Assembly (NCBI RefSeq): GCF_002214365.1
Contig: NZ_CP014854.1
Span: 992,001-1,056,000 of the forward strand
Direction: 5' to 3'
Length of the DNA stretch: 64,000 bases
DNA from: Thermococcus celer Vu 13 = JCM 8558
GTDB taxonomy: Archaea > Methanobacteriota_B > Thermococci > Thermococcales > Thermococcaceae
Below are positions 1 through 64,000 of this stretch, one piece after another. A model generated the notes under the pieces. That model did not search any database. It was given only the letters and a program-made list of their open reading frames with translations, and had not been told where the DNA came from. Position 1 is the first letter of the stretch. The number at the start of each line of letters is the position of its first letter. The translations under genes were made by a program, and so were the position numbers.

Positions 1-96
1 GTCGAAGCCCTCCGGGGCGGTAATCAGGACCGTCCCGTCCGGCCTCACCTCGAGCCTCGCGTACTTAACGGGCCGGCGGCGAACCTCAACCCGCAT
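1..96 (-). CDS. YgjP-like (DUF45/M48-type) metallopeptidase, N-terminal fragment
   Basis: The gene starts with ATG at 96 and runs off the left edge, so only 32 codons are visible (MRVEVRRRPVKYARLEVRPD and onward to GFD). The opening pattern, a short basic strand followed by RLEVRPDGTVLITAPEG, is typical of the N-terminus of YgjP/DUF45 family zinc peptidases. The HExxH motif that would prove it lies outside the window. An AGGTGA ribosome binding site precedes the ATG. It diverges from the radical SAM gene at 136, with about 40 bp between them. The assignment is by pattern and is moderate. Confidence 0.55.
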   Translation of the reverse strand, partial: MRVEVRRRPVKYARLEVRPDGTVLITAPEGFD

Positions 97-105
97 ACCC
101 GCTCA

Positions 106-115
106 CCTTTTAAGG
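106..115. promoter_or_regulatory. Palindromic TATA element between divergent genes
   Basis: The sequence CCTTTTAAGG is a perfect palindrome and could serve as TATA box in both directions. Its centre is about 25 bp from the ATG at 136, so the radical SAM mRNA would be leaderless or nearly so. The ORF at 136 has no clear Shine-Dalgarno sequence, which agrees with that. Confidence 0.45.
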
Positions 116-135
116 GGAATGGATAAAAAGTCCTT

Positions 136-936
136 ATGAAGGTTCGGGTTATAGAGAGACGGGCCAGGGGCATCTACACAAAATCGAGGATACCCGGCGT
201 GGACTGGACCGTCAACCAGTACGTCGGCTGTGCCTTCGCATGCGAATACTGCTACGCCAAGTTTCTGACGAGGTGGAAGGGCTACGGGAGATGGGGGAGC
301 TGGGTCGAGGTAAAGACGAACGCGCCCGACCTGGCGAGGAGGCACGTTTCGGGGAGCGTCGTCATGTCGACGGTGAGCGACGCGTACCAGCCCTTAGAGG
401 CAGAGCTAAAGCTCACGAGGAGAGTCCTCAGGTACATGGACAAGAGAAATCAACTCTCCATTCTGACGAAATCGCCACTGGTAACCCGGGATATAGGCCT
501 TTTCATGGAGTTCGGGAACTTGGAGGTCGGTTTGACGATAAACGGCTTCACAGGGAGGGAGAAGAGGCTCTTTGAACCGCTGACGCCGATTCAGAAGGCG
601 AGGGTTAACGCCCTGAAGGAGCTCCACGAATCCGGCCTGAAAACTTACGTCTTCATCAGCCCGATAATCCCGGAGATAACCGACGTTTCCGCGATAGTCG
701 AGGAAACGAGGGATTTCGCCGACCGTTACTTCTTTGAGGTTCTCAACCTCCGCGCCTCAGGAAGGGAATTCCGGGAACTCCTCCGCGAGGAATACCCCGA
801 AAGCTACGAGGCTCTAACCGTGGAGAAGGCCTTTGGGGAGTTTCTGTGGAGGCTGAGGAAGGAGATAAAAGCCCTGGGAGTGAAAACGGAGGGCATAGAA
901 ACCCACAGAAGGGGGTGGGAGTTCGTTGGACTTTGA
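136..936 (+). CDS. Radical SAM protein, spore-photoproduct-lyase-like (Rv2578c type)
   Basis: A 266-residue radical SAM enzyme. The cluster motif is CAFACEYCYA near residues 32-41, a Cx3Cx2C pattern that ligates a [4Fe-4S] cluster for S-adenosylmethionine cleavage. The surrounding sequence (NQYVGCAFACEYCYA, then VVMSTVSDAYQPLE) is typical of the SPL-related group often annotated Rv2578c-like. Substrate is unknown for most of this group, so no reaction is proposed. Upstream lies a palindromic TATA element and no Shine-Dalgarno site, suggesting leaderless translation. It converges with the glycerate kinase gene. Confidence 0.8.
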   Translation: MKVRVIERRARGIYTKSRIPGVDWTVNQYVGCAFACEYCYAKFLTRWKGYGRWGSWVEVKTNAPDLARRHVSGSVVMSTVSDAYQPLEAELKLTRRVLRYMDKRNQLSILTKSPLVTRDIGLFMEFGNLEVGLTINGFTGREKRLFEPLTPIQKARVNALKELHESGLKTYVFISPIIPEITDVSAIVEETRDFADRYFFEVLNLRASGREFRELLREEYPESYEALTVEKAFGEFLWRLRKEIKALGVKTEGIETHRRGWEFVGL

Positions 937-967
937 CTCAGACAGGATTAGGGGCACCAGAAATCGG

Positions 968-1003
968 GGGAGGGCGTGCCAGCCCTTTTAACGGGCTCCC
1001 TCC
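968..1003. terminator. GC-rich hairpin between convergent genes
   Basis: GGGAGG (968-973) pairs with CCCTCC (998-1003), and AGCCC (981-985) pairs with GGGCT (993-997), leaving a 7-nt internal bulge and the loop TTTTAAC. It lies between the convergent radical SAM and glycerate kinase genes. Archaeal termination usually depends on T-tracts, so this could instead be an mRNA 3'-end stabiliser or chance. Confidence 0.3.
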
Positions 1004-1045
1004 GTGGAGAAAGGTTAATGAGTTCACCTGAAAGAAAATTAAAAA

Positions 1046-2365
1046 TCAGAAGTTCTTCGGAACCACCCCTATGATAAGCGAGTTAACGTTCGTTCCGGTC
1101 GGGCCCGTTTTGAGGAGCGCGCCGGCCTTTTCGAGTGCGCGATAACTGTCATGGTTTCTCAGTGCCTTCTCCACGTCCACCCCCTCTTCCTTAAGCCTCT
1201 CGAGGGTTTCTCCATCAACGATTCCACCGGCGGCGTCCGTAGGACCGTCCGTTCCGTCGGTGTCAACGGCCAGAACCGCCGCGTTCAGTCCCGCTATCTT
1301 CCTCGCCACGCTGAGCGCGAACTCCTGGTTCGGCCCGCCGAGGCCCGCCTCCCCGCTTATCGTTACCGTCCACTCACCTCCCGCTATCAGGACCGCCGGT
1401 TTTTGAACGGGGCGGTCGTACCTGGCTATTTCCTGGACTATCGAGCCAAGGGCGAGGGCCACCTCCCGGGCCTCCCCCTCGAGGGTCGTGGTCAGAAGCA
1501 GGGGGTTGTAGCCGAGTTCTCTTGCCTTTTTCAGAGCCGATTCGCAGGCGAGGGTGTTGCTCCCGACTATGAAGTTGTGGACGTTCGGGAGATCCTCCTT
1601 GAGGGTTTCTTCTACTTCTCCCCTGAGTCCAAGCTCGATGTGTCTCCTAACGCTCTCCGGGAGCTGATCCCAGACGCCGTAGAGGTTCAGGATCCTGAAG
1701 GCGTCCTCAAATGTGGTGGGGTCCTTAACCGTCGGACCCGACGCTATTGCCTCGAGGGGGTCGCCGACCACATCGGAGAGGATGAGGCTTATGATCCTCC
1801 CCTTCACGCGCTTAGCCAGTTTGCCCCCTTTGACGGCTGAAATGTGCTTCCTCACGGTGTTTATCTCGTATATCCTCGCCCCGCTCCTGAGGAGGAGCTC
1901 GTTCGTCCGAATCTTATCATCCAAACTGATGCCCTCCTCCGGAAGGAGGAAGAGAGCGCTACCGCCGCCGGAGATGAGGACTATTAGGACGTCATCCTCC
2001 CCGACCTTTCTGGCAAGTTCGAGGCCGAGTTTTCCACCGAGCATGGAGTTCTCGTCGGGAACGGGATGCCCCGCCTCGATAACCTTCAGCTTTTCCATTT
2101 TGGGGCAGTTCCGGGCGTAGCCGTACTTGGTGACTATCACCCCTTCCGCTATCCTCGCGCCGAGGAGGTCGAAGACGGCCCTCGCCATGGGGCAGGCGGC
2201 CTTGCCGAAGGAGAGGAGGTAAACCTTCCCCTTAACCTCGAACTCCTCACCGCGGACCGTCAGGCGGTTTTCGTTTACCTTCAGGTTCCGCCTCACCGCC
2301 CGGTAGGGGTCGGCGCTTTCGATGGCGGCACGCATGATCTCTAAGGCAACCCTTCTGGCGTCCAT
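1046..2365 (-). CDS. gckA: Glycerate 2-kinase (MOFRL family)
   Basis: A 439-residue protein matching the archaeal glycerate kinase family: an N-terminal DUF4147 Rossmann-type domain (YLLSFGKAACPMARAV, VLISGGGSALFLLPEEGISL) and a C-terminal MOFRL domain (GGEWTVTISGEAGLGGPNQEFAL, AVDTDGTDGPTDAAGGIVD). The family phosphorylates D-glycerate to 2-phosphoglycerate with ATP, feeding glycolysis in the cytoplasm. It is the last gene of the minus-strand transporter operon, 19 bp after the TrmB-type regulator. That position suggests the imported or internally released compound yields glycerate. Confidence 0.88.
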   Translation of the reverse strand: MDARRVALEIMRAAIESADPYRAVRRNLKVNENRLTVRGEEFEVKGKVYLLSFGKAACPMARAVFDLLGARIAEGVIVTKYGYARNCPKMEKLKVIEAGHPVPDENSMLGGKLGLELARKVGEDDVLIVLISGGGSALFLLPEEGISLDDKIRTNELLLRSGARIYEINTVRKHISAVKGGKLAKRVKGRIISLILSDVVGDPLEAIASGPTVKDPTTFEDAFRILNLYGVWDQLPESVRRHIELGLRGEVEETLKEDLPNVHNFIVGSNTLACESALKKARELGYNPLLLTTTLEGEAREVALALGSIVQEIARYDRPVQKPAVLIAGGEWTVTISGEAGLGGPNQEFALSVARKIAGLNAAVLAVDTDGTDGPTDAAGGIVDGETLERLKEEGVDVEKALRNHDSYRALEKAGALLKTGPTGTNVNSLIIGVVPKNF

Positions 2366-2384
2366 AACCTCACCTCAACAAAGG

Positions 2385-3398
2385 TTACCCGAATAGAACG
2401 ATGCGATCGGCCTCGATGTCCTCGAGGGAGGCGTTCCAGCCGCCCACGACGTACCTCTTGCCGTCCTCCGTCTCCACGGTGACGTTTGAGATGACCTTGC
2501 CCTCGTCCTCGTAGAAGTCCACGATTTTCCCCACGAGATGAACCGGCTTCCCCGATCTAACGAAGCGACCGAAGACCTCCACACAGGGGTTCTGGAGCTT
2601 AAACTCCCTAAGGTCGGAGACGAGCTCCCTTATGTGTATGTACTCCTTCGGGAGGCTGAGGGGTTTGTTCTCCCTGTAAACGACCCTTCCGGTGGGCCAG
2701 AGGGCGTGGTAGAAGTAGCGGTCGAGCATGAAGAGGAGGTTGTTGTCTTGGATTACCAGTCCATAGCCGTGGAGGGAGTTACCTGTTGTCAGGGCCTCGT
2801 AGGGCAGGTAAACCCCCATCTCCCTGTCCTGGATCACGATTATGGGGTCGGGAACCTCGCGCACACGGATCTCCGTCGCAAGGGGCGGTACATCCTCCCC
2901 GCCGTAGACGAAGAGGTTTACCCTGATGGAATCCTTCCTCTTCATGAGGTCGTTCTCGAGCCCCCCGAGAAGTTCATGGGGAACCGCAATGCTGAGATGG
3001 AATCTGCTCCTCTTTATGGCCTGCCGGATGTAATCCTCGAGGGTTATCCTGCTCTTAACGACCGTGACGCTCCCGATTTCTCCCTTTGGGGTGTATAGCT
3101 TTTCCAGGGCCGTTTTAAGGGCGTCTATTTTTTCGGTGTAGCGCCTCTTCATGGCGTTCATGACGTTGTTTGGATTGATTGGAACGACCTGCTTCGGCCG
3201 CCCCTCACTCGTAGTCACGAAGCCCTTCGCCATCAGCGTCCTTATCACGTCGTATATCCTGGGCTGGGGAACCTTGGAGAGCGTCGCCAGTTCTCCCGCC
3301 GTTAGGGGACCGTTTCTGATAAGGGTAAGGTATGCCCTAACCTCGTACTCGTTCAGCCCGAGTTCCTTGAGCAGGGACTTTATCTCCCTCTCGTCCAT
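2385..3398 (-). CDS. TrmB-family sugar-responsive transcriptional regulator
   Basis: A 337-residue TrmB-type regulator, close to the 338 residues usual for TrmB. Residues 1-75 form the winged helix (LTAGELATLSKVPQPRIYDV as recognition region). Residues 75-110 are helical linker or dimerisation region, and 110-335 form the sugar-binding effector domain. Members bind sugars and repress or activate sugar ABC operons in Thermococcales. It lies between the transporter ATPase and glycerate kinase genes, 9 bp after the ATPase gene, as T. litoralis trmB lies within its trehalose/maltose operon. It is the best candidate to bind the three AACCAYY-N3-RRTGGTT palindromes of the island. It could equally be a TrmBL paralogue. 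Confidence 0.85.
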   Translation of the reverse strand: MDEREIKSLLKELGLNEYEVRAYLTLIRNGPLTAGELATLSKVPQPRIYDVIRTLMAKGFVTTSEGRPKQVVPINPNNVMNAMKRRYTEKIDALKTALEKLYTPKGEIGSVTVVKSRITLEDYIRQAIKRSRFHLSIAVPHELLGGLENDLMKRKDSIRVNLFVYGGEDVPPLATEIRVREVPDPIIVIQDREMGVYLPYEALTTGNSLHGYGLVIQDNNLLFMLDRYFYHALWPTGRVVYRENKPLSLPKEYIHIRELVSDLREFKLQNPCVEVFGRFVRSGKPVHLVGKIVDFYEDEGKVISNVTVETEDGKRYVVGGWNASLEDIEADRIVLFG

Positions 3399-3407
3399 AG
3401 CCCAACC

Positions 3408-4511
3408 TCAGATTATCGCTTTCTCGGTGCTCCTGTCGAAGACGTGGAGGTTGTCAAGGTCAACCTCTATTTTAATCTTTTCCCCGAGGGGTATGGGTAT
3501 GTGGCCGGGGAGCTTTATCTTGATGATGTTCCCTCCGACCTTAGCGTGCACTATGGTGTCCGTTCCGAGGGCCTCTATGAAGTCGACGACCCCTTCGATC
3601 TCGGCGCTCCTCGTGACGTGCTCCAGCCGGGATACGCCCTTAACCGTCATGTGCTCGGGCCTTATACCCACCAGCACTTCCTTCCCGATGTAATCGCCCA
3701 GAACCTCCCTGAGGTCCCCTGGCAGGGGAATCCTGAAACCGTCGCCCTCGAGGGCTATTCCCCCGTTCTCAACGAGGCTGGCATCGAGGATGTTCATCTC
3801 GGGGGCGCCTATGAAGGTCGCCACGAAGAGGGAGTTGGGCTTGAGGTAGACCTCCGTCGGGGGCCCCACCTGAAGTAACCTACCCTGGTTCATAACCGCT
3901 ATCCTGTCGCCCATCGTCATTGCCTCGACCTGGTCGTGGGTGACGTAAATCGTCGTAACGCCCAGCTTCGTCTGGAGCTTCTTTATCTCCGCACGCATCG
4001 TAACCCTTAGCTTCGCGTCGAGGTTGCTCAGGGGCTCATCCATCAGCAGAACGTCGGGCTCTACCACTATCGCCCTCGCGACGGCGACGCGCTGCCTCTG
4101 ACCTCCGCTGAGCTGGGCCGGGTAGCGATCGAGCAGGGCCTCTATCTGGAGCAGTTCCGCGGCCCACTTGACGCGCTGCCTTATCTCGTCCTCGGGGTAC
4201 TTCTTCACCTTGAGGGGGAAGGCTATGTTGTCAAAGACCTTCATATGGGGCCACACGGCGTAGCTCTGGAAGACCATAGAGATGTTCCGGTCCTTGGGGG
4301 GCAGGTAGGTAACGTCCCTGTCACCGAAGTATATCCTCCCCTCCGTGGGCGTCTCAAGGCCGGATATCATCCTCAAAGTTGTCGTCTTTCCGCAACCGCT
4401 CGGCCCGAGGAGCACGAGGAACTCCCCATCCCTTATCGAGAGGGTTAACTCCTTAACCGCCTCGAAGTTACCGAACCTTTTCGTTATCCTATCGAGCTTA
4501 ACCTCCACCAT
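3408..4511 (-). CDS. Sugar ABC transporter ATP-binding protein (MalK/UgpC type)
   Basis: The 367-residue ATPase of a carbohydrate importer. It has Walker A GPSGCGKTT (~37-45), Q-loop region FQSYAVWPH, ABC signature LSGGQRQRV (~135), Walker B LLMDEPLSNLDAKLR (~155) and switch THDQ (~192). The C-terminal third is the TOBE-type regulatory domain usual for MalK/MsmX proteins (VGIRPEHM). It is in operon with both permeases upstream (9-bp gap) and the TrmB-type regulator downstream. It energises uptake through the permease pair at the inner face of the membrane. Confidence 0.93.
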   Translation of the reverse strand: MVEVKLDRITKRFGNFEAVKELTLSIRDGEFLVLLGPSGCGKTTTLRMISGLETPTEGRIYFGDRDVTYLPPKDRNISMVFQSYAVWPHMKVFDNIAFPLKVKKYPEDEIRQRVKWAAELLQIEALLDRYPAQLSGGQRQRVAVARAIVVEPDVLLMDEPLSNLDAKLRVTMRAEIKKLQTKLGVTTIYVTHDQVEAMTMGDRIAVMNQGRLLQVGPPTEVYLKPNSLFVATFIGAPEMNILDASLVENGGIALEGDGFRIPLPGDLREVLGDYIGKEVLVGIRPEHMTVKGVSRLEHVTRSAEIEGVVDFIEALGTDTIVHAKVGGNIIKIKLPGHIPIPLGEKIKIEVDLDNLHVFDRSTEKAII

Positions 4512-4520
4512 ACCAACACC

Positions 4521-5354
4521 TCACTTGAGTGTTATACCCCACATCGTCACAAGATACTTTCTGGCGAAGAATATGAATATCATAGACGGCAGGGTCATTA
4601 TGAAGGCCGCCGCGAACTTGTAGTAGTCGGGGGCGGCGCCGCCGCTGGAACCCGCCATTATGGAGAGTATCTGGGCGGGAAGGGTTCTGTGGGTCAGGGT
4701 GAGGACGGACGCCACGAAGACCTCGTTCCAGGACATCACGAACGTGAACATAGCGGCGGCCGCCAGACCCGGCAGGGCCAGCGGAAGGGTTATCCTAAGG
4801 AAAGAGCCAAAGCGGGTAAGCCCGAAGACCATCGCCGCCTCCTCGTACTCTTTGGAAACCCCCGCAAAGATGCTGGAGGTTATCAGAACCACGAACGGAA
4901 GCGCCATCGCGGTGTGGGCGAGGGCGACACCGAGGAGCGTGTCCGCAAGGTGCAGTCTGATGTAGAGGACAACGAGGGGTATCGTCATGATGGGGATCGG
5001 GAACATCCTCAGGGCCACTATTGAGAGCTTTATGGTGTCCTTTCCCGGGAATATGAACTTGGCTATCGAATAGCCCGCTGGTATGCCGAGTATGAAGCTT
5101 ATGATTATGGTCAGGGTCGCGACTATCACGCTGTTTTTTATTCCGTCCCATGCGCCGAGCGTGAAGAGCAGGGTTTTGACGTACTCGGTCGTGAAATGGT
5201 GGGGTATCACCTTGTTGGGGTCGTAGTAGTCGGCCTTCGTTGTGAAGCCGTAGAGGAAGGCCACTATCAGGGGAAGGATTATCCATATGACCACGACGAA
5301 GATGACGGTGTAGAACCCCACCTTCTTCAGGGCGTACTTCGTCTCGTCGTTCAT
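4521..5354 (-). CDS. Sugar ABC transporter permease (MalG type)
   Basis: A 277-residue integral membrane permease with about six hydrophobic segments. The cytoplasmic EAA loop is clear (EEAAMVFGLTRFGSFLRITL, ~190-210) and docks on the ATPase. The C-terminus (FIFFARKYLVTMWGITLK) resembles MalG proteins. Its start overlaps the stop of the MalF-type gene by 4 bp (ATGA), implying translational coupling. Confidence 0.92.
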   Translation of the reverse strand: MNDETKYALKKVGFYTVIFVVVIWIILPLIVAFLYGFTTKADYYDPNKVIPHHFTTEYVKTLLFTLGAWDGIKNSVIVATLTIIISFILGIPAGYSIAKFIFPGKDTIKLSIVALRMFPIPIMTIPLVVLYIRLHLADTLLGVALAHTAMALPFVVLITSSIFAGVSKEYEEAAMVFGLTRFGSFLRITLPLALPGLAAAAMFTFVMSWNEVFVASVLTLTHRTLPAQILSIMAGSSGGAAPDYYKFAAAFIMTLPSMIFIFFARKYLVTMWGITLK

Positions 5355-6202
5355 GTCTTCACCTCCAGGTACTCGGCCTTAAGGAACTTCACGTACAGTA
5401 TCCCCAGGAGGAGGGAAAGACCCGCTATAACCAGGGCGTATATCGACGCAACCCCGTAGTCTTTGATCTCCATGAGCTGATAGAAGCCTTCACCGGCTAG
5501 AACGGGGACGTCCCTGCCCGCAAGGATCCACACGACACCGAATATCTGCATCGCGAAGAGGGTCCTTATTATCAGGGCGCTCTGGATGCTCGGCTTCAGC
5601 AGGGGAAGCACTATCCTCCTGAGCCTGGTCCAGTAGTTCGCCCCGAAGACCTCGGCCGCCTCGAGGTAGTCCTTGCTTATCATCTGAAGGCCGGCCAGTA
5701 TCATGACGAAGACTATCGCGGTTGACCTCCAGATCTCGGAGAGCACGATGACGAAGAACTCCCTCGTCCGGTATTGATACCCAAAGAAGTATATGGGGTG
5801 ACTCGTAAGGCCGATGTTCATCAGAAACTTGTTAAGAAAGCCGTAGGGGGAGAGCATCGAGTACCATATTAGACCCGACGCAACATCGCTTATCGTGAGG
5901 GGTATCACAAGGGCGTATATCGCCAGATCCCTGCCCTTGAACGCCTTATTCAAGAGGAGGGCAAGAACCACGGCAAGGGCAACCTGAATGGGGACTATAA
6001 CCGCCGCGAGGGCTATCGTGTTCTTAAGGGCGCTCCAGAAGTAGTAGTTATTAACCGTCCTGCGGACGGTATCGAGGGATAAGGCACCGTTCTTCGTGAA
6101 CGCGAGGTAAAGGGCCTGAACCAGGGGGTATCCCACAAAGAACAACAGATAGGCGAACGCAGGCAAAATTAAAAGGTATGGGAGGAGGGACCTTCTCTCC
6201 AT
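5351..6202 (-). CDS. Sugar ABC transporter permease (MalF type)
   Basis: A 283-residue permease with six predicted membrane helices, beginning with a hydrophobic helix (LLPYLLILPAFAYLLFFVGY). The EAA loop is DYLEAAEVFGANYWTRLRRI (~187-206). It lacks the long periplasmic loop of enteric MalF and matches the short MalF/LacF-type subunits of archaea. It starts 12 bp after the binding-protein stop codon. Confidence 0.92.
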   Translation of the reverse strand: MERRSLLPYLLILPAFAYLLFFVGYPLVQALYLAFTKNGALSLDTVRRTVNNYYFWSALKNTIALAAVIVPIQVALAVVLALLLNKAFKGRDLAIYALVIPLTISDVASGLIWYSMLSPYGFLNKFLMNIGLTSHPIYFFGYQYRTREFFVIVLSEIWRSTAIVFVMILAGLQMISKDYLEAAEVFGANYWTRLRRIVLPLLKPSIQSALIIRTLFAMQIFGVVWILAGRDVPVLAGEGFYQLMEIKDYGVASIYALVIAGLSLLLGILYVKFLKAEYLEVKT

Positions 6203-6214
6203 AGAGACCCTCCG

Positions 6215-7543
6215 TCATGGAACTTCCACGCCGGCCTCGGTGAAGAGGCCTATGAGCTTCGGTTTGAGCTCGCTCGTGACCTTCGCCGGGTCCTCTCCGT
6301 TGAGAACTATCCTCTCGAATGCCGTTCTGTAGATGTCCTTGAAGTCACCACCCTTTGACCCGAGGTTCGGAATCATGGCCACTAACGCGTCGGAGGTGCT
6401 CGACTGAGCCGTAACGCCCTCGGCGAGTATCTTAAGCGGTCCCTCGGGCAGTTTTCCACTCGCTTCCTTGACGGTCGGGAAGAAACCGACCTTCTCCAGA
6501 ACCTTAATCTGGGTCTCCGGCTTGGTGAGGTAGTCTATGAGCTTCCACGCCTCGTCCTTGTGCGGGGCGTTATTGGGTATGGCGAGGCCCGCGAGAACGA
6601 CGATGAAGCCCCTTCCCTTGGGTCCCCTTGGGACCGGGACGACAACGAACTGGTCGGGCTTCGTGGTTATGGCGTCTTTAATCCTCGCCGTGTGGTCCCA
6701 GGCTATGAGAACCTCTCCCTTGAGGAGCGGGTCGCTCATCGCGTCCCAGGTGGTGCTCGACGGGTGGACGTAGGGCCAGAGCTCCTTGAGGTAGTTCCAC
6801 ATCGTAACGGCGTCCGGGCTGTCGAACTCCTTGGCCTGGTAGCCCGTGTAGCTCGGGTAGATGTAGCCGTGGAGGAACCTGACGAAGAGTCCCTTCGGCC
6901 CGGCCGGGAAGCCCACCTGTGGCTGGCCCGTGGAATCTTTGAGCTTCTTGGCCCACGCCAGGAAGGCGTCGTAGGTCCACTTGTCGGTTCCCTTCATGAC
7001 GTCATCCTCTGTAAGTCCGTCGGGGAGGTACTTGAAAGCCTCCTTGTTGACCACCATAACGTAGGTGGCGCTCATCCATGGAACGTAGACCTTCTTTCCG
7101 TTAATGACGGAGTACTTCTCGAAGGTGCCTATGAAGGTCCTGCCCTCGAGCTTGGGCATGCCGCTCAGGTCCATCAGCCAGCCTTTGGATGCCATGTAGT
7201 CCATACCGCCGTGAAGGTCACCCACGACGTCGATGGTTACCTTCCCCGTTTTCTCCTCTGCATCGAGCCTCGTAACCATGTCCGTGTACGAGACCGGGAC
7301 GAAGTTAACATTTATACCTGTCTCGTCCGTGAAGCCCTTCAGCAGGGTCTGCTGGACGAAGGCCCTTTCCTCGGGCGGGGTCAGCTGGGTTGAAAGCCAG
7401 GTCAAGGTTACTTTCTCGGTCGCAGTGGTCGTTTTGCTCGTGCCGGTTTCACTGGTGGTCTCTCCCCCACCGCTTATGCATCCGCTGGCCACCACTCCAA
7501 AAACCACAACGACGACCAGCAAAAGCCCAAACAGTCTCTTCAT
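6215..7543 (-). CDS. Sugar ABC transporter substrate-binding lipoprotein
   Basis: A 442-residue extracellular solute-binding protein. The start at 7543 is chosen because GGGTGAT sits just upstream and gives a clean signal peptide (MKRLFGLLLVVVVVFGVVAS), followed by a lipobox-like Cys (SGC) and a Ser/Thr-rich linker of the kind that tethers archaeal binding proteins to the membrane. The family 1 fold is visible in VTLTWLSTQ..., LVAMIPNLGSKGGD and the LIAWDHTARI region. It is the first gene of the six-gene operon, 58 bp downstream of its TATA box. The ligand cannot be read from sequence; context suggests a glycoside. Confidence 0.9.
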   Translation of the reverse strand: MKRLFGLLLVVVVVFGVVASGCISGGGETTSETGTSKTTTATEKVTLTWLSTQLTPPEERAFVQQTLLKGFTDETGINVNFVPVSYTDMVTRLDAEEKTGKVTIDVVGDLHGGMDYMASKGWLMDLSGMPKLEGRTFIGTFEKYSVINGKKVYVPWMSATYVMVVNKEAFKYLPDGLTEDDVMKGTDKWTYDAFLAWAKKLKDSTGQPQVGFPAGPKGLFVRFLHGYIYPSYTGYQAKEFDSPDAVTMWNYLKELWPYVHPSSTTWDAMSDPLLKGEVLIAWDHTARIKDAITTKPDQFVVVPVPRGPKGRGFIVVLAGLAIPNNAPHKDEAWKLIDYLTKPETQIKVLEKVGFFPTVKEASGKLPEGPLKILAEGVTAQSSTSDALVAMIPNLGSKGGDFKDIYRTAFERIVLNGEDPAKVTSELKPKLIGLFTEAGVEVP

Positions 7544-7600
7544 GGTCATCACCCGATACATTCATCCAGTAAGGTACTTCAAGGGATTTACGTGGACGAT

Positions 7601-7609
7601 GTTTATAAG
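7601..7609 (-). promoter_or_regulatory. TATA box of the transporter operon
   Basis: On the minus strand the sequence reads CTTATAAAC, preceded by an A-rich BRE-like stretch. Transcription should start near 7580, giving a leader of about 35 nt before the ATG at 7543. The palindrome at 7622-7638 lies 12 bp upstream, where a bound factor would touch TFB/BRE. Confidence 0.7.
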
Positions 7610-7621
7610 ATTTGCGTTTAA

Positions 7622-7638
7622 AACCACTGAAAGTGGTT
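7622..7638. promoter_or_regulatory. Palindromic operator A, AACCACT-GAA-AGTGGTT
   Basis: A perfect 7-bp inverted repeat with a 3-bp spacer, upstream of the TATA box of the transporter operon and followed by GT. The same motif occurs in the other two control regions of the island (9734-9750 and 11864-11880). I infer it is the binding site of the TrmB-type regulator encoded in the operon, or of another island-specific factor. Confidence 0.72.
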
Positions 7639-7662
7639 GTATTTACAAAAGAGTAAAAGTTC

Positions 7663-8676
7663 TTAGAGGTCGAGCCTCACCGTTCTCCCCGTCCGGGAGG
7701 ACTCGTAGGCGGCGAGGATTATCGCGAGGTTCCTCCTGGCGTCCTCACCCGTTATTGGAACGTCGGTATCCCTGAGAACGGCCGTGGTGAATGAGTCCAC
7801 TATTCCCCTCACATCGGGCCTGTCCCAGTAGATCTTTTCAGCCCTGTCCTGATAAACGGTGAAATCCGGGTAGGCCGTTCTTATGTCAAGGAAACCCTCC
7901 CTTCCGACGAGGTAGTACTTCATCTCGATGCCGTAGGAGTAGCCCTTGGGGTTGCCCCAGCCGGCGGTGAGGACGGCCAGAACACCGTTTCTGAACTCGA
8001 GAACCGCCGTTCCGATGTCGTCCACGGGGAAGCCGTACACCTTGGAACCGATGTCCGCGTAGACCTTCTTTGGAACGTCACCGGTCAGCCAGAGAAGGGA
8101 GTCGACGCCGTGGGGGGCCGTGTCCATGAAGCCGCCACCACCGGATTTCCTCGCGTCCAGGAACCAGCTCATGTCAAGCCCCTGGAGGAATATCGGCGGC
8201 TTGACGTTCTCGGAGATGGTCTGGGCGTACTCGAGGGGGCCTATCTCGCCGGCATCGAGCATTTCCCGGGCCTTTCTCAGGGGGTCTGTGAAGCGCGGGT
8301 TGAAGGGCAGCATAAGCTTGACGCCGGCCCTCTCGGCCGCTTTTATGACCTCGTCCGCGTCCTTCAGGTTGAGGGCGATCGGCTTCTCAAGGAGGATGTG
8401 CTTGCCCTCCTCGGCGGCCCTTACGGCGATCTCCTTATGCCGATAAGTCTCTATGGCGATGTAGACCGCCTCCACATTCTCGTCCCTCAGGAGGACCTCG
8501 TAGTCCCCGTAGAACCTCGCACCGTACCTCCTCGCCTCCGCCCGGGCGACGTCGGAATTCGAGCCGTCGCCGGAAATGGCCACGAGCTTCGTCCCCTTGC
8601 CTTGAGCTATCGCTGAAGCAAAACGGAGGGCGTGCGGATGGGCGTAACTTATTACCCCGAAGTTGAGCTTCTTCAT
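7663..8676 (-). CDS. Gfo/Idh/MocA family oxidoreductase
   Basis: A 337-residue NAD(P)-dependent sugar dehydrogenase-like protein. The N-terminal Rossmann fold (NFGVISYAHPHALRFA...) has an atypical glycine motif. The family EKP motif is present (HILLEKPIAL, ~92-101), as is the C-terminal substrate domain (GGGGFMDTAPHGVDSLLWLTG). It overlaps the upstream paralogue by 4 bp (8673-8676) and is co-transcribed with it. The pair probably interconverts or epimerises a sugar through a keto intermediate. The substrate is unknown. Confidence 0.87.
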   Translation of the reverse strand: MKKLNFGVISYAHPHALRFASAIAQGKGTKLVAISGDGSNSDVARAEARRYGARFYGDYEVLLRDENVEAVYIAIETYRHKEIAVRAAEEGKHILLEKPIALNLKDADEVIKAAERAGVKLMLPFNPRFTDPLRKAREMLDAGEIGPLEYAQTISENVKPPIFLQGLDMSWFLDARKSGGGGFMDTAPHGVDSLLWLTGDVPKKVYADIGSKVYGFPVDDIGTAVLEFRNGVLAVLTAGWGNPKGYSYGIEMKYYLVGREGFLDIRTAYPDFTVYQDRAEKIYWDRPDVRGIVDSFTTAVLRDTDVPITGEDARRNLAIILAAYESSRTGRTVRLDL

Positions 8677-9680
8677 ATCTCAACCACCTCCCCCTTCCGG
8701 GCGCTCTCCTTGGCCTTCTCGGCGATCTTCAGCGCAATAAGGGCATCTTCAGCCGTAACCACCGGTTCTTCTTTCCCCTTGATGCAGTTGAAGAAGTGCC
8801 TCAGCTCGCGCTCGAAGGCATCTGGGAACGTCGAGAGAAGCGGTGAGAAGCGGGGCATCTCGAAGTTGGCCTTGGCGACGCCGACGACGGGGGTGTCCAT
8901 AGGGGTATAACGTATCCTGCCGTTCTTCCCGATAATGTCCACGTGGTGGTAGAACACACCGTAGCGCGCTGGATACGGGTAAGCCCAGCTGACCTCGGCT
9001 ATGCCCGTCTTTTCACCCTCAAACCTTATCATCATGAAGAAGTGGTCAAAGGTTCCGTTTGCCCTTGCCTCTTCCTTTATCGCCTTGCCAACGGCGTAGA
9101 CGCTCACCGGTTCGCTCTCGAAGAACCAGCGCAGGAAGTCGGTGACGTGAACGCCGAGGTCGACGGCGACGCCGCCGCTTTTCCTTTCATCCCAGTACCA
9201 GTAGTCCTTCGGGAAGGGAAGGTTCTGAACCTCGGCCTTCCTGATGTGAACCGGAAGGACGTTGCGCTTCTCTATGACCTCCTTCATCTGAATCCATCTC
9301 TTATCAAAGCGCCTCACGTGGCCAACGAAGAGGTGCAAGCCCTCTTTCTCCGCGGTCCTTATCATCCTCTCGCCCTCTTCGACGGTTAGTGCTATCGGCT
9401 TCTCGACTATCACGTGCTTCCCCGCCCTGAGGGCAGAGACGGCAAGCTCAGCGTGGCTGTACGTCGGGGTCAGCACCTCAACGACGTCGAGGTCGAGGTC
9501 AAGGAACTCGTCGAGGTTCGTGAAAGCCTTCGCCCCGAGGGCCTTAGCGCCTTCCCGGGCCCTGGTGGTGTCTATATCCATGCACGCAACGACCTTAATG
9601 CCCTCTATCTCTTTCAGTGCCCTCTTGTGGGCGAGGTTGAATATGTTCCCGCAGCCTATCACTCCCACCCTCAGCTTCAT
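8673..9680 (-). CDS. Gfo/Idh/MocA family oxidoreductase
   Basis: A 335-residue oxidoreductase with a good Rossmann motif (VGVIGCGNIF, near residue 5), the EKP motif (HVIVEKPIAL, ~94) and the C-terminal family signature (GGVAVDLGVHVTDFLRWF). The catalytic Lys is expected within EKP. The start at 9680 (MKLRVGV) follows GGCGATGTCC; an ATG two codons earlier, at 9686, is also possible. It heads a two-gene operon driven from the TATA at 9712-9719, with operator B upstream of that TATA. Identity with the downstream copy looks low, so the two are probably functionally different partners. Confidence 0.87.
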   Translation of the reverse strand: MKLRVGVIGCGNIFNLAHKRALKEIEGIKVVACMDIDTTRAREGAKALGAKAFTNLDEFLDLDLDVVEVLTPTYSHAELAVSALRAGKHVIVEKPIALTVEEGERMIRTAEKEGLHLFVGHVRRFDKRWIQMKEVIEKRNVLPVHIRKAEVQNLPFPKDYWYWDERKSGGVAVDLGVHVTDFLRWFFESEPVSVYAVGKAIKEEARANGTFDHFFMMIRFEGEKTGIAEVSWAYPYPARYGVFYHHVDIIGKNGRIRYTPMDTPVVGVAKANFEMPRFSPLLSTFPDAFERELRHFFNCIKGKEEPVVTAEDALIALKIAEKAKESARKGEVVEI

Positions 9681-9711
9681 GGACATCGCCTGAACGGAAT
9701 ACGGTCGAAAG

Positions 9712-9719
9712 GTATATAA
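9712..9719. promoter_or_regulatory. Shared TATA box for divergent oxidoreductase and glycosyltransferase genes
   Basis: The sequence around TATATA reads GTATATAA on plus and TTATATAC on minus. It is the only TATA-like element in the 95-bp divergent spacer. Minus-strand start would fall near 9690; plus-strand start near 9740, inside operator B. The plus gene has a strong AGGAGGGTGG ribosome binding site. Confidence 0.6.
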
Positions 9720-9733
9720 CCCTTTTCAAAATA

Positions 9734-9750
9734 AACCACTCTAAATGGTT
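9734..9750. promoter_or_regulatory. Palindromic operator B, AACCACT-CTA-AATGGTT
   Basis: This matches operator A in 13 of its 14 arm positions, with one broken pair, and is also followed by GT. It is 14 bp upstream of the TATA for the oxidoreductase operon and at the expected start site for the divergent glycosyltransferase gene. A bound factor could therefore act oppositely on the two genes. Confidence 0.7.
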
Positions 9751-9775
9751 GTAACTTAAGGAGGGTGGAAGGACG

Positions 9776-10918
9776 ATGAGGGTCGTCGTTGGAATTCCAA
9801 GCTACAACAACGCGGGAACCATCTCTTTCGTCGTTAAACAGGCCGCCGAAGGGCTGAGGAAGTACTTCGGCGGGGGAATCGTCGTCAACGCCGACGGTGG
9901 AAGCACCGACGGGACGAGGGAAGCCGTGTTGAAAACGGAAGTCCCGGCCGGTGTTGAGGTTCACAGTTTCGTTTACAGGTGGCCCATCCCGGGCAAGGGC
10001 AGCGCCATGAAGGAGCTGATGGAGTTCGCCCTCGGAAGGGACGCCGATGCAATAGTGTTCGTGGACAGTGACCTGAGGAGCATAACCCCTGAGTGGATAG
10101 ACCGCCTCGCCCGACCCATCGAGGAGGGGTACGACTTCGTGGCACCGCTCTACATAAGGCACAAGTGGGACGGCACGATAACCAACAACATAGCCTACCC
10201 GATGACCGCCTCGCTCTACGGCAGGAACGTCAGACAGCCGATAGGGGGCGACTTCGGGATAGGAAGGAAGCTCATGGAGGCCTACCTCGAGGACGAGGAG
10301 GTCTGGAAGACCCACGTGGCGCGCTTCGGCGTCGACATATTCCTGACCACGACGGCCATAGCGAGGGGCTTTAAGGTGACCCAGGCGGCTCTCGGCATGA
10401 AGATACACGACCCCAAGGACCCGGCCGCGTCGCTGGGCCCCATGTTCAACCAGGTCGTCGGAACGCTCTTCATGCTGATGGAGAAATACGAGGATAGATG
10501 GAAGGACGTGAGGAGCATAGAGCCCGTTCCTGTCTTCGGGGAGCTGGAGAAGGGCGAGCCGGAGCCGGTGAGGGTGACGCTGGAGCTCCTGGAGGAGAGG
10601 GCAAAGGAGCTCTTCACCGAGCACGAGGCCGTTCTTAGAAAGGCCCTGAGCCGGGAGACACTCGAGGGGGTGAAGGAAGCCCTGAGAACCTTCGAGTTCG
10701 ACGACGAACTCTGGAGCCACGTCCTCTACGACGGGGCGGTGGCCTACAAGGAAGGAATCCTCAGCGAGGCCGAACCCCTTGTCCCGCTCTACTTCGCCAA
10801 GACTGCTGATTTCGTCAGGAAAACCGCGGAGATGAGCACGCTCGAGGCGGAAAAGCTGATAGAGAAGAGGGCAAAGGTCTTCCTCGAGGAGAAGGACTAC
10901 CTGCTGGAGCGCTGGTAG
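9776..10918 (+). CDS. GT-A glycosyltransferase, GT2/GT81-like (glycosyl-glycerate synthase-like)
   Basis: A 380-residue cytoplasmic glycosyltransferase with no membrane segment. Visible motifs are VVGIPSYNNAGTISFV at the N-terminus, NADGGSTDGT (~43-52), PGKGSAMKELM (~77), the metal-binding FVDSDLRSITPEW (~97), RQPIGGDFGIGRKL (~152) and HDPKDPAASL. The PGKG...VDSD...QPxGG(D/E) series is shared with glucosyl-3-phosphoglycerate synthases and mannosylglycerate synthase-type enzymes. The last ~130 residues are helical. Neighbouring glycerate kinase makes glycerate or phosphoglycerate an attractive acceptor, but this is inference. Its 3' end overlaps the convergent PfkB gene by 22 bp. Confidence 0.75.
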   Translation: MRVVVGIPSYNNAGTISFVVKQAAEGLRKYFGGGIVVNADGGSTDGTREAVLKTEVPAGVEVHSFVYRWPIPGKGSAMKELMEFALGRDADAIVFVDSDLRSITPEWIDRLARPIEEGYDFVAPLYIRHKWDGTITNNIAYPMTASLYGRNVRQPIGGDFGIGRKLMEAYLEDEEVWKTHVARFGVDIFLTTTAIARGFKVTQAALGMKIHDPKDPAASLGPMFNQVVGTLFMLMEKYEDRWKDVRSIEPVPVFGELEKGEPEPVRVTLELLEERAKELFTEHEAVLRKALSRETLEGVKEALRTFEFDDELWSHVLYDGAVAYKEGILSEAEPLVPLYFAKTADFVRKTAEMSTLEAEKLIEKRAKVFLEEKDYLLERW

Positions 10919-11847
10919 AGCCCCCTCACCTCCCTCATCAATATTATTTCCTCCATCTTTGGAACGCTCCACGCCCCCCTGCGGGTGGTCGAGAGGGCCG
11001 CCACGAGGTTGGCAAAGCGGCCGATTCTCCTCAGGCTTTCCTCATCGAGTTCCATTTTACCGAGCAGGTTTGAATGATAGAGGCCCGCCAGAAGGGCGGC
11101 CATGAACGCGTCCCCCGCGCCCGTGGTATCGAGGGGCTCAACCCTGTAGGCCGGAACACGAACCCTGCAGCACTCCCCAACCAGCTCACTACCCCTCTCG
11201 CCGGAGGTTACCGCCATCAGCCATGGATTGAAGTTCTCCGGCTCAATCCCGTTGCCCCTCAGGTACTCCAGCTCACCGTCCCCCAGCTTGACCACATCAG
11301 CCAGTCTGAGGGCCTCCTCAACGTCCCGGAGCATCTCCCCGTTTCTTCCGCGCCAGAGGTCGGGCCTCAGGTTGACGTCGTAGCTCAGCATAACCTTCCC
11401 CTTGAGCTTCCGCAAAATCCCGAAGAGCGTCGAGCGGGAGGGCTCCCTCGCGAGGAGCACGGTCCCGAAGTGAACAACCTCGGCGTTTTCAAGGACGGAG
11501 AAGTCAACGTCCCCCGGTTTCAGGTTGAAGTAGGCAACGCCGTCGTACAGTATGAACTCCGGCTTCGCCCCTATCAGCTGGACGAAGACCACGCCCGTGT
11601 GCCTCTCCCCATCCCGGGGAATGTAAGTTCTCACGCCCTCGTTGCGGAGCTCCTCAAGCAGAAAGTCCCCGAAGGGGTCGTCGCCGACCTTGCTCACCAG
11701 CGCGCTCTCAACGCCGAGCCTCGAGAGGCCGACCGCCACGTTAGCCGGGGCACCGCCGGGGTGCCTCTCGAAGGATCTCACCTCCCTCAGCCTCCCCTCC
11801 TGGAGCGCTATGAAGTCTATGAGGACCTCGCCGATGGAGACCATCAT
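10897..11847 (-). CDS. PfkB-family carbohydrate kinase (fructokinase/KDG-kinase-like)
   Basis: A 316-residue ribokinase-fold kinase. The first signature is GGAPANVAVGLSRLGVESAL (~31-50); the second, containing the catalytic Asp, is DTTGAGDAFMAALLAG (~235-250). The ATG at 11847 was chosen because GGTGAT sits 7 nt upstream; ATGs at 11853 and 11844 are alternatives. It diverges from the isomerase-like gene through operator C. It likely phosphorylates a monosaccharide released or remodelled by the island. It could be a fructokinase, a 2-keto-3-deoxygluconate kinase or an ADP-dependent sugar kinase relative. Confidence 0.88.
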   Translation of the reverse strand: MMVSIGEVLIDFIALQEGRLREVRSFERHPGGAPANVAVGLSRLGVESALVSKVGDDPFGDFLLEELRNEGVRTYIPRDGERHTGVVFVQLIGAKPEFILYDGVAYFNLKPGDVDFSVLENAEVVHFGTVLLAREPSRSTLFGILRKLKGKVMLSYDVNLRPDLWRGRNGEMLRDVEEALRLADVVKLGDGELEYLRGNGIEPENFNPWLMAVTSGERGSELVGECCRVRVPAYRVEPLDTTGAGDAFMAALLAGLYHSNLLGKMELDEESLRRIGRFANLVAALSTTRRGAWSVPKMEEIILMREVRGLYQRSSR

Positions 11848-11863
11848 TCCCATCACCGGATGC

Positions 11864-11880
11864 AACCATTGAGGGTGGTT
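11864..11880. promoter_or_regulatory. Palindromic operator C, AACCATT-GAG-GGTGGTT
   Basis: Read on the minus strand it is AACCACC-CTC-AATGGTT followed by GC, which aligns with operators A and B over both arms and the trailing G. It is upstream of the TATA for the plus-strand isomerase gene and over the predicted start of the minus-strand kinase. The arrangement repeats that of operator B. Confidence 0.68.
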
Positions 11881-11892
11881 TACAACGCAACG

Positions 11893-11899
11893 GTTATAT
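11893..11899. promoter_or_regulatory. Shared TATA box for divergent kinase and isomerase-like genes
   Basis: TTATATG on plus and CATATAA on minus are the only TATA-like sequences in the spacer. Plus transcription would start near 11920, minus transcription near 11870, inside operator C. Confidence 0.6.
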
Positions 11900-11930
11900 G
11901 CTTTTTCGCCAACATTCCCCGGTGTTTCCC

Positions 11931-13409
11931 ATGATAGCCGTCCTTACTTTCACCGATCCCAGACCGACGGCCCTCTCGGAGGAGCGCGAGCGGGCCCTGA
12001 TGGAGAAGCATTCCGGACTCGTGGAGGAGTTAAGGGAGGAGGGTTTCGAGGTCCTTGACGTCAACGGGAGGCTCGGGAAGTACGAGGCCCTCAAAGCCGG
12101 AAGGAACTTCGGCGTGGATTCGATGGAGGGGGCCTTTGAAGCCGGAAAGATGATAGCAGGAGAGGGCGCGAGCGGGGTGATAGCAGGCCTCTGGCACTGG
12201 ACCGAGAGCAACCTCGTCACGGCGATGGTGAGGGAAGCCAAGAGGCCCGTCCTCCTCTACGCCGATGACGACCCTGCATGGGCTGGGACGACGTGCGTGA
12301 CCTCGGTTGGCGCCTCCCTCTGGGAGAGCGCGGTTAACGAGTACGCTTTAAACCACGTCCGCATCAAGGGGGACGTTGGGAAGGTCAAGGCCTGGGCACG
12401 GGCGGCTGAGGCCGTCTCGAAGCTCTCGAGGAAGTCCCTCCTCCTGTGGGGAGCCCCCTACACCCTCGGGATGGAGCACCTGATGGACGACCTGCCTGGG
12501 CTCAAGAGGATCGTTGGCGATTTCGTAATCCTCGATCAGTACGTTCTCGTGAGGAAGGCCGAGGAACTGCTCTCGGGTGAGGAAGAACGGGTGGAAGGAT
12601 TCTACGACTGGCTGAACGGGAAGGTTAAGGTTAAGTTCGACGGCCGCATGCTGACGCCCGGGGTGTTAAAGAAGCAGATAGCCCTTTATCTGGCCGCGAA
12701 GGAGAGCTGGGGGGAACACGGTGAAATCTCGGCCGTCTCCGTAAAGTGCCAGCCCGAGCTGAGCGAGGTCTACGGCGTCACCCCCTGCCTGATTCCAGCG
12801 TTCTTCCCGTTCAACGTGGATGCAGAGGGCGAGAAGGAGGTCGTTCCCGCGACGTGCGAGGGCGACGTAAAGGGGACGATAAGCTCGGCCCTGCTCTTCT
12901 ACCTGAGCGGTAAACCGCCCCTCTTTGGCGATATAAAGTACGTGGACGATGGGATAGTTCTAATAGCCAACTGCGGCGCCTCCTCGCTCTACTACGCGAG
13001 GCTGAGCGATGACCCCGAGGAGAACCTTGGGGCCACTTTAATCCAAGGGCAGTGCCAGGGGAAGAGCGGTGGCGCTTTGACGTACAGAACGCCACCCGGG
13101 AAGTTCACCGTGGCCAGGCTGATACGACGCGGCGGGGAACACTACCTGCTCTACTTCCTCGCCGAGGGGGTGGAGATAACCGAAGAGCTGGAGTCAAAGC
13201 TTAAGTGGGGCAAGCAATGGCCGCACACCGCCGTAAGGAACCCCCTCGACAAGGAGACCTTCATCTCGGCCATGGGCGCCAACCACCTCTCGCTCGTTCC
13301 GGGCGACTACACCGGGGAGCTCAGGTTCGTGGCGAGGCTATGGGGGATAAGGGCGGTGGACCTTGGAGACAGGCGAGAGGTGAAATCCTTCCTCGAGGGA
13401 GGGCAATGA
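11931..13409 (+). CDS. L-fucose/L-arabinose isomerase-fold protein
   Basis: A 492-residue protein of the fucose/arabinose isomerase superfamily: N-terminal Rossmann-like half (LTFTDPRPTALSEERER, GVIAGLWHWTESNLVTAM, RPVLLYADDDPAWAGTTC) and C-terminal half with SAVSVKCQPELSEVYGVTPCLIPAF and ATCEGDVKGTISSALLFYLSGKPPLFGDI. The family binds Mn2+ through Glu/Asp/His; CEGD is a likely acidic ligand site. The ATG at 11931 is downstream of the TATA at 11893 and preceded by GGTG; the ORF extends 11 codons further upstream, across the likely transcription start. Its stop overlaps the glycosidase start (ATGA). Aldose-ketose isomerisation is the family reaction; the specific sugar is unknown. Confidence 0.78.
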   Translation: MIAVLTFTDPRPTALSEERERALMEKHSGLVEELREEGFEVLDVNGRLGKYEALKAGRNFGVDSMEGAFEAGKMIAGEGASGVIAGLWHWTESNLVTAMVREAKRPVLLYADDDPAWAGTTCVTSVGASLWESAVNEYALNHVRIKGDVGKVKAWARAAEAVSKLSRKSLLLWGAPYTLGMEHLMDDLPGLKRIVGDFVILDQYVLVRKAEELLSGEEERVEGFYDWLNGKVKVKFDGRMLTPGVLKKQIALYLAAKESWGEHGEISAVSVKCQPELSEVYGVTPCLIPAFFPFNVDAEGEKEVVPATCEGDVKGTISSALLFYLSGKPPLFGDIKYVDDGIVLIANCGASSLYYARLSDDPEENLGATLIQGQCQGKSGGALTYRTPPGKFTVARLIRRGGEHYLLYFLAEGVEITEELESKLKWGKQWPHTAVRNPLDKETFISAMGANHLSLVPGDYTGELRFVARLWGIRAVDLGDRREVKSFLEGGQ

Positions 13410-15268
13410 GGACGATACTGGCGTCCAACGGGGCCTTCGTCCTGAGCGATGAGAGGGGGGACATGGGCGGAGTCTACGACGGCTTTTACCTCCTCGACAC
13501 GCGCTTCGTCAGGAAGGTCAAGCTGGAGGTATCCCCAGGGCCGGAGTTCATGGGGGCCTCATCGACGTTCACAACGGCGGTCTCCCACTTCTCCCTCGGC
13601 GGGAGGGGAGTTCTCGTAAGAGTGAGAACGCTGAACGGGACTTACGGGGAGAGGCTGTCCTTCTACAACACATCCGACGGGCCGCTGGAGGTTCGGGTTA
13701 GGTACTCCTACGAGGCACCCATCGAGGACGTATTCCAGGTCAGGGGTTTCATGGGGCTGAAGGGCGAGGAAGCAATGGCCCCGACGGACGGGAGGTACGT
13801 TCGAGAGAGCCCCGCGGGAAGGAGAAGCCTGACCGTCGAGACCAACATGGAGCGGGAGGGAAACGTCCTGAGGGCCGAGCTCAGGATACCTCCCCGCGGG
13901 AAGGCCACGCTACACGTTCGCTTCGTTCCTGGCATCGAGGACAAGGTCTCGGGGATGCTCGGTGAAGAAAGGGAGTGGATAGGGAACGTTGCCTTCACCG
14001 GTTCGCCGGCAATCGACGGGATCTTCGAGAGGGCCGTGGAGAACATAAACGCCCTCACCCTCTTCACGCGCTTCGGGCCGGTTCCCCTCGCCGGAATTCC
14101 ATACTTCGCCTGCCCCTTCGGGAGGGACGCGATAGTAACCTCGCTCTTCCTCCTGCCCTACTATCCGGAATACGCCGCCGGCACGCTGAGGCTCCTCGGA
14201 CGGCTCCAGGGGAAACGGAACAACCCCGAGAACGAGGAAGAGCCGGGGAAGATACCCCACGAGTTCAGGCTCGGACAGCTCGCCCAGTCGGGGAGGGTTC
14301 CCTTCGCGCCCTACTACGGCACCGTCGATGCCACCCCGCTCTACGTGGCCTTGGCTGGAGAGTACCTGCGCTGGACGGGGGACGAAGACCTGATAGGGGA
14401 GCTAAGGCCGAACCTCACGGCCGCCGTGGAGTGGATACTGAGAAAGCTCGATGAGGGTTACGTAACCTACGTTCCCGGGATACTCGGCAACAAGGGCTGG
14501 AAGGACTCGAGGGACGGGATAGTCGACGAAAATGGAAATCCGCCGAAACCGCCCGTGGCGCTCGTCGAGGTGCAGGGCTACGCCCACTGGGCGCTCAGGC
14601 TCGCGGGAGAGCTCGGGCTGACGGAGCTCGACGAAAAGGAGCTTCTAACCGAGGCAGAGCGGCTCAGGAAAAGGTTCAACCGCGACTTCTGGCTCGGCTC
14701 CCACTACGCCCTCGCGCTGGACGGCGATGGGAGACCGCTAAAGCCGGTATCGTCGAACATGGGGCACATCCTCCTCACGGGGATAGCGGAGCACGAGGGG
14801 GAAATCGTGGAGAGGCTCTTCCAGCCGGACATGCTATCCAGCTATGGAATACGGACCCTGAGCGCCGGGGAGAGGGCCTACGACCCCTTCAGCTACCACC
14901 GCGGGAGCGTATGGCCGCACGATAACGCTCTGATAGCGCTGGGCCTCGCGAGGATAGGAAAGGCCAATCTCGCGAGGGAGCTCATGGAACGGGTCTTCGC
15001 GGCGGCGAAACTGATGCCCTGGAAGGAGCTCCCGGAGCTCTACAGCGGGCTGGACGATCTCGTTCCCGTCCCGAGGGCCAACTCGCCGCAGGCCTGGAGC
15101 GCGGCGAGCGTCTTCGCGTTCCTGACGGCCTCGCTGGGAATGGAAAGCGGAGACGAACTCAAGGTTAAACCGGCCGAGGGCATGAGGGTAATCCTGAGGG
15201 GAGTTCGGTTCAGGGGAAGGAGATACTCGGTGGTCGTGGATGGCGGAGCGGAAGTTAGGCGTTTATGA
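13406..15268 (+). CDS. Debranching-type (alpha/alpha)6 glycosidase (amylo-alpha-1,6-glucosidase family)
   Basis: A 620-residue protein. Residues 1-190 match the beta-rich GDE_N_bis domain (VYDGFYLLDTRFVRKVKLEV), and 200-600 form the (alpha/alpha)6 toroid of COG3408 (YFACPFGRDAIVTSLFLLPY, SYHRGSVWPHDNALIALGLA, PRANSPQAWSAASVFAF). No secretion signal is seen, so it acts inside the cell. Family members cleave alpha-glucosidic or alpha-mannosidic bonds, including glycogen branches in some. With a glycerate kinase in the island it could hydrolyse a glycosyl-glycerate, but this is untested. It begins within the isomerase stop codon, and its 3' end overlaps the GH130 start by 29 bp, so the three were one operon. 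Confidence 0.8.
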   Translation: MRTILASNGAFVLSDERGDMGGVYDGFYLLDTRFVRKVKLEVSPGPEFMGASSTFTTAVSHFSLGGRGVLVRVRTLNGTYGERLSFYNTSDGPLEVRVRYSYEAPIEDVFQVRGFMGLKGEEAMAPTDGRYVRESPAGRRSLTVETNMEREGNVLRAELRIPPRGKATLHVRFVPGIEDKVSGMLGEEREWIGNVAFTGSPAIDGIFERAVENINALTLFTRFGPVPLAGIPYFACPFGRDAIVTSLFLLPYYPEYAAGTLRLLGRLQGKRNNPENEEEPGKIPHEFRLGQLAQSGRVPFAPYYGTVDATPLYVALAGEYLRWTGDEDLIGELRPNLTAAVEWILRKLDEGYVTYVPGILGNKGWKDSRDGIVDENGNPPKPPVALVEVQGYAHWALRLAGELGLTELDEKELLTEAERLRKRFNRDFWLGSHYALALDGDGRPLKPVSSNMGHILLTGIAEHEGEIVERLFQPDMLSSYGIRTLSAGERAYDPFSYHRGSVWPHDNALIALGLARIGKANLARELMERVFAAAKLMPWKELPELYSGLDDLVPVPRANSPQAWSAASVFAFLTASLGMESGDELKVKPAEGMRVILRGVRFRGRRYSVVVDGGAEVRRL

Positions 15269-15656
15269 GTTCAGATTCGAGAAACTCCCGGGGCCCGTTC
15301 TCTCCCCCTCGAAGGAGGGGTTCGACTCGAAGAACACCTACAACCCCGCGGTGGTCGAGAGGAGGGGAAAGGTGGTCATGCTTTACCGCGCGGAGGCGAA
15401 GGGGGAGGGGATAACCGGGAGGATCGGACTGGCGCTCAGCAGGGACGGGGTTAATTTCATCCGGCATCCAGAACCGGTTATGGAACCCGAGTACGGCTGG
15501 GAGAGGCTCGGCGTTGAAGATCCACGCGTCGTGAGGGTTGGAAAGACGTACCACATGACCTATACGGGCTACGACGGAAAAACGGCCAGACTCTGCATCG
15601 CCACCTCGAAGAACCTCCTGAACTGGAAGAAGCGCGGGGTCGTTTTTGAGGGCTGT

Positions 15657-15896
15657 TCTCTAAATAGTAGCTATCACAACATTTGAATATTTTTGTTTTT
15701 TTCAAAAAACTTTAAATGGCTCCGTGTTTAACTATTGATGTCCCCGATATGTGGGGTTTTAAGCCCGAATGGGGACTGGGGAGGGGGTTGTGGCGAAGAT
15801 GTGGGGAGTGCCCGTTCCCCCCGAAAGCCCTCCAATGAAGCCTGAGGAGGGAAGGTTAACCGTAACAATATTTACAAAAGTTACGGCTAACCAGAA
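15657..15896 (+). mobile_element. ~240-bp ORF-less structured insertion (MITE-like, possibly IS200/IS605-derived)
   Basis: The block interrupts GH130 and holds no ORF of interest. Its left part is AT-rich, with a small hairpin (ATAG-TAG-CTAT, 15667-15677) and a T-run/A-run palindrome near 15700, then a good promoter-like AAACTTTAAATGG. A GC-rich region follows with nested inverted repeats: GTCCCC/GGGGAC, CCCC/GGGG and CCCTCC/GGAGGG. The right part has a 13-bp inverted repeat with one mismatch (15854-15866 with 15880-15892). Subterminal hairpins, no clear target duplication and a structured right-end transcript suggest a derivative of an IS200/IS605- or IS607-type element. Boundaries are good to about 5 bp. 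Confidence 0.6.
15854..15892. repeat. Right-end inverted repeat of the insertion
   Basis: The arms GGTTAACCGTAAC and GTTACGGCTAACC pair over 12 of 13 positions around a 13-nt A/T-rich loop. They sit just inside the junction where GH130 coding sequence resumes. Confidence 0.8.
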
Positions 15897-16446
15897 CGGT
15901 TCCCCTTCCCAAAGAACGGCGTTACCGACTGGACGAAGAGCGGGGCAGTACTGCCCGAGAGGATGAAGTCGGGGCCGTTTAAAGGTCACTACATCATGTA
16001 CTTCGGGGACTCCAGCGTCTGGCTGGCGTATTCGAAGGACCTCCTCCACTGGGAGTACGATCCAAAGCCGGTTATGGGGCCGAGGGGTTACCTCGTGGAG
16101 CCCGGGCCGGCTCCAGTCCTCACAGAGGATGGGATACTCCTGATACACAGCGAGGCCTTTAATGAGAATGGAAAGCTCGTCTACTACACCCACGCGGCCC
16201 TCTTTGACCGGGAGGATCCCAGAAAGCTTGTCTGGAGAACAGAAAAACCTATCCTCAAACCGACCTTCGACTGGGAGCGGCACGGGTGGGTGGACAACGT
16301 GGTCTTTGCGGAGGCCATGATAGAGCGCGGAGGGAAGCTCCACCTCTACTACGGTGCCGCGGACAGGTACGTGGGCCTCGCTATGGGAAGGGTAGTGCCC
16401 GCAAGTCTTAAATAGGGACGTGACGGACCCTCAAAGAGGGGAATTG

Positions 16447-17376
16447 ATGAGCGTACACAACATCCCTGGTCTTATCGCAGGCTGTGCTGTACTCTCCATG
16501 TCAATGGTTGCTACGTATTTGTCATTGAAGTACCTCAGGATCCTTGAAACCCCCCTATCAAGGAGACTCGCGTACCTGGCCATGACCTCCAGCGTTTTCT
16601 CCACCATAGGGAGCCTCGGGGTTGTTGTCGAGTCGGCAACCGGCCTCAGGATATGGTGGGTCATGGCAGCTTTCTTCACGCTCGCCTACGTTACCATGCT
16701 GTTCGCCATTTTCACCTACCTACGACTCCTCCGCGAACTCGGGGGCGGGGAAAGGCCCCGGATCCCCGAGTTCTCCTCCGTACCTTCCCCTGAGGAATCC
16801 AAGAAAAACCCCCTACCCGCGGGGGGCTTTACGATACCGGCATCGGAGCTTCCAAGAATTAAACCCATCTGCAACTTCGCCACCGCGACCCTCTACGTGG
16901 GTAGGAACACGAAGGCCGGAGGATGCCCCGAATTCGACAGGAAGATATGGATAACGCGCATAGGCGCCCCGGACTCCATCGACCCCTCCAAACTACACGT
17001 CCTCCAGGGAGAGATAATGAGGTTTACCTCGGAAAAAGGTGGGGGCGTGCTCGTGATACTCGATGGCCTTGAGCACCTCCTGCTGTACAACGACTTCAGG
17101 AGCGTTATGAAACTCCTCTCCGCCCTGAGGGACTACATGATACTGACAGGGTCAACGCTCATCGTCGCAATCGAGGAGGACACCCTGCAAAAAACCCAGC
17201 TCTCGATTTTGAGGAGGGAACTGCCGCCGTTCAACATCGATAAGGTGCTAACGGACGCGGAAAGGGTAGCCCTCTTCGGTGTCATTTCCCGGGGGGAGAT
17301 AGAGAAACCGGGAAACAAGGAAAAGAAGAACAGGGAAGAAAGCGCCGGTGAGGGGACGACTACTCAGGGATTATGA
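16447..17376 (+). CDS. DUF835-domain membrane protein
   Basis: A 309-residue protein with three N-terminal membrane helices (residues ~5-30, 38-60, 66-95) and a cytoplasmic DUF835 domain (~140-270), with ATLYVGRNTKAGGCPEFDRKIW and GGGVLVILDGLEHLLLYNDF. The domain has a P-loop-like fold lineage but no Walker motif is visible. DUF835 proteins are common in Thermococcales and poorly characterised, often thought sensory. Start ATG at 16447 was chosen for the GAGGGGAATTG ribosome binding site. The tail (EKPGNKEKKNREESAGEG) is charged and probably disordered. Its 3' end overlaps the convergent DUF371 gene by 17 bp. Confidence 0.78.
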   Translation: MSVHNIPGLIAGCAVLSMSMVATYLSLKYLRILETPLSRRLAYLAMTSSVFSTIGSLGVVVESATGLRIWWVMAAFFTLAYVTMLFAIFTYLRLLRELGGGERPRIPEFSSVPSPEESKKNPLPAGGFTIPASELPRIKPICNFATATLYVGRNTKAGGCPEFDRKIWITRIGAPDSIDPSKLHVLQGEIMRFTSEKGGGVLVILDGLEHLLLYNDFRSVMKLLSALRDYMILTGSTLIVAIEEDTLQKTQLSILRRELPPFNIDKVLTDAERVALFGVISRGEIEKPGNKEKKNREESAGEGTTTQGL

Positions 17377-17779
17377 GCTCGACTTCGGCGACGGTCCCCG
17401 GTTTTTTGAGGAGCTCCACGATCCTTCTGTCGATATCCCTCGCGGCCTTGTTCGCCCTTATCGCGAGGGTTCTGGCGTCGATGTACCCGCTCTTCCTGAT
17501 CACCATCGAGTAATCGTGTTTGAGGATAAGCCCCGGGCTCCCCTCGGCGATGACCTCGTCCACCAGATCACCAACCCTTATCCTGATTAAGACTTTCCTT
17601 CCCGCCTTCAGAGCCGCTTTAAACTCATCACTGAGGTCGTTTATACCCCTGTCCGCCCCAACGCAGAGTATGCAGTCGCCACGCGGCGTGAGGTAGTCCT
17701 CCTTCGTGAACTCGAGGGTGGACTTGTGCGTGGCCCTGACGTTCTCGTGGCCCCTGCAACGGATGACCTCCCTCAGCAT
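17360..17779 (-). CDS. DUF371 family protein
   Basis: A 139-residue archaeal conserved protein of unknown function. The N-terminus IRCRGHENVRATHKSTLEFTKE and central CILCVGADRGINDLSDEFKAAL match DUF371. It has no membrane segment or enzyme motif I can recognise. It appears monocistronic, with S17e divergent about 130 bp away. Confidence 0.8.
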   Translation of the reverse strand: MLREVIRCRGHENVRATHKSTLEFTKEDYLTPRGDCILCVGADRGINDLSDEFKAALKAGRKVLIRIRVGDLVDEVIAEGSPGLILKHDYSMVIRKSGYIDARTLAIRANKAARDIDRRIVELLKKPGTVAEVELIIPE

Positions 17780-17912
17780 GGCAGGGGATACGCGTCGGGA
17801 GTTTATAAATTTCCGGGATGGGCGGTTATTCCCGCCGGCCCGGGAAAACCTTTAAAAGGCCTCCCATTATGTGAGTTACGGCTGTAAGGGTCAAGCTGAT
17901 GGGGGGTTGATC

Positions 17913-18116
17913 ATGGGAAACATCAAGCAGATGTTCATCAAGAGAACTGCCCGCGAGCTGTTCGACCGCTATCCGAACGAGTTCAGCCGGGACTTCGAGC
18001 ACAACAAGAAGAAGGTTGAGGAGTTAACCAACGTCACCAGCAAGACCATAAGGAACAGGATAGCCGGGTACATAACCAAGCTCGTGAGGATGAAGGAAGA
18101 GGGCAAGATCCTCTGA
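17913..18116 (+). CDS. rps17e: 30S ribosomal protein S17e
   Basis: A 67-residue basic protein identical in pattern to archaeal S17e: [20 protein letters not shown] and [20 protein letters not shown]. It is part of the small ribosomal subunit. Start ATG at 17913 follows GGGGGTTGATC; the ORF could begin earlier but the added residues are not S17e-like. A promoter with ACCTTTAAAAGG lies near 17850. Confidence 0.96.
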
Positions 18117-18150
18117 GCCCTTTAAGGTTTATTCCCTTTTAAGCTCCTTC

Positions 18151-18747
18151 CTAAAGGCCCTCGAGGTCTTCGAGTACCTTCCTCGGGAGTTTGGGGCGGA
18201 ACTCCCTCAGGAGCCTCTCGAATTCCCTCTCGTCCTCCCGGGCCATTCGCCTGAAGAGGTTTTCGATGTAGGTCTCGGTGAGGAGGCGGACCTCCTCCAG
18301 CTCCTGCTTTGTCCTCATGATCTCGTCTATCCTGTCCTGTACCTCCGCCAGGAACGTTAACAGCTCTGCGATCTTGGCCTCCACCGGCTCGGTGGACTTT
18401 ATGAGCGCCCTGGCCTGAGCGTACTCCTCTGTCTTCCTCGGGGCCTTAGGCTCGTACATCTCCGTGCCGAATATGTAGGGCGTTAGCAGAACCTCGAGCC
18501 GGAAGCCGCGCTTTATCGAGTAGTACTTCCTCGGCCTGCCGCGCGGTATCTTTTCGGTCCTTCCCTCTATGAGGCCCGCACTCTCGAGTATCCGGAGGTG
18601 TTCGAGCACGGCCTTCTGCCCAACCCCGAGCTCCTGGCTGAGCTCGCTCACGAAGTAGGGTCTCCTCGTGAGCAGGATGAGTATGCGCCTCCGGGTCTCG
18701 TTTCCGAGTATGTCGAGCAGTCTCCCCAGGTTCTTATTTGACTCCAT
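18151..18747 (-). CDS. phr: Phr-like heat-shock transcriptional repressor (ArsR-type wHTH)
   Basis: A 198-residue regulator with an N-terminal ArsR-type winged helix (LGNETRRRILILLTRRPYFV, ELSQELGVGQKAVLEHLRIL) and the basic wing RGRPRKYYSIKRG. A helical C-terminal half with coiled-coil character (~110-185) follows. Pattern and length match Pyrococcus furiosus Phr (~202 residues), which represses hsp20, an AAA+ ATPase and itself at normal temperature. The promoter to the right has a TATA-like GCTTAAAG near 18790. Autoregulation is expected from the family but no operator was assigned. Confidence 0.82.
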   Translation of the reverse strand: MESNKNLGRLLDILGNETRRRILILLTRRPYFVSELSQELGVGQKAVLEHLRILESAGLIEGRTEKIPRGRPRKYYSIKRGFRLEVLLTPYIFGTEMYEPKAPRKTEEYAQARALIKSTEPVEAKIAELLTFLAEVQDRIDEIMRTKQELEEVRLLTETYIENLFRRMAREDEREFERLLREFRPKLPRKVLEDLEGL

Positions 18748-18905
18748 ACTCTCACCCCCCTTTCCATAACCTGATGTAAGAAAATATCGCTTTAAGCTTT
18801 TCGGTCGGTTCGAGGTCTAAACGGCGCCCAAATCAAAGACCACATCGGGTGAACCTTAAGAATCCGGGGAAAATTCAATGAGAAACACCCAAAAGATAAA
18901 GAAGA

Positions 18906-19487
18906 TTACGGAACGACGTGGTGCTCCCGGCAGCGGGCCTCGTAGCTCTCCCTCCCCCCGACGAGGATGACCGGAGAGTCTCTTGGGGCCGGTTTTCTGT
19001 CTATCAGCCTCTGACTCCTCGTCGCCGGTCTTCCGCAGATCGTGCAAACCGCCGTGAGGTAAACTATGTTGTCGGCCCTCACCAGGAGTTCCTTCGTAAC
19101 GGGAAAGGGGTCAGCCTTGAAGTCCAGGTTCAACCCGCTCGCTATCACGTAAACGCCCTCGTCCGCCAGCGTTTCAAGGGCGTCCACGATGGAGATCGGG
19201 AAGAACTGAACCTCGTCTACGCCTATGACCTCGTAGCCTTCCCGTTTCGTTACCTCCACGATTTTTTGAACCCCTCTCTCGTCCGTCGGGACGACGAAGG
19301 CCTCGTACCTCAAACCGTTGTGGGCGACGACCTCGTCCTCGGAATACCTGTTGTCCACGCTCGGCTTGAACAGCGCCGCCCTCCTCTTCGCGAACATCTG
19401 CCTTTCGATTCTCTTTATCAGCTCCGTCGTCTTTCCCGCGAACATCGGGCCCGTGATCACCTCAAGAAAACCTCCCGGATGAACCAT
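18906..19487 (-). CDS. tdk: Thymidine kinase (type II)
   Basis: A 193-residue thymidine kinase. It has P-loop GPMFAGKTTELIKR (~13-26), the DEVQFF Mg-binding/catalytic motif (~91-96) and the zinc-lasso cysteines CTICGRPATRSQR with a later Cys in EARCREHH. It phosphorylates thymidine to dTMP in the salvage pathway. Start ATG at 19487 is supported by GGTGGGGATC; a GTG three codons earlier is less likely. It lies downstream of and co-directional with RuBisCO, 94 bp away. Confidence 0.95.
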   Translation of the reverse strand: MVHPGGFLEVITGPMFAGKTTELIKRIERQMFAKRRAALFKPSVDNRYSEDEVVAHNGLRYEAFVVPTDERGVQKIVEVTKREGYEVIGVDEVQFFPISIVDALETLADEGVYVIASGLNLDFKADPFPVTKELLVRADNIVYLTAVCTICGRPATRSQRLIDRKPAPRDSPVILVGGRESYEARCREHHVVP

Positions 19488-19581
19488 GATCCCCACCGGA
19501 AGAGGAAAGGCCCGGGCCGTTAAATCTCCTCCGGCCGGGAAGTTGGACGGAAGACGAAAAGGAAGGAGAAAAGTTGTCGCG

Positions 19582-20916
19582 TCAGACAGGAGTCACGTGG
19601 CCCCACTTCTCAAGGGCCCTCGCGAGCTCCCTGTGGGACCTGGCGTACTCGTCGAGCGGGATTCCCTGCATGATGGCGTCTATGGCCTGTCTCGCCGCCA
19701 TCGCTCCGGCCTTCGGTCCGTCCGGGTGCCCCATCGTTCCACCGCCGAGCTGGAGGACGATGTCCTTCCCGAGGGCGTCTATGACGGGCTCTATGTTTCC
19801 GGGGTGCAGGCCGCCAGAGCTGGTCGGGAAGACGGGTTTCATGTGGTAGAACCTCTGCTCCATGTGGAACGGGTCGTTCTCCTCCGGCACGTAGTGGTTC
19901 TCCGTGATCACCCTCTTGTACTGGATGACGTCCCACTTGCTTCCCTCGAGCTTTCCGGCCCCGGCGGTGCCTATGTGTATCTGATCAACTCCGACGACCC
20001 TCGCGAGCTTGGCAAGGACGAACATCGAGAGGCCGTGCCTCGGGTTCCTGTCGAAGGCCGCGTGCATGGCCCTGTGGGCGTGGAGGGCTATGCCGTAGTC
20101 CTCGGCCAGCTCCCTGATGTAGTCGAGGACTCCCCAGCCGAGGACGACTATGTCGACCATGGCGTGAGGAACACCGTAGTCGGCGAGGATCTCGAGCCTG
20201 CGCTCCATCTCGAGGAGCGGCGCGGTTATGTTGGCGAACCAGGTCTTCTTCTCGCCGGTCTCGCTCTCGGCCTTCTCCATGGCCTTCGATACGACCTCAA
20301 CCCTGTCCTCGAAGCGGTTGTACCACGGGCTCGCCAGGTTCTCGTCGTCCTTGAGGTAGTCCGCCCCTCCGGAGAACAGGTCGAGGGCGAGTTTGTAGAG
20401 CTCCTCCGGAGAGTAACCGACCTTGGGCTTTGGGACGACACCGTAGAGAGGCCTGTCGTAGATCTCGAGCTTCTTCCTCACCCCTTCGATTCCAAAAGCG
20501 GGGCCGGGGTAATCGCGGAGGAACCTCTCAGGCAGGTAGATGTCCTCGAGGCGGAGCCAGTCAACACGCTTCATGCCGTAGACGTTCCCGGCGATGCTCG
20601 CGAGGAAGGCCGGCATGTTGAACTCCTCGAAGATGTCGAGCGGGTAGGCTATCTTCACGATCCAGCTACCGTCGCCCATCTCGTGGAAGTCGTAGGCCTT
20701 GGCCGAAAGGCTCTCCCACCTCTCCCTCTCGTACCACTCATAGAGCGTCGTCCAAGTCCCCGTGGAGCTCTCTGCAGCCACGGCCCCCGCGGCCGCCTCG
20801 ATGCTATAACCCTTCGCGGGGGTGACCCTGAAAACCGCCACCACCTCACGCTTTTTGTTCGGCTCGTAGCCTTTGTCCACGTAGTAGTCGTATATCTTAT
20901 CGAACTTCTCCACCAT
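19582..20916 (-). CDS. rbcL: Type III ribulose-1,5-bisphosphate carboxylase/oxygenase
   Basis: A 444-residue type III RuBisCO, the length known for T. kodakarensis. Catalytic features are present: GVVPKPKVGYSPEE (first catalytic Lys), GGADYLKDDENLASPWYNRF (carbamylated Lys with Asp/Glu metal ligands), HAHRAMHAAF (His), KLEGSKW (loop 6-like Lys region), and FPTSSGGLHPG. In archaea it acts in AMP/nucleoside salvage, converting ribulose-1,5-bisphosphate and CO2 into two 3-phosphoglycerates, rather than in a Calvin cycle. Start ATG at 20916 follows GGGAGGTGGAAGC. A TATA near 20958 (CTTTTTATAGG on minus) drives it. Confidence 0.97.
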   Translation of the reverse strand: MVEKFDKIYDYYVDKGYEPNKKREVVAVFRVTPAKGYSIEAAAGAVAAESSTGTWTTLYEWYERERWESLSAKAYDFHEMGDGSWIVKIAYPLDIFEEFNMPAFLASIAGNVYGMKRVDWLRLEDIYLPERFLRDYPGPAFGIEGVRKKLEIYDRPLYGVVPKPKVGYSPEELYKLALDLFSGGADYLKDDENLASPWYNRFEDRVEVVSKAMEKAESETGEKKTWFANITAPLLEMERRLEILADYGVPHAMVDIVVLGWGVLDYIRELAEDYGIALHAHRAMHAAFDRNPRHGLSMFVLAKLARVVGVDQIHIGTAGAGKLEGSKWDVIQYKRVITENHYVPEENDPFHMEQRFYHMKPVFPTSSGGLHPGNIEPVIDALGKDIVLQLGGGTMGHPDGPKAGAMAARQAIDAIMQGIPLDEYARSHRELARALEKWGHVTPV

Positions 20917-20969
20917 GCTTCCACCTCCCGGGTAAATCTTATGTTGCACCAACCCCTATAAAAAGGCTA

Positions 20970-21225
20970 TGGTGCAGAAATGGGACATCCTGCCCCCAGC
21001 TGGATATTGAGGGCGCGTTTCCTGCGCCAGTGCCTCAAACTCCAACCTCCCTTTTGAAAATTAAAGCCATTTCCAGCCGATAAACGTGATTCAGAGGCCG
21101 AATATACCTTTTCAAAACTTCGTCCTCAGGTTGGCGTTGGGCTGTTTATATGTTAAAAGTCCAAGGATGTTAAATTTCTCAACGACCCATCCAAAAACGG
21201 CCGATTATCGCCCCCAGAGGGCCCT
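20970..21225. other. 256-bp non-coding stretch between RuBisCO and histone genes
   Basis: No convincing ORF. Seen here: a GC hairpin GGCGC-GTTTCCT-GCGCC near 21013-21029, an A/T-rich tract near 21055, and a TATA-like GTTTATATG at about 21148-21156 on plus. The latter could drive a longer histone leader or a small RNA. No C/D box set was found. Confidence 0.4.
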
Positions 21226-21230
21226 GTTTC

Positions 21231-21246
21231 CGAAAGGTTTATATAG
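21231..21246 (+). promoter_or_regulatory. BRE/TATA promoter of the histone gene
   Basis: CGAAAGGTTTATATAG fits a strong archaeal BRE plus TATA. Start would be near 21266, giving a ~40-nt leader ending in the AGGAGGTTGGG ribosome binding site before the ATG at 21307. Confidence 0.8.
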
Positions 21247-21306
21247 ACCTTCCTTCTTAGAATAAAACGCAGATACCTGCAAAACAACGCTTAGGAGGTT
21301 GGGAAA

Positions 21307-21510
21307 ATGGCTGAGTTGCCAATTGCCCCGGTTGACAGGTTGATAAGGAAGGCCGGCGCCGCCCGCGTCAGCGAGGAGGCGGCCAAGCTTCTGGCCGAGC
21401 ACCTCGAGGAGAAGGGCATTGAGATCGCCAAGAAAGCGGTCGACCTCGCCCACCACGCAGGCAGAAAGACCGTTAAGGCCGAGGACATCAAGCTCGCCAT
21501 CAAGAGCTGA
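21307..21510 (+). CDS. Archaeal histone
   Basis: A 67-residue HMf/Htk-type histone consisting only of the histone fold: [20 protein letters not shown], helix 2 [20 protein letters not shown] and C-terminal [15 protein letters not shown]. It wraps DNA as dimers polymerising into hypernucleosomes. The very strong promoter and ribosome binding site fit an abundant chromatin protein. A second paralogue is expected elsewhere in the genome. Confidence 0.97.
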
Positions 21511-21516
21511 TGGCCT

Positions 21517-21545
21517 TTGACTTTTCCTGCTTTTCTGTTTTCCAG
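21517..21545 (+). terminator. T-rich terminator after the histone gene
   Basis: Several T-runs (CTTTTCC, CTTTTCTG, TTTTCC) directly follow the stop codon, the usual archaeal intrinsic termination pattern. Confidence 0.55.
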
Positions 21546-21561
21546 TATTTATGGGTTGTCC

Positions 21562-22062
21562 TCACCAGAATCGTATTCTCTCCACCCTAACGCTCCCGCC
21601 GTTGACCTCCAGCAGTGCAAAACCCGGCGAATCCATCCTCGGGAACGTGGGTGAGCCGGGATTCAGGAGAACGACGCGGTTTCCGTGGACGGAGTAGGTA
21701 TCGTAGTAGAAACGGTGCGTGTGCCCGAATACCAGAACGTCCACACCCATGTCGAGCGCCTTGAGCGTTAAAAACTGGGCGTTCAGCGAGAGGAACTGGT
21801 GGCCGTGGAGGAGGCCGATTTTAGCCTCTTCTGCATCGATGACCCTCTCCTCCGGGAGGTTCAGATGGTCGGCGTTTCCGCGGACAGCTATAACCGGCGC
21901 AAACTCCTCGAGCCGTTCCAGGAGCTCGTGCGAGGTAACGTCCCCGGTGTGAAGTATCAAATCGGGTTTTTCCTTCTCAAGACCCTCAAAAAGGAGGGAG
22001 GGGAGATTCTTGGTCTTATCGCCGTGATGGGTGTCGCCCGTTACCGCTATCAGCAAGGGCAT
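21562..22062 (-). CDS. YfcE/MJ0936-type metallophosphoesterase
   Basis: A 166-residue phosphodiesterase with the calcineurin-like metal sites: the N-terminal GDTHHGD motif, LHTGDVTSHE, AVRGNADHL, LLHGHQF and VFGHTHRF. It hydrolyses phosphodiesters with Mn/Ni in related enzymes; the substrate is uncertain. It starts 3 bp after the TFB stop codon and is co-transcribed with TFB and Gar1. Confidence 0.9.
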   Translation of the reverse strand: MPLLIAVTGDTHHGDKTKNLPSLLFEGLEKEKPDLILHTGDVTSHELLERLEEFAPVIAVRGNADHLNLPEERVIDAEEAKIGLLHGHQFLSLNAQFLTLKALDMGVDVLVFGHTHRFYYDTYSVHGNRVVLLNPGSPTFPRMDSPGFALLEVNGGSVRVERIRFW

Positions 22063-22065
22063 CCC

Positions 22066-22977
22066 TCATATCGGGACGTTTATGCCGAGCTTCTCGACGA
22101 GTTCCTTATACCTGTTCCTGACGGTGACCTCAGTGACGTGCGCTACCTCCGCCACCTCACGCTGGGTCTTCTTCTCGTCCTCCAGAATCGATGCAACGTA
22201 AAGTGCCGCGGCGGCGAGCCCCGTTGGACCCTTTCCACTGGTGATGCCCCTCTTGATGGCCTCCTGGAGTATTTCCTTGGCGCGCTTCTTTGTTTTCTGG
22301 CTGACGTGGAGCGCATCACCGAAGCGGTCGACGTAGTCTATCGGGCTGGTCGGTCTGAGGTTGAGACCGAGGCCCCTCGCGAGGAAGCGGTAGCTCCTGC
22401 CTATCTCCTTCTTAGTTACCTTTGAGACGGCCGCTATCTCGTCGAGCGTCCGTGGCATCCTCTCTATCCTGCAGGCGGCGTAGAGCGCCGCCGAGACCAT
22501 GCCCTCTATGGACCTCCCGCGGATGAGCTTCTTCATTACCGCCTTCCGGTAAAGTGAGGCGGCGCTCTCTTTAACGCGCCTCGGCAGTCTCATCTGGGCG
22601 GCCATCCTGTCGAGCTCGCTGAGGGCGAAGGCGAGGTTACGCTCGGCGGCGTCGTTTATCCTCATCCTGCGCTGCCACATCCTCAGCCTTCTCAGTTTCG
22701 TCCTGTACATGCCGGTTATCTGGTTGCCGTGGATGTCCCTATCGCGCCAGTCTATGTCCGTGGAGAGACCCTTATCGTGGATCATCAACGTCATGGGCGC
22801 ACCGGTTCTGGCGCGCTTTGCCCTCTGATCGGGGTCGAAGGCGCGCCATTCCGGCCCCTCATCGATAACGTTCTGCTCGATGACGTAACCACAATCGGAG
22901 CAATAGTACTCCCCTCTCATGGGGTCGTACTGAATATTGGTCGAACCACACCTCGGACAAACCATCTTATCAGCCAA
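22066..22977 (-). CDS. tfb: Transcription initiation factor B (TFIIB homologue)
   Basis: A 303-residue TFB. It has zinc ribbon CPRCG...CSDCG (~7-34), B-reader/B-linker [21 protein letters not shown], and two cyclin folds (~105-205 and 205-303) ending in [18 protein letters not shown], the BRE-reading helix. It recruits RNA polymerase to TBP-bound promoters. The best start is TTG at 22977, spaced correctly from GGGGTGAG; ATG four codons on is the alternative. Thermococcus species commonly carry two TFBs; which paralogue this is cannot be settled here. Confidence 0.96.
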
Positions 22978-22983
22978 AAGCTC

Positions 22984-23295
22984 TCACCCCCTCTTTCTGG
23001 GGGCAGGGCGTCTAACCTTTCCGCCCTTGGTGTGTCTCCTACCGGCCTTTCCCGGCTTCGACTTCCTGCGTTTTGAATCAACGTAGAGCAGAGCCCCAAC
23101 GTAGCCCTCGGGATCTTTTACCCTGGGCTTCACGGCAACGTAGGGCCTCTTAACGGGCCCGAAAACGTCCTTCACGACTCCGATCACGGTTAGCTTTTTG
23201 TCAACCACGGGATCGTTGAGCGAAGGAACCCAGTCCGTGCGCAGAATCAGGAAGCCCTGCTTCGCGTAGTGAGAAACCTTACCCAGGCGCTTCAT
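22984..23295 (-). CDS. gar1: H/ACA RNP protein Gar1
   Basis: A 103-residue Gar1/Naf1 domain protein: beta-barrel core LGKVSHYAKQGFLILRTDW and VIGVVKDVFGPVKRPYVAVK, with a basic C-terminal tail (KRRKSKPGKAGRRHTKGGK). It is a core subunit of H/ACA pseudouridylation RNPs. ATG at 23295 follows GGGGTGGGGCT; the ORF upstream extends 7 codons through the Shine-Dalgarno and is rejected. It precedes tfb by 6 bp. Confidence 0.92.
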   Translation of the reverse strand: MKRLGKVSHYAKQGFLILRTDWVPSLNDPVVDKKLTVIGVVKDVFGPVKRPYVAVKPRVKDPEGYVGALLYVDSKRRKSKPGKAGRRHTKGGKVRRPAPRKRG

Positions 23296-23417
23296 AGCCC
23301 CACCCCAAAAGGACATATCCTTTTAAGCTTTTCGCTTTTAGCTTTATAAGTCTTTCGGAAAGTTTCCAAAAGGTTTTTATCTAAATAGTTTATAGACCAG
23401 TAATTAGGCTGGCTAAA

Positions 23418-24242
23418 ATGAAGTGCCTTCTGGTCGGACACCTCGTCATCGATAGAATCATCGAAGGTTCGAGGTTCGAAACCCGGATCGGCGGGGGAGC
23501 CTACTACTCGGCCATGGCCCTCTCAAGGTTCTGCGACGTTGAGGTGCTGACGAGTGTGGGAGAGGACTTTCCGGGGGAGTGGCTCGAGGAATTGAGGGCG
23601 AGGGGGATAAGGCTCCGGGTGATACCCTCAGAGGAGAGCACCTCCTACGAGCTCCGCTACCTCGACTCCAACCATCGGGAACTGAGACTGCTCTCGCGGG
23701 CCGGGGACATAAACGAGGTTCCGGATGGAAGGTACGACATGATCATCCTCAACCCCGTCGCGGGGGAGATACCAACCGACGTTGTGGGGAGGTTCAAGGA
23801 GAGGGCGGCTTTTCTGGCGGCCGACGTTCAGGGCTTCATAAGGAACACCTTACCCGGGGGGGTGAAGCTGAGGGAGGTCGACGCTTCGTTTCTGCGTGGC
23901 CTTAACGTCGTTCACTCCGACCTCGCCGAGATAGACTACCTGAGAAACCTCGAACCGGACGATGTTGAGGTTCTGTTAGTGACCAACGGGGCGGAGCCGG
24001 GCATCGCCTACCGAAAGGGAAGGGCTTACAAGTTCAAACCCCCAAAGGTGAACATCGAGGAGTCAACGGGCGCCGGCGACGTGTTCCTCGCATCGTTCAG
24101 CTACTTCTACTCCCGCTGTCCGTTCATCCAGGCCCTAAAGAAGGCGAACGCCTTCACGGCCCTGTTCTTGAAGCGCAGGGACCTCTCGTTTTCCATGGAT
24201 GAGGTCGGGGAGCTGGCCATGAAGGTTGAGGTGGGGGCGTAA
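23418..24242 (+). CDS. PfkB-family kinase, probably myo-inositol 3-kinase
   Basis: A 274-residue ribokinase-fold kinase with GGGAYYSAMALSRF (substrate side) and STGAGDVFLASFSYF (catalytic Asp, ~218-232). Length and surroundings (TFB, Gar1, NUDIX) match T. kodakarensis TK2285, characterised as myo-inositol 3-kinase; the match is recalled, not searched. Such an enzyme would make 1L-myo-inositol 1-phosphate. This connects with the DIP synthesis genes at 28239 and 29966. A TATA (GTTTATAGA) near 23388 gives a short leader. Confidence 0.78.
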   Translation: MKCLLVGHLVIDRIIEGSRFETRIGGGAYYSAMALSRFCDVEVLTSVGEDFPGEWLEELRARGIRLRVIPSEESTSYELRYLDSNHRELRLLSRAGDINEVPDGRYDMIILNPVAGEIPTDVVGRFKERAAFLAADVQGFIRNTLPGGVKLREVDASFLRGLNVVHSDLAEIDYLRNLEPDDVEVLLVTNGAEPGIAYRKGRAYKFKPPKVNIEESTGAGDVFLASFSYFYSRCPFIQALKKANAFTALFLKRRDLSFSMDEVGELAMKVEVGA

Positions 24243-24243
24243 G

Positions 24244-24250
24244 GATATAA
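24244..24250 (+). promoter_or_regulatory. TATA box for the C/D sRNA and NUDIX leader
   Basis: GATATAAAG lies about 26 bp upstream of the predicted sRNA 5' end at ~24272. It is immediately after the kinase stop codon. Confidence 0.65.
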
Positions 24251-24271
24251 AGCTCCCGGCCCAATGTTCTA

Positions 24272-24324
24272 CACCGATGATGAGACGTCAGCACGCTGAA
24301 GATGATGAGACGTTTTCCTGAGGT
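24272..24324 (+). ncRNA. C/D box guide sRNA
   Basis: All four boxes are present in order: C GATGATGA (24276-24283), D' CTGA (24296-24299), C' GATGATGA (24301-24308), D CTGA (24318-24321). The spacers are 12 and 9 nt, which is the archaeal geometry. A TATA sits 26 bp upstream. The D' guide contains ACGTCAGCAC, exactly complementary to 23S rRNA at 61337-61346 of this window. The fifth guide base from D' pairs with the rRNA C opposite 61343, the predicted 2'-O-methylation site. The D guide (GACGTTTTC) has no target that I could find in the window. The 3' end abuts the NUDIX ribosome binding site. Confidence 0.85.
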
Positions 24325-24330
24325 GATACC

Positions 24331-24843
24331 ATGGAGAGGTACGTTTTGCTCGTGAAGGCCCCGAGGGACCACGACATCTCACCCGTGAGGGAGGAGCTGA
24401 GGGAGTTTCTCGGGGAGAGGCACCCTGAGCTTAAGGTCGAAATGCATCGGTGCATAGGTCTCACCGTCGACCTGGTCATCCTGCACGGAGACGGCGTCGT
24501 GCTCGTAAAGAGGAAGAACGAGCCGTTCAAGGGGAGCTTTGCCCTGCCGGGTGGCTTCGTCGAGTACGGCGAGAGGGTAGAGGAGGCGGCCGTCAGGGAG
24601 GCGAAGGAGGAAACGGGCCTTGACGTGAGGCTCATCCGGCTCGTCGGGGTTTACTCCGACCCGAACCGCGACCCGAGGGGACACACGGTGACGACGGCCT
24701 TTCTGGCCCTTGGAAGGGGGGAGCCCAGGGCCGGCGACGATGCGAAGGAGGTTCACGTCGTCCCCGTGGACGAGGCGCTTGAGTTGGCCCTCGCCTTCGA
24801 CCACAGCCGGATCCTGAGGGACGCTCTCGGGGTGAGGGAATGA
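24331..24843 (+). CDS. NUDIX hydrolase (ADP-ribose pyrophosphatase-like)
   Basis: A 170-residue NUDIX protein. The NUDIX box is GGFVEYGERVEEAAVREAKEETGLDV (shown only in parts here: GGFVEYGE...REAKEETG, ~73-95), giving the Mg-binding helix REAKEETG. There is an N-terminal extension of ~45 residues before the fold. It hydrolyses nucleoside diphosphates linked to another moiety; ADP-ribose is a usual annotation, unproven here. It follows the sRNA closely, and GAGGTGATACC is its ribosome binding site. It overlaps the next gene by 4 bp. Confidence 0.88.
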   Translation: MERYVLLVKAPRDHDISPVREELREFLGERHPELKVEMHRCIGLTVDLVILHGDGVVLVKRKNEPFKGSFALPGGFVEYGERVEEAAVREAKEETGLDVRLIRLVGVYSDPNRDPRGHTVTTAFLALGRGEPRAGDDAKEVHVVPVDEALELALAFDHSRILRDALGVRE

Positions 24844-25196
24844 GGCTCGAGTTCCCGGGATTCGGGAGGATAGCAGTGAACGGGAGGATCTACGATCACG
24901 ACGTCGTGATCTACCCGAGCGGAAGGGTTGAGATGCGTAAGAAGTGGATAAGCAAGGAGAAACACGGGACGAGCCACAGACTCGACCCGGACGAGCTGAG
25001 GGAGTACCTTGGCGAGGATTTTGACGTCCTGATAGTCGGAACCGGGGCGTGGGGAAGGCTGTCGCTCCTCCCGGAGAGCAGGGAACTCGTCAAGGGCAGG
25101 GAAATCCACGAGCTCCCGACGGGGGAGGCGGTGGAGCTCTTCAACGAAATTCACAGAAACCGTAGAACCCTCGCGATCCTCCACGTCACCTGCTGA
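24840..25196 (+). CDS. Mth938-like (DUF498) domain protein
   Basis: A 118-residue protein with the MTH938 fold pattern: IAVNGRIYDHDVVIYPSGRV, FDVLIVGTGAWGRLSLLPES and VELFNEIHRNRRTLAILHVTC. Function is unknown in archaea; a human relative (AAMDC) and NDUFAF3 share the fold. Translationally coupled to NUDIX (ATGA overlap). It converges on the ABC permease gene with an 11-bp overlap. Confidence 0.85.
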   Translation: MRLEFPGFGRIAVNGRIYDHDVVIYPSGRVEMRKKWISKEKHGTSHRLDPDELREYLGEDFDVLIVGTGAWGRLSLLPESRELVKGREIHELPTGEAVELFNEIHRNRRTLAILHVTC

Positions 25197-26646
25197 CCGC
25201 CCTCACAACGACGACGGTTCCAGCGGAGGCAAGGGCGAGGGCGTAGGGGTAGCCGAAGAAGTACCAGACCCCGGCCACCGCCCCCAGGGCCATCCCGTTC
25301 AGGATAAGCAGGATTATGGAGTGGCCGAAGCTCGTCTCCGGGACGGAGAGCTCCCGCTCGTTCCAGTAGAAGAACGCGAGGGCGATCGAAGAGGTGAGGA
25401 AAGGAAGAAGGAAGGCCGCTGGCAGGAGAACCATTATTTGGGGGTCGAGGTAGGCGACCGCGAGGACCAGCCCGACCCCTGTCGTCACCGGGACCAGGTT
25501 CATAACGATCAGCTTCGCCAGCAGGAACCGCCCGAGGGTTATCGGCAGCGTTCTCAGGAACTCGAACTCCCTCCCGTCTATCTTGAGCACCGTGTCAACG
25601 CTCACGGAGGCCACCCACGCTATCATGAGGAGGACCGAAACGACCGCCCATTCCCGAGGGGAGCCGGAGGAGAAGAGCGCGATAGCGCTCGGCAGGATCA
25701 TGAAGAGCGGAAAGACCAGACCGACGAAGAGGGCGCTCCTCCTGAAGGCTATCCTGAGGTCCTTGAGGGCGAGCGCCACGATGGGATGGTGCGTTCTGGC
25801 CCGAAACGGGACGACCCTCTCGCGAGAGGGGCCCACCTCGCCCATTCTACCCCACAGCTTTCTTAGAACGAGAAGGTAGAGCGGCACCAGAAACGTGAGG
25901 TAACCGAGGAGGAGAAGGGACGAGCCCAGCGGTTTTGTTATCGACGCCACTGAGAAGGGGTAGGCCACCGAATATTTGGAGAAGAAGGGTAAGAGCTCCC
26001 TGTAGTGCCTCTCCACGTATTCCTGGACGTAGTTGATGGCGTAGAAGACGCTGATGAACAGGATGACGCCAAGAACCCTGGCGAGGGCCCTTAACTTTGA
26101 AAATCTTCCTCCAACGCCCGCCGAACCGAAGAGGGTGAAGGTGGCCAGCCCGAGGACATGGCCGAGGAAGGCCCCCGTGAGCATCCAGAGCAGGGCCAGA
26201 AAACCCGGGAGGCCGTACTCGATGATCATTACGAACGCGGGCGGCAGGAGGGCTATCACTGCGGGAACGGTGTCTATCGCGAGAAGAACGCTGAGGTATT
26301 TCGCACCCGTCTTAACCGGGAGGGGTTTGAGGGGCTCGAAGATGCCCATCGAGACGGCGTAGGAGGCGTTCACGGTCGTGGTGTAGAGGGCCATCACGAA
26401 GGGAAGCAGGGAGTAGGTGGCGAAGATCACCGCGGCCCTTGTGATGTTCCCCGCCGTGCCAACCGCGGCGGCCATCATAAACCCGAAGAACAGGAAGGCG
26501 AGCGACTGGAGGGCGATGCCGCGCTTTATATCACCCGAGTTCCTCAACTGCCTCCTGAATTTCTTGGGGTCCGCCGCTATCTGAGGGTTGCTCTTCAGGC
26601 GCCGGTAGTGGAGCTCCCGGTAAAGGATTTTAACTATCGACCACAT
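25186..26646 (-). CDS. ABC-2-type transporter permease
   Basis: A 486-residue membrane protein with about 12 hydrophobic segments arranged as two halves, linked by a soluble region near 250-290 (RERVVPFRARTHHPIVALAL). It is the partner of the ATPase ending 9 bp upstream. Export of an unknown substrate or a multidrug role is the usual annotation. The sequence gives no substrate clue. Confidence 0.8.
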   Translation of the reverse strand: MWSIVKILYRELHYRRLKSNPQIAADPKKFRRQLRNSGDIKRGIALQSLAFLFFGFMMAAAVGTAGNITRAAVIFATYSLLPFVMALYTTTVNASYAVSMGIFEPLKPLPVKTGAKYLSVLLAIDTVPAVIALLPPAFVMIIEYGLPGFLALLWMLTGAFLGHVLGLATFTLFGSAGVGGRFSKLRALARVLGVILFISVFYAINYVQEYVERHYRELLPFFSKYSVAYPFSVASITKPLGSSLLLLGYLTFLVPLYLLVLRKLWGRMGEVGPSRERVVPFRARTHHPIVALALKDLRIAFRRSALFVGLVFPLFMILPSAIALFSSGSPREWAVVSVLLMIAWVASVSVDTVLKIDGREFEFLRTLPITLGRFLLAKLIVMNLVPVTTGVGLVLAVAYLDPQIMVLLPAAFLLPFLTSSIALAFFYWNERELSVPETSFGHSIILLILNGMALGAVAGVWYFFGYPYALALASAGTVVVVRAVSR

Positions 26647-26655
26647 GCTCCCACC

Positions 26656-27417
26656 CTAAAAGGCCTCCCTGAGGGCCCCTACTATGGCGGCGACCTCTTC
26701 CTGGCTCTCCGTGAGCTTGAGGAAGACGTCCTCCAGGCTCTCCTCGTGGGCGAACTCCTTGAGTTCATCCACCGTCCCCTCCGCTATTATCTCGCCGTTG
26801 TAGATGACCCCGACGCGGTCGCATATCGTCTCCGCCAGCGCAAGGACGTGGGTGGAGAAGACTATACTCTTTCCCTCCTCCTTGAAGCCGAGCAACAATT
26901 CCCTCAGGATCCTCGCGCTCTTTGGATCGAGGCCGTTCATCGCCTCGTCCAGTATCAGAACCTGCGGGTCGTGGAGCATCGCCGAGATGAGGGATATCTT
27001 CTGTTTTGTTCCAAAGCTGAGGCCGCCTATCGTCTCACCGAGGTACCTCTCTATCCCGAAGGCCCTGACGAGGGTCTCAACTCGCTCCCCAAGTTCCTCC
27101 CGCGGGATCCCCCTCACGCTCCCCACGAAGTTGAAGAACTCCACCGGCGTCAGGCTCTCGTAGAGAAGGGGTGTTTCGGGGACGTAGCCGACCACCTCCT
27201 TCACCCGCAGGGGATCCCTGGAAACGTCGATTCCGTTGACGACGACCCTCCCACCGCTCGGCGGGATTATCCCGGCGAGGATCTTCATGGTGGTGCTCTT
27301 TCCGCTCCCGTTGGGCCCGAGGAGACCGTATATCTCTCCGTCATTAACGTTGAACGTGATCCCTTTGACAGCGACCGTAGAACCGAACCTCCTGACGAGG
27401 CCCTCGACCCCTATCAT
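26656..27417 (-). CDS. ABC transporter ATP-binding protein (CcmA/NatA type)
   Basis: A 253-residue exporter-type ATPase with Walker A GPNGSGKST (~34-42), signature LSFGTKQKISLI (~132), Walker B VLILDEAMNGLDP (~152) and switch FSTHV (~187). It forms a two-gene operon with the permease behind it. Confidence 0.93.
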   Translation of the reverse strand: MIGVEGLVRRFGSTVAVKGITFNVNDGEIYGLLGPNGSGKSTTMKILAGIIPPSGGRVVVNGIDVSRDPLRVKEVVGYVPETPLLYESLTPVEFFNFVGSVRGIPREELGERVETLVRAFGIERYLGETIGGLSFGTKQKISLISAMLHDPQVLILDEAMNGLDPKSARILRELLLGFKEEGKSIVFSTHVLALAETICDRVGVIYNGEIIAEGTVDELKEFAHEESLEDVFLKLTESQEEVAAIVGALREAF

Positions 27418-27468
27418 CCCACCACCGATGGTAATAGTCGGGCCGGATTAATAAAGTTATCCGCGGGC

Positions 27469-28155
27469 CTAAGCCCTCGCCCCCTTCGGCTCGAGGTGGG
27501 CCCCCTTCACCTCGAGCACGCCGGAGTAACTGCAGTTGTCCCACCTCTTCTCGACCTCGTCAAAGACCACCCTCGCCCTGAAGAAGGGCGCGTCCCTCAC
27601 GAAGGTCTCGTATTCACCGCCTTCCCCGGCGACGTGGATCCCATACTTTCCGTGGAGCTTAACGAGCTCCTCGAGGGCCTTCTCGTCAATTTTCCTCCCG
27701 AGCCAGCTCTCATCGAGGCCGTAGGCGGAGACGCCGACCACGACCACGTCGAAGAGACGAATTATCTCACGCATGTAGTCAACGGGGTCGCGGTGCCACG
27801 CCGGGGCGAAGCTCTTCAGTCCCAGCTCCCCGGCGACCCTGTCGACGCGCCTCTTCTGGTACTCGCTCGCGAGGGCCCCGGCGACGACGCCCTGGACGTT
27901 AAGCCCCTCGAGGACGTCCTTGAGGTCCTCAACTTCCCTCTCCTTCTCACCGCTCGTGAAGCCCTTGACGAGCGGGATTCCAGCGGCTTTAGCCTGTAGC
28001 TCGGTGAGGCCTATGTTGGGAACGTGGTACATGTAGCTGTCGTCCCTCTCGCTCACCATCGAGACGAGGTATTTCACCTCGAAGCCTTCCCTCAAGGCCC
28101 AGTAAAGGGCGTAGTTGGAGTCCTTCCCGCCCGAGTAGAGCACCGCAACCCGCAT
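27469..28155 (-). CDS. dph6: Diphthine-ammonia ligase family protein (Dph6-like ATP pyrophosphatase)
   Basis: A 228-residue PP-loop ATPase: [14 protein letters not shown] (~8-21) is the adenylation motif. The family signature [10 protein letters not shown] (~180) and [15 protein letters not shown] follow. Members amidate diphthine on elongation factor 2, completing diphthamide. Start ATG at 28155 is preceded by GGGTGAGGGGA; the GTG three codons earlier forms part of that site. Confidence 0.85.
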
Positions 28156-28238
28156 TCCCCTCACCCGAAAGGTTCAAATTACCGGTCGATAACCCTCACT
28201 GGAGGTGGCTCGACGGGGGCCTTAAAAAGGTGATGCCT

Positions 28239-29537
28239 ATGGCTCCAAAAACGGCGGTGGTTCTGGCGGCCGGCCTCGGAACGAGGATTGGGGAGAGGCC
28301 CAAGGGGCTCCTGAGGGTGGCCGGAAGGGAGATCCTGTACAGGACGCTCACCCTTCTGAGCCGAAACGGCGTCGATAGGTTCGTGATAGTTACCAACGAG
28401 CGCTACGCCCCCCTCTACCGCGAGTTCGTTGAGAGGCACGGTTTCAACACCGAACTGGTAATCAACCCCGAACCAGAGAAGGGAAACGGACACTCGCTCC
28501 ATCTCGCCCGGGAGAGGGTCTCCGGGGAGTTCGTCCTCGTAATGAGCGACCACGTCTACGGCGAGGAGTTCGTGGCGAGGGCGGTTAAGGGGAGGGGCCT
28601 CGTAGCCGACAGGAGACCGGAATGGGTGAGCCTGGGGGAAGCGACGAAGGTATGGGTCGAAAACGGAAGGGTAAAGGAGATAGGGAAGAACCTGGACGAA
28701 TGGGACGCCGTCGATACGGGCTTCTTCGTCCTTGACGGGGGAATATTCAGCGTAACCGGGGCGCTGGAGATGGACAGGGGAGGGGACTATCCCCTGAGCG
28801 AGGTCGTGAAAAGGGCGGGGCTCCCGGTTACGTTCGTCGACGGTCTCCCCTGGACCGACGTTGACACCCCGGAAGACGTGAAAAGGGCAAGGAAAATGCT
28901 CGTCTCGACTGCGGTTAAGGGAAGCGGCGACGGTTTCATCAGCAGGCACCTCAACAGGAAAATTTCAACCAGGCTAAGCTACCTCCTCACCGAGCGGGCC
29001 ACCCCCAACGCGATGACCGCCGTTACCTTTGTCTTGGGGATTCTCTCAGCCCTGACAACCCTCATCAGTCTCCCGCTGGCGGGGGTACTCTACCAGCTGA
29101 GCTCCATACTGGACGGGGTGGACGGGGAGCTCGCGAGGGCCGGGCTGAGGACGAGCCGCTTCGGGGGTTACTTGGATTCCATCCTCGACCGCTACGCTGA
29201 CGGAGCCTTTCTCACCCTCCTGGCCTATTCGACTCTGAAAGAGCCCCTCTGGTACGCAGTGGCACTCCTGGCACTCCTCGGCTCGGTGATGGTGAGCTAC
29301 TCCACGGAGCGCTTCAAAGCGGCGTACTGTGAGGACGCCTACGGGACGATTCCAGCCCTGAGAAGACTCCCCGGAAAGAGGGACGAGAGGATCTTCATGA
29401 CGATGCTCTTCCTGCTGTACCCCGTTGAGGCATCCGTCAAGGCGCTCTTCCTCCTCCTCGCCGCGGTAACGAACCTCCGGGTTATCATGACGGCGTGGCT
29501 GGTGCGGAGGGAAAAATCAGGCCGTCCCGAGAGTTAA
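28239..29537 (+). CDS. Bifunctional IPC transferase / DIPP synthase
   Basis: A 432-residue fusion. Residues 1-~235 are a nucleotidyltransferase (VVLAAGLGTRIGERPKGLL, MSDHVYG, GLPWTDVDTPEDVKRA) that couples CTP and inositol-1-phosphate to CDP-inositol. Residues ~240-432 are a membrane CDP-alcohol phosphotransferase with DGVDGELARAGLRTSRFGG and LDSILDRYAD, joining CDP-inositol to inositol-1-phosphate to make DIP-phosphate. DIP is the heat-stress osmolyte of Thermococcales. Start ATG at 28239 follows AAAGGTGATGCCT. With MIPS at 29966 the synthetic pathway is complete except for the phosphatase. Confidence 0.92.
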   Translation: MAPKTAVVLAAGLGTRIGERPKGLLRVAGREILYRTLTLLSRNGVDRFVIVTNERYAPLYREFVERHGFNTELVINPEPEKGNGHSLHLARERVSGEFVLVMSDHVYGEEFVARAVKGRGLVADRRPEWVSLGEATKVWVENGRVKEIGKNLDEWDAVDTGFFVLDGGIFSVTGALEMDRGGDYPLSEVVKRAGLPVTFVDGLPWTDVDTPEDVKRARKMLVSTAVKGSGDGFISRHLNRKISTRLSYLLTERATPNAMTAVTFVLGILSALTTLISLPLAGVLYQLSSILDGVDGELARAGLRTSRFGGYLDSILDRYADGAFLTLLAYSTLKEPLWYAVALLALLGSVMVSYSTERFKAAYCEDAYGTIPALRRLPGKRDERIFMTMLFLLYPVEASVKALFLLLAAVTNLRVIMTAWLVRREKSGRPES

Positions 29538-29621
29538 ATGCCCTCTGGATTAGGGTCCATTTGGCCCCGGAAAGACCTGCTGGGTATCGGAGGAAAACCG
29601 ACAAAGGTGGGGGTGACCGAG

Positions 29622-29827
29622 GTGCCATCAATACTGGTAGTTGGCGTCCTTCCCCACGATTCCGGTAAAACAACCCTTGCAACGTCCCTGGTTAGGGAGG
29701 CCGTGGAAGATGGTCATGGCCCCTCCTGCACCCACGGAAAATCGTGGAGCTCGGACCGGGAAAACGGGGAATCCTTGAGGAGATCCTCGGAATGCTGGGG
29801 AGGGTGGGCTTTGATTTCAGTCTCTAA
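29622..29827 (+). pseudogene. Remnant of a P-loop ATPase gene with internal deletion
   Basis: The 5' end is intact: GGGGTGACC ribosome binding site, GTG start, then PSILVVGVLPHDSGKTTLAT with a P-loop (HDSGKTT). After LVREAVEDG the frame no longer looks like protein. From ~29715 another frame reads LLHPRKIVELGPGKRGILEE and on to GFDFSL, then a stop at 29825-29827. This looks like the true C-terminus. I infer a large internal deletion with a frame change, leaving ~30 and ~38 codons of the ends. I do not recognise the intact family precisely; archaeal P-loop ATPases with LPHDSGKTT are known. Confidence 0.68.
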
Positions 29828-29829
29828 AA

Positions 29830-29965
29830 GCCCCTTACACCGCTCAAAATACCGCTCATGCTCACGTTCTTGCCTTGAGGGAATTTATAGGGCAAAATCA
29901 TTTTTCTACCAAAAACTATTTAACTGCTATAAAATAATTCACTGCAAGGAAAGGAGGTGGAGGAA
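29830..29965 (+). promoter_or_regulatory. AT-rich promoter region of myo-inositol-phosphate synthase
   Basis: Candidate TATA elements are AATTTATAGG (~29882), CTATTTAAC (~29917) and GCTATAAAAT (~29927). The last lies 39 bp before the ATG, giving a short leader with GGAGGTGGAGG. DIP synthesis is heat-induced in this group, and several stacked TATA elements could reflect that, but no heat-shock operator was assigned. Confidence 0.45.
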
Positions 29966-31114
29966 ATGGTCAGGGTTGTGATACTCGGACAGGGCTACGT
30001 TGCCAGCATATTCGCGAGCGGCCTGGAGAAGATAAAGGCCGGAAAGATGGAGCCCTATGGAGTCCCGCTGGGGGATGAGCTCCCGATTAAGATCAGGGAC
30101 GTTGAGATAGTCGGTTCCTACGACGTGGACGCGTCCAAGGTCGGAAAGGACCTCCACGACGTCGTCAAGGCCTACGACCCCGATGCCCCCGAGAGCCTCA
30201 AGGGGATAACTATCAGGAAGGGAATCCATCTGGGAAGCCTGAGGAACCTCCCGCTCAAGGCGGTCGGCCTCGACGACGAGATGACGCTGAGCGAGGCGGT
30301 GGAGCACCTCGTGGAGGAGTGGAAGGAGCTAAAACCAGATGTCATCGTCAACGTCTGCACCACAGAGGCCTTCGTTCCCTTCGAGAGCAGGGAGGAACTT
30401 GAGCGGGCCATCGCCGAGGACAGGAAGGACAGACTGACGGCCGTTCAGGTCTACGCCTACGCCGCCGCCAGGTACGCCAAAGAGGTTGGAGGAGCCGCCT
30501 TCGTCAACGCCATTCCGACGCTGATAGCCAACGACCCGGCTTTCGTCGAGCTCGCGAGGGAGAGCAACCTGGTGGTATTCGGGGACGACGGTGCCACGGG
30601 GGCGACGCCGCTCACCGCCGACGTGTTGAGCCACCTCGCCCAGAGGAACCGCAAGGTCCTCGACATAGCCCAGTTCAACATCGGCGGAAACAACGACTTC
30701 CTGGCGTTAACTGACAAGGAGAGGAACAGGAGCAAGGAGTTCACGAAGAGCTCGGTCGTCAAGGACCTACTCGGCTACGACGCGCCGCACTACATCAAGC
30801 CCACCGGCTTCCTCGAGCCCCTCGGCGACAAGAAGTTCATCGCCATGCACATCGAGTACGTCAGCTTCAACGGCGCCCACGACGAGATAGTAATCACGGG
30901 CAGGATAAACGACAGTCCGGCCTTAGCGGGCCTGCTCGTCGACCTCGTCAGGCTCGGGAAGATGGCGGTCGAGAAGAAGGCCTTCGGAACGGTTTACGAG
31001 GTCAACGCCTTCTACATGAAGAACCCCGGACCGAAGGAGAAGCCCAACATCCCGCGCATAATAGCCCACGAGAAGGTCAGGATGTGGGCCGGCCTGAAGC
31101 CGAGATGGCTCTGA
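29966..31114 (+). CDS. myo-Inositol-1-phosphate synthase
   Basis: A 382-residue MIPS: NAD-binding VILGQGYVASIFASGL, then NVCTTEAFVPFESREEL, FVNAIPTLIANDPAF, GDDGATGATPLTADVLSHLA and NIGGNNDFLAL, the conserved core of the family. It converts glucose-6-phosphate to inositol-1-phosphate, the first step to DIP. Start ATG at 29966 follows GGAGGTGGAGGAA. Confidence 0.95.
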   Translation: MVRVVILGQGYVASIFASGLEKIKAGKMEPYGVPLGDELPIKIRDVEIVGSYDVDASKVGKDLHDVVKAYDPDAPESLKGITIRKGIHLGSLRNLPLKAVGLDDEMTLSEAVEHLVEEWKELKPDVIVNVCTTEAFVPFESREELERAIAEDRKDRLTAVQVYAYAAARYAKEVGGAAFVNAIPTLIANDPAFVELARESNLVVFGDDGATGATPLTADVLSHLAQRNRKVLDIAQFNIGGNNDFLALTDKERNRSKEFTKSSVVKDLLGYDAPHYIKPTGFLEPLGDKKFIAMHIEYVSFNGAHDEIVITGRINDSPALAGLLVDLVRLGKMAVEKKAFGTVYEVNAFYMKNPGPKEKPNIPRIIAHEKVRMWAGLKPRWL

Positions 31115-31165
31115 TTCTCTAAAACTTTTTAATCTCCTACCCCTACTTTTCTCGGAGGGAAGTCG

Positions 31166-31768
31166 ATGGGCTGGAAGAGGGGAGCCTATCCCGAGTTCAC
31201 GCTTGAGGACGCCGTCGCGGTTCTCTTCATGCTCCGGAATCCGACGGGGAGAAAGGCCGTATCAGAAGCTCTGGAGCTTGGTGAGGGCAGTGTTAGAACG
31301 CTTTTGAGGAAGATCTCACAGCGAGGGCTCATTCACTCGACCCAGCGCGGGCACTCGCTCAACGGGGAGGGGATGAAACTCCTCGAAAGGATCTCGGAAA
31401 ACTTCTCGGAGGCCCGGCGAGTTGGCGAGGTTGACGGTTACCCCGCCTACGGCCTCGTGGTGAGGAAACCGCCCGCCTTTAAGAGCATCGAGCTCCGCGA
31501 CGAGGCCATACGCTTCTTCGCCAGGGGCGCGATGATACTCATAGTGAAGAACGGCGAACCCGTTTTCCCCGAGGATGGAAGGCCGCTGAGCCAGACCATG
31601 CCCGAACTCGCGGAGGGCATCAAGAGATTATTCAAGCTCAACGACGGTGACCTTGTCGTGGTTACCTGGGCAGGGAAGGAGGCGCACGCGATAAAGAGCG
31701 CCTACCACGTGGCATTGGCCCTCAAGGGTGGCGAGGTCCCGGGCGAGATAACTTCCCTCGTGAGGTGA
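31166..31768 (+). CDS. HTH plus DUF4443 domain protein
   Basis: A 200-residue protein. Residues ~10-75 form a winged helix (TGRKAVSEALELGEGSVRTL, LLRKISQRGLIHSTQRGHSL), and 80-200 match the archaeal DUF4443 domain (PAFKSIELRDEAIRFFARGA, LNDGDLVVVTWAG). It is probably a transcription regulator; its target is unknown. It starts a tight run with pyrF, the PUA gene and ribL (gaps of 1-4 bp). Confidence 0.78.
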   Translation: MGWKRGAYPEFTLEDAVAVLFMLRNPTGRKAVSEALELGEGSVRTLLRKISQRGLIHSTQRGHSLNGEGMKLLERISENFSEARRVGEVDGYPAYGLVVRKPPAFKSIELRDEAIRFFARGAMILIVKNGEPVFPEDGRPLSQTMPELAEGIKRLFKLNDGDLVVVTWAGKEAHAIKSAYHVALALKGGEVPGEITSLVR

Positions 31769-31772
31769 AGGT

Positions 31773-32405
31773 ATGAAAAGGCTCATACTCGCCCTCGACG
31801 TTTACGAGAGGGAGCGGGCGCTCGAGATAGCCGAGTGCACCGCCGACTACCTCTGGGCGGTGAAGGTCAACTGGCCCCTGATAATCGGTTCGGGTTTGGG
31901 CATCGTAACCGAGCTCAAGCAGGTCACGGGACTGCCGGTGATAGCCGACCTAAAGCTCGCCGACATACCGAACACCAACGGGCTGATAGCGAGGAGAGTT
32001 TTCGGGGCCGGGGCGGACTACGTCATAGCCCACGGCTTCACAGGGAGGGACAGCGTTAAAGCCGTCATGGAGCTCGGGGAAACGATAATCGTCGTGGAGA
32101 TGAGCCATCCCGGTGCGAGGGAGTTCATACAGCCGGCGACGGATAAGCTGATAGAGCTGACCAACGAGCTCGAGCCCTTCGGCGTCATAGCGCCCGCAAC
32201 GAGGCCCGAGAGGGTTTCCTACATCCGCTCGAGGCTCAAGGATGGTATCAAAATCCTGACGCCCGGCGTCGGTGCCCAGGGGGGCAAAGCCGGGGAGGTT
32301 TTAAAGGCCGGCGCCGATTACATCATAGTCGGTCGCTCCATATACGAAAGCGAAAACCCGCGTGAGAGCGCCAGAAGACTCCACGAGGAGATCCTGGGGG
32401 TGTAA
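31773..32405 (+). CDS. pyrF: Orotidine 5'-phosphate decarboxylase
   Basis: A 210-residue TIM-barrel enzyme. LALDVYERERAL (substrate Asp), WAVKVNWPLI, and the catalytic DLKLADIPNTNG (K-x-x-D pattern, ~60-71) are present. Phosphate-binding regions are TPGVGAQGGKAGEVL and IIVGRSIYES. It makes UMP in pyrimidine synthesis. Confidence 0.97.
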   Translation: MKRLILALDVYERERALEIAECTADYLWAVKVNWPLIIGSGLGIVTELKQVTGLPVIADLKLADIPNTNGLIARRVFGAGADYVIAHGFTGRDSVKAVMELGETIIVVEMSHPGAREFIQPATDKLIELTNELEPFGVIAPATRPERVSYIRSRLKDGIKILTPGVGAQGGKAGEVLKAGADYIIVGRSIYESENPRESARRLHEEILGV

Positions 32406-32408
32406 CTC

Positions 32409-32927
32409 ATGGAGCTTAAGGTCAAACACCCGCTCAGCAAGAAGGAGATAAAGGAGATAATCCGCGAGATGGAGGGGACGTTCGGCGAGGAGATCGCCAA
32501 GAAGATGCTCCGCAAGAAGGACAGGGTTGAGGTGGCCGAGTTCGACAGGACGACGGAGATACTCCTCGTCAACGGCAGACCCTTCTTCATCAGGAGAAAG
32601 GACCTTATATTCCCTCTGGTCATCGCCCTCTACGAGCTCTCCAACGAGGAGGACCTGAGGAAGTGGCCGCGGAGGGTCGTTGTGGACGCCGGCGCGGTGC
32701 CCTTCATCCTCAAGGGTGCCGACGTCATGGCCGCGGGGATAACCGACGCCGATGAAAACATCAAAGAGGGGGACTTCGTCTTCGTCGTCGAGGAGGACTA
32801 CGGGAGGCCCCTCGCGATAGGTGTGGCGCTGATGGACGGAAAGGCCATGAAGGAGAAGCCCAGGGGAAAGGCGGTGAAGAACATCCACCACGCCAGGGAC
32901 AGGATCTGGGAACTGACGGTGGGCTGA
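32409..32927 (+). CDS. PUA-domain RNA-binding protein (Tma20/MCT-1 type)
   Basis: A 172-residue protein: an N-terminal pre-PUA domain ([20 protein letters not shown]) and a C-terminal PUA domain (~85-165) with [20 protein letters not shown] and [18 protein letters not shown]. Eukaryotic relatives act in translation re-initiation and ribosome recycling. It sits 3 bp after pyrF. Confidence 0.86.
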
Positions 32928-32928
32928 T

Positions 32929-33381
32929 ATGGAAAAAAAGGAGAAGGGGAAGATTCGGGTACTCGTCGGCGGGGTCTTCGACATCCTGCACGTCGGTCAC
33001 GTTCATTTTCTCAGCCAGGCAAAGGCTCTTGGGGACGAGCTAATCGTGATAGTGGCCCACGACGAGACCGTCAGACAGCAGAAAGGGAGGAAACCGGTTA
33101 ACAGCGCCGAGGACAGGGCGGAGCTCCTGAAGGCTCTTAAGGTCGTGGACGAGGTCTACATCGGTTCTCCGGGGAGAGTAGACTACGAACTGGTGAAGAG
33201 GATAGACCCTGACGTGGTGGCCATAGGGCCCGACCAGGCCTTCAACTGCGAGCGCCTCAAGAAGGAGCTGAGGGAACACGGGATAGACGCGGAGGTCATG
33301 AGGATACCCTACCTCTACAAAAAGGACAGGGCGAAGACCAGCAAGATAATCCAGAGGATAGTGGAGACGTTCTGCGAGTGA
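32929..33381 (+). CDS. ribL: Archaeal FAD synthase
   Basis: A 150-residue cytidylyltransferase-fold protein with [15 protein letters not shown] (HxGH nucleotide motif), the basic [19 protein letters not shown] segment and C-terminal [13 protein letters not shown]. Archaeal RibL adenylates FMN to FAD. It starts 1 bp after the PUA-protein stop codon. Confidence 0.88.
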
Positions 33382-33436
33382 TTTTAGCCTCTTATTCTAC
33401 GGACAGGGGGATGAGAGAGCTGGGGCTGGATTTTAT

Positions 33437-33452
33437 GAACTGATTTCAGTTC
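33437..33452. repeat. Perfect 16-bp palindrome GAACTGA-TT-TCAGTTC
   Basis: The arms are 7 bp with a 2-bp spacer. The palindrome is between the convergent ribL gene and the RHH-ParA-FtsZ block, 24 bp from the RHH stop codon. No T-tract follows, so it is not an obvious terminator. It could be a binding site for the RHH protein. Confidence 0.55.
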
Positions 33453-33475
33453 TGGCTTGAACACCTGGGTTAACG

Positions 33476-33787
33476 TCAGAGTCTGAATCTCTCCATGTAC
33501 CCCCTCAGGAACTCCGGGTCCTCTTTCTTAACGGCGCTCATCAGCTCGTCGAACTTCTTCTCACCGAGGGCGAGTTTCAGGTAGTAGTACAGGTTGACCG
33601 CGTCCTCCACGATGACGCTCTGCCTCCTCCCCTCCTCGCCGTAGAGCTCTATGAGCTTCCTGTTCATGTCGAGGCTTATGTAGAGGGTCTTCTGCTTCTT
33701 CTCCTTCTTAAGATCCCTGGATTTGGCCTTCTGCTCCTTCCTGGGCTTCGAAGGCCGGGTGAGCTCGTTAACGGAACCGTCAAACAA
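33476..33787 (-). CDS. Ribbon-helix-helix protein downstream of ParA (candidate segregation partner)
   Basis: A ~103-residue protein with a basic, probably disordered N-terminus (SKPRKEQKAKSRDLKKEKKQ) and an RHH-type core (KTLYISLDMNRKLIELYGEE, RRQSVIVEDAVNLYYYLKLA). Small DNA-binding RHH proteins commonly pair with ParA/SegA ATPases. The only start candidate near full length is TTG at 33787; an initiation inside the basic tail is also possible. The gene overlaps the ParA frame by 112 bp, which is unusual for this genome. Confidence 0.68.
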   Translation of the reverse strand: MFDGSVNELTRPSKPRKEQKAKSRDLKKEKKQKTLYISLDMNRKLIELYGEEGRRQSVIVEDAVNLYYYLKLALGEKKFDELMSAVKKEDPEFLRGYMERFRL

Positions 33788-34569
33788 CCGAGGGATTTTA
33801 TTCCTTCGACAATTTCAACCACCTCTCTCGCGAGCTTTAGAAGGGCCCTGGAGGCCCTACCGTCCCCATCGAACTCAAAGATGCTCATCCCCTGGCCCTG
33901 GGCCTTCTCGAGGGCAATCGCCTTAGGAATGGTCGTGAGAATCGGGGCGTCCGGGTAGGTTTCCTTGAGCTCCTTGAGGCGCATCTTCGGAACCTTCGTC
34001 TGGCGGGTGAACTTGTTGGGCACGAGGCCGAGCAACTTAAGGTTCTCGTTGGTCTCCTCGCGGATCATGCGCATGAGGTTGAACATGAGCTGCATCCCGA
34101 TGACGCCGAAGTAGCTCAGCTCGAGCGGTATCAGGACGTAGTCCGAGGCGGTGAGCGAGTTCACGAGGAAGATGCCCATGCTCGGGGGGTTGTCTATGAG
34201 GACGTAGTCGTAGTCCGGGAGTATCGGCGTGAGGGCCTTCTCGAGCCTCCTCTCGCGGTTGTAGGCGTTGATTATCTCTATCTCCTTGGCGGAGAGGTTG
34301 AGGTGGCTCGGTATGAGGTCGAGGTTCTCCCTTACCTGAACCACCGTGTCCCCTATATCGCTCTCCCTCGTCATCAGAGTTCCCACGTTGGACTCGCCGT
34401 ACCGGAGGACGTCCATGCCTATGAGCCCGAAGGTTAGGTTGAACTGAGGGTCAACATCCACGAGAAGAACCCTTTTGCCCATATCGGCAAGCGCATGCCC
34501 GAGGTTCATGGTCAGGGTGGTCTTTCCGACCCCGCCCTTCTGGTTGGCTACGCTGATGACCACTGCCAT
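33676..34569 (-). CDS. ParA/MinD-family ATPase
   Basis: A 297-residue ParA. It has deviant Walker A QKGGVGKTTLTMN (~10-22), Walker A' VDVDPQFNLTFG, Walker B YVLIDNPPSMGIF. Typical ParA proteins end near EIVEG (~residue 251). Here the frame runs on for ~45 low-complexity Arg/Pro/Ser-rich residues, in the shadow of the RHH gene. A stop codon (GAA TAA) lies in the +1 frame exactly at the expected end, so a single-base change may have extended the protein. Start ATG at 34569 follows AGGTGGTCCC. FtsZ is 29 bp upstream, in the same operon. Confidence 0.88.
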   Translation of the reverse strand: MAVVISVANQKGGVGKTTLTMNLGHALADMGKRVLLVDVDPQFNLTFGLIGMDVLRYGESNVGTLMTRESDIGDTVVQVRENLDLIPSHLNLSAKEIEIINAYNRERRLEKALTPILPDYDYVLIDNPPSMGIFLVNSLTASDYVLIPLELSYFGVIGMQLMFNLMRMIREETNENLKLLGLVPNKFTRQTKVPKMRLKELKETYPDAPILTTIPKAIALEKAQGQGMSIFEFDGDGRASRALLKLAREVVEIVEGIKSLGCLTVPLTSSPGLRSPGRSRRPNPGILRRRRSRRPST

Positions 34570-34598
34570 GGGACCACCTGCCAAAGGTAAAGAAAGGG

Positions 34599-35843
34599 TC
34601 AGGCGATGTCTATGAAGTCATCGAGGACCCTCTTAACGTGGACGGGGAGTTCTTTAGCCTCCTTCTTGGAGATGGCGTTGAATATCCTGTCGAAACCATC
34701 GTCATTGGACTTGAATGGCTTGGCGGGCTTGGGGGCTATGATGTTCTCCTTGAACGAGGAGCCAACGCGGAGGGCATGCTCGCCCCCGAGTATGTTGGGA
34801 GATTCAACCCCAGTCATTATAACCATGGCCCTGACGACCTTGCCCATGTCCTCGTCTATCCTGGCCCCCCACTTGATTTCGCTCTTCTCCCCGAGCTTCT
34901 CGTAAACGACGTTCATGGCGTCGTTTATCTCGCCGAGGCTGACGTCAGGCCCGACGGTGAAGTGGACCAGGGCTTTATCGCCGCTCCCGTACTTAACCTC
35001 GAGCATCTTGTTCTCGAGGGCGTTCTTGACGGCATCGACGGCTCTGTTGCTTGAATCGCTCTCGCCTATCCCTATCAGCGCCGCGCCGCCGTTGTGCATG
35101 ACGCTGTAGACGTCGGCGAAGTCGATGTTCACCATCGAGGGGAGCTTTATGGTCTCGGTTATGCCCTTGACCATCCTCGCTATTATCTCGTCGGCGAAGC
35201 GGAAGGCCGCGTTTATCGGGAGCTTCGGCACGAGTTTGAGGAGCCTGTCGTTCTCGATTATGATGACGGTGTCGGAGTAGTACATGAGGGCCTTTATTCC
35301 GGCCTTGGCCTTCTCGATCCTCACCTTGCCCTCGTTCTTGAACGGGTAGGTTACAACACTGACAACGAGCGGTTCCCTGAAGCGACCGTTGTGCCTGGCA
35401 CGCTCCTTAATCACCTTGGCGACGACAGGGGCCGCTCCAGTACCGGTGCCGTTACCCATACCTGCGGTTATGAACACGAGGTCGGCGTCACCGATGGTCT
35501 CGGCGATCTCGTGGGCGCTCGCCTCGGCCGCACGGTAGCCTACTTCCGGATCCCCACCCGAGCCCTTTCCCTGCGTTATCTCCTTGCCGAGAAGGAGCTT
35601 TTTGTGGGCTTTTACTCTGGCCAGATGCTGTGCGTCCGTGTTCATGGCTATGAGCTCGGCACCCTGAACACCGAGCTCGTAGAGCCTGCTTATGGTGTTG
35701 TTTCCGGAACCACCAACCCCAACTATAACGATTCTTATCAGATCGTTGAGATCCCCATCAGGAAAATCCTCCAGCTTTGCGGTCTTGGCGTCGTCGTCCA
35801 GATCGAGTTTTATTCCTGCCTGCTCCAGGAGTTTAAACACCAT
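34599..35843 (-). CDS. ftsZ: Cell division GTPase FtsZ
   Basis: A 414-residue tubulin homologue: [14 protein letters not shown] (nucleotide-binding), [17 protein letters not shown] (tubulin signature, ~130-146), AIIEN-type [11 protein letters not shown]7 region and [11 protein letters not shown]. An N-terminal extension of ~35 residues and a C-terminal tail ([31 protein letters not shown]) flank the core. Two FtsZ classes occur in Euryarchaeota; the linked RHH and ParA genes fit the FtsZ2-type neighbourhood seen elsewhere. Promoter TATA CTTAAAAT near 35885. Confidence 0.95.
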
Positions 35844-35908
35844 CGCCCCAACCCCCTCAACACGTCTGGCTTTTGATGAGCTTTATTTTAAGGTGTGATT
35901 TCAGCGGC

Positions 35909-36100
35909 TTATTTTAGGACGTAGTCGGGCGTTGAGCGTTCTTCAGTCTCAAGTTGATAGAGTTCTTTCTTCAGAAGCTCTCGAATCGCTTCCCTGATGA
36001 CCTCGCTCCGGTTGGGGTAAACCCCCCTCTTAACAAGCTGGTCCATGGCGTTAATCAGACCCTGCGGGAGCTGTACACTGATGATACGCATTTTGCTCAT
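35909..36100 (-). CDS. CdrS-like ribbon-helix-helix regulator
   Basis: A 63-residue RHH protein: beta strand MRIISVQLPQGLINAMDQLV, then RGVYPNRSEVIREAIRELLK. It lies 65 bp upstream of ftsZ on the same strand. In haloarchaea the RHH protein CdrS is encoded beside ftsZ2 and controls cell division genes; size, fold and position match. That is inference for this organism. GGTGGTGCAGG precedes the ATG. The upstream 180 bp is unusually AT-rich and palindromic. Confidence 0.82.
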   Translation of the reverse strand: MSKMRIISVQLPQGLINAMDQLVKRGVYPNRSEVIREAIRELLKKELYQLETEERSTPDYVLK

Positions 36101-36127
36101 TCCTGCACCACCCAGTTCAGTAAGCCG

Positions 36128-36310
36128 CTGGAATAGTTAGTGATTTAATTAGTTAAATACTTTGCGGATGGTTGATAATATTACCATAATATTAATCTCA
36201 AAAAATTTTTGAAAAAAATCCAAAAATCAGAAAAATAGCTCAGAAGCACAAAAATCCGGGGAGAGAAAGGATTTTAACATCGAATATCTCAGCCAGATTC
36301 GGGGGGTTTG
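36128..36310. promoter_or_regulatory. AT-rich divergent control region of the CdrS-like and Cgi121 genes
   Basis: The region is much more AT-rich than its surroundings. It contains TTTAA-TTAG-TTAAA (an inverted repeat) near 36143-36156, and TAATATTACCATAATATTA near 36176-36194, itself a repeat of AATATTA. A long A-tract region follows to ~36260. TATTTAACT on minus (~36150) is a likely TATA for the RHH gene. These repeats are candidate RHH operators. Confidence 0.5.
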
Positions 36311-36718
36311 ATGAAGGAAATAACGGAAAAACTCCACATCACGAAAGTCCACGTCGAAGATGCCGAGAGCCTTATTCCGAAGCTCGGTGGAGACGTTCAG
36401 GTAGTCAGCGCCCCCTGCTGGGAGGCGGTCGCTTTCGCGGCATTGATGGCACTACGTTCATTCAAAAGAGGTACGAACCACGCAAGAACCCTTGGGGGAG
36501 AACTGCTCCTCCGACTCGCGGGAACGCTTCAGATAAAGGATGCCATAGCCCAAAACGGGATAAAAAACGGGGAGAACTACCTGGTCGTCTTCGGAACCCG
36601 TGAGAGGGCTCTGGAAGTTCTAACCGAACTCAACCTGAGGGAGCGTCCTATGACAGACTGCAGGGAGGAAAGATTGAAGACTTTTCTTGAAAAAGCGGCA
36701 CTCGTTGAAGTTTTGTAA
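36311..36718 (+). CDS. cgi121: KEOPS complex subunit Cgi121
   Basis: A 135-residue protein matching Cgi121: VQVVSAPCWEAVAFAALMAL, FKRGTNHARTLGGELLLRLAG and KDAIAQNGIKNGENYLVVFG. It is the tRNA-recruiting subunit of KEOPS, which makes t6A37. ATG at 36311 is preceded by GGGGGGTTTG; a TTG directly before it is possible. Confidence 0.86.
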   Translation: MKEITEKLHITKVHVEDAESLIPKLGGDVQVVSAPCWEAVAFAALMALRSFKRGTNHARTLGGELLLRLAGTLQIKDAIAQNGIKNGENYLVVFGTRERALEVLTELNLRERPMTDCREERLKTFLEKAALVEVL

Positions 36719-36802
36719 ATCTCTTCTGCATGTTTCTGTACATTATTGAGGATAGGTTTATAAAAGCCCTCCCTCATCTCCGAAGTGCTTGAGGTGATGC
36801 TA

Positions 36803-37981
36803 ATGAGATATAAGAAGCGCAAATACTTCCTCGCCGGCAGGATAAACCTCATCCAGCGCTCGAAAATCAGGGAGCTCTTTGAGAAAGCAAGGAAGATGGA
36901 GAACGTTATCTCCCTCGGCATCGGCGAGCCGGATTTTGACACCCCTCAGGTCATCAAGGAGGCCGCGAAAAGGGCCCTGGATGAAGGTTACACCCACTAC
37001 ACCCCCAACGCGGGTATTCCCGAGTTCCGCGAGGCCATAGCCGAGTACTACAGGACCCACTACAAAGTCGATGTATCACCTGAAGACATAATAGTCACCG
37101 CCGGCGCTTACGAGGCGACATATCTGGCCTTTGAGACCCTCCTTGAAGAGGGGGACGACGTCATAATCCCCGATCCGGCCTTCGTGTCCTACGTTGAGGA
37201 TGCCAAGATAGCCGAGGCGGGCATAATAAGGATACCCCTCAGGGAGGAGAACGAGTTTCAGGTCGACCCAGATGAACTCGTAGAGGCCATAACCAAACGC
37301 ACGAGGATGCTCGTCATCAACTATCCCAACAACCCCACCGGCGCGGTTCTCCGAAAAAAAGTCGTTAAAGCCATCGCGGACATAGCGGAGGATTATAATA
37401 TTTACATACTCAGCGACGAACCCTACGAGCACTTCCTTTACGAGGGGGCGAAGCACTACCCGATGATAAAGTACGCCCCGGACAACACCGTCCTGGCCAA
37501 CAGCTTCTCCAAGACCTTCGCCATGACGGGCTGGAGGCTCGGCTTCACCATAGCCCCGAGGCAGGTCATCCGGGATATGATAAAGCTCCACGCGTACATT
37601 ATCGGAAACGTTGCCTCCTTCGTGCAGATGGCCGGGATCACCGCCCTGAGGGACAAGAGGAGCTGGGAAGCCCTCGAACGTATGAGGCAAACCTACGCCG
37701 AGAGGAGGAGAATAACTCTGAAGCATCTGGAGAAGATGCCGCACGTAACCCCGTTCAGGCCAAGGGGTGCCTTCTACATCTGGGCGAAGATAGACCCGAG
37801 CCTGGACATGAGCAGTGAGGATTTCGCGGAGTGGTTACTTGAGAACGCCGGTGTCGTCGTCATCCCCGGAACCGCCTTTGGAAAAGCCGGCGAGGGCTGG
37901 ATAAGGATAAGCTACGCTACCAAGAAGGATCAGCTCGTTGAGGCGATGCACAGGATGCACGAGGCGCTCTCAAAGCTCTGA
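36803..37981 (+). CDS. Aspartate/aromatic aminotransferase (class I)
   Basis: A 392-residue PLP enzyme: SLGIGEPDFDTPQVIKEAAK, YPNNPTGAVL (~178), LSDEPYEHFLYEG and the PLP lysine in SFSKTFAMTGWRLGF (~235-249). The C-terminal Arg in EGWIRISYAT binds the substrate carboxylate. It is similar to archaeal aromatic or aspartate aminotransferases; exact specificity is uncertain. Start ATG at 36803 follows GAGGTGATGCTA. Confidence 0.9.
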   Translation: MRYKKRKYFLAGRINLIQRSKIRELFEKARKMENVISLGIGEPDFDTPQVIKEAAKRALDEGYTHYTPNAGIPEFREAIAEYYRTHYKVDVSPEDIIVTAGAYEATYLAFETLLEEGDDVIIPDPAFVSYVEDAKIAEAGIIRIPLREENEFQVDPDELVEAITKRTRMLVINYPNNPTGAVLRKKVVKAIADIAEDYNIYILSDEPYEHFLYEGAKHYPMIKYAPDNTVLANSFSKTFAMTGWRLGFTIAPRQVIRDMIKLHAYIIGNVASFVQMAGITALRDKRSWEALERMRQTYAERRRITLKHLEKMPHVTPFRPRGAFYIWAKIDPSLDMSSEDFAEWLLENAGVVVIPGTAFGKAGEGWIRISYATKKDQLVEAMHRMHEALSKL

Positions 37982-38045
37982 CGGGGAACGTAACCTGGCG
38001 ACGTTCTGACCATCCACATCCTTTAGAGGAGAAGGAGGGATCGAA

Positions 38046-39251
38046 ATGGACAGAAGGTGGAGTACGGTCCTGCTTGACACCCTGGTCATGACGGCGGGGC
38101 TTGGAACCCTGACCATGATGAGCGTCGCGAAGCCCGATGTGATGGCGCACTTTGGAATAAGCGACGCCCAGTACGAGTGGCAGCACATAGCCTACGTTTT
38201 CGGCCTCTTCGTCGCGTTCCTCCTCGGACACACCAGGCTCTACGAGGGAAGCTTCAAGAGGAGCGTGGCCATAGCGCTCAGCTGGGCGGCGATACCACAG
38301 GCACTAATACCCTTCGCGCCCAACTGGAACACCGTGGTGTTCCTGAGGTTCGTGCAGGGTTTCGTCATTACGCTCGTGCCGCTCTTCAGCACCCAGATAG
38401 CCGGCTTCTTCGTTGCCGAGAGGCCCCTCGCCAAGGGTATAATACTCTCCGGTATCTTCTGGGGAGGGGTGTTCGGGAGCATAAGCGCCAAGTACGCGGT
38501 TAGGAACTTCGGCTGGAGGGGAGGTTTCCTGGTCACCGTCCTCGTGATGTACGCGGTCCTCGCCCTCTGGTGGCTCTTTGTGGAGGACTTCGAGATAATC
38601 CACAAAACGGAAGGCAACGCAAAGGTAAACGTCTGGAAGATGCCCTTCACGTGGGTGCTCGGCCTCACGTTCTTCCCGGCCCTGTGGGTCATATTCACAA
38701 TAATAGGCTTCTCATCCAGCATAGGCTACGAGCTCGGCTGGACCATGGGGCAGGTAGCAACACTCAGCACCGGACTCAGCGTATCAAAGGCCCTCTGGAG
38801 CATAGGCATGGGGTACGTGGGCTATCTCCTGTCGAGGAAAAACCCGAGTTCGAGGGGACTTTTCAAGGCCATCGTCCAGGTGATGATATTCTCCTACGCG
38901 GTGGCGTTCGTTGGTCTCGTGATCTACGGGAAGGCCATGCTCGATGGGAGTTACGGTCTGGCCCTCGCCTCCGTCGCCCTCGTCGGCGCCCTCCAGGGAA
39001 CGGGCCCGGCGTTCTGGACCAGCGCACCCGCGACCTATCCAAAGAGCATCTTCCCGAAGGCCAGCTTTGCCCTCGGCCTCATCTCGAACTCGGCCAACGT
39101 GATAGCACCGGGGCTCACCAACGTACTGGCTGGCCATAGCGTGGGGCTGGCCCTCGGCGAGCTGGCTTTGATGCCGCTCGTTGGAATTCTAACCCTCATC
39201 GCCGTCTCAAGGATGAGACTGCCAGTGGAGGAGCTCGGAGATGAGGCCTAA
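38046..39251 (+). CDS. MFS transporter
   Basis: A 401-residue membrane protein with ~12 hydrophobic helices. The loop 2-3 motif is weak (LLGHTRLYEGSFKRSVAIAL), but the two-fold 6+6 pattern is clear. GAGAAGGAGGGATCGA gives a strong ribosome binding site. The substrate is unknown. It overlaps the next small gene by 11 bp, so both are translated from one mRNA. Confidence 0.83.
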   Translation: MDRRWSTVLLDTLVMTAGLGTLTMMSVAKPDVMAHFGISDAQYEWQHIAYVFGLFVAFLLGHTRLYEGSFKRSVAIALSWAAIPQALIPFAPNWNTVVFLRFVQGFVITLVPLFSTQIAGFFVAERPLAKGIILSGIFWGGVFGSISAKYAVRNFGWRGGFLVTVLVMYAVLALWWLFVEDFEIIHKTEGNAKVNVWKMPFTWVLGLTFFPALWVIFTIIGFSSSIGYELGWTMGQVATLSTGLSVSKALWSIGMGYVGYLLSRKNPSSRGLFKAIVQVMIFSYAVAFVGLVIYGKAMLDGSYGLALASVALVGALQGTGPAFWTSAPATYPKSIFPKASFALGLISNSANVIAPGLTNVLAGHSVGLALGELALMPLVGILTLIAVSRMRLPVEELGDEA

Positions 39252-39570
39252 ACCACTCGTCGTTTCCTTTTTCCTTCTTCTCGCGCTCTTCTTCTACGGG
39301 ATAGCGGGAATGAGTTTCGGGGAGGAGTACAACTTCACGGGATACCTCATGGTCGGGAGCGTGCACCTGCTCTTCGCCTACGGGGTGTGGAGGGGACACG
39401 ATACGCTCGTGGATCTCGCCGCGTACATAGCCCTCCTTGACCTCCTCTTCGGACTCCTGTGGGTTATGGTTGGCCTCTCCCTCCCTGCGGTAACGCTGAC
39501 CCTGCTCTCGGCCCTTATCCTCGTCGTTCTGATGGACGGGGAAGTGAGAACGGAGTTGAAGATGCCGTAG
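39241..39570 (+). CDS. Small conserved membrane protein
   Basis: A 109-residue protein with four hydrophobic segments (LVVSFFLLLALFFYGIAGM, YLMVGSVHLLFAYGVW, LVDLAAYIALLDLLFGLLWV, LPAVTLTLLSALILVVLM). I do not recognise a family. Its overlap with the MFS gene suggests an accessory role to that transporter, but this is only positional. Confidence 0.7.
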   Translation: MRPKPLVVSFFLLLALFFYGIAGMSFGEEYNFTGYLMVGSVHLLFAYGVWRGHDTLVDLAAYIALLDLLFGLLWVMVGLSLPAVTLTLLSALILVVLMDGEVRTELKMP

Positions 39571-39584
39571 AAGCAAACTTTTCG

Positions 39585-39602
39585 CCAGCAAGCTTTTTTT
39601 CA
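39585..39602 (+). terminator. T-tract terminator after the MFS/small membrane protein pair
   Basis: A run of seven T after AAGC follows the stop codon by ~20 bp, on the coding strand. Confidence 0.5.
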
Positions 39603-39900
39603 AAAGAGTCCCTTTCGTGAGTGTTACACCCTCAAACGGGGCCATTGAACTCCGAATTCAAGATTAAAATGATCAAATTCAAGGGGTTTAGGATTCTCCC
39701 GCGCTCCGAAGGAGCGCCATCCAAAAGTAAACCACACCATAAAAGCTTTCTTAAGAAGAGTGAATTCAAAACCCAAGAGCAGTCTTTACCTTAGCAAACA
39801 CATCACAACCACCCTAAAAGGAGTCACGCCTATTTCCGCCAGCGCTTTGCGGAGCAGGAACCTGTTCCGGGGGTGTGGGGGCGGAGCCCCCTTGTCTTTC
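39603..39900. other. Hairpin-rich 300-bp non-coding stretch beside tRNA-Arg
   Basis: No convincing ORF. Three short perfect hairpins occur: GCGCTCC-GAA-GGAGCGC (39701-39717), GGAAC-CT-GTTCC (39857-39868) and GGGGGC-GGA-GCCCCC (39877-39891). A weaker CCGC...GCGG pairing is near 39838-39852. The last hairpin is just 14 bp past the tRNA 3' end. It may be a tRNA 3'-trailer, a structured RNA or a decayed element; no integrase-like sequence is seen. Confidence 0.45.
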
Positions 39901-39904
39901 GTTA

Positions 39905-39982
39905 TGGCGGGCCGGGCGGGATTCGAACCCGCGACCTTCGGCTCCGGAGGCCGACGCCCCATCCTGGCTAGGCCACCGGCCC
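39905..39982 (-). tRNA. tRNA-Arg (CCG), CCA encoded
   Basis: Cloverleaf read on minus: acceptor GGGCCGG with CCGGCCC, discriminator G at 39908 and genomic CCA at 39905-39907. The anticodon loop CTCCGGA gives anticodon CCG, flanked by TCGGC/GCCGA. The T-arm is GCGGG-TTCGAAT-CCCGC. No intron. A TATA (TTTTTAAAT) lies ~30 bp upstream on minus. Confidence 0.96.
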
Positions 39983-40115
39983 GTGCCCGTAGATATTTTC
40001 GGGAGGGATTTAAAAATCTAATCGTTCCTTCGCCAGAAAATGCACGAGACCAAAACGCAAAAACTTTTTAGTCGGGTTGTCCTACAAGGAAATAAAAAAA
40101 GAAGGGAGTGGTACC

Positions 40116-40481
40116 ATGGAACCCCACGAGTTCAAGCTCACGGAGGAGGGCATAAAGGCCGTTCTTCCCCCCCTCGAGGCCGAGATAATGGAACACATGT
40201 GGAGGGTGAAGGTTGCGACGGCGGGCCAGGTCTACGAGTACATGAAGGAGAAACACCCCGACATAAGACGCTCCACCATAAGCATCCTCATGAACCGCCT
40301 TTGCGAGCGCGGGCTCCTAACGAGACGGGTTGAGAGGGGAAGGGGCGGAATGAGGTACGTATATTCCATAACGACAACCCGCGAGGAGTTCGAGGAAAAG
40401 GTCGTCCAGAGCATCCTCGATGCCCTCATGACGAACTTCAGGGAGGCCACCTACGCCTACCTGTCCAGGATCAAGAAGTGA
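40116..40481 (+). CDS. BlaI/MecI-family transcriptional repressor
   Basis: A 121-residue winged-helix protein: PPLEAEIMEHMWRVKVATAG, recognition helix RRSTISILMNRLCERGLLTR, wing RVERGRGGMRYVYSI, and C-terminal dimer helices (EEKVVQSILDALMTNFREA). In bacteria BlaI represses beta-lactamase genes and is cleaved on signal from the membrane protease BlaR1. Here the next gene, 6 bp on, is a membrane M48 protease. ATG at 40116 was taken because the homologous region starts there and GGGAGTGGTACC precedes it. Confidence 0.86.
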   Translation: MEPHEFKLTEEGIKAVLPPLEAEIMEHMWRVKVATAGQVYEYMKEKHPDIRRSTISILMNRLCERGLLTRRVERGRGGMRYVYSITTTREEFEEKVVQSILDALMTNFREATYAYLSRIKK

Positions 40482-40487
40482 TGCGGT

Positions 40488-41270
40488 ATGCTGTTCATCA
40501 TCATGGCCCTCGAGGTTTTACTGGCCTTGATGGCCCTGAAGGAGCTCGGCCTGGGGATAGTCCTGGCCGCCTTCGGCTCCGTGGTCCTGCTTTACCTCTG
40601 GATCTCGACGAGGGACATCAAAGGGGGTTACATAACACTCGAGAGGAGCGAGAGCCCGTGGCTCTACGATGGCATAGCCAAAATGGCTAAAAAGGCCGGA
40701 CTCCCAATGCCAAGGGTTTACATCCTGGACGACTACATACCGAACGCCTACTCCTTCAAAAACACGATAGTCCTCTCCATGGGGCTCTTTGAGGTTCTCG
40801 AGGAGGATGAGATCCTCGCGGTGGCGGCCCACGAGCTCGGCCACATAAAGAACAGGGACACGAAACTATTTCCACTCTTGGCCTACGGCAGGCACCTGAT
40901 GATAACCTTCACGGCGGTGCTCATACTCCTGGCCCACAGGTCGGTCGTTACGATTACCGCGCTCGTCCTCTACGGTATCTACGAGGTGGCGAGGGCAAAC
41001 TTCCTTAAAAGCAGGGAGTTCAAGGCGGATGAAACGGCGCTCAGACTCCTTGACGTGCCCATGAGCCTCAAGAGGGCCCTCGAGGAGCTCAAATACTACG
41101 AGGACCTAAGGATGAACGTCAAAATGAGCGCCCTGCCGAGCATAGAGCCATCCATAGAGAGAAAGCAGAAGCCTGCCATAATGGAAACCCACCCAAGCTA
41201 CGACGAGAGGATATTCCGCATACTGGTGGAGATCAACGGCAACAACATGTTCAACAGGCGCATGCAGTGA
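40488..41270 (+). CDS. M48-family membrane metalloprotease (HtpX-like)
   Basis: A 260-residue protease. An N-terminal membrane segment (MLFIIMALEVLLALMALK...) and a second one (VLLYLWI) precede the catalytic domain. The zinc site is HELGHIKNRD (~114-123), and the third ligand Glu lies in SREFKADE (~177). Two more hydrophobic helices fall between them (LMITFTAVLILLA, VVTITALVLYGIY). It may act as protein quality control or as the sensor/effector of the BlaI repressor. Translation is coupled to the following dCMP deaminase (TGATG). Confidence 0.9.
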   Translation: MLFIIMALEVLLALMALKELGLGIVLAAFGSVVLLYLWISTRDIKGGYITLERSESPWLYDGIAKMAKKAGLPMPRVYILDDYIPNAYSFKNTIVLSMGLFEVLEEDEILAVAAHELGHIKNRDTKLFPLLAYGRHLMITFTAVLILLAHRSVVTITALVLYGIYEVARANFLKSREFKADETALRLLDVPMSLKRALEELKYYEDLRMNVKMSALPSIEPSIERKQKPAIMETHPSYDERIFRILVEINGNNMFNRRMQ

Positions 41271-41812
41271 TGCCCATGACCGTTGAGATAATACTCGACA
41301 AGGAAAAAGCGGAGAGAATAAAACGACTGCGCCCGACCAAGGACGAGTACTTCATGCTCATAGCCAAGCTCGTGTCGCTTAGAGCGACCTGCCCGCGCCT
41401 TAGGGTCGGTGCCGTGGCCGTTAAGGACGGCTACATCCTCGCGACGGGCTACAACGGAGCACCGAGGGGGATGGACCACTGCATCGACGTCGGGTGCCTC
41501 ATCGTTGACGGGCACTGCCACAGGGCCGTTCACGCCGAGCAGAACGTCATAGCCATGGCCGCGAGGAAGGGCATAAGCCTCGAGGGGGCCACGCTCTACG
41601 TCACACACTTCCCCTGCGACACCTGCTTCAAGATAGTGGTGAACGCGGGGATAACGGAGATAGTCTACGAGGAGATGTACCCGAACGAAGCAACGGAGAT
41701 TCTGCTGAGAGAGGCGCGGGAAAAGGGGATAGTGAAGATAAGGCAGTTCAGACTCTCAAAGGAGAGGGTGAGGGCGTTCCTCGAGGAGCTCTTCGGGGAG
41801 TTCGTCGATTAG
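41270..41812 (+). CDS. dCMP deaminase (ComE type)
   Basis: A 180-residue zinc deaminase with catalytic HAEQNVIAMAA (His and Glu) and PCDTCFKIV (Cys pair), GYNGAPRGMDHC near the substrate, and CHRAVHAEQ. It makes dUMP from dCMP. Its start overlaps the M48 stop (ATG 41270 within TGATG); ATG at 41276 is an alternative. It converges on the DUF2304 gene with 4 bp overlap. Confidence 0.92.
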   Translation: MPMTVEIILDKEKAERIKRLRPTKDEYFMLIAKLVSLRATCPRLRVGAVAVKDGYILATGYNGAPRGMDHCIDVGCLIVDGHCHRAVHAEQNVIAMAARKGISLEGATLYVTHFPCDTCFKIVVNAGITEIVYEEMYPNEATEILLREAREKGIVKIRQFRLSKERVRAFLEELFGEFVD

Positions 41813-42174
41813 GGCTTTTCGTCCATCTTCTCCAGCCTCTCGTTTATTTCCTCCAGCTCGATGGCTATCTTCCTCGTAAGCTCGGTTATCTCCCTCTCGG
41901 TTCTGTCCACTGCAAGGTAGACCTTGAATATCATGAGGTAGGCCAGCCCAATGGCCACCACGAAGAGCGAGTCAAGGCCCCTGCCGAGGCCCAGCAGTCG
42001 CTTTATCGTGAGGGCCATCTCGACGGGAAAGATCGAGACTACGAGGAGGCCGACCAGGATGGTCTCCCAGAAGAGGAGATCCCCCCACTCGAGTTCCCTC
42101 TTCCCGTACTTGCCGAGCACGTAGAGCATCAGGGCCAGCACGGTAACTATGGCCATATACTGAACCGCGTACAT
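41809..42174 (-). CDS. DUF2304 membrane protein
   Basis: A 121-residue protein: three hydrophobic helices (YAVQYMAIVTVLALMLYVLG, LLFWETILVGLLVVSIFPVE, LFVVAIGLAYLMIFKVYLAV), then a cytoplasmic coiled coil (TEREITELTRKIAIELEEIN). DUF2304 proteins are usually encoded next to dolichol-phosphate-sugar glycosyltransferases, exactly as here. ATG at 42174 follows GAGGTGATGGTG. The stop of the upstream GT gene is only 5 bp away. Confidence 0.84.
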   Translation of the reverse strand: MYAVQYMAIVTVLALMLYVLGKYGKRELEWGDLLFWETILVGLLVVSIFPVEMALTIKRLLGLGRGLDSLFVVAIGLAYLMIFKVYLAVDRTEREITELTRKIAIELEEINERLEKMDEKP

Positions 42175-42179
42175 CACCA

Positions 42180-43502
42180 TCACCTCAGCTTGTCAAACAG
42201 CAGGTTTAGGGCTATCTTAACGCCCTCCAAGACGTTGGTCCCCTTCCTCATGGAGTAGTCCGTGTAAACGGCCCGGATGGGAACCTCGACTATACGGCAC
42301 CCCTTCTTAGCCACCTCGATTATTATCTCGCTCGAAACCGCGTAGCGGTCGCAGGTTATCCTTATCCTGGAAGCGCAGGCCCGGTTGAAGCACCTCAGCC
42401 CGCTCTGGCTGTCGCTGACGTATTTGCCCGCAAAAAGGGCCGTTATGGCATCGAGAACGAAGTTCCCGAAGCGCTTCACGAAGGGCATCTGGCTGACGTC
42501 CCCCTTCAACCGGGAACCGACGGCGAAATCCGCCCTCCCCTCGGCTACGGGCTTCATAACGCGGAGGGCGTCGCTCAGGAGGTGCTGGCCGTCGGCGTCG
42601 AAGGTCAGGATGAGCCGGGCGTTCTTCCTTAGGGCGTAGGCTATCCCCGTGCCGAGGGCGCCCCCGAGGCCGCGGTTTACGAGGTGGGTGAGGACGTGGA
42701 CGCCCTTCGAGCGGGCTATCTCAAGGGTCCCGTCGCGGGAGCCGTCGTTGACGACCACTATCTCCTCCCGCCGGAAGTACCTCAGCAGGTCGTCGAGGAC
42801 GTCCCCTATCGTGGGCTCCTCGTTGTAAGCGGGAACTACTACGTAGGTACTCAGGAGGTTCTCGAGGAGTTCCCTCAGGGAGCCCATGTCCCGAACCTCA
42901 AAGTTAGGAGTGGCATCGACCGAGAAGCTCATCCTCCCCGAGGTGTGGCCCGTCACCATCACGCTCAAGGCCCCGAGTTCCGTCGCCGGCAGGACGTCGT
43001 AGCCGTGGTCCCCAACGACCAAAACTCTGGTCGGCTCGAGGTGGAAGGCCTCGATTATTCGCTTGAGCTGTCCTGGATTGGGCTTGAGCTCCTCCGGTGG
43101 AACGTCGTCCCTCGTTGAGACAACCTCGAAGTAATCCCTTATCCCGTGCATCTCCAGGGCCTTCAGCGTTGCCCTCCGGGAGCTCCTCGTCATTATCGCC
43201 GTCCTGACGCCCCGTTCCCTCAGGAAGTCCAGGACATCGGTGACGCCATCGAAGAGAAAACTATCCCTAATCCTCTCCGTTTCGAGCTCCACGAGGATGG
43301 AGTAGAGCTCGTCGAAGTCCCTCCCGGTTTCCCGGGCTATCCTCAAAAGGCTCTCGTACATCGGCGTCAGATCGCCCATCGTTTCCTCTGGAATTCCCAT
43401 CCCCAAAAGTCGGGATTTGAGCTCCCCTTTAATCTCGGAAAAGGGTTCCGGCGCGCCGATTAGAGTTCCGTCGAGATCGAAGACCACGAGTTTAACGTCC
43501 AT
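42180..43502 (-). CDS. HAD hydrolase - GT2 glycosyltransferase fusion
   Basis: A 440-residue fusion. Residues 1-~210 are a HAD phosphatase (VVFDLDGTLIGAPEP, motif II AIMTRSSRR, VVGDHGYDVLPATELGA). Residues ~215-440 are a GT2 dolichol-phosphate-mannose synthase-like domain (YVVVPAYNEEPTIGDVLDDL, VVNDGSRDGTLEIA, LTFDADGQHL with DxD, GSRLKGDVSQ). It makes or supplies lipid-linked sugar for glycosylation. The two domains are joined in-frame with no sign of a frame error; linkage of a phosphatase with a polyprenyl-phosphate sugar transferase is suggestive of coupled chemistry. Confidence 0.88.
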   Translation of the reverse strand: MDVKLVVFDLDGTLIGAPEPFSEIKGELKSRLLGMGIPEETMGDLTPMYESLLRIARETGRDFDELYSILVELETERIRDSFLFDGVTDVLDFLRERGVRTAIMTRSSRRATLKALEMHGIRDYFEVVSTRDDVPPEELKPNPGQLKRIIEAFHLEPTRVLVVGDHGYDVLPATELGALSVMVTGHTSGRMSFSVDATPNFEVRDMGSLRELLENLLSTYVVVPAYNEEPTIGDVLDDLLRYFRREEIVVVNDGSRDGTLEIARSKGVHVLTHLVNRGLGGALGTGIAYALRKNARLILTFDADGQHLLSDALRVMKPVAEGRADFAVGSRLKGDVSQMPFVKRFGNFVLDAITALFAGKYVSDSQSGLRCFNRACASRIRITCDRYAVSSEIIIEVAKKGCRIVEVPIRAVYTDYSMRKGTNVLEGVKIALNLLFDKLR

Positions 43503-43556
43503 GCTCTCACCGAAGGGTTTATTTTTGAGGGGGTATAACGAAAGAGGGTGTCGGAT

Positions 43557-44465
43557 ATGATAGCGGTCGCTTCACTTATAGCTTTAACCCTAACCCTCAC
43601 GATCACCCCCTACCTCGCCGGAAGGATGAAAAGGGCCGGAATCGTCGGGAGGGACATCCACAAGGCGGACCAGCCGGAAGTGGCGGAGATGGGGGGGACG
43701 GCGATTCTTCTTTCCCTTCCCCTGGCGCTCTCCCCGTTTATGGAGGGGGATGTTGCAAAAGTTCTCCTCGTCTTCCTGCTCTTCGGGATCATAGGGGCCA
43801 TCGACGATCTAACGAACCTCAGACAGTCCCACAAGGTCCTCCTCTCGCTCCTAATTTCGGTTCCCGCGGCGTTCCTCGACGTTTCCCCTGCGGTGGACGT
43901 CTTCGGTTACACCCTCAACCTCGGCCTTCTTTACCCCCTCTTCGCGGTGCTCTTCGTTACAGGTTCAGCGAACCTCGTTAACATGCTCGCGGGGTTCAAC
44001 GGGCTCGAGGTGGGAACCTCGGCGATAATCCTCGGGGTTCTCGGCGCGATAACAGAGGGAAACGCCAGATTGATCGCCCTCACCGGCATGAGCGCGGCGC
44101 TGGGCTTCCTGTGGTGGAACCGCTATCCTGCGAGGGTCTTTCCGGGCGACACCGGAACGCTCAGCCTGGGGGCGTTGATAGGACTCGTCGGAATCCTCGG
44201 AAAGGTCGAGGTCTACGCGGCCATCCTCCTCTTGCCGCATTTCATCGACTTCACGATAAAGGCTACGGGTGTTCGCTTCGGCGTCAGGAGGCACGGAAGA
44301 ACGAGGCTCCTTCCGGACGGAACGCTCCAGGCACCCCCTTATCCAAGCTTCCTCGGTACGATAATGAGAAGGGTCAGGGTCACAGAACCCGAACTGGTGG
44401 CGATAGTATGGCTGATAGAATTCAGTCTCGGTCTTCTCGTCTGGGCTCTTCATCTATTACTTTGA
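43557..44465 (+). CDS. GlcNAc-1-phosphate transferase (GPT/MraY family)
   Basis: A 302-residue protein with ~10 membrane helices. Family motifs are DDLTNLR (Mg-binding DD), VNMLAGFNGLEVG and FPGDTGTLSLGALIG. It transfers UDP-GlcNAc phosphate to dolichol-phosphate, the first step of archaeal N-glycosylation (AglH type). ATG at 43557 follows GAGGGTGTCGGAT. It is divergent from the HAD-GT2 gene. Confidence 0.9.
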   Translation: MIAVASLIALTLTLTITPYLAGRMKRAGIVGRDIHKADQPEVAEMGGTAILLSLPLALSPFMEGDVAKVLLVFLLFGIIGAIDDLTNLRQSHKVLLSLLISVPAAFLDVSPAVDVFGYTLNLGLLYPLFAVLFVTGSANLVNMLAGFNGLEVGTSAIILGVLGAITEGNARLIALTGMSAALGFLWWNRYPARVFPGDTGTLSLGALIGLVGILGKVEVYAAILLLPHFIDFTIKATGVRFGVRRHGRTRLLPDGTLQAPPYPSFLGTIMRRVRVTEPELVAIVWLIEFSLGLLVWALHLLL

Positions 44466-45171
44466 CCATCCCGAAGCCATAGCGCGTCTTCTCCCCGAAG
44501 CCGTTGTCGTAGCCGAAGCGCGCTATTTCCTTGGAACCGTGGTAGCGGAATATCATGAGGGAGCCGCGGTAGTAGGTGTCCCTGACGAGGATCCTGACGG
44601 GCTTGAACTTGACGACCTCGATCGAGAAGTCCTTCTCCTCTGGCATGGAACCCGTTATGGCGGAGTACCTCATCAGCATCACCTTGCGGAGCTTATCGAA
44701 GAAGGTCTCTTCGTTGGGGTAGAGGTCCCATATCTTCATCCTGTCGCCGCTGAGTTTGACCGTCCTGACCACCACGGGACTGAGGGTCGAGAAGAGCGCC
44801 CCATCCTTTATCCTGGGCTCCCTGAGGATCTTGACATCATCCGCTATGAAGGCGGCCTCGCCCAGCTGAAGAACCGGGCTCTCTATAAACCCCTCCACAA
44901 CGGCCTTTATCAGCTCGCCGGAAGAAGATGAAACGTAGAGGGAAACGTCGTCGGAGAGTACCCGTATACCCCTGTCCGGGACGAGTTCACGCTTCCTGAC
45001 CATGATGCGGGAGAACGTGAAGTAATCGGCGTGGCTCACCTCGGCCTCGTGAGCGATATCGGGGGAAACCATCGCTATCTTTTCTAAGATTTGAGCATAG
45101 ACATCGTAATTGTAGTTGAACGGGAGGATGGTGCCTTCCTCCGATGGTCTGAACTTTATCTCAACCCTCAT
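44422..45171 (-). CDS. cas6: CRISPR-associated endoribonuclease Cas6
   Basis: A 249-residue Cas6: two ferredoxin-like folds, LPFNYNYDVYAQILEKIAMV at the N-terminus, SHADYFTFSRIMVRKRE, FSTLSPVVVR and the C-terminal glycine-rich loop GFGEKTRYGFGMVKV. Length fits the family (~240-265). The catalytic His is probably near residues 40-48. There is no CRISPR repeat, cas3, cas5/7 or cas10 in this window, so it is a stand-alone gene that would process arrays elsewhere. It overlaps the convergent GPT gene by 44 bp. Confidence 0.92.
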   Translation of the reverse strand: MRVEIKFRPSEEGTILPFNYNYDVYAQILEKIAMVSPDIAHEAEVSHADYFTFSRIMVRKRELVPDRGIRVLSDDVSLYVSSSSGELIKAVVEGFIESPVLQLGEAAFIADDVKILREPRIKDGALFSTLSPVVVRTVKLSGDRMKIWDLYPNEETFFDKLRKVMLMRYSAITGSMPEEKDFSIEVVKFKPVRILVRDTYYRGSLMIFRYHGSKEIARFGYDNGFGEKTRYGFGMVKVIDEEPRREDRD

Positions 45172-45278
45172 TATATCCCACCCCTATGTTATAACCTTTT
45201 TACAATTGGGGCCCGAAGTTAATAAGAATTTCGCAAATAAACTCCACGAACTCGCGGCGGGGAGCCCCGTATCTCGCA

Positions 45279-45297
45279 CCAAAGGTATATAAAGTGG
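45279..45297 (+). promoter_or_regulatory. Strong BRE/TATA promoter of PAN
   Basis: CCAAAGGTATATAAAGTGG carries a good BRE and TATA. Start near 45313 gives a leader of ~60 nt, ending in GAGGTGAGGATT before ATG 45373. An upstream hairpin CGGGG-AG-CCCCG sits near 45257-45268. Confidence 0.75.
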
Positions 45298-45372
45298 CGT
45301 GCCCAAGGGTGTATGGAAAAGATAGAGTTAAAAGACCCTTCTGCAAAGTTTGGAGTGTGAGAGGTGAGGATT

Positions 45373-46569
45373 ATGAGCGTCGAAGACGTTGGGACTGAAC
45401 CATCAAACGAGTACGATGACTACGTCATGTACCTCAAAAGGCGCATAAGGCAGCTCGAGCTCCAGGTGAGAACCCTCGAGGCGGATAAAGAGAAGCTGGA
45501 GAGGGAACTTTCTCGCCTGAGGATGGAGATGTCAAGGTTAAGGCAACCGCCGGCGTTTGCGGGGACGTTACTGGAGCTCCTCGACGAGGACAGGGCGATA
45601 GTTCAGAACTACAACGGGCCGCGTTTCGTGGTCAGGATAGCCCCGTGGATCGAGCGGGAGAACCTGAAACCGGGAGCAAGGGTCGCCCTCGACCAGAGGA
45701 CCATGGCGGTGGTGGAGCTTCTCCCGAGCGAGAAGGACCCGAGCGTTCTCGGGTTCGAGGTCATCGAGAAGCCCGAGGTTAGTTACAGGGACATCGGGGG
45801 CCTTGACAAGCAACTCCAGGAGTTGAGAGAGGCTGTGGAGCTTCCCCTGAAGCATCCGGAGCTCTTCGACAAGGTCGGGATCGAACCGCCGAAGGGAGTT
45901 CTCCTCTACGGCCCACCGGGATGCGGAAAGACCCTCATGGCGAAGGCACTGGCACGCGAGGTCAACGCCACGTTCATAAGGGTCGTTGGTAGCGAGCTGG
46001 TCAGGAAGTTCATAGGCGAGGGGGCGCGGCTGGTCCACGAGCTGTTCGAGCTCGCCAAGGAGAAGGCGCCAACGATAATCTTCATCGACGAGATAGACGC
46101 GATAGGCGCCAAGAGAATGGACGAGACGACGGGCGGCGAGAGGGAGGTCAACAGGACCCTGATGCAACTCCTGGCGGAGATGGACGGCTTCGACCCGAGG
46201 GGCAACGTCAAGGTCATAGCCGCGACCAACAGGCCGGACATCCTCGACCCGGCGCTGCTGAGGCCCGGGCGCTTCGACAGGCTCATAGAGGTCCCGCTCC
46301 CGGACTTCCGTGGAAGGCTGGAGATACTCAAGGTCCACACGAGGAGGATGAACCTCAGGGGCGTTGACCTGCGCGTTATCGCGGAGATGACGGAGGGAGC
46401 GAGCGGTGCCGATCTAAAGGCCATAGCAACCGAGGCGGGAATGTTCGCCATAAGGGCGAGGCGCGAGTACGTAACTCAGGAGGACTTCCTGAAGGCCATC
46501 GAGAAAGTGCTCGGCGGGGAACAGAGGCTGGCCCAGCAGATAGCCATGCACGAGGTCATGTACGGTTGA
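45373..46569 (+). CDS. pan: Proteasome-activating nucleotidase PAN
   Basis: A 398-residue AAA+ ATPase: N-terminal coiled coil (~10-60, [20 protein letters not shown]), OB domain, Walker [15 protein letters not shown], Walker [37 protein letters not shown]. The C-terminus ends in HEVMYG, close to the HbYX proteasome-docking motif of the family (MYG). It unfolds proteins for the 20S proteasome. ATG at 45373 has a GAGGTGAGGATT Shine-Dalgarno. The end overlaps the convergent MFS gene by 14 bp. Confidence 0.95.
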
Positions 46570-47680
46570 GCCGCCTTTCCTCCATCTTTTCTTCCATCCG
46601 GATTATCACCCACGCCGCCAGGTACATCAGGGGCATCGATAGAAACGCCTTTGAATAACCAAAGCCGTCAATGAGGAGGCCGACGACGTACGGGCCAACG
46701 GTGGCACCGAAGAACCCCACCATGTTGACGAAACCCATAACGGAGCCGAGGTTTTCCCCGGTAGCCTTTTCTGACGTATACGCAGTAACTATTGCCCCGA
46801 CGGAGTAGAACGTCAGCCCCAGAGGGATTATCACCCACGGAGAAGCCGTTAGGGCAAGGACCAGTGTGAGCAGGGCGTTGAGGCCGAAGACCACGGATAC
46901 GCTTCTCCTTCCGATCCTGTCGTAGAGGGTGCCCCCGAAGAGTGAGCCGGCGACACCTATGACCGAGAGGAGTGAGAAAAGCAGGGAGGCCCTTCCAAAG
47001 GAAACACCGGCACTCACCAGGAAGGATACGAGAAAGGTCAGGAGCCCAAAGAAGGCCGCCAGAACGATGAAGTTCGCGAGGCTGAGAAGAAAAACGTTTC
47101 CGGGGATCGAGAACCTGACGCGGGACGGCTTTGAGACCTCACCTCTGACGGCGAGGGCAAGGGCGAGGCCGGTTACGAGACTCATGGCCGCCAGCACCAG
47201 GAAGGCGTAGCGCCATTCAAAGCTTAGCGCTATGGGGACAACTATCAGCGGAACTATCCCGCTGCCAACGGGGGGACCGACCATAAAGACGCCCAGTGCA
47301 GAACCCTTCCGTTCCCGATGGACCTCGCTTATGAGGGCAGTGGCGGGAGCGTAGTACAGGCCAGAGAAGAGACCGTAAAGGGCCCTGATCCCCAGCAATT
47401 CCCAGTACTGGCGGGCAAAGATTATGAGGGCAGAGGAAAGGGAGTAGCCAATTATGCTGAGGACGAGGAGGCTCTTTCTCCCAAGGCGGTCCCCCAAATA
47501 GCCCGCCGGAACCTGTACGATGGCGTAGGGCAGGAGCAGGGCAGTCATCAGGAGCCCCGCCTCCGCGTTGTTTATCCCCAGCTCGGTTTTTATCATGGGG
47601 ATGAGTGGCGGAATCGCCATCCTGTGAGCGTAGTTGAAGATCCAGCCGAGAGAGACCAGCAACAGAAGCCTCCTCCGCAT
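46556..47680 (-). CDS. MFS transporter
   Basis: A 374-residue MFS protein with the loop motif [17 protein letters not shown] (~61-77, canonical GxLxDRxGRK) and [18 protein letters not shown] in the second half. About 12 helices. TATA (CTTTTAAACG on minus, ~47700) is ~24 bp from the ATG, so the mRNA looks leaderless. Substrate unknown. Confidence 0.88.
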
Positions 47681-47777
47681 AGTTTCGATGAAGAACTAAG
47701 CGTTTAAAAGCCTATTGGATACAGGGTCAACTACCTTTATAAGTCCAGACGGAGAAGGGACTCCAGGGAGTGGGCGA

Positions 47778-48704
47778 ATGGTGAGCAAGCTGCTGGCGCT
47801 CGAGGCGTACCCCAACCTGCGCGACCTCGACTTCAGGATACTCCGGGGAGTGGAGCTGAACATGCGCCACCACCGGTGGGTTCCGCTGGAGGACATAGCG
47901 CGCTTCGCGAGGGTTGACGTTGAAACCGCCTCCTTCCGGCTGGGAAAGCTCGACGAGCTCTCCCTCGTCAGGAGACGGAGCGACATGGGCTACATCGGCT
48001 ACCAGCTGACGATACACGGCTACGATGTCCTCGCCATGAGGGCGCTGGCCAGGAAAGGTGTGGTTGAGGCCATAAGCACGGCGCAGATAGGCGTGGGGAA
48101 GGACGCCGACGTGTACGTTGGGGTAACCCCCACCGGCGAGAGGGTGGCGGTGAAGTTCAACAGGATAGGTGGGAGAACCGCCTCGCGGAAAGCGGCCTAC
48201 CACGGGGATGTCTTTCAGGACAAACGCCACACGAGCTGGCTCTACGTCTCGAGGCTGATAGCGAAGAAGGAGTACGACGCCCTGGTTCTGCTCAGCCCGA
48301 TAGCCAAGGTGCCGAGGCCCATAGCCTGGAACAGACACGTTCTCGTGATGGAGTTCATAGATGGAATGGAACTGGCGGAGCTTCGCGACACCGACCTCTC
48401 CACCGGGAAGGCGAAGGAGGTGCTCGAGGCGGTTCTGGGGGAGTATCTCAAGGTGGTCCGCTTCGGCATCGTCCACTCGGACATGAGTGAGTTCAACATA
48501 GTTCTGAAGGACGACGGGGACATCCTGATAATCGACTGGGCGCAGTACACTACGACGGCCAACCCGGAGAGTTATGAGCTCCTTAAGCGGGACGTAACCG
48601 TGCTCCTCAACGCCTTCAGGAGAAGGTGGGGCGTGAAAAAGAGGTTTGAGGACGTCTGGCCGGATTTCGAGAGGGCATGGCTCGAGAGCAGGGGTGAGGC
48701 GTGA
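47778..48704 (+). CDS. rio2: RIO2-type serine kinase
   Basis: A 308-residue RIO2: N-terminal winged helix (~1-85, LRDLDFRILRGVELNMRHHR, EDIARFARVDVETASFRLGK) and kinase domain with IGVGKDADVYVG (P-loop), KFNRIGG (Lys), catalytic HSDMSEFNIVL and metal-binding LIIDWAQ. It acts in 40S/30S ribosome maturation. ATG at 47778 is preceded by GGGAGTGGGCG; the longer ORF adds 21 unrelated residues. Confidence 0.95.
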   Translation: MVSKLLALEAYPNLRDLDFRILRGVELNMRHHRWVPLEDIARFARVDVETASFRLGKLDELSLVRRRSDMGYIGYQLTIHGYDVLAMRALARKGVVEAISTAQIGVGKDADVYVGVTPTGERVAVKFNRIGGRTASRKAAYHGDVFQDKRHTSWLYVSRLIAKKEYDALVLLSPIAKVPRPIAWNRHVLVMEFIDGMELAELRDTDLSTGKAKEVLEAVLGEYLKVVRFGIVHSDMSEFNIVLKDDGDILIIDWAQYTTTANPESYELLKRDVTVLLNAFRRRWGVKKRFEDVWPDFERAWLESRGEA

Positions 48705-49213
48705 TGGTGGTAAAATACGAACCCCAGGAGAGGCACGAGAGGATTATGAGGCTCTTTCAGGAGGCTTTGAGGGCCGAGAACCTAAGGGATCTTGAGGGGG
48801 CGAAGAGGAAGCTCGACGAGATAATGGAACTGGCGAGGGAGGAAGAACCGGCCCTCTACTTCGAGGCGTGCTTCAGGCTCGCGGAGATCTTCATCCAGGA
48901 GGACAACTACCGGGGAGCGGTTAAGTGCGCCATCAGGGGAATCCACAGGGCATCCAGCGAGGGACTTTACAAGCTCGGGATAAAGCGGCTCGGAGACATC
49001 CTCTTCATAATCAAGGGGGAGGGAAGGCTCGGCGACCTCGCGGAGGACATGGACGTCACGCTGGATCTTGTAAAGGACGACGAGGAACTCCACCGCTTTG
49101 TGAGGGCACTGATAAAGGTGGCGAGGGGAGAAGAGGTCGAGGAGAGGTTCTCGGTTGAGGAGCTCAACGATATAATGAACATCCTCAAAGGAGAGAACGG
49201 AAGACGCGCATGA
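48704..49213 (+). CDS. TPR-like helical protein
   Basis: A 169-residue all-helical protein. The segments IMRLFQEALRAENLRDLEGA, ALYFEACFRLAEIFIQEDNYRGAV and LYKLGIKRLGDILFIIKG look like degenerate TPR pairs. No catalytic motif. It overlaps the rio2 stop by 1 bp (TGATG), suggesting a role near ribosome maturation by position only. Confidence 0.65.
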   Translation: MVVKYEPQERHERIMRLFQEALRAENLRDLEGAKRKLDEIMELAREEEPALYFEACFRLAEIFIQEDNYRGAVKCAIRGIHRASSEGLYKLGIKRLGDILFIIKGEGRLGDLAEDMDVTLDLVKDDEELHRFVRALIKVARGEEVEERFSVEELNDIMNILKGENGRRA

Positions 49214-50129
49214 CGTAGTCCTCCCCCGGCCTTTCCGGGAAGTTGTAGGGCTCTCCCTTTGGTCTCTCGTTGTAGTACGGTCTGTTGCAACCGGGACAGC
49301 CGTGGGTGGCGAAGACCTCGGGGGGAATCATCGAGGCGAGTTCATCGGGGTCGATTCCAAAACTCACGAGACGGCCGTCCTCGAACCGAAAGTCACCGAT
49401 GGAGGCGAGTCCCTCCCTTATGAGGTAGTGGGCGACCTGGATACGCCTGTACCTTCCAAGGCTCGGTGGTTTCGCGTTCTCGAGGCGGGTTCCCTTCACG
49501 GGAGTGAAGGCGAAGAGCGAAACCTCGGCACCCACGGAATAAGCCCGCTGGATGGTCTCCACGGCCTCCCTGTCGGTCTCCCCCAGGCCAATTATCAGGT
49601 GAACGAGGGCCCTTCCCTGGCCGAATACGTCAACGACGTCCCCCGTGAAGCGCCACATATCCTCCCAGGAGTAGAGGGAATCCTTTATCTCCGGATAGAG
49701 CCGCTCGCTTGCCACGTCGAGGCCGACGCCTACGTAGTCAACGTTCCGCGATCTGAACTCCCTGAGGGCGGCCCTATCAACGGGCGTTATCGAAACCGAG
49801 ACGGGAATTCCAAGCGGTTCAAAGAGGTCGAGGAGTTCGAGAACGTCCCGGACCAGTCCGGGGTAATCGACGGTCTGGAGGCATATCCTCGCGAACCCGC
49901 CCTTTGGGAGGGCCTCAACGACGTCCTCAACGTCGAAATCCGGCCATGTTATCCTGGAGAGCTTCTTCAGGTCCGCCTTGCTCTCCCTCGCCTGGGGACA
50001 GAAGGCGCAGTTGTTCCTGCACCGCCCATCGTGGTAGGTCATGAGATAAGCGGTTGTCGGTCTGGCGAGCATCCTGGCCCTTATCAGCCCCATGGTTATC
50101 GCGGTTCCATAGGAGACCCTAATCCTCAT
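49185..50129 (-). CDS. Radical SAM protein, LipS2-like (biotin-synthase fold)
   Basis: A 314-residue radical SAM enzyme with CRNNCAFCPQARESKADLK (Cx3Cx2C, ~37-44) and a C-terminal cysteine pair in HGCPGCNRPYYNERPKG (~280-290). The two-cysteine tail is a likely auxiliary cluster or accessory site. In T. kodakarensis the gene between plant-type asparaginase TK2246/MFS and this position is TK2248, reported as one half of the two-protein lipoyl synthase LipS1-LipS2; the context match is recalled, not searched. ATG at 50129 follows AGGTAAAGGCC. Confidence 0.75.
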   Translation of the reverse strand: MRIRVSYGTAITMGLIRARMLARPTTAYLMTYHDGRCRNNCAFCPQARESKADLKKLSRITWPDFDVEDVVEALPKGGFARICLQTVDYPGLVRDVLELLDLFEPLGIPVSVSITPVDRAALREFRSRNVDYVGVGLDVASERLYPEIKDSLYSWEDMWRFTGDVVDVFGQGRALVHLIIGLGETDREAVETIQRAYSVGAEVSLFAFTPVKGTRLENAKPPSLGRYRRIQVAHYLIREGLASIGDFRFEDGRLVSFGIDPDELASMIPPEVFATHGCPGCNRPYYNERPKGEPYNFPERPGEDYVMRVFRSLL

Positions 50130-51231
50130 GGCCTTTACCTCCAACGATGAGAGGGGCGTGGACTATTATAAGCGATGCGGCCGCGATGAACGGGAGCAGG
50201 GGAAAGATCCCCGCGTAACCCCTGAGGTCCGCCACGTAGCCGAGGGCTATCTGCCCCCCGAGCATCCCGAGGTCGAAGAACATGGTGTAGACGCTCGAGC
50301 CCATCGTTCTGATCCTGGGGGGGAGGTCGCCCAGGGCCATCAGCTGCATCGCGGGAACGGATAGACCGAAGCCGGCCCCTATGAGGACGGCGCTGAGATA
50401 GGAATACGGCGGGAGCTCGCCGAAGAGGAGCGTGACGTAGCCCGAAATCACCAGCAACATGCCCGCCCTTATCACCGGGATCGGGCCCATCCTATCGGCG
50501 CTCCTGCCCCCGATGAGCCTCATCACAAAGCTCGCCACCCCGATAACCATCATGTAGAAGCCGAACACCCTCTGGGGCATTCCGAGGACCTTGTAGAGTG
50601 CCGGCAGATACGTCACGACCCCCGCGTAGGAGAAGGTGAAGAAGAAAAGTGAGAGAGAAGCTGAGATGAAGCCAACCCTCAAAAGCTCGGAGTAACCCAC
50701 TTCATTCCCTGAAACGGTCCCCGTCTCCATTCTTCCTCCAGCGGCCCTCCAGACCGGGACGACGAGAAGTGCCCCGATGAGGGAAAAAGCTATGGTGAAG
50801 GTGAAAGCCCCGAGGAAGCCGAGGATATCGGAGAGGTAGCCCCCGAGGGCAGGGCCTATTATGTTGCCCAGCGAGAACATCATACCGCGCCACCCGAGGG
50901 TCTCGCCGACGCGGCCCCGCGGCGCGAGGTCAACCGCCGTGGAGAGGCTCGATGGAAAGAACAGGCCCATCGAAAAGCCGTGGATGGCGCGTGCGAAGGC
51001 AAAGATCCACAGACTCCCAACTAACGCGGAGGTCACGTAGAGGAGGCCGGCGAGAACCCCGAGGAGGTTGCCCGCTATCATAGCCTGGAAACGGTATCCC
51101 CTATCCCCTACGAGACCGCCCACGGGCTTTGAGAGGAGTGAGACGATGGAAGCGATGCCGGCAACGAGGCCGACGATGAAGGGTGTGGCCCTGAGGGTTA
51201 TGGCGAAGGGCGAGATGATTGGATTGACCAC
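50119..51231 (-). CDS. MFS transporter (start uncertain)
   Basis: A 370-residue (or 393 from 51300) MFS protein with GGLVGDRGYRFQAMIAGNLL and GGRSADRMGPIPVIRAGML. The GTG at 51231 falls inside the first predicted helix. The in-frame sequence before it, IERTLRNIWLLNLSTFFFFL, is plainly the missing start of helix 1 and runs back to ATC at 51298-51300, immediately after the asparaginase stop. No ATG, GTG or TTG lies between. An ATG>ATC start mutation, a rare ATC start or a sequence error are the options. Confidence 0.8.
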   Translation of the reverse strand: MVNPIISPFAITLRATPFIVGLVAGIASIVSLLSKPVGGLVGDRGYRFQAMIAGNLLGVLAGLLYVTSALVGSLWIFAFARAIHGFSMGLFFPSSLSTAVDLAPRGRVGETLGWRGMMFSLGNIIGPALGGYLSDILGFLGAFTFTIAFSLIGALLVVPVWRAAGGRMETGTVSGNEVGYSELLRVGFISASLSLFFFTFSYAGVVTYLPALYKVLGMPQRVFGFYMMVIGVASFVMRLIGGRSADRMGPIPVIRAGMLLVISGYVTLLFGELPPYSYLSAVLIGAGFGLSVPAMQLMALGDLPPRIRTMGSSVYTMFFDLGMLGGQIALGYVADLRGYAGIFPLLPFIAAASLIIVHAPLIVGGKGHED

Positions 51232-51303
51232 GCTTATCCCGAGGAAGAAAAAGAAGGTCGAGAGGTTGAGGAGCCAGATGTTCCTCAGGGTTCTCTCGAT
51301 GGC

Positions 51304-52224
51304 TCAAACCCCCGCGACAGGTTCGTCCATTCCATCCCTCATGAAGGCGTGGCTCATGTGCTTCGTGTTCCTGGCGAAACCAACGTTGCCCCTGGAGTCA
51401 ACCATTATGATGCCCATCGTGTCCTTGCCGAAGTAGCGCGTCGCGAGGCTTATCGCGGCCTCACTCGCCGCCCCCGCGTCCATCCCGAGGCGGACGAAGT
51501 CCGTGGCAGACTTGGCCAGGGCGAGCTTTACGGCGACCTCCCCGAGGCCCGTACATGAGGCTCCCGCCACCTCGTTGGCGTAGGTTCCGCCGCCGATTAT
51601 CGGGGTGTCGCCAACCCTGCCGAAGGTCTTGAGGAAGACGCCGCCCGTCGAGGTTCCGGCGACGATCTCGTCCCCGTCGAAGGCCACAGCGCCAACCGTG
51701 CTCCTGAGAACCTCCGGGTACTCTTTGATAAGCTCGTTGAGCTTTTTCCAGTGTTTCACTTCCCCTTTCTCGAGCAGCTTTTTCCTGAGCTCTTCCCACT
51801 GCTTCAGCCTCTCGTCGGTTACGGGGTTGTACTCCTCGAAACCCATGAGCCTGGCGAACTTCACGGCCCCCTCGCCGCTTAGGAGAACGTGGTCGGTCTT
51901 CTCCATGACCTTCCTCGCGACGCTTATCGGATTTTTGACTCCCCAGATTCCGGCCACCGCCCCCGCCTCGAGCGTTTTCCCACGCATTATCGCCGCGTCC
52001 ATCTCAACTCTGCCGTCGAGGGTGAGAACGCTCCCTGTGCCCGCGTTGAAGAGGGGGTTGTCCTCCAGAACTTTAACGGCCTCCTCGACCGCGTCGAGGG
52101 CGGAACCCTTCTTGAGCTCGCGCCAGCCTGCTAAAACGGCCTCCTTAACGCCCTCGATGACCTTTGGAATGCGCTCCTCCTTACGTATGGTGCCAGCACC
52201 ACCGTGAACTACTATCGCCGGCAT
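51304..52224 (-). CDS. Plant-type L-asparaginase / isoaspartyl peptidase
   Basis: A 306-residue Ntn hydrolase: VVHGGAGTIRK, NPLFNAGTGSVLTLDGRVEMDAAIM, and the autocleavage site with catalytic Thr at ~176 (STVGAVAFDGDEIVAGTSTGG). Autoproteolysis should give alpha and beta subunits. It hydrolyses L-asparagine and beta-aspartyl peptides. It matches T. kodakarensis TK2246 in family and neighbours. The next gene (MFS) begins directly after its stop. Confidence 0.93.
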   Translation of the reverse strand: MPAIVVHGGAGTIRKEERIPKVIEGVKEAVLAGWRELKKGSALDAVEEAVKVLEDNPLFNAGTGSVLTLDGRVEMDAAIMRGKTLEAGAVAGIWGVKNPISVARKVMEKTDHVLLSGEGAVKFARLMGFEEYNPVTDERLKQWEELRKKLLEKGEVKHWKKLNELIKEYPEVLRSTVGAVAFDGDEIVAGTSTGGVFLKTFGRVGDTPIIGGGTYANEVAGASCTGLGEVAVKLALAKSATDFVRLGMDAGAASEAAISLATRYFGKDTMGIIMVDSRGNVGFARNTKHMSHAFMRDGMDEPVAGV

Positions 52225-52287
52225 GGAACCACCGAGATAAAAAGCCCTCGAACGGTTAAAAGGATTATGGAAACGGGAAAAGAAGCG

Positions 52288-53202
52288 TCAACTTAACGCC
52301 ATGTTGATTATCGTCTCGCCGATGTTCTCGAGGTACTCGAGGATTCTGCGGTAGCTCTCGAGGGCTATCGACTGACGGTAGTCAACGGAGCGTATCTCCT
52401 CCTTCAGCTCGAGCATTAGCCGGTCTATCCTCTCCAAATCGCGCTCCTCGATCTGGGCCATCATCTGACCGAACTTCTCCTTAAGGTAGGGGACGTTTAT
52501 CCTGCCGGGGTTCTCGGCTATCCTCGTTATGTGGTCTCCTATGCGCTCGATGTTGCGGACTATGAACAGCACACCGATCAGGTCAAAGGTTCTCCTGATT
52601 ATGCCGCTCTCCTCCGTGACGCCGCGCTTGCTCAGGAGCCTGTTCACCGCCCGGATTATAAGGAAGTAGAACCTGTCCAGCTCGTTCTCGAGGTCGTTTA
52701 TGTCGCGCAGTATTTCATCGTCGCCCGGAGAGGCTATGAGGAGCTCGAGGTCGCCGAGCATCGAAAGAACCAGCGAGCGGATCCTGTTGAGGAGTTCGGC
52801 GAGGTTTATCTCCTCCTCGTCGAGGAGGCTCTTGGCGACGATGCGCTGGGGCTCGTCGAGTATCATCTCGACGCCGGGAAGGCTCTGGAGGATCTTTCGT
52901 ATCTTCACCTTGTATATCGGCATCTCCTCACCGAGGTGGATCTCGAGGACGTCGTAGCCCTGGATGTAGGCGGAGATGAGGAGTCGGACCGCCATGTCCG
53001 GGGAGTACTCCCTTGAGATGCGGAGGATCTTCTTCTCGCTCACGTCCTTGGGCTCCTTTGGGAATATCGTTACGCTCCCATCGGGGTTCACCGTGAGGGG
53101 AACCGTGTCGCCCTGCTTGAGTCCGTGCTCCCTCACCCACTTCTTTGGAAGGGAGATTATGTATGAACTCCGGCCGGTAAATTGAATCTTCCTGAACTCC
53201 AT
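52288..53202 (-). CDS. AbrB-type plus PhoU-domain phosphate regulator
   Basis: A 304-residue protein. Residues 1-45 form a SpoVT/AbrB DNA-binding fold (RKIQFTGRSSYIISLPKKWV, LKQGDTVPLTVNPDGSVTIF). Residues ~110-300 form PhoU helices (LLNRIRSLVLSMLGDLELLI, LFIVRNIERIGDHITRIAEN). In archaea this type is thought to control phosphate uptake. ATG at 53202 follows GGTGGTATCT. TATA on minus near 53235. Confidence 0.85.
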   Translation of the reverse strand: MEFRKIQFTGRSSYIISLPKKWVREHGLKQGDTVPLTVNPDGSVTIFPKEPKDVSEKKILRISREYSPDMAVRLLISAYIQGYDVLEIHLGEEMPIYKVKIRKILQSLPGVEMILDEPQRIVAKSLLDEEEINLAELLNRIRSLVLSMLGDLELLIASPGDDEILRDINDLENELDRFYFLIIRAVNRLLSKRGVTEESGIIRRTFDLIGVLFIVRNIERIGDHITRIAENPGRINVPYLKEKFGQMMAQIEERDLERIDRLMLELKEEIRSVDYRQSIALESYRRILEYLENIGETIINMALS

Positions 53203-53262
53203 AGATACCACCGCTGATATATAGAGAGGAGGATAGGTATAAAAAGCTTCAGTTCGATAGAC

Positions 53263-53269
53263 TTATAAA
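53263..53269 (+). promoter_or_regulatory. TATA box giving a leaderless MFS transcript
   Basis: TTATAAA is ~25 bp from the ATG at 53291, and no Shine-Dalgarno precedes that ATG. The mRNA should start at or next to the ATG. Confidence 0.6.
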
Positions 53270-53290
53270 CGCTAAGATTAACATTATCGC

Positions 53291-54457
53291 ATGCTCAGGA
53301 ACTACGGCAGGGACGCGAGGATACTGATAGGGGCGAACGCGGCGGGTCAGCTCTTCCTCCAGTTCTCGATGTTCATCATGCCCTTCTATTTGATGGCCCT
53401 GGGCTACGACATGGTCGATATGGGGACGTTCTTCTCGATACAGACCTTCACGGGGGGATTGTTCTTCCTTATAGCCGGCGGGGTATCGCTCCGCCTCGGA
53501 TACAGGAAAACCCTGCTCCTGGGGGCGCTTCTCGGTCTTGCAGGCAGGGTTCTGCAGGTTCTGGCCCCCAACAGGTACGCCCTGGCCCTCGGTTTCTTTC
53601 TGGTGGGGGCGAACATGGGACTGAGACAGCCGAACTTCGCGGCGTTGCTGAGCGAGGAAGTCGGCGATAAACTCAGACACCACGCCTTCTCGATAAGTTT
53701 CGGGCTGGGGACGATTTTCAACGCCCTGGGCGTGCTCATAGCCGGCTTTGCCCCGGGTTTTCTGCAGGGGCTCGGGCTGACGGAGGGCGTAGCTTACCGG
53801 CTGGTGATAAGCGTGGCCCTCCTCCAGTTCGCCATCGTGATCCCGGCCCTGCTCATGATCCGCGACGTCCCTGTGAAGAACCCGCGGATAAACTGGAACC
53901 GGGAGTTGACGGTCAGGATACTCAAGTTCTCCCTCCCGAGTGCGCTGATAGGCTTCGGGGCTGGTATAACCATCCCCTACATGAGCCTCTACTTCAAGCT
54001 CCGGTTCGGGCAAACCTTGGCCGCCATAAGCGGGATATTCTTCTTCCAGCAGTTGACGATGGGCCTGGGCTCCTTCTCCCTCCCGAAGCTGGTCGAGAGG
54101 ATAGGGCCCGTCAAGGTCATAACATCCTTCCAGAGCGTTGCGGCGTTTCTCTTTGCGATATTTCCCTCCATAGAGACGTTCCTGCTGGCCGCGGTTCTTT
54201 ACGTCGCCCGCTCCATCCTCATGAACGTAGTCTGGCCCGTAAACGACTCCTTCATGATGGGCTTTTTCTCGACGGAGGAGAAGGCTACCGCCGCCGGAAT
54301 AAGGAGGGCGTTTTCGACGTTCATGCGCGCCGGAGGGAACTACTTCGGCGGCCTGCTCTTCGGTATGTCAATGAGCTACCCCTTCTACGCGACGGCCACC
54401 CTCTACGTCGTGGCAACATCCCTGTTCTACGTCTTCTTCATAAGGTATAATGAATGA
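53291..54457 (+). CDS. MFS transporter
   Basis: A 388-residue MFS protein with ~12 helices. It includes GGVSLRLGYRKTLLLGALLG (loop motif) and FSTEEKATAAGIRRAFSTFM in the second half. The start is at MLRNYGRDARILIGANAAGQ. Substrate unknown; the pattern recalls drug or sugar efflux proteins. Confidence 0.86.
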   Translation: MLRNYGRDARILIGANAAGQLFLQFSMFIMPFYLMALGYDMVDMGTFFSIQTFTGGLFFLIAGGVSLRLGYRKTLLLGALLGLAGRVLQVLAPNRYALALGFFLVGANMGLRQPNFAALLSEEVGDKLRHHAFSISFGLGTIFNALGVLIAGFAPGFLQGLGLTEGVAYRLVISVALLQFAIVIPALLMIRDVPVKNPRINWNRELTVRILKFSLPSALIGFGAGITIPYMSLYFKLRFGQTLAAISGIFFFQQLTMGLGSFSLPKLVERIGPVKVITSFQSVAAFLFAIFPSIETFLLAAVLYVARSILMNVVWPVNDSFMMGFFSTEEKATAAGIRRAFSTFMRAGGNYFGGLLFGMSMSYPFYATATLYVVATSLFYVFFIRYNE

Positions 54458-54473
54458 GAAAAGGTCAAAAAAG

Positions 54474-55058
54474 TCAACCCCTGGCGAGCTCGATTCCCCT
54501 CTCGAGGGCCCTGAAGTTGAAGTCCCAGAGTTTTTCCTTCAGGGTGAGCCTTATTCCCTCCATCAGGGATTCCTTCCTGAGGGGAACCAGGCCCTTTCCG
54601 TGGGCGTAGCCGAGCATCAGGACGCCGAGCGTTCTGGGGTTTATCCCATCGGCCTCGCGCTGGAAGTCCATCATGTGGACGGGGCATATTCTCCCGATGG
54701 CCTCCTCAACCTCCCCGAGCCCAGGGTACCTCTCCTTGCCGACGAGCGTCGTAGCCGTGTGAATCGGGTAGGCGTTGATTATCGCGACGCTATCCCTCCC
54801 CAGAAAGCGGGCGTTCCTCAGGGCCTCAGCAGGTTCGAGGGCGAGCATGAGGTCAGCGTTTCCTTCCTCGATGAGCGGGGAGTAGACGTCCTCACCGAAG
54901 CGGAGGTAGCTGAGGACGCTTCCGTAGCGCTGGCTCATGCCAAGGGTCTCTCCTATCCTTACGTTGTAGCCCTCGTGCATGGCGGCGTTTCCCACTATCC
55001 TCGAAAGGGTCAGACCGCCCTGCCCACCGACGCCCGTGATTATCAGATTAAACTCCAT
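54474..55058 (-). CDS. Indolepyruvate oxidoreductase beta-like subunit (solitary)
   Basis: A 194-residue 2-oxoacid:ferredoxin oxidoreductase gamma-domain protein: LIITGVGGQGGLTLSRIVGN, RIGETLGMSQRYGSVLSYLR, NADLMLALEPAEALRNARFL. This matches IorB. The usual partner iorA is not adjacent, so it probably functions with an IorA elsewhere or with another complex. ATG at 55058 follows CGGTGGTGTCC. Confidence 0.82.
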   Translation of the reverse strand: MEFNLIITGVGGQGGLTLSRIVGNAAMHEGYNVRIGETLGMSQRYGSVLSYLRFGEDVYSPLIEEGNADLMLALEPAEALRNARFLGRDSVAIINAYPIHTATTLVGKERYPGLGEVEEAIGRICPVHMMDFQREADGINPRTLGVLMLGYAHGKGLVPLRKESLMEGIRLTLKEKLWDFNFRALERGIELARG

Positions 55059-55173
55059 GGACACCACCGGGAGACACTGGGAGGGAGGCGATAAAAACCT
55101 GTTGGCAAGAAAATTCGGCGAGCCAATTGAGACACCGAAAATACCTCAAAAGGAGTGAGAAAAGCCGAAAGGC

Positions 55174-56754
55174 TCAGCCATTTAGACGGAGGCGCCTTAC
55201 GACGAACTCCCTGTCGAGGGAGGCCAGGAAGGGAGCGAGCCTCGGGCCGCGGTCCTTGCCGATGAAGACGTTGTAAAGGGCCCTGAACCACTCCTTGCTC
55301 GGAATTCCACGCTTCTTCGCGGCGTCGTAGATGGCGTTGTTGAGTTCGTCAACCGTGAACCTCTCGTGGCTTTCGAGCCACTCCGCCACCTCGAGCATGG
55401 CCTCCCTCACCTCGGACTTCAGCTGGATCTCCGGCGGTTTCTCGAGGATGCTGAACCTCACGTTCTCGGGGGCGTACCTCTCAACCCAGTTCCTGGCGAG
55501 TCTGATGCGCAGTTTTATCCGCTCGACGTCGTCCCCGGTTAGGTTCCCGGGGACGTGGCCCTGCTCCTGGAGAACCCTTATTATCCCGTCGTCGTCCAGG
55601 TGGGGCATCTGGACGAGCGTAACGAGGAACCTGAAGGGGGCCTGCGCGGCGAGTCTCTCCGGAACCCTCGGCATCGAGAGCTCGTAGGTTCGCTTAAGCT
55701 CCTCTTCCTCCTCAGGGCTCTTCGCGTGCTCCAGCCCGAAGTAGATCCTCTCCACCCTGTCGAACTCATCATAGAGGTTGAGCAGGCCGAGGCCGAGGTC
55801 TATCTTGAGCTCCTTGTTGGGCCTCGCCTTTGCGTAGATGAAGCGTACCACCCCGGGCTCAAGGACCTCGTAGAGGTCGCTGAGGAGTATGACGTTGCCC
55901 TTGCTCCCCGACATCTTGCCCTTCTGTCCCTTGATCCCCACGAACTCGTACATCAGGTCTATCGGGGCTGGCCAGCCGAAGATCCTCTCCACTATCTCCC
56001 TTCCGGTGTCGTAGGAGCCACCAGCGGCCAAGTGGTCCTTTCCCGCGGGCTCGAAATCCACCTTGAAGTGGGCCCAGCGCATCGGCCAGTCGACGCGCCA
56101 GCGGAGCTTGACGCTGCCGTCCCTTATGTCGACCTCGCCCTCGCTCCCGCAGTGGGGGCAACGGTAGGAGACCTTCCATTCACCGTCCCAGGAGACGAAG
56201 TCGGCCTCCTTCCCACATTTCGGGCAGTAAACCATGACCGGCTGCCAGCTCTCGTCGAGGGGCGGTTGCTTCGCCCTCTCGCGGTACTTGTCGAGGATGG
56301 CCTTTATCTCATCACGCCTGCTCAGGGCGAGCCTCACCTCCCCGGCGTACTCACCCGACTTGTAGAGGTCGTAGGCGTGCAGGAAATCGACCTCTATGCC
56401 CAGCCTCTCCACCTCGCTCTCGAAGAGCTCCATGAAATGCTCCGCGTAACTGTCGTGGCAACCCCATGGGTCTGGAACCTCCCTGACCGGCTTCGTGAGG
56501 TGCTCCTTCCACTCGGCCGGGACGTTCTTCGGAACCTTTCTAAAACGGTCGTAGTCGTCCCACATGTGGATGTGCCTGACCCTCTTCCCCCTGTCGCGCA
56601 GGGCGTGGCCGACTATGTAAGCGGTAAAGAACTCTCTGAAGTTGCCTATGTGAACGTAACCGCTCGGCGTTATCCCGCTCTCAACGACGTACTCCTCCTT
56701 ATCGCCGCGCTCCCTGATTATCTTCTCCGCCATGTAATCCGCCCAGTGAACCAT
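55174..56754 (-). CDS. lysK: Lysyl-tRNA synthetase, class I
   Basis: A 526-residue class I LysRS. HIGH-type motif [18 protein letters not shown] (~34-51) and KMSKS-type [16 protein letters not shown] (~285) are present. A zinc-binding pair of motifs [10 protein letters not shown] and CPHCGSEG (~180-205) is inserted in the catalytic domain. The C-terminal helical cage domain ([40 protein letters not shown]) is intact. ATG at 56754 follows AGGTGGTGAAG; 21 further upstream codons are rejected. Confidence 0.96.
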
Positions 56755-56887
56755 CTTCACCACCTGGTTTAGCTCCGATGGGGACCTTTTAAGGTTAAGC
56801 TCTGTCCCCTGTAACAACTACAAAAACGGAAAATTTTATAAACACTGACAGTAAAACAATCGGTGAGAGTAACAAGGGGGCATCCCA

Positions 56888-57760
56888 ATGGAAGTAGAGA
56901 TGCGCAGGATGAACGCCTTCTTTCCGGCTTCCCTGGAGATCCAGGAGGAACTCCTCAAGGCCGGCTTTAAGGTGCCGTACGACAGGGAGAGCGGAAGGAA
57001 GACGCCGGTTCCGGTCGTCGTGAGCTCGATGGAGGAGAGACGCATCCGAAGAAACAGACTGCTAAAGGCCAGGGACTTTGAAAGTGATGGCAAGTTCGCC
57101 GCGGTACCCGGTGAGAGGGCACTCCTTGAGATGGAGCCCACGGAGAGGGGATTTATGATACTGAGGCCGAAGCCCCTTGAATACCACCTCGAGGAGCTGG
57201 GGTTCACCACGGTTCCGCCGAGGATATGGGGAACGTGGGCGAGCTTTTCGCTTCCCTTCTCGGTGTACGGAGAACTCGTGGATTCCCTCGATGGGCTCAG
57301 GGAAGAGGACGACGGCGGCTTTTACACCGCGTCCAGGGGCTCAGGCGGGAGGATAGAGGTCTACGCCTACAAGGGGAAACGCGGAAAGGACCTCGGGATT
57401 CCGGTTTTCGGCTACGCGCTCGGACTCCACGGGTTAACCTTGGCCGAGGAGTACCTCAGGGAGAAGGCTAAGGAGAACGGTCTCCCCGAGGAGAGGCTCC
57501 GCTACCTGAGGCTCGGTTTGAAGAAGAGGAAGGAAACGCGCGCTGGGCTGAAGGTGGGGATCGTCTGGGAGAACGGGAAACCGAGCGAGATAACCCTCAA
57601 GCTCTCAACCGTGGAGCCGAGGGTTAAGATTCAGGGGCTCTACGGCGAGCTCGTAGGAAAATCCCGCGGGGAGCTGGCGAGAACCGACGACTGGTACATC
57701 GTTGTTCACGGGAGCGATTTCCTCGCGGCACTCGAGACGGTTGGGAGGGCGTTTGGCTAA
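56888..57760 (+). CDS. Conserved protein of unknown function
   Basis: A 290-residue soluble protein I do not recognise. It has a charged N-terminal region (SSMEERRIRRNRLLKARDFE), then ERGFMILRPKPLEYHLEELG, an alpha/beta middle (KGKRGKDLGIPVFGYALGLHG) and a C-terminal half with GKPSEITLKLSTVEPRVKIQ. No membrane segment, nucleotide motif or metal cysteines. Ribosome binding site AAGGGGGCATCC. It is followed 42 bp later by a membrane SEC59-like gene on the same strand. Confidence 0.7.
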   Translation: MEVEMRRMNAFFPASLEIQEELLKAGFKVPYDRESGRKTPVPVVVSSMEERRIRRNRLLKARDFESDGKFAAVPGERALLEMEPTERGFMILRPKPLEYHLEELGFTTVPPRIWGTWASFSLPFSVYGELVDSLDGLREEDDGGFYTASRGSGGRIEVYAYKGKRGKDLGIPVFGYALGLHGLTLAEEYLREKAKENGLPEERLRYLRLGLKKRKETRAGLKVGIVWENGKPSEITLKLSTVEPRVKIQGLYGELVGKSRGELARTDDWYIVVHGSDFLAALETVGRAFG

Positions 57761-57802
57761 ACTATTTAAGCCGACCCCCTCTTTTATTTTTTAGGTGGAA
57801 CC

Positions 57803-58414
57803 ATGTTTCCGGAGTGGGTCTGGTACACAGCGGCAGCGGCTTCCTTCATCCTGCTCGCCATAGGGCTCACGAAGAAGCTCGGATCTGAATGGGCCTGGGT
57901 GAACAGGAAGGTGATTCACTTCAGCATCGTCCCGGCGGTTCTGATGCTTTACTACGGGGATATTCCTGTGTGGGTGTTCAGCGGGGCGGCTTTCCTCATC
58001 GGCCTCTCTCAGCTCTGGCCGCATCTCCTGAGAAGGGAGCTCTCGTGGTACCAGGTAGAGCACAACTACGGGGAGGTCTTCTTCGCCCTCTCGGCCGCGA
58101 TCGTTCCGTTGATACTGACGCGGGAGTACGCAACGGCCCTCCTCCTGGTGATGGCGATCAGCGACGGCGTTACTGGGATAATAAGGCACCACTACTTCAG
58201 AAGGCACGGTTTCAACGTGAAGCTGAAGAAACACTGGACCGGAAGCCTTGGCTATTTCGTAACGGCCCTTGTGATAGCGTTCCCGCTCCTTAAGGCTGGA
58301 ATCGCTGGAAAAATAGGGTGGGCGGCCATTCTGATGCTCGCGGAGTATCAGCCGTGGCTCGACGACAACTTGGCGGTTCCGCTCGTCGGAAGCGCGCTGT
58401 TCTTCCTTTACTGA
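57803..58414 (+). CDS. SEC59/dolichol-kinase-like membrane protein
   Basis: A 203-residue protein with ~6-7 hydrophobic helices. NRKVIHFSIVPAVLMLYYGD, then MAISDGVTGIIRHHYFRRHG and KLKKHWTGSLGYFVTALVIA match the CTP-dependent dolichol/phytol kinase family (COG0170). The Asp of SDGVTG and the KHWTGS segment are the likely cytidine/phosphate site. It would phosphorylate a polyprenol, feeding archaeal lipid or N-glycan carriers. It overlaps the convergent DUF366 gene by 7 bp. Confidence 0.78.
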   Translation: MFPEWVWYTAAAASFILLAIGLTKKLGSEWAWVNRKVIHFSIVPAVLMLYYGDIPVWVFSGAAFLIGLSQLWPHLLRRELSWYQVEHNYGEVFFALSAAIVPLILTREYATALLLVMAISDGVTGIIRHHYFRRHGFNVKLKKHWTGSLGYFVTALVIAFPLLKAGIAGKIGWAAILMLAEYQPWLDDNLAVPLVGSALFFLY

Positions 58415-58974
58415 GCCCACCGGACCTTGAGGCTGTCCTTCTTCACCTTTTCGAACTCCCCAACGAGGGCCCTTCCGGTTCTCTCCATGAACTCCCCGAT
58501 ATCGTCGATTCCTATTTCCTTCAGGCCGATGGCATCAACGCCCTCCGGAATCCCCTTCGCCTCCACGTTCATCCCGATGTGGATCTTGACGCTCACGGGC
58601 GAGACCGTCGCTATGGAGATACTGAGCTTCCTTCCCTCAACGTAGATGTCGTCGCCCTTTCTCTCGGTTTTCACGCCGTACTCACTGAGAACCTCGCAGA
58701 GCCTGGCGATGAAGAGCTTCTGCAAAGTCGAGGCGAAGAGAGCGTTTACAAGGTCAAAGACCTCGACTATGTAGTGCACCATGTCGTCGCTCCTGATCTC
58801 CTTGCTTGCGCGGAGGTCCTCGATGTCTATCATCTCCTCGACCTTGACGTCGCAGGCCCCCCGAAAGACGACGAGTGAGTTCCCGAGTATCCCGAAGTTC
58901 CGGTAGGCCCAGTGGCTTCTTATGGCCGAACCGTCGTAGTCTATGCGCCTATCCTTCACGATGAGCAGGTCCAT
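58408..58974 (-). CDS. DUF366 family protein
   Basis: A 188-residue conserved archaeal protein: DRRIDYDGSAIRSHWAYRNF, VVFRGACDVKVEEMIDIEDL, SDDMVHYIVEVFDLVNALFA. No function is known to me. GGGGTGATCCT is the ribosome binding site, and TATA-like CATTAAAACC on minus is ~45 bp upstream. It lies downstream of the rRNA operon on the same strand. Confidence 0.82.
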   Translation of the reverse strand: MDLLIVKDRRIDYDGSAIRSHWAYRNFGILGNSLVVFRGACDVKVEEMIDIEDLRASKEIRSDDMVHYIVEVFDLVNALFASTLQKLFIARLCEVLSEYGVKTERKGDDIYVEGRKLSISIATVSPVSVKIHIGMNVEAKGIPEGVDAIGLKEIGIDDIGEFMERTGRALVGEFEKVKKDSLKVRWAQ

Positions 58975-59044
58975 AGGATCACCCCTTGTAACTCACCGAA
59001 AGGGCTTCGCTGAGCGGGTTTTAATGGTTGCGGGAAATCACCGT

Positions 59045-59050
59045 AAAAAG
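59045..59050 (-). terminator. Candidate T-tract terminator of the rRNA operon
   Basis: On minus, GGCTTTTTACGG lies ~80 bp past the processing stem. No stronger T-run is seen before the DUF366 gene. Confidence 0.3.
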
Positions 59051-59126
59051 CCTGGTCTTACCGGTGCAGTAGATCGAAGAGGATTCAACTGTATGACACA
59101 ACGGGAACAGAAACGAGGATCAGAAG

Positions 59127-59150
59127 GACCGTGCACAGGCCGATTGACCT
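59127..59150. repeat. 23S processing stem, 3' arm
   Basis: This 24-bp sequence is the perfect reverse complement of 62232-62255 (GGACCGTGCACAGG... here). The two arms bracket 23S rRNA and fold the precursor into a long helix that archaea cut at a bulge-helix-bulge motif, expected at its base. Confidence 0.9.
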
Positions 59151-59154
59151 ATCA

Positions 59155-62226
<3,072 letters not shown>

Positions 62227-62231
62227 TTTGG

Positions 62232-62255
62232 GTCAATCGGCCTGTGCACGGTCCT
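62232..62255. repeat. 23S processing stem, 5' arm
   Basis: Perfect 24-bp complement of 59127-59150; see that entry. Confidence 0.9.
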
Positions 62256-62324
62256 CATCGTGACCCCTGTTCGGGGTCTCGGACCCTTCCATCCCAAGCG
62301 GGGCTTGGGATGTGCACCTCTTCG

Positions 62325-62401
62325 TGGTGGACCGGCCGGGATTCGAACCCGGGGCCTTCGGCTTGCAAAGCCGACGCTCTCCCAGGCTGAGCTACCGGCC
62401 C
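62325..62401 (-). tRNA. tRNA-Ala (TGC), CCA encoded
   Basis: In the 16S-23S spacer. Acceptor GGGCCGG with CCGGTCC, discriminator A at 62328, CCA at 62325-62327. The anticodon loop TTTGCAA gives TGC. T-arm CCGGG-TTCGAAT-CCCGG. No intron. This spacer tRNA is usual in Euryarchaeota. Confidence 0.97.
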
Positions 62402-62433
62402 ACGGATGGCAGGCCCGACATCCCTTAAACCCC

Positions 62434-62442
62434 CCGGACGGA
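62434..62442. repeat. 16S processing stem, 3' arm
   Basis: CCGGACGGA pairs with TCCGTCCGG at 63992-64000. The stem probably continues past the right window edge. Confidence 0.7.
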
Positions 62443-62454
62443 CTTTCCGGCGAT

Positions 62455-63940
<1,486 letters not shown>

Positions 63941-63991
63941 TGAGCAAGGAGTACGGCCGGTGGGACTTCCCTCAAGGGGAAGTACCAAATA

Positions 63992-64000
63992 TCCGTCCGG
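63992..64000. repeat. 16S processing stem, 5' arm (partial)
   Basis: TCCGTCCGG pairs with 62434-62442; truncated by the window edge. Confidence 0.65.

Follow-up and report, generated by a model that had tools for sequence, protein, structure and literature searches.

A conserved 17-bp palindrome as the predicted operator of TrmBL5, a local TrmB-family regulator of Thermococcaceae

The palindrome AACCAYY-N3-RRTGGTT occupies the three control regions of a sugar island of Thermococcus celer and is very probably the operator of TrmBL5, a regulator of the TrmB family whose gene lies in that island. In this reading, the island forms a closed local regulon, with activation from sites centred at about -50 of the predicted starts and repression at a glycosyltransferase gene (GT) and a sugar kinase gene (PFKB). 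Control of archaeal promoters by TrmB-family regulators that act through palindromes is well known. The TrmBL5 operator with its complete regulon, and its sister specificity in a common 17-bp frame, appear to be new; no earlier report of a TrmBL5 binding site or regulon was found in the open-access literature searched. The window analysed is a 64,000-nucleotide stretch of T. celer Vu 13 (NZ_CP014854.1, positions 992,001 to 1,056,000), and coordinates refer to it unless a locus is named.

A minus-strand operon of the island encodes an ABC importer (3408-7561), made of a solute-binding protein (SBP, 6215-7561), two permeases (4521-5354 and 5351-6202) and an ATPase (3408-4511). The regulator gene (2385-3398) is the penultimate gene of this operon, which ends with a glycerate 2-kinase-like gene, GK (DUF4147 and MOFRL, 1046-2365). 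Two Gfo/Idh/MocA oxidoreductases (7663-9686), OXR1 (7663-8676) and OXR2 (8673-9686), are encoded on the same strand. GT (9776-10918, plus strand) is a distant relative of mannosylglycerate synthase (MGS) and glucosyl-3-phosphoglycerate synthase (GpgS), and PFKB (10897-11850, minus strand) is a PfkB-family relative of PH1459. The plus-strand genes at 11931-16415 encode a FUCI-like isomerase (11931-13409), a GDE/MGH-like glycosidase (13403-15268) and a GH130 protein (15240-16415). The frame of the GH130 gene is broken by a repeat of ~250 bp inserted at 15652-15905, which recurs in the genome as five further near-full copies, with 85-98% identity, and as several partial ones. The gene is intact at three other loci (L076, L080, L085).

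Apart from gaps of at most 20 bp, the island has three intergenic regions, A (7562-7662), B (9687-9775) and C (11851-11930). Each contains one palindrome with no mismatch, at 7622-7638, 9734-9750 and 11864-11880, and the window holds no further match even with two mismatches allowed. The first-pass annotation had thus correctly placed one copy in each of only three control regions, beside a TATA box and with a trailing G: this G is found at 7639, at 9751 and, on the minus strand, at 11863. Operator A, on the minus strand, lies upstream of the SBP-PERM1-PERM2-ATPase-TrmBL5-GK operon, 13 bp from its TATA box (CTTATAAA, 7602-7609, minus strand). Operator B is located between the divergent OXR2 (minus) and GT (plus). 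These genes have in common a TATA box at 9711-9718 that reads in both directions (GTTATATAC / GTATATAAC) and is conserved in the region B alignments; its bidirectional use is presumed. Operator C separates the divergent PFKB (minus) and FUCI (plus), which share a TATA box at 11893-11900, also readable both ways.

Pattern searches of the whole 1.87-Mb genome gave four exact copies, the three of the island and one elsewhere, where 0.068 are expected by chance at the base composition of the window; the reversed pattern, searched as a control, gave none. The fourth copy (G000:C1:1634968, L004) lies just upstream of the ATG of a HAD-type hydrolase gene. It has neither a TATA box nor the TAC/TA flanks and a chance probability of ~0.07, and was rejected as a regulon member. 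A search for further members with the extended pattern and three mismatches returned just two more, poor, matches.

The regulator carries an N-terminal winged-HTH TrmB domain (PF01978, 2e-22; 79.2 bits for a cut-off of 25.6) and a C-terminal sugar-binding domain (PF11495, 4e-43; 147.8 bits for a cut-off of 22.2). Y49, D50, G320 and E326 are invariant in ten orthologues; in the TrmB family, the Tyr-Asp pair is assigned to DNA binding and Gly320/Glu326 to sugar binding (PMC4158304). The protein was rejected as TrmBL1 or TrmB itself, since it scores 138.8 of the 650 bits and 86.4 of the 600 bits set by the respective NCBIfam equivalogs. A separate TrmBL1-like paralogue is encoded at G000:C1:1499141. 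Judged by sequence and gene order, the regulator is the orthologue of T. barophilus TERMP_01835, named TrmBL5 (PMC10667668): identity is ~60% over the full length, the gene cluster is the same with its order conserved, and the published TERMP_01835 RT-qPCR primers match exactly within the orthologue that we compared (L104/G086). A TrmB-like site, TACTN6AGATA, was proposed in silico for T. barophilus at 1,624,822-1,624,836 (PMC10667668). This sequence corresponds to L104:8223-8237, just downstream of the SBP-operon TATA box, and differs from the palindrome. The conserved palindrome is at L104:8255-8271, its start 32 bp away, and the published guess looks wrong as a TrmBL5 site. The T. barophilus cluster has an integrase-like ORF (L104:11635-12726) at its edge, immediately past GT.

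Among 94 Thermococcaceae genomes, 46 contain a member of the regulator orthologue group, at 55-83% identity, the next matches being at about 33%. The 46 include two partial hits (G070, split by contig ends, and G080, truncated). The exact motif is present in 41/46 genomes with TrmBL5 versus 1/48 without it, and a relaxed oriented pattern in 43/46 versus 1/48 (Fisher p ~1e-19 to 1e-21 for exact and relaxed patterns, not corrected for relatedness; given the physical linkage of palindromes and island, the genomes are non-independent points). Two TrmBL5 genomes lacking the exact motif have variant sites. The three exceptions to the relaxed pattern are G056, with the island deleted between ATPase and FUCI, G060, whose contig ends before the sites, and G080, with a decayed island in which regulator and GT are truncated. 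The matches in genomes without TrmBL5, an exact one near the end of an ORF in G069 (L067) and a relaxed one inside an ORF in G048 (L222), were rejected as sites. Outside the islands, four exact matches are found in all 94 genomes, as compared with ~6.5 expected by chance.

Alignment of the promoter regions extends the consensus to TAC-AACCAYY-N3-RRTGGTT-TA. Region B has the exact motif at 33/34 loci, the exception being the island of G080, and its ten fixed bases are invariant at the 33 loci, which span five genera. Region A has 0-3 mismatches at 36/36 loci. Its right half AGTGGTT is kept with one exception (L118), and its left half is altered at one or two positions to AACAACT, AACTACT or AACTACA in several genomes from several genera. 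Among 12 loci with region C, seven show no mismatch, four show two, and one lacks the site. The four variants (L079, L080, L081, L084) have the symmetric site AACAACTTTTGGTTGTT, both half-sites being changed from AACCAC/GTGGTT to AACAAC/GTTGTT. Their A and B sites keep the consensus. We count the changed C sites of these genomes, whose regulator is normal, and the altered left halves of region A against the TrmBL5-operator reading. Taken together, genome scan and comparison support the local regulon that had been proposed: the motif accompanies the orthologues, is conserved where the island is carried, and is not equally common at unrelated genes, with one extra copy in T. celer, about the chance level.

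A better test than co-occurrence is provided by genomes that keep target genes and lack the regulator. GT is present at 73-77% identity in ten such genomes, the nine of genus g3, probably Pyrococcus-like, and G024. OXR2 and OXR1 stand beside it in the nine whose contig includes the OXR2 side (all but G010). The exact motif occurs nowhere in these ten genomes, and in the nine readable GT promoters the best palindrome has 4-5 mismatches, the level of shuffled sequences. Presence of the palindrome thus follows that of the regulator and not that of the target genes. We regard this comparison as decisive among those that sequences allow, and it favours the earlier proposal that the regulator at 2385-3398 would control the sites. 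In five of the nine g3 genomes (L211, L213, L215, L217, L218), a different palindrome, TTTAGTNACTRAA, lies beside the GT TATA box. It is almost unique in those genomes and may represent an operator swap.

The placement of the operator is constant. It ends 12-16 bp before the TATA box of SBP, OXR2 or FUCI in 81/81 promoters, and this spacing is fixed across three non-homologous promoters. With transcription starts predicted as TATA centre + 26, the operator centre falls at about -50 in all three. The TATA boxes of regions B and C can be read on the opposite strand as well, and in that direction the operator centre is at most 2 bp from the predicted GT or PFKB start. For TrmBL1, sites upstream of BRE/TATA serve activation and downstream sites repression (PMC4706686), and archaeal activators usually bind upstream of BRE and TATA (PMC5937170). 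By analogy with this position rule and with activator placement, TrmBL5 would activate the transporter, oxidoreductase and glycosidase genes and repress GT and PFKB.

We propose that a TrmBL5 dimer binds the 17-bp site in the three promoter regions, which would define a closed local regulon including its own gene. The TrmBL5 gene belongs to the operon behind operator A, so autoregulation is expected and probably occurs. Bound just upstream of BRE/TATA, the dimer would most likely activate the SBP operon, OXR2-OXR1 and the FUCI-GH genes. In the divergent regions B and C, the same bound dimer would cover the GT or PFKB start and most likely repress both genes. A sugar or glycoside that the island imports or makes itself is the probable effector. 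In T. barophilus, TERMP_01835 expression is changed only slightly by maltose (PMC10667668). The effect of ligands differs within the family, since MalR activates with maltose and TrmB is released by it (PMC4158304); a ligand could thus either promote or end TrmBL5 binding. A further idea, possible if somewhat doubtful, is that one dimer and one bidirectional TATA box per divergent region set the neighbouring genes oppositely, as a see-saw switching between making (GT) and uptake or breakdown (OXR, ABC, GH) of the same glycoside class.

TrmBL5 might instead bind the palindrome as a plain repressor everywhere. At about -50, it would hinder access of TFB to BRE or form loops, and imported sugar would release it and thereby induce the transporter and catabolic genes. 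Importer operons are most often controlled by such substrate-released repression, as is the TM operon by TrmB in P. furiosus and T. litoralis (PMC4158304). However, TrmB represses by overlapping BRE/TATA, and the TrmBL5 operator leaves 12-16 bp to the TATA box and lies upstream of BRE in every one of the 81 promoters. In addition, two of three templates were activated in vitro through TrmBL1 sites lying upstream (PMC4706686). We therefore consider repression throughout a serious but rather unlikely alternative. It is improbable that the palindrome is recognised by another DNA-binding protein common to all Thermococcaceae, such as TrmBL1, with TrmBL5 as a bystander. The palindrome does resemble the TrmBL1 site in register, and co-occurrence alone cannot tell the regulator from other island genes. 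Yet the orthologous GT/OXR2 promoters lack the site where TrmBL5 is absent, and the further sites to be expected of a general regulator are not seen beyond chance. TrmBL1's own motif is found separately, at ~15 places in the T. celer genome (at most one mismatch).

Least likely of all, the palindromes would be chance occurrences, a repeat element, or RNA hairpins and terminators. They may form stems, and there are T-runs at the end of OXR1, upstream of region A. Against this, the B and C sites lie between divergent genes, and neither an Rfam match nor a terminator call was obtained at the palindromes. The probability of finding at least three exact copies by chance in the 15.4-kb island is ~3e-11. 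Fewer than 0.5% of shuffles of the region sequences get to even two mismatches. Site positions are constant over five genera and variation is mainly in the central bases; as far as alignments can tell, a chance origin is already refuted by this conservation.

Read as a TrmBL5 operator, the palindrome can be placed among the sites of related regulators. The TrmBL1 site is TATCAC-N5-GTGATA, the Thermococcales glycolytic motif (TGM), and the TrmB site is TACT-N3-AGTA (PMC4158304). The motif had been set apart from TGM, which is right for the letters: no island-type site matches TATCAC-N5-GTGATA, the outer bases differing in all of them. It is not an unrelated motif, since both are 17-bp palindromes in the same register, with CAC at positions 4-6 and GTG at 12-14. 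In our motif alignment, the TrmB site maps to positions 4-7 and 11-14 of this frame. On these grounds, the TrmBL5 palindrome is a sister specificity to TGM. The recognition-helix stretch is PQPR-x-YD in all ten TrmBL5 orthologues compared, PHTR-x-YD in TrmBL1 and PYNR-x-YD in TrmB. Variable and constant positions of the protein thus correspond to those of the DNA, a correlation and not a proof. A TrmB-type regulator with 30% identity is encoded beside GK and GT in a distant family (G094). The palindrome upstream, AACTACTTTCAGTAGTA (L220:1369-1385), is of the TrmB-like form TACT-N3-AGTA in the 17-bp frame of the TrmBL5 palindrome.

TrmBL1/Tgr resembles TrmBL5 in belonging to the TrmB family and in using a 17-bp palindrome, with sites upstream (activating) or downstream (repressing) of BRE/TATA (PMC4706686). 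It differs by its outer bases (TAT...ATA instead of AAC...GTT), by PHTR in place of PQPR, and by a global regulon of 37 ChIP peaks, where that of TrmBL5 would be local to one island. TrmB is, like TrmBL5, a local regulator in an ABC-transporter operon, with a core xACT-N3-AGTx in the same register. In contrast, its TM-operon site overlaps BRE/TATA and represses, whereas the TrmBL5 sites, which carry additional outer bases, are separated from the TATA box by 12-16 bp. TFB-RF1 with TCTGAANTTCAGA offers a parallel outside the motif family: this activator also has a palindrome that is conserved in Thermococcales and lies upstream of BRE/TATA with constant spacing (PMC5937170). Its motif is unrelated and it activates weak-BRE promoters, whereas TrmBL5 promoters have BRE-like A-runs. 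MalR of S. acidocaldarius is a TrmB-family activator of its sugar-transport genes (PMC4158304) whose motif consists of two ATAATACT repeats, unlike the TrmBL5 palindrome.

Gene-content comparison shows that the core accompanying TrmBL5 consists of GT, OXR2, OXR1 and the ABC importer. GK, the PfkB kinase, the FucI-like isomerase, the GDE/MGH-like glycosidase and GH130 are additions in part of two genera. A cluster of GK, GT, ABC importer, OXR1 and OXR2 in another gene order, at 33-50% identity, is found outside Thermococcaceae (L221). In family searches, the relation of GT to MGS/GpgS, the glycerate kinase and the MGH-like domain point toward a glycosyl-glycerate-like compound, and uptake and turnover of such a compound is a reasonable guess at the regulon function, no more. 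Because a PDB entry closely similar to the island glycosidase bears the label glycogen debranching enzyme, we do not claim a substrate.

With this analysis, TrmBL5, an archaeal regulator that had been named but not characterised, receives a predicted operator and a complete set of predicted targets, and we suggest that its published site be corrected. Since the placement is fixed and two-sided, whether position decides between activation and repression can be tested directly in T. barophilus, for which a gene-deletion system exists (PMC10667668). TrmBL1, TrmB and TrmBL5 would be three sister proteins with sites in one 17-bp frame, differing by few bases that match changes at two helix residues. 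They may thus offer a ready system for the specificity code of archaeal sugar regulators.

Follow-up and report, generated by a model that had tools for sequence, protein, structure and literature searches.

Copies of one operator at two shared-TATA divergent promoters suggest a local TrmB-family regulon in Thermococcus celer

TrmBL1 of Pyrococcus furiosus and Tgr of Thermococcus kodakarensis act through a palindrome, the TGM (TATCAC-N5-GTGATA), with upstream sites activating and downstream sites over the start repressing (PMC4706686, PMC4158304). A first-pass annotation of the DNA studied here had invoked this rule, in the form that sites upstream of BRE/TATA activate and downstream sites repress, and the literature supports it (PMC4706686). 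A dual-action site of this kind has already been reported: at PF1538/PF1539, TrmBL1 represses PF1538–PF1535 and enhances PF1539 (PMC4706686). At the trehalose/maltose (TM) operon, the TrmB regulator is encoded together with an ABC sugar transporter and its site, TACT-N3-AGTA, overlaps BRE/TATA. TFB-RF1 (PF1088) uses a palindrome whose distance to the weak BRE and TATA downstream of it is conserved, and the accessible part of its description mentions no shared-TATA partner (PMC5937170). In the bidirectional promoters of P. furiosus, a BRE flanks a near-symmetric TATA on either side; one TATA fires both ways, with starts ~49–50 bp apart, and the second transcript is mostly antisense noise (PMC6640164).

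The window analysed here, a 64,000-nt stretch of the 1.87-Mb T. celer genome, contains a sugar-uptake and glycoside cluster with a 17-bp palindrome between the divergent genes OX2 and GT (Table 1). Leftward transcription covers OX2 and OX1 and, after them, SBP, two permeases, an ATPase, the TrmB-family regulator and one glycerate-kinase-like gene. To the right lie GT and, facing it, the PfkB kinase; beyond them come ISO, a GDE/MGH-like hydrolase orthologous to PDB 7vma, and a GH130 gene. The similarity of GT to glucosyl-3-phosphoglycerate and mannosylglycerate synthases makes it plausible that the cluster turns over a glycerate glycoside. In another Thermococcus strain a GT81 glucosylglycerate synthase has been annotated (PMC8790579), which does not imply identity with the GT described here.

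Table 1. Features of the cluster and its promoters, in window positions
Feature	Position	Strand	Description
Operator AACCACTCTAAATGGTT	9734..9750		TGM-like architecture, 6-N5-6
Second operator AACCACTGAAAGTGGTT	7622..7638		Precedes the TATA of the transporter operon (7608-7602, -) by 13 bp
Third operator AACCATTGAGGGTGGTT	11864..11880		At the second shared-TATA divergent promoter
Shared TATA	9713..9719		TATATAA on + (GT), TTATATA on - (OX2)
Second shared TATA	11894..11900		TTATATG on + (ISO), CATATAA on - (PfkB)
BRE for GT	9706..9710	+	CGAAA; 5/5 match to VRAAA at fixed spacing in 39/40 genomes
BRE for OX2	9723..9727	-	GAAAA; one base farther from the TATA than the GT BRE
Predicted GT start	9741..9743	+	Inside the operator; from the 25–27 bp rule
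Predicted OX2 start	9691	-	C/A at -1/+1; short putative leader carrying GGCGAT
GT	9776..10918	+	GT2/GT81-like glycosyltransferase; kin of glucosyl-3-phosphoglycerate and mannosylglycerate synthases
OX2	8673..9686	-	Gfo/Idh/MocA oxidoreductase
OX1	7663..8676	-	Gfo/Idh/MocA oxidoreductase; overlaps the OX2 end, same operon
SBP	6215..7561	-	Heads the ABC transporter operon, which includes the TrmB gene
TrmB-family regulator	2385..3398	-	Winged-helix and sugar-binding effector domain; likely operator binder
Glycerate 2-kinase-like gene (MOFRL)	1046..2365	-	
PfkB-family sugar kinase	10897..11847	-	
ISO	11931..13409	+	Fucose-isomerase-C-domain protein; heads the GDE/GH130 operon

On the forward strand, the OX2–GT spacer reads CGAAA-GG-TATATAA-CCCTTTTCAAAATA-AACCACTCTAAATGGTT. 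Start sites were predicted from the TATA centre plus 25–27 bp, following the rule for P. furiosus (PMC6640164). The first-pass annotation had placed the operator 14 bp upstream of the TATA for the oxidoreductases and at the expected start of GT. Both placements are confirmed, the gap being exactly 14 bp (9720–9733) and the operator centre at 9742 lying 1 bp from a predicted GT start at ~9741. The annotation had also described the TATA as reading both ways, which it does, and as the only TATA-like element of the spacer, which is a slight overstatement: a weaker AT-rich element, TTTATTTT, adjoins the operator on the reverse strand.

The arrangement is conserved among relatives. In all 40 operator-positive genomes the shared TATA reads TATATAA, TATTTAA or TATATAT, and the operator centre and the predicted GT start, taken as TATA centre plus 25, are 1–3 bp apart. 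A symmetric TATA with VRAAA on both sides (gap allowed 1–3) was found in 39 of these. By its sequence, OX2/GT would therefore count as a BRE–TATA–BRE bidirectional promoter; in contrast to the P. furiosus examples, it has a conserved gene on either side and carries an operator.

The consensus AACCAYNNNNNRTGGTT, AACCAY-N5-RTGGTT, has three exact matches in the window, at 7622, 9734 and 11864. They span 4.3 kb and provide each promoter region of the cluster with one operator; the probability of three matches falling so close together by chance is estimated at ~1e-8. Genome-wide there are four exact matches, and a reversed control pattern gave none in the genome. The exact copies, the clean control and the conserved placement across genomes rule out a chance palindrome. 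An RNA hairpin or terminator is likewise ruled out, as the SBP copy is upstream of the promoter and would lie outside the transcript of that operon. The one exact match away from the cluster lies at G000:C1:1634968-1634984.

The layout of the OX2/GT promoter recurs between PfkB and ISO, at a site absent from the earlier annotation, where PfkB is predicted to start at ~11872, right at the operator centre. The operator of the transporter promoter has a matching upstream spacing to its own TATA. From operator edge to TATA, the distance on the OX2 side is 14 bp in 24 genomes, 15 bp in 15 and 16 bp in one (40 in total). It is 13 bp in 24, 12 bp in seven and 14 bp in five of the 36 SBP promoters, and 13 bp in seven and 14 bp in four of the 11 ISO promoters. 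The operators at 9734 and 11864 are thus predicted to be dual-mode TrmB-type sites, each lying upstream of BRE/TATA for one gene and covering the start of its neighbour, and the shared TATA elements, with their A-rich BRE-like flanks, could serve both genes of OX2/GT and of ISO/PfkB.

At OX2/GT, every position of the AACCAC and ATGGTT half-sites is invariant across the 40 genomes. The TATA-proximal half-site reads GTGGTT in 40/40 genomes at OX2 and in 35/36 at SBP, and the distal half-site at SBP varies (AACCAC, AACTAC or AACAAC). This pattern indicates that the operators are oriented alike relative to OX2, SBP and ISO. In the ISO/PfkB spacer of four genomes, both half-sites are altered in step, giving the operator variant AACAACCAAAAGTTGTT with matched arms (AACAAC-N5-GTTGTT); a paired change of this kind is expected for dimer binding.

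We surveyed 94 Thermococcaceae genomes. GT was present in 51 and its promoter was readable in 49, of which 40 carried the operator in the same place and nine lacked it. A TrmB orthologue was found in all 40 operator-positive genomes and in none of the nine operator-negative, GT-positive ones; the split is clean, but the nine belong to two lineages (the Pyrococcus-like genus g3, and G024), so that independent events are few. In one genome (G078) the transporter has been lost, and TrmB, OX1, OX2, GT and the operator are kept; in another (G066) GT is undetectable and the operator still stands at OX2. The cluster regulator scores above the curated cut-offs for PF01978 (79.2 bits) and PF11495 (147.8 bits), placing it in the TrmB family, and its 138.8 bits against the TrmBL1 equivalog NF047390 fall below the cut-off of 650. 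A separate, true TrmBL1 gene lies at G000:C1:1499141. Near the cluster, no TGM was found at up to two mismatches; the only match, at 37074, is at chance level. TrmBL1 itself occurs in most operator-less genomes and, with the TGM absent from the cluster, is ruled out as the binder.

Since the operator is absent where the TrmB gene is absent, the cluster TrmB protein is likely to bind the operators. The 40:0 versus 0:9 association bears out the earlier proposal of one local factor, and it also argues against the idea that some other DNA-binding protein recognises the palindrome. The persistence of operator and TrmB in G078 after transporter loss, the TGM-like CAC-N5-GTG core and the exclusion of TrmBL1 make that idea very improbable. 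Eight Pyrococcus-like loci carry OX1, OX2 and GT together and divergent, without transporter, TrmB or operator, which suggests that these three genes form a functional unit of their own.

We scored BRE strength as the number of matches out of five to VRAAA, the consensus quoted in PMC5937170, at a fixed gap of 2 or, as the best score, with a shifted gap allowed. The mean was 4.97/5 for GT and 3.91/5 for PfkB (best 4.45/5), compared with 3.36/5 for SBP and 3.00/5 for ISO (best 4.00/5 for both), ISO being the weaker side of the ISO/PfkB promoter. Strong BREs at GT and PfkB fit repression, and weak BREs at SBP and ISO fit activation. The OX2 BRE (4.30/5 at gap 2, best 4.97/5) is not clearly weak and does not discriminate between the two. 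By a TFB-RF1-like criterion of a weak BRE, SBP and ISO score at most 4/5, and OX2 reaches 5/5 at the shifted gap. With a palindrome at a conserved distance from their TATA, SBP and ISO would resemble the TFB-RF1 promoter, whose motif is unrelated.

Taken together, these data point, with a probability of about 0.6, to one local TrmB-family regulon that serves to take up and turn over a small glycoside, which may be a glycerate glycoside, with opposite regulation of the two directions. TrmB would bind each operator as a dimer. At about -43 to -59 of OX2, SBP and ISO, the bound protein would help to assemble the transcription complex, and over the starts of GT and PfkB it would block the polymerase. 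Because the TrmB gene belongs to the SBP operon, such a mechanism predicts positive autoregulation. As the bound form would activate uptake, the signal molecule would be expected to favour binding, unlike the usual TrmB inducers. Several observations count against this model: besides the OX2 BRE, the AT-rich element adjoining the operator could be a second OX2 TATA, the upstream motif of fbp lies ~8 or 20 bp from its box rather than 13–14 bp, and PfkB looks catabolic but falls on the repressed side. The division into breakdown and synthesis genes drawn by the first-pass annotation is accordingly not secure, given this placement of PfkB at the second site and the retention of OX1/OX2/GT in Pyrococcus-like genomes without transporter or operator.

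A simpler scheme, in which bound TrmB blocks both directions until the transported sugar releases it, as at the TM operon, is unlikely but is the main rival. The protein would then obstruct the GT and PfkB starts as well as factor loading at OX2, SBP and ISO. The best-known local TrmB proteins do keep the operons of their own transporters repressed until the substrate releases them (PMC4158304), a local regulator whose gene sits in an uptake operon usually derepresses that operon, and ISO and PfkB would move together, consistent with a catabolic PfkB. However, the operator here stands off the TATA, its edge 12–16 bp away and without BRE overlap at OX2, SBP or ISO, unlike the TM site, and the weak SBP and ISO BREs suit an activator.

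Less probable still is that the two directions use separate promoters, OX2 being transcribed from TTTATTTT. In that case the operator and the OX2 BRE would overlap, with repression in both directions. This element is AT-rich in 40/40 genomes and resembles TTTATAAT in genus g5. Its equivalent at SBP, however, is TTCTAAAC in many genomes, while a TATA at 12–14 bp is always there, and most g1 genomes have not kept the AT-rich element at their transporter promoter; such variation suggests that it is not a constant part of the promoter. The predicted OX2 leader also speaks for the shared TATA. From 9691 to a codon at 9680, which is probably the conserved OX2 start codon rather than 9686, it measures 11 nt. 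In relatives it is mostly 10–14 nt, close to the Thermococcus median of 11–12 nt (PMC5316973), and most genomes carry a ribosome-binding-like sequence in it; the shorter leaders in some relatives reflect an earlier start codon taken by the script.

Within the preferred reading of opposite regulation, the operator might act as a direction switch for the symmetric TATA at the two mirrored promoters, an extension that we regard as tentative and on balance doubtful. On its own side, the bound factor would recruit TFB to the weaker BRE; by covering the opposite start at the same time, it would set the facing of the transcription complex.

The resemblance to TrmBL1/Tgr extends to the 6-N5-6 architecture, the CAC-N5-GTG core and the layout of sites, but the operator has other outer bases, its regulon is local rather than global and the regulator is different. 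PF1538/PF1539 similarly combines one site, a short divergent spacer and one AT-rich TATA region. In Pyrococcus homologues of this region, chosen by position upstream of the phosphorylase gene and homologous to PF1538/PF1539 by inference, the TGM lies downstream of the TATA in one direction and upstream in the opposite one, at a distance of ~27 bp versus 14 bp here. At fbp, reported to be activated by TrmBL1, alignment places the TGM ~8 bp (many g1 genomes) or ~20 bp (g2, g4, g5 and g6) from the box. These two spacings are about one helical turn apart and about half a turn off the 13–14 bp of this cluster, which makes the TrmBL1 analogy a qualitative one. In five loci of genera g4 and g5, the TrmB cluster has fbp (fructose bisphosphatase) as a neighbour no more than a few kb away.

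The literature searched yielded no published start-site, binding or expression data on the cluster. The papers on T. onnurineus and P. furiosus provided promoter rules and no cluster data, and the accessible parts of those on Palaeococcus and T. piezophilus do not report the cluster genes. We found no account in the literature searched of a local TrmB regulon with its own operator, kept across Thermococcaceae, and this one is apparently undescribed. It would offer a natural, compact test of the archaeal rule of upstream activation and downstream repression, since both modes must come from a single site around one TATA. A single in vitro template could reveal whether a symmetric promoter can be made to fire in one direction rather than the other by an archaeal factor.

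The GH130 gene of the ISO operon (15240–16415) is split by a MITE-like repeated element of ~240–300 bp, at 15660–15900 in the window. Another 13 sequences in the genome match the element fully or in part, and matches to both halves of the GH130 gene occur in most relatives with the ISO operon.
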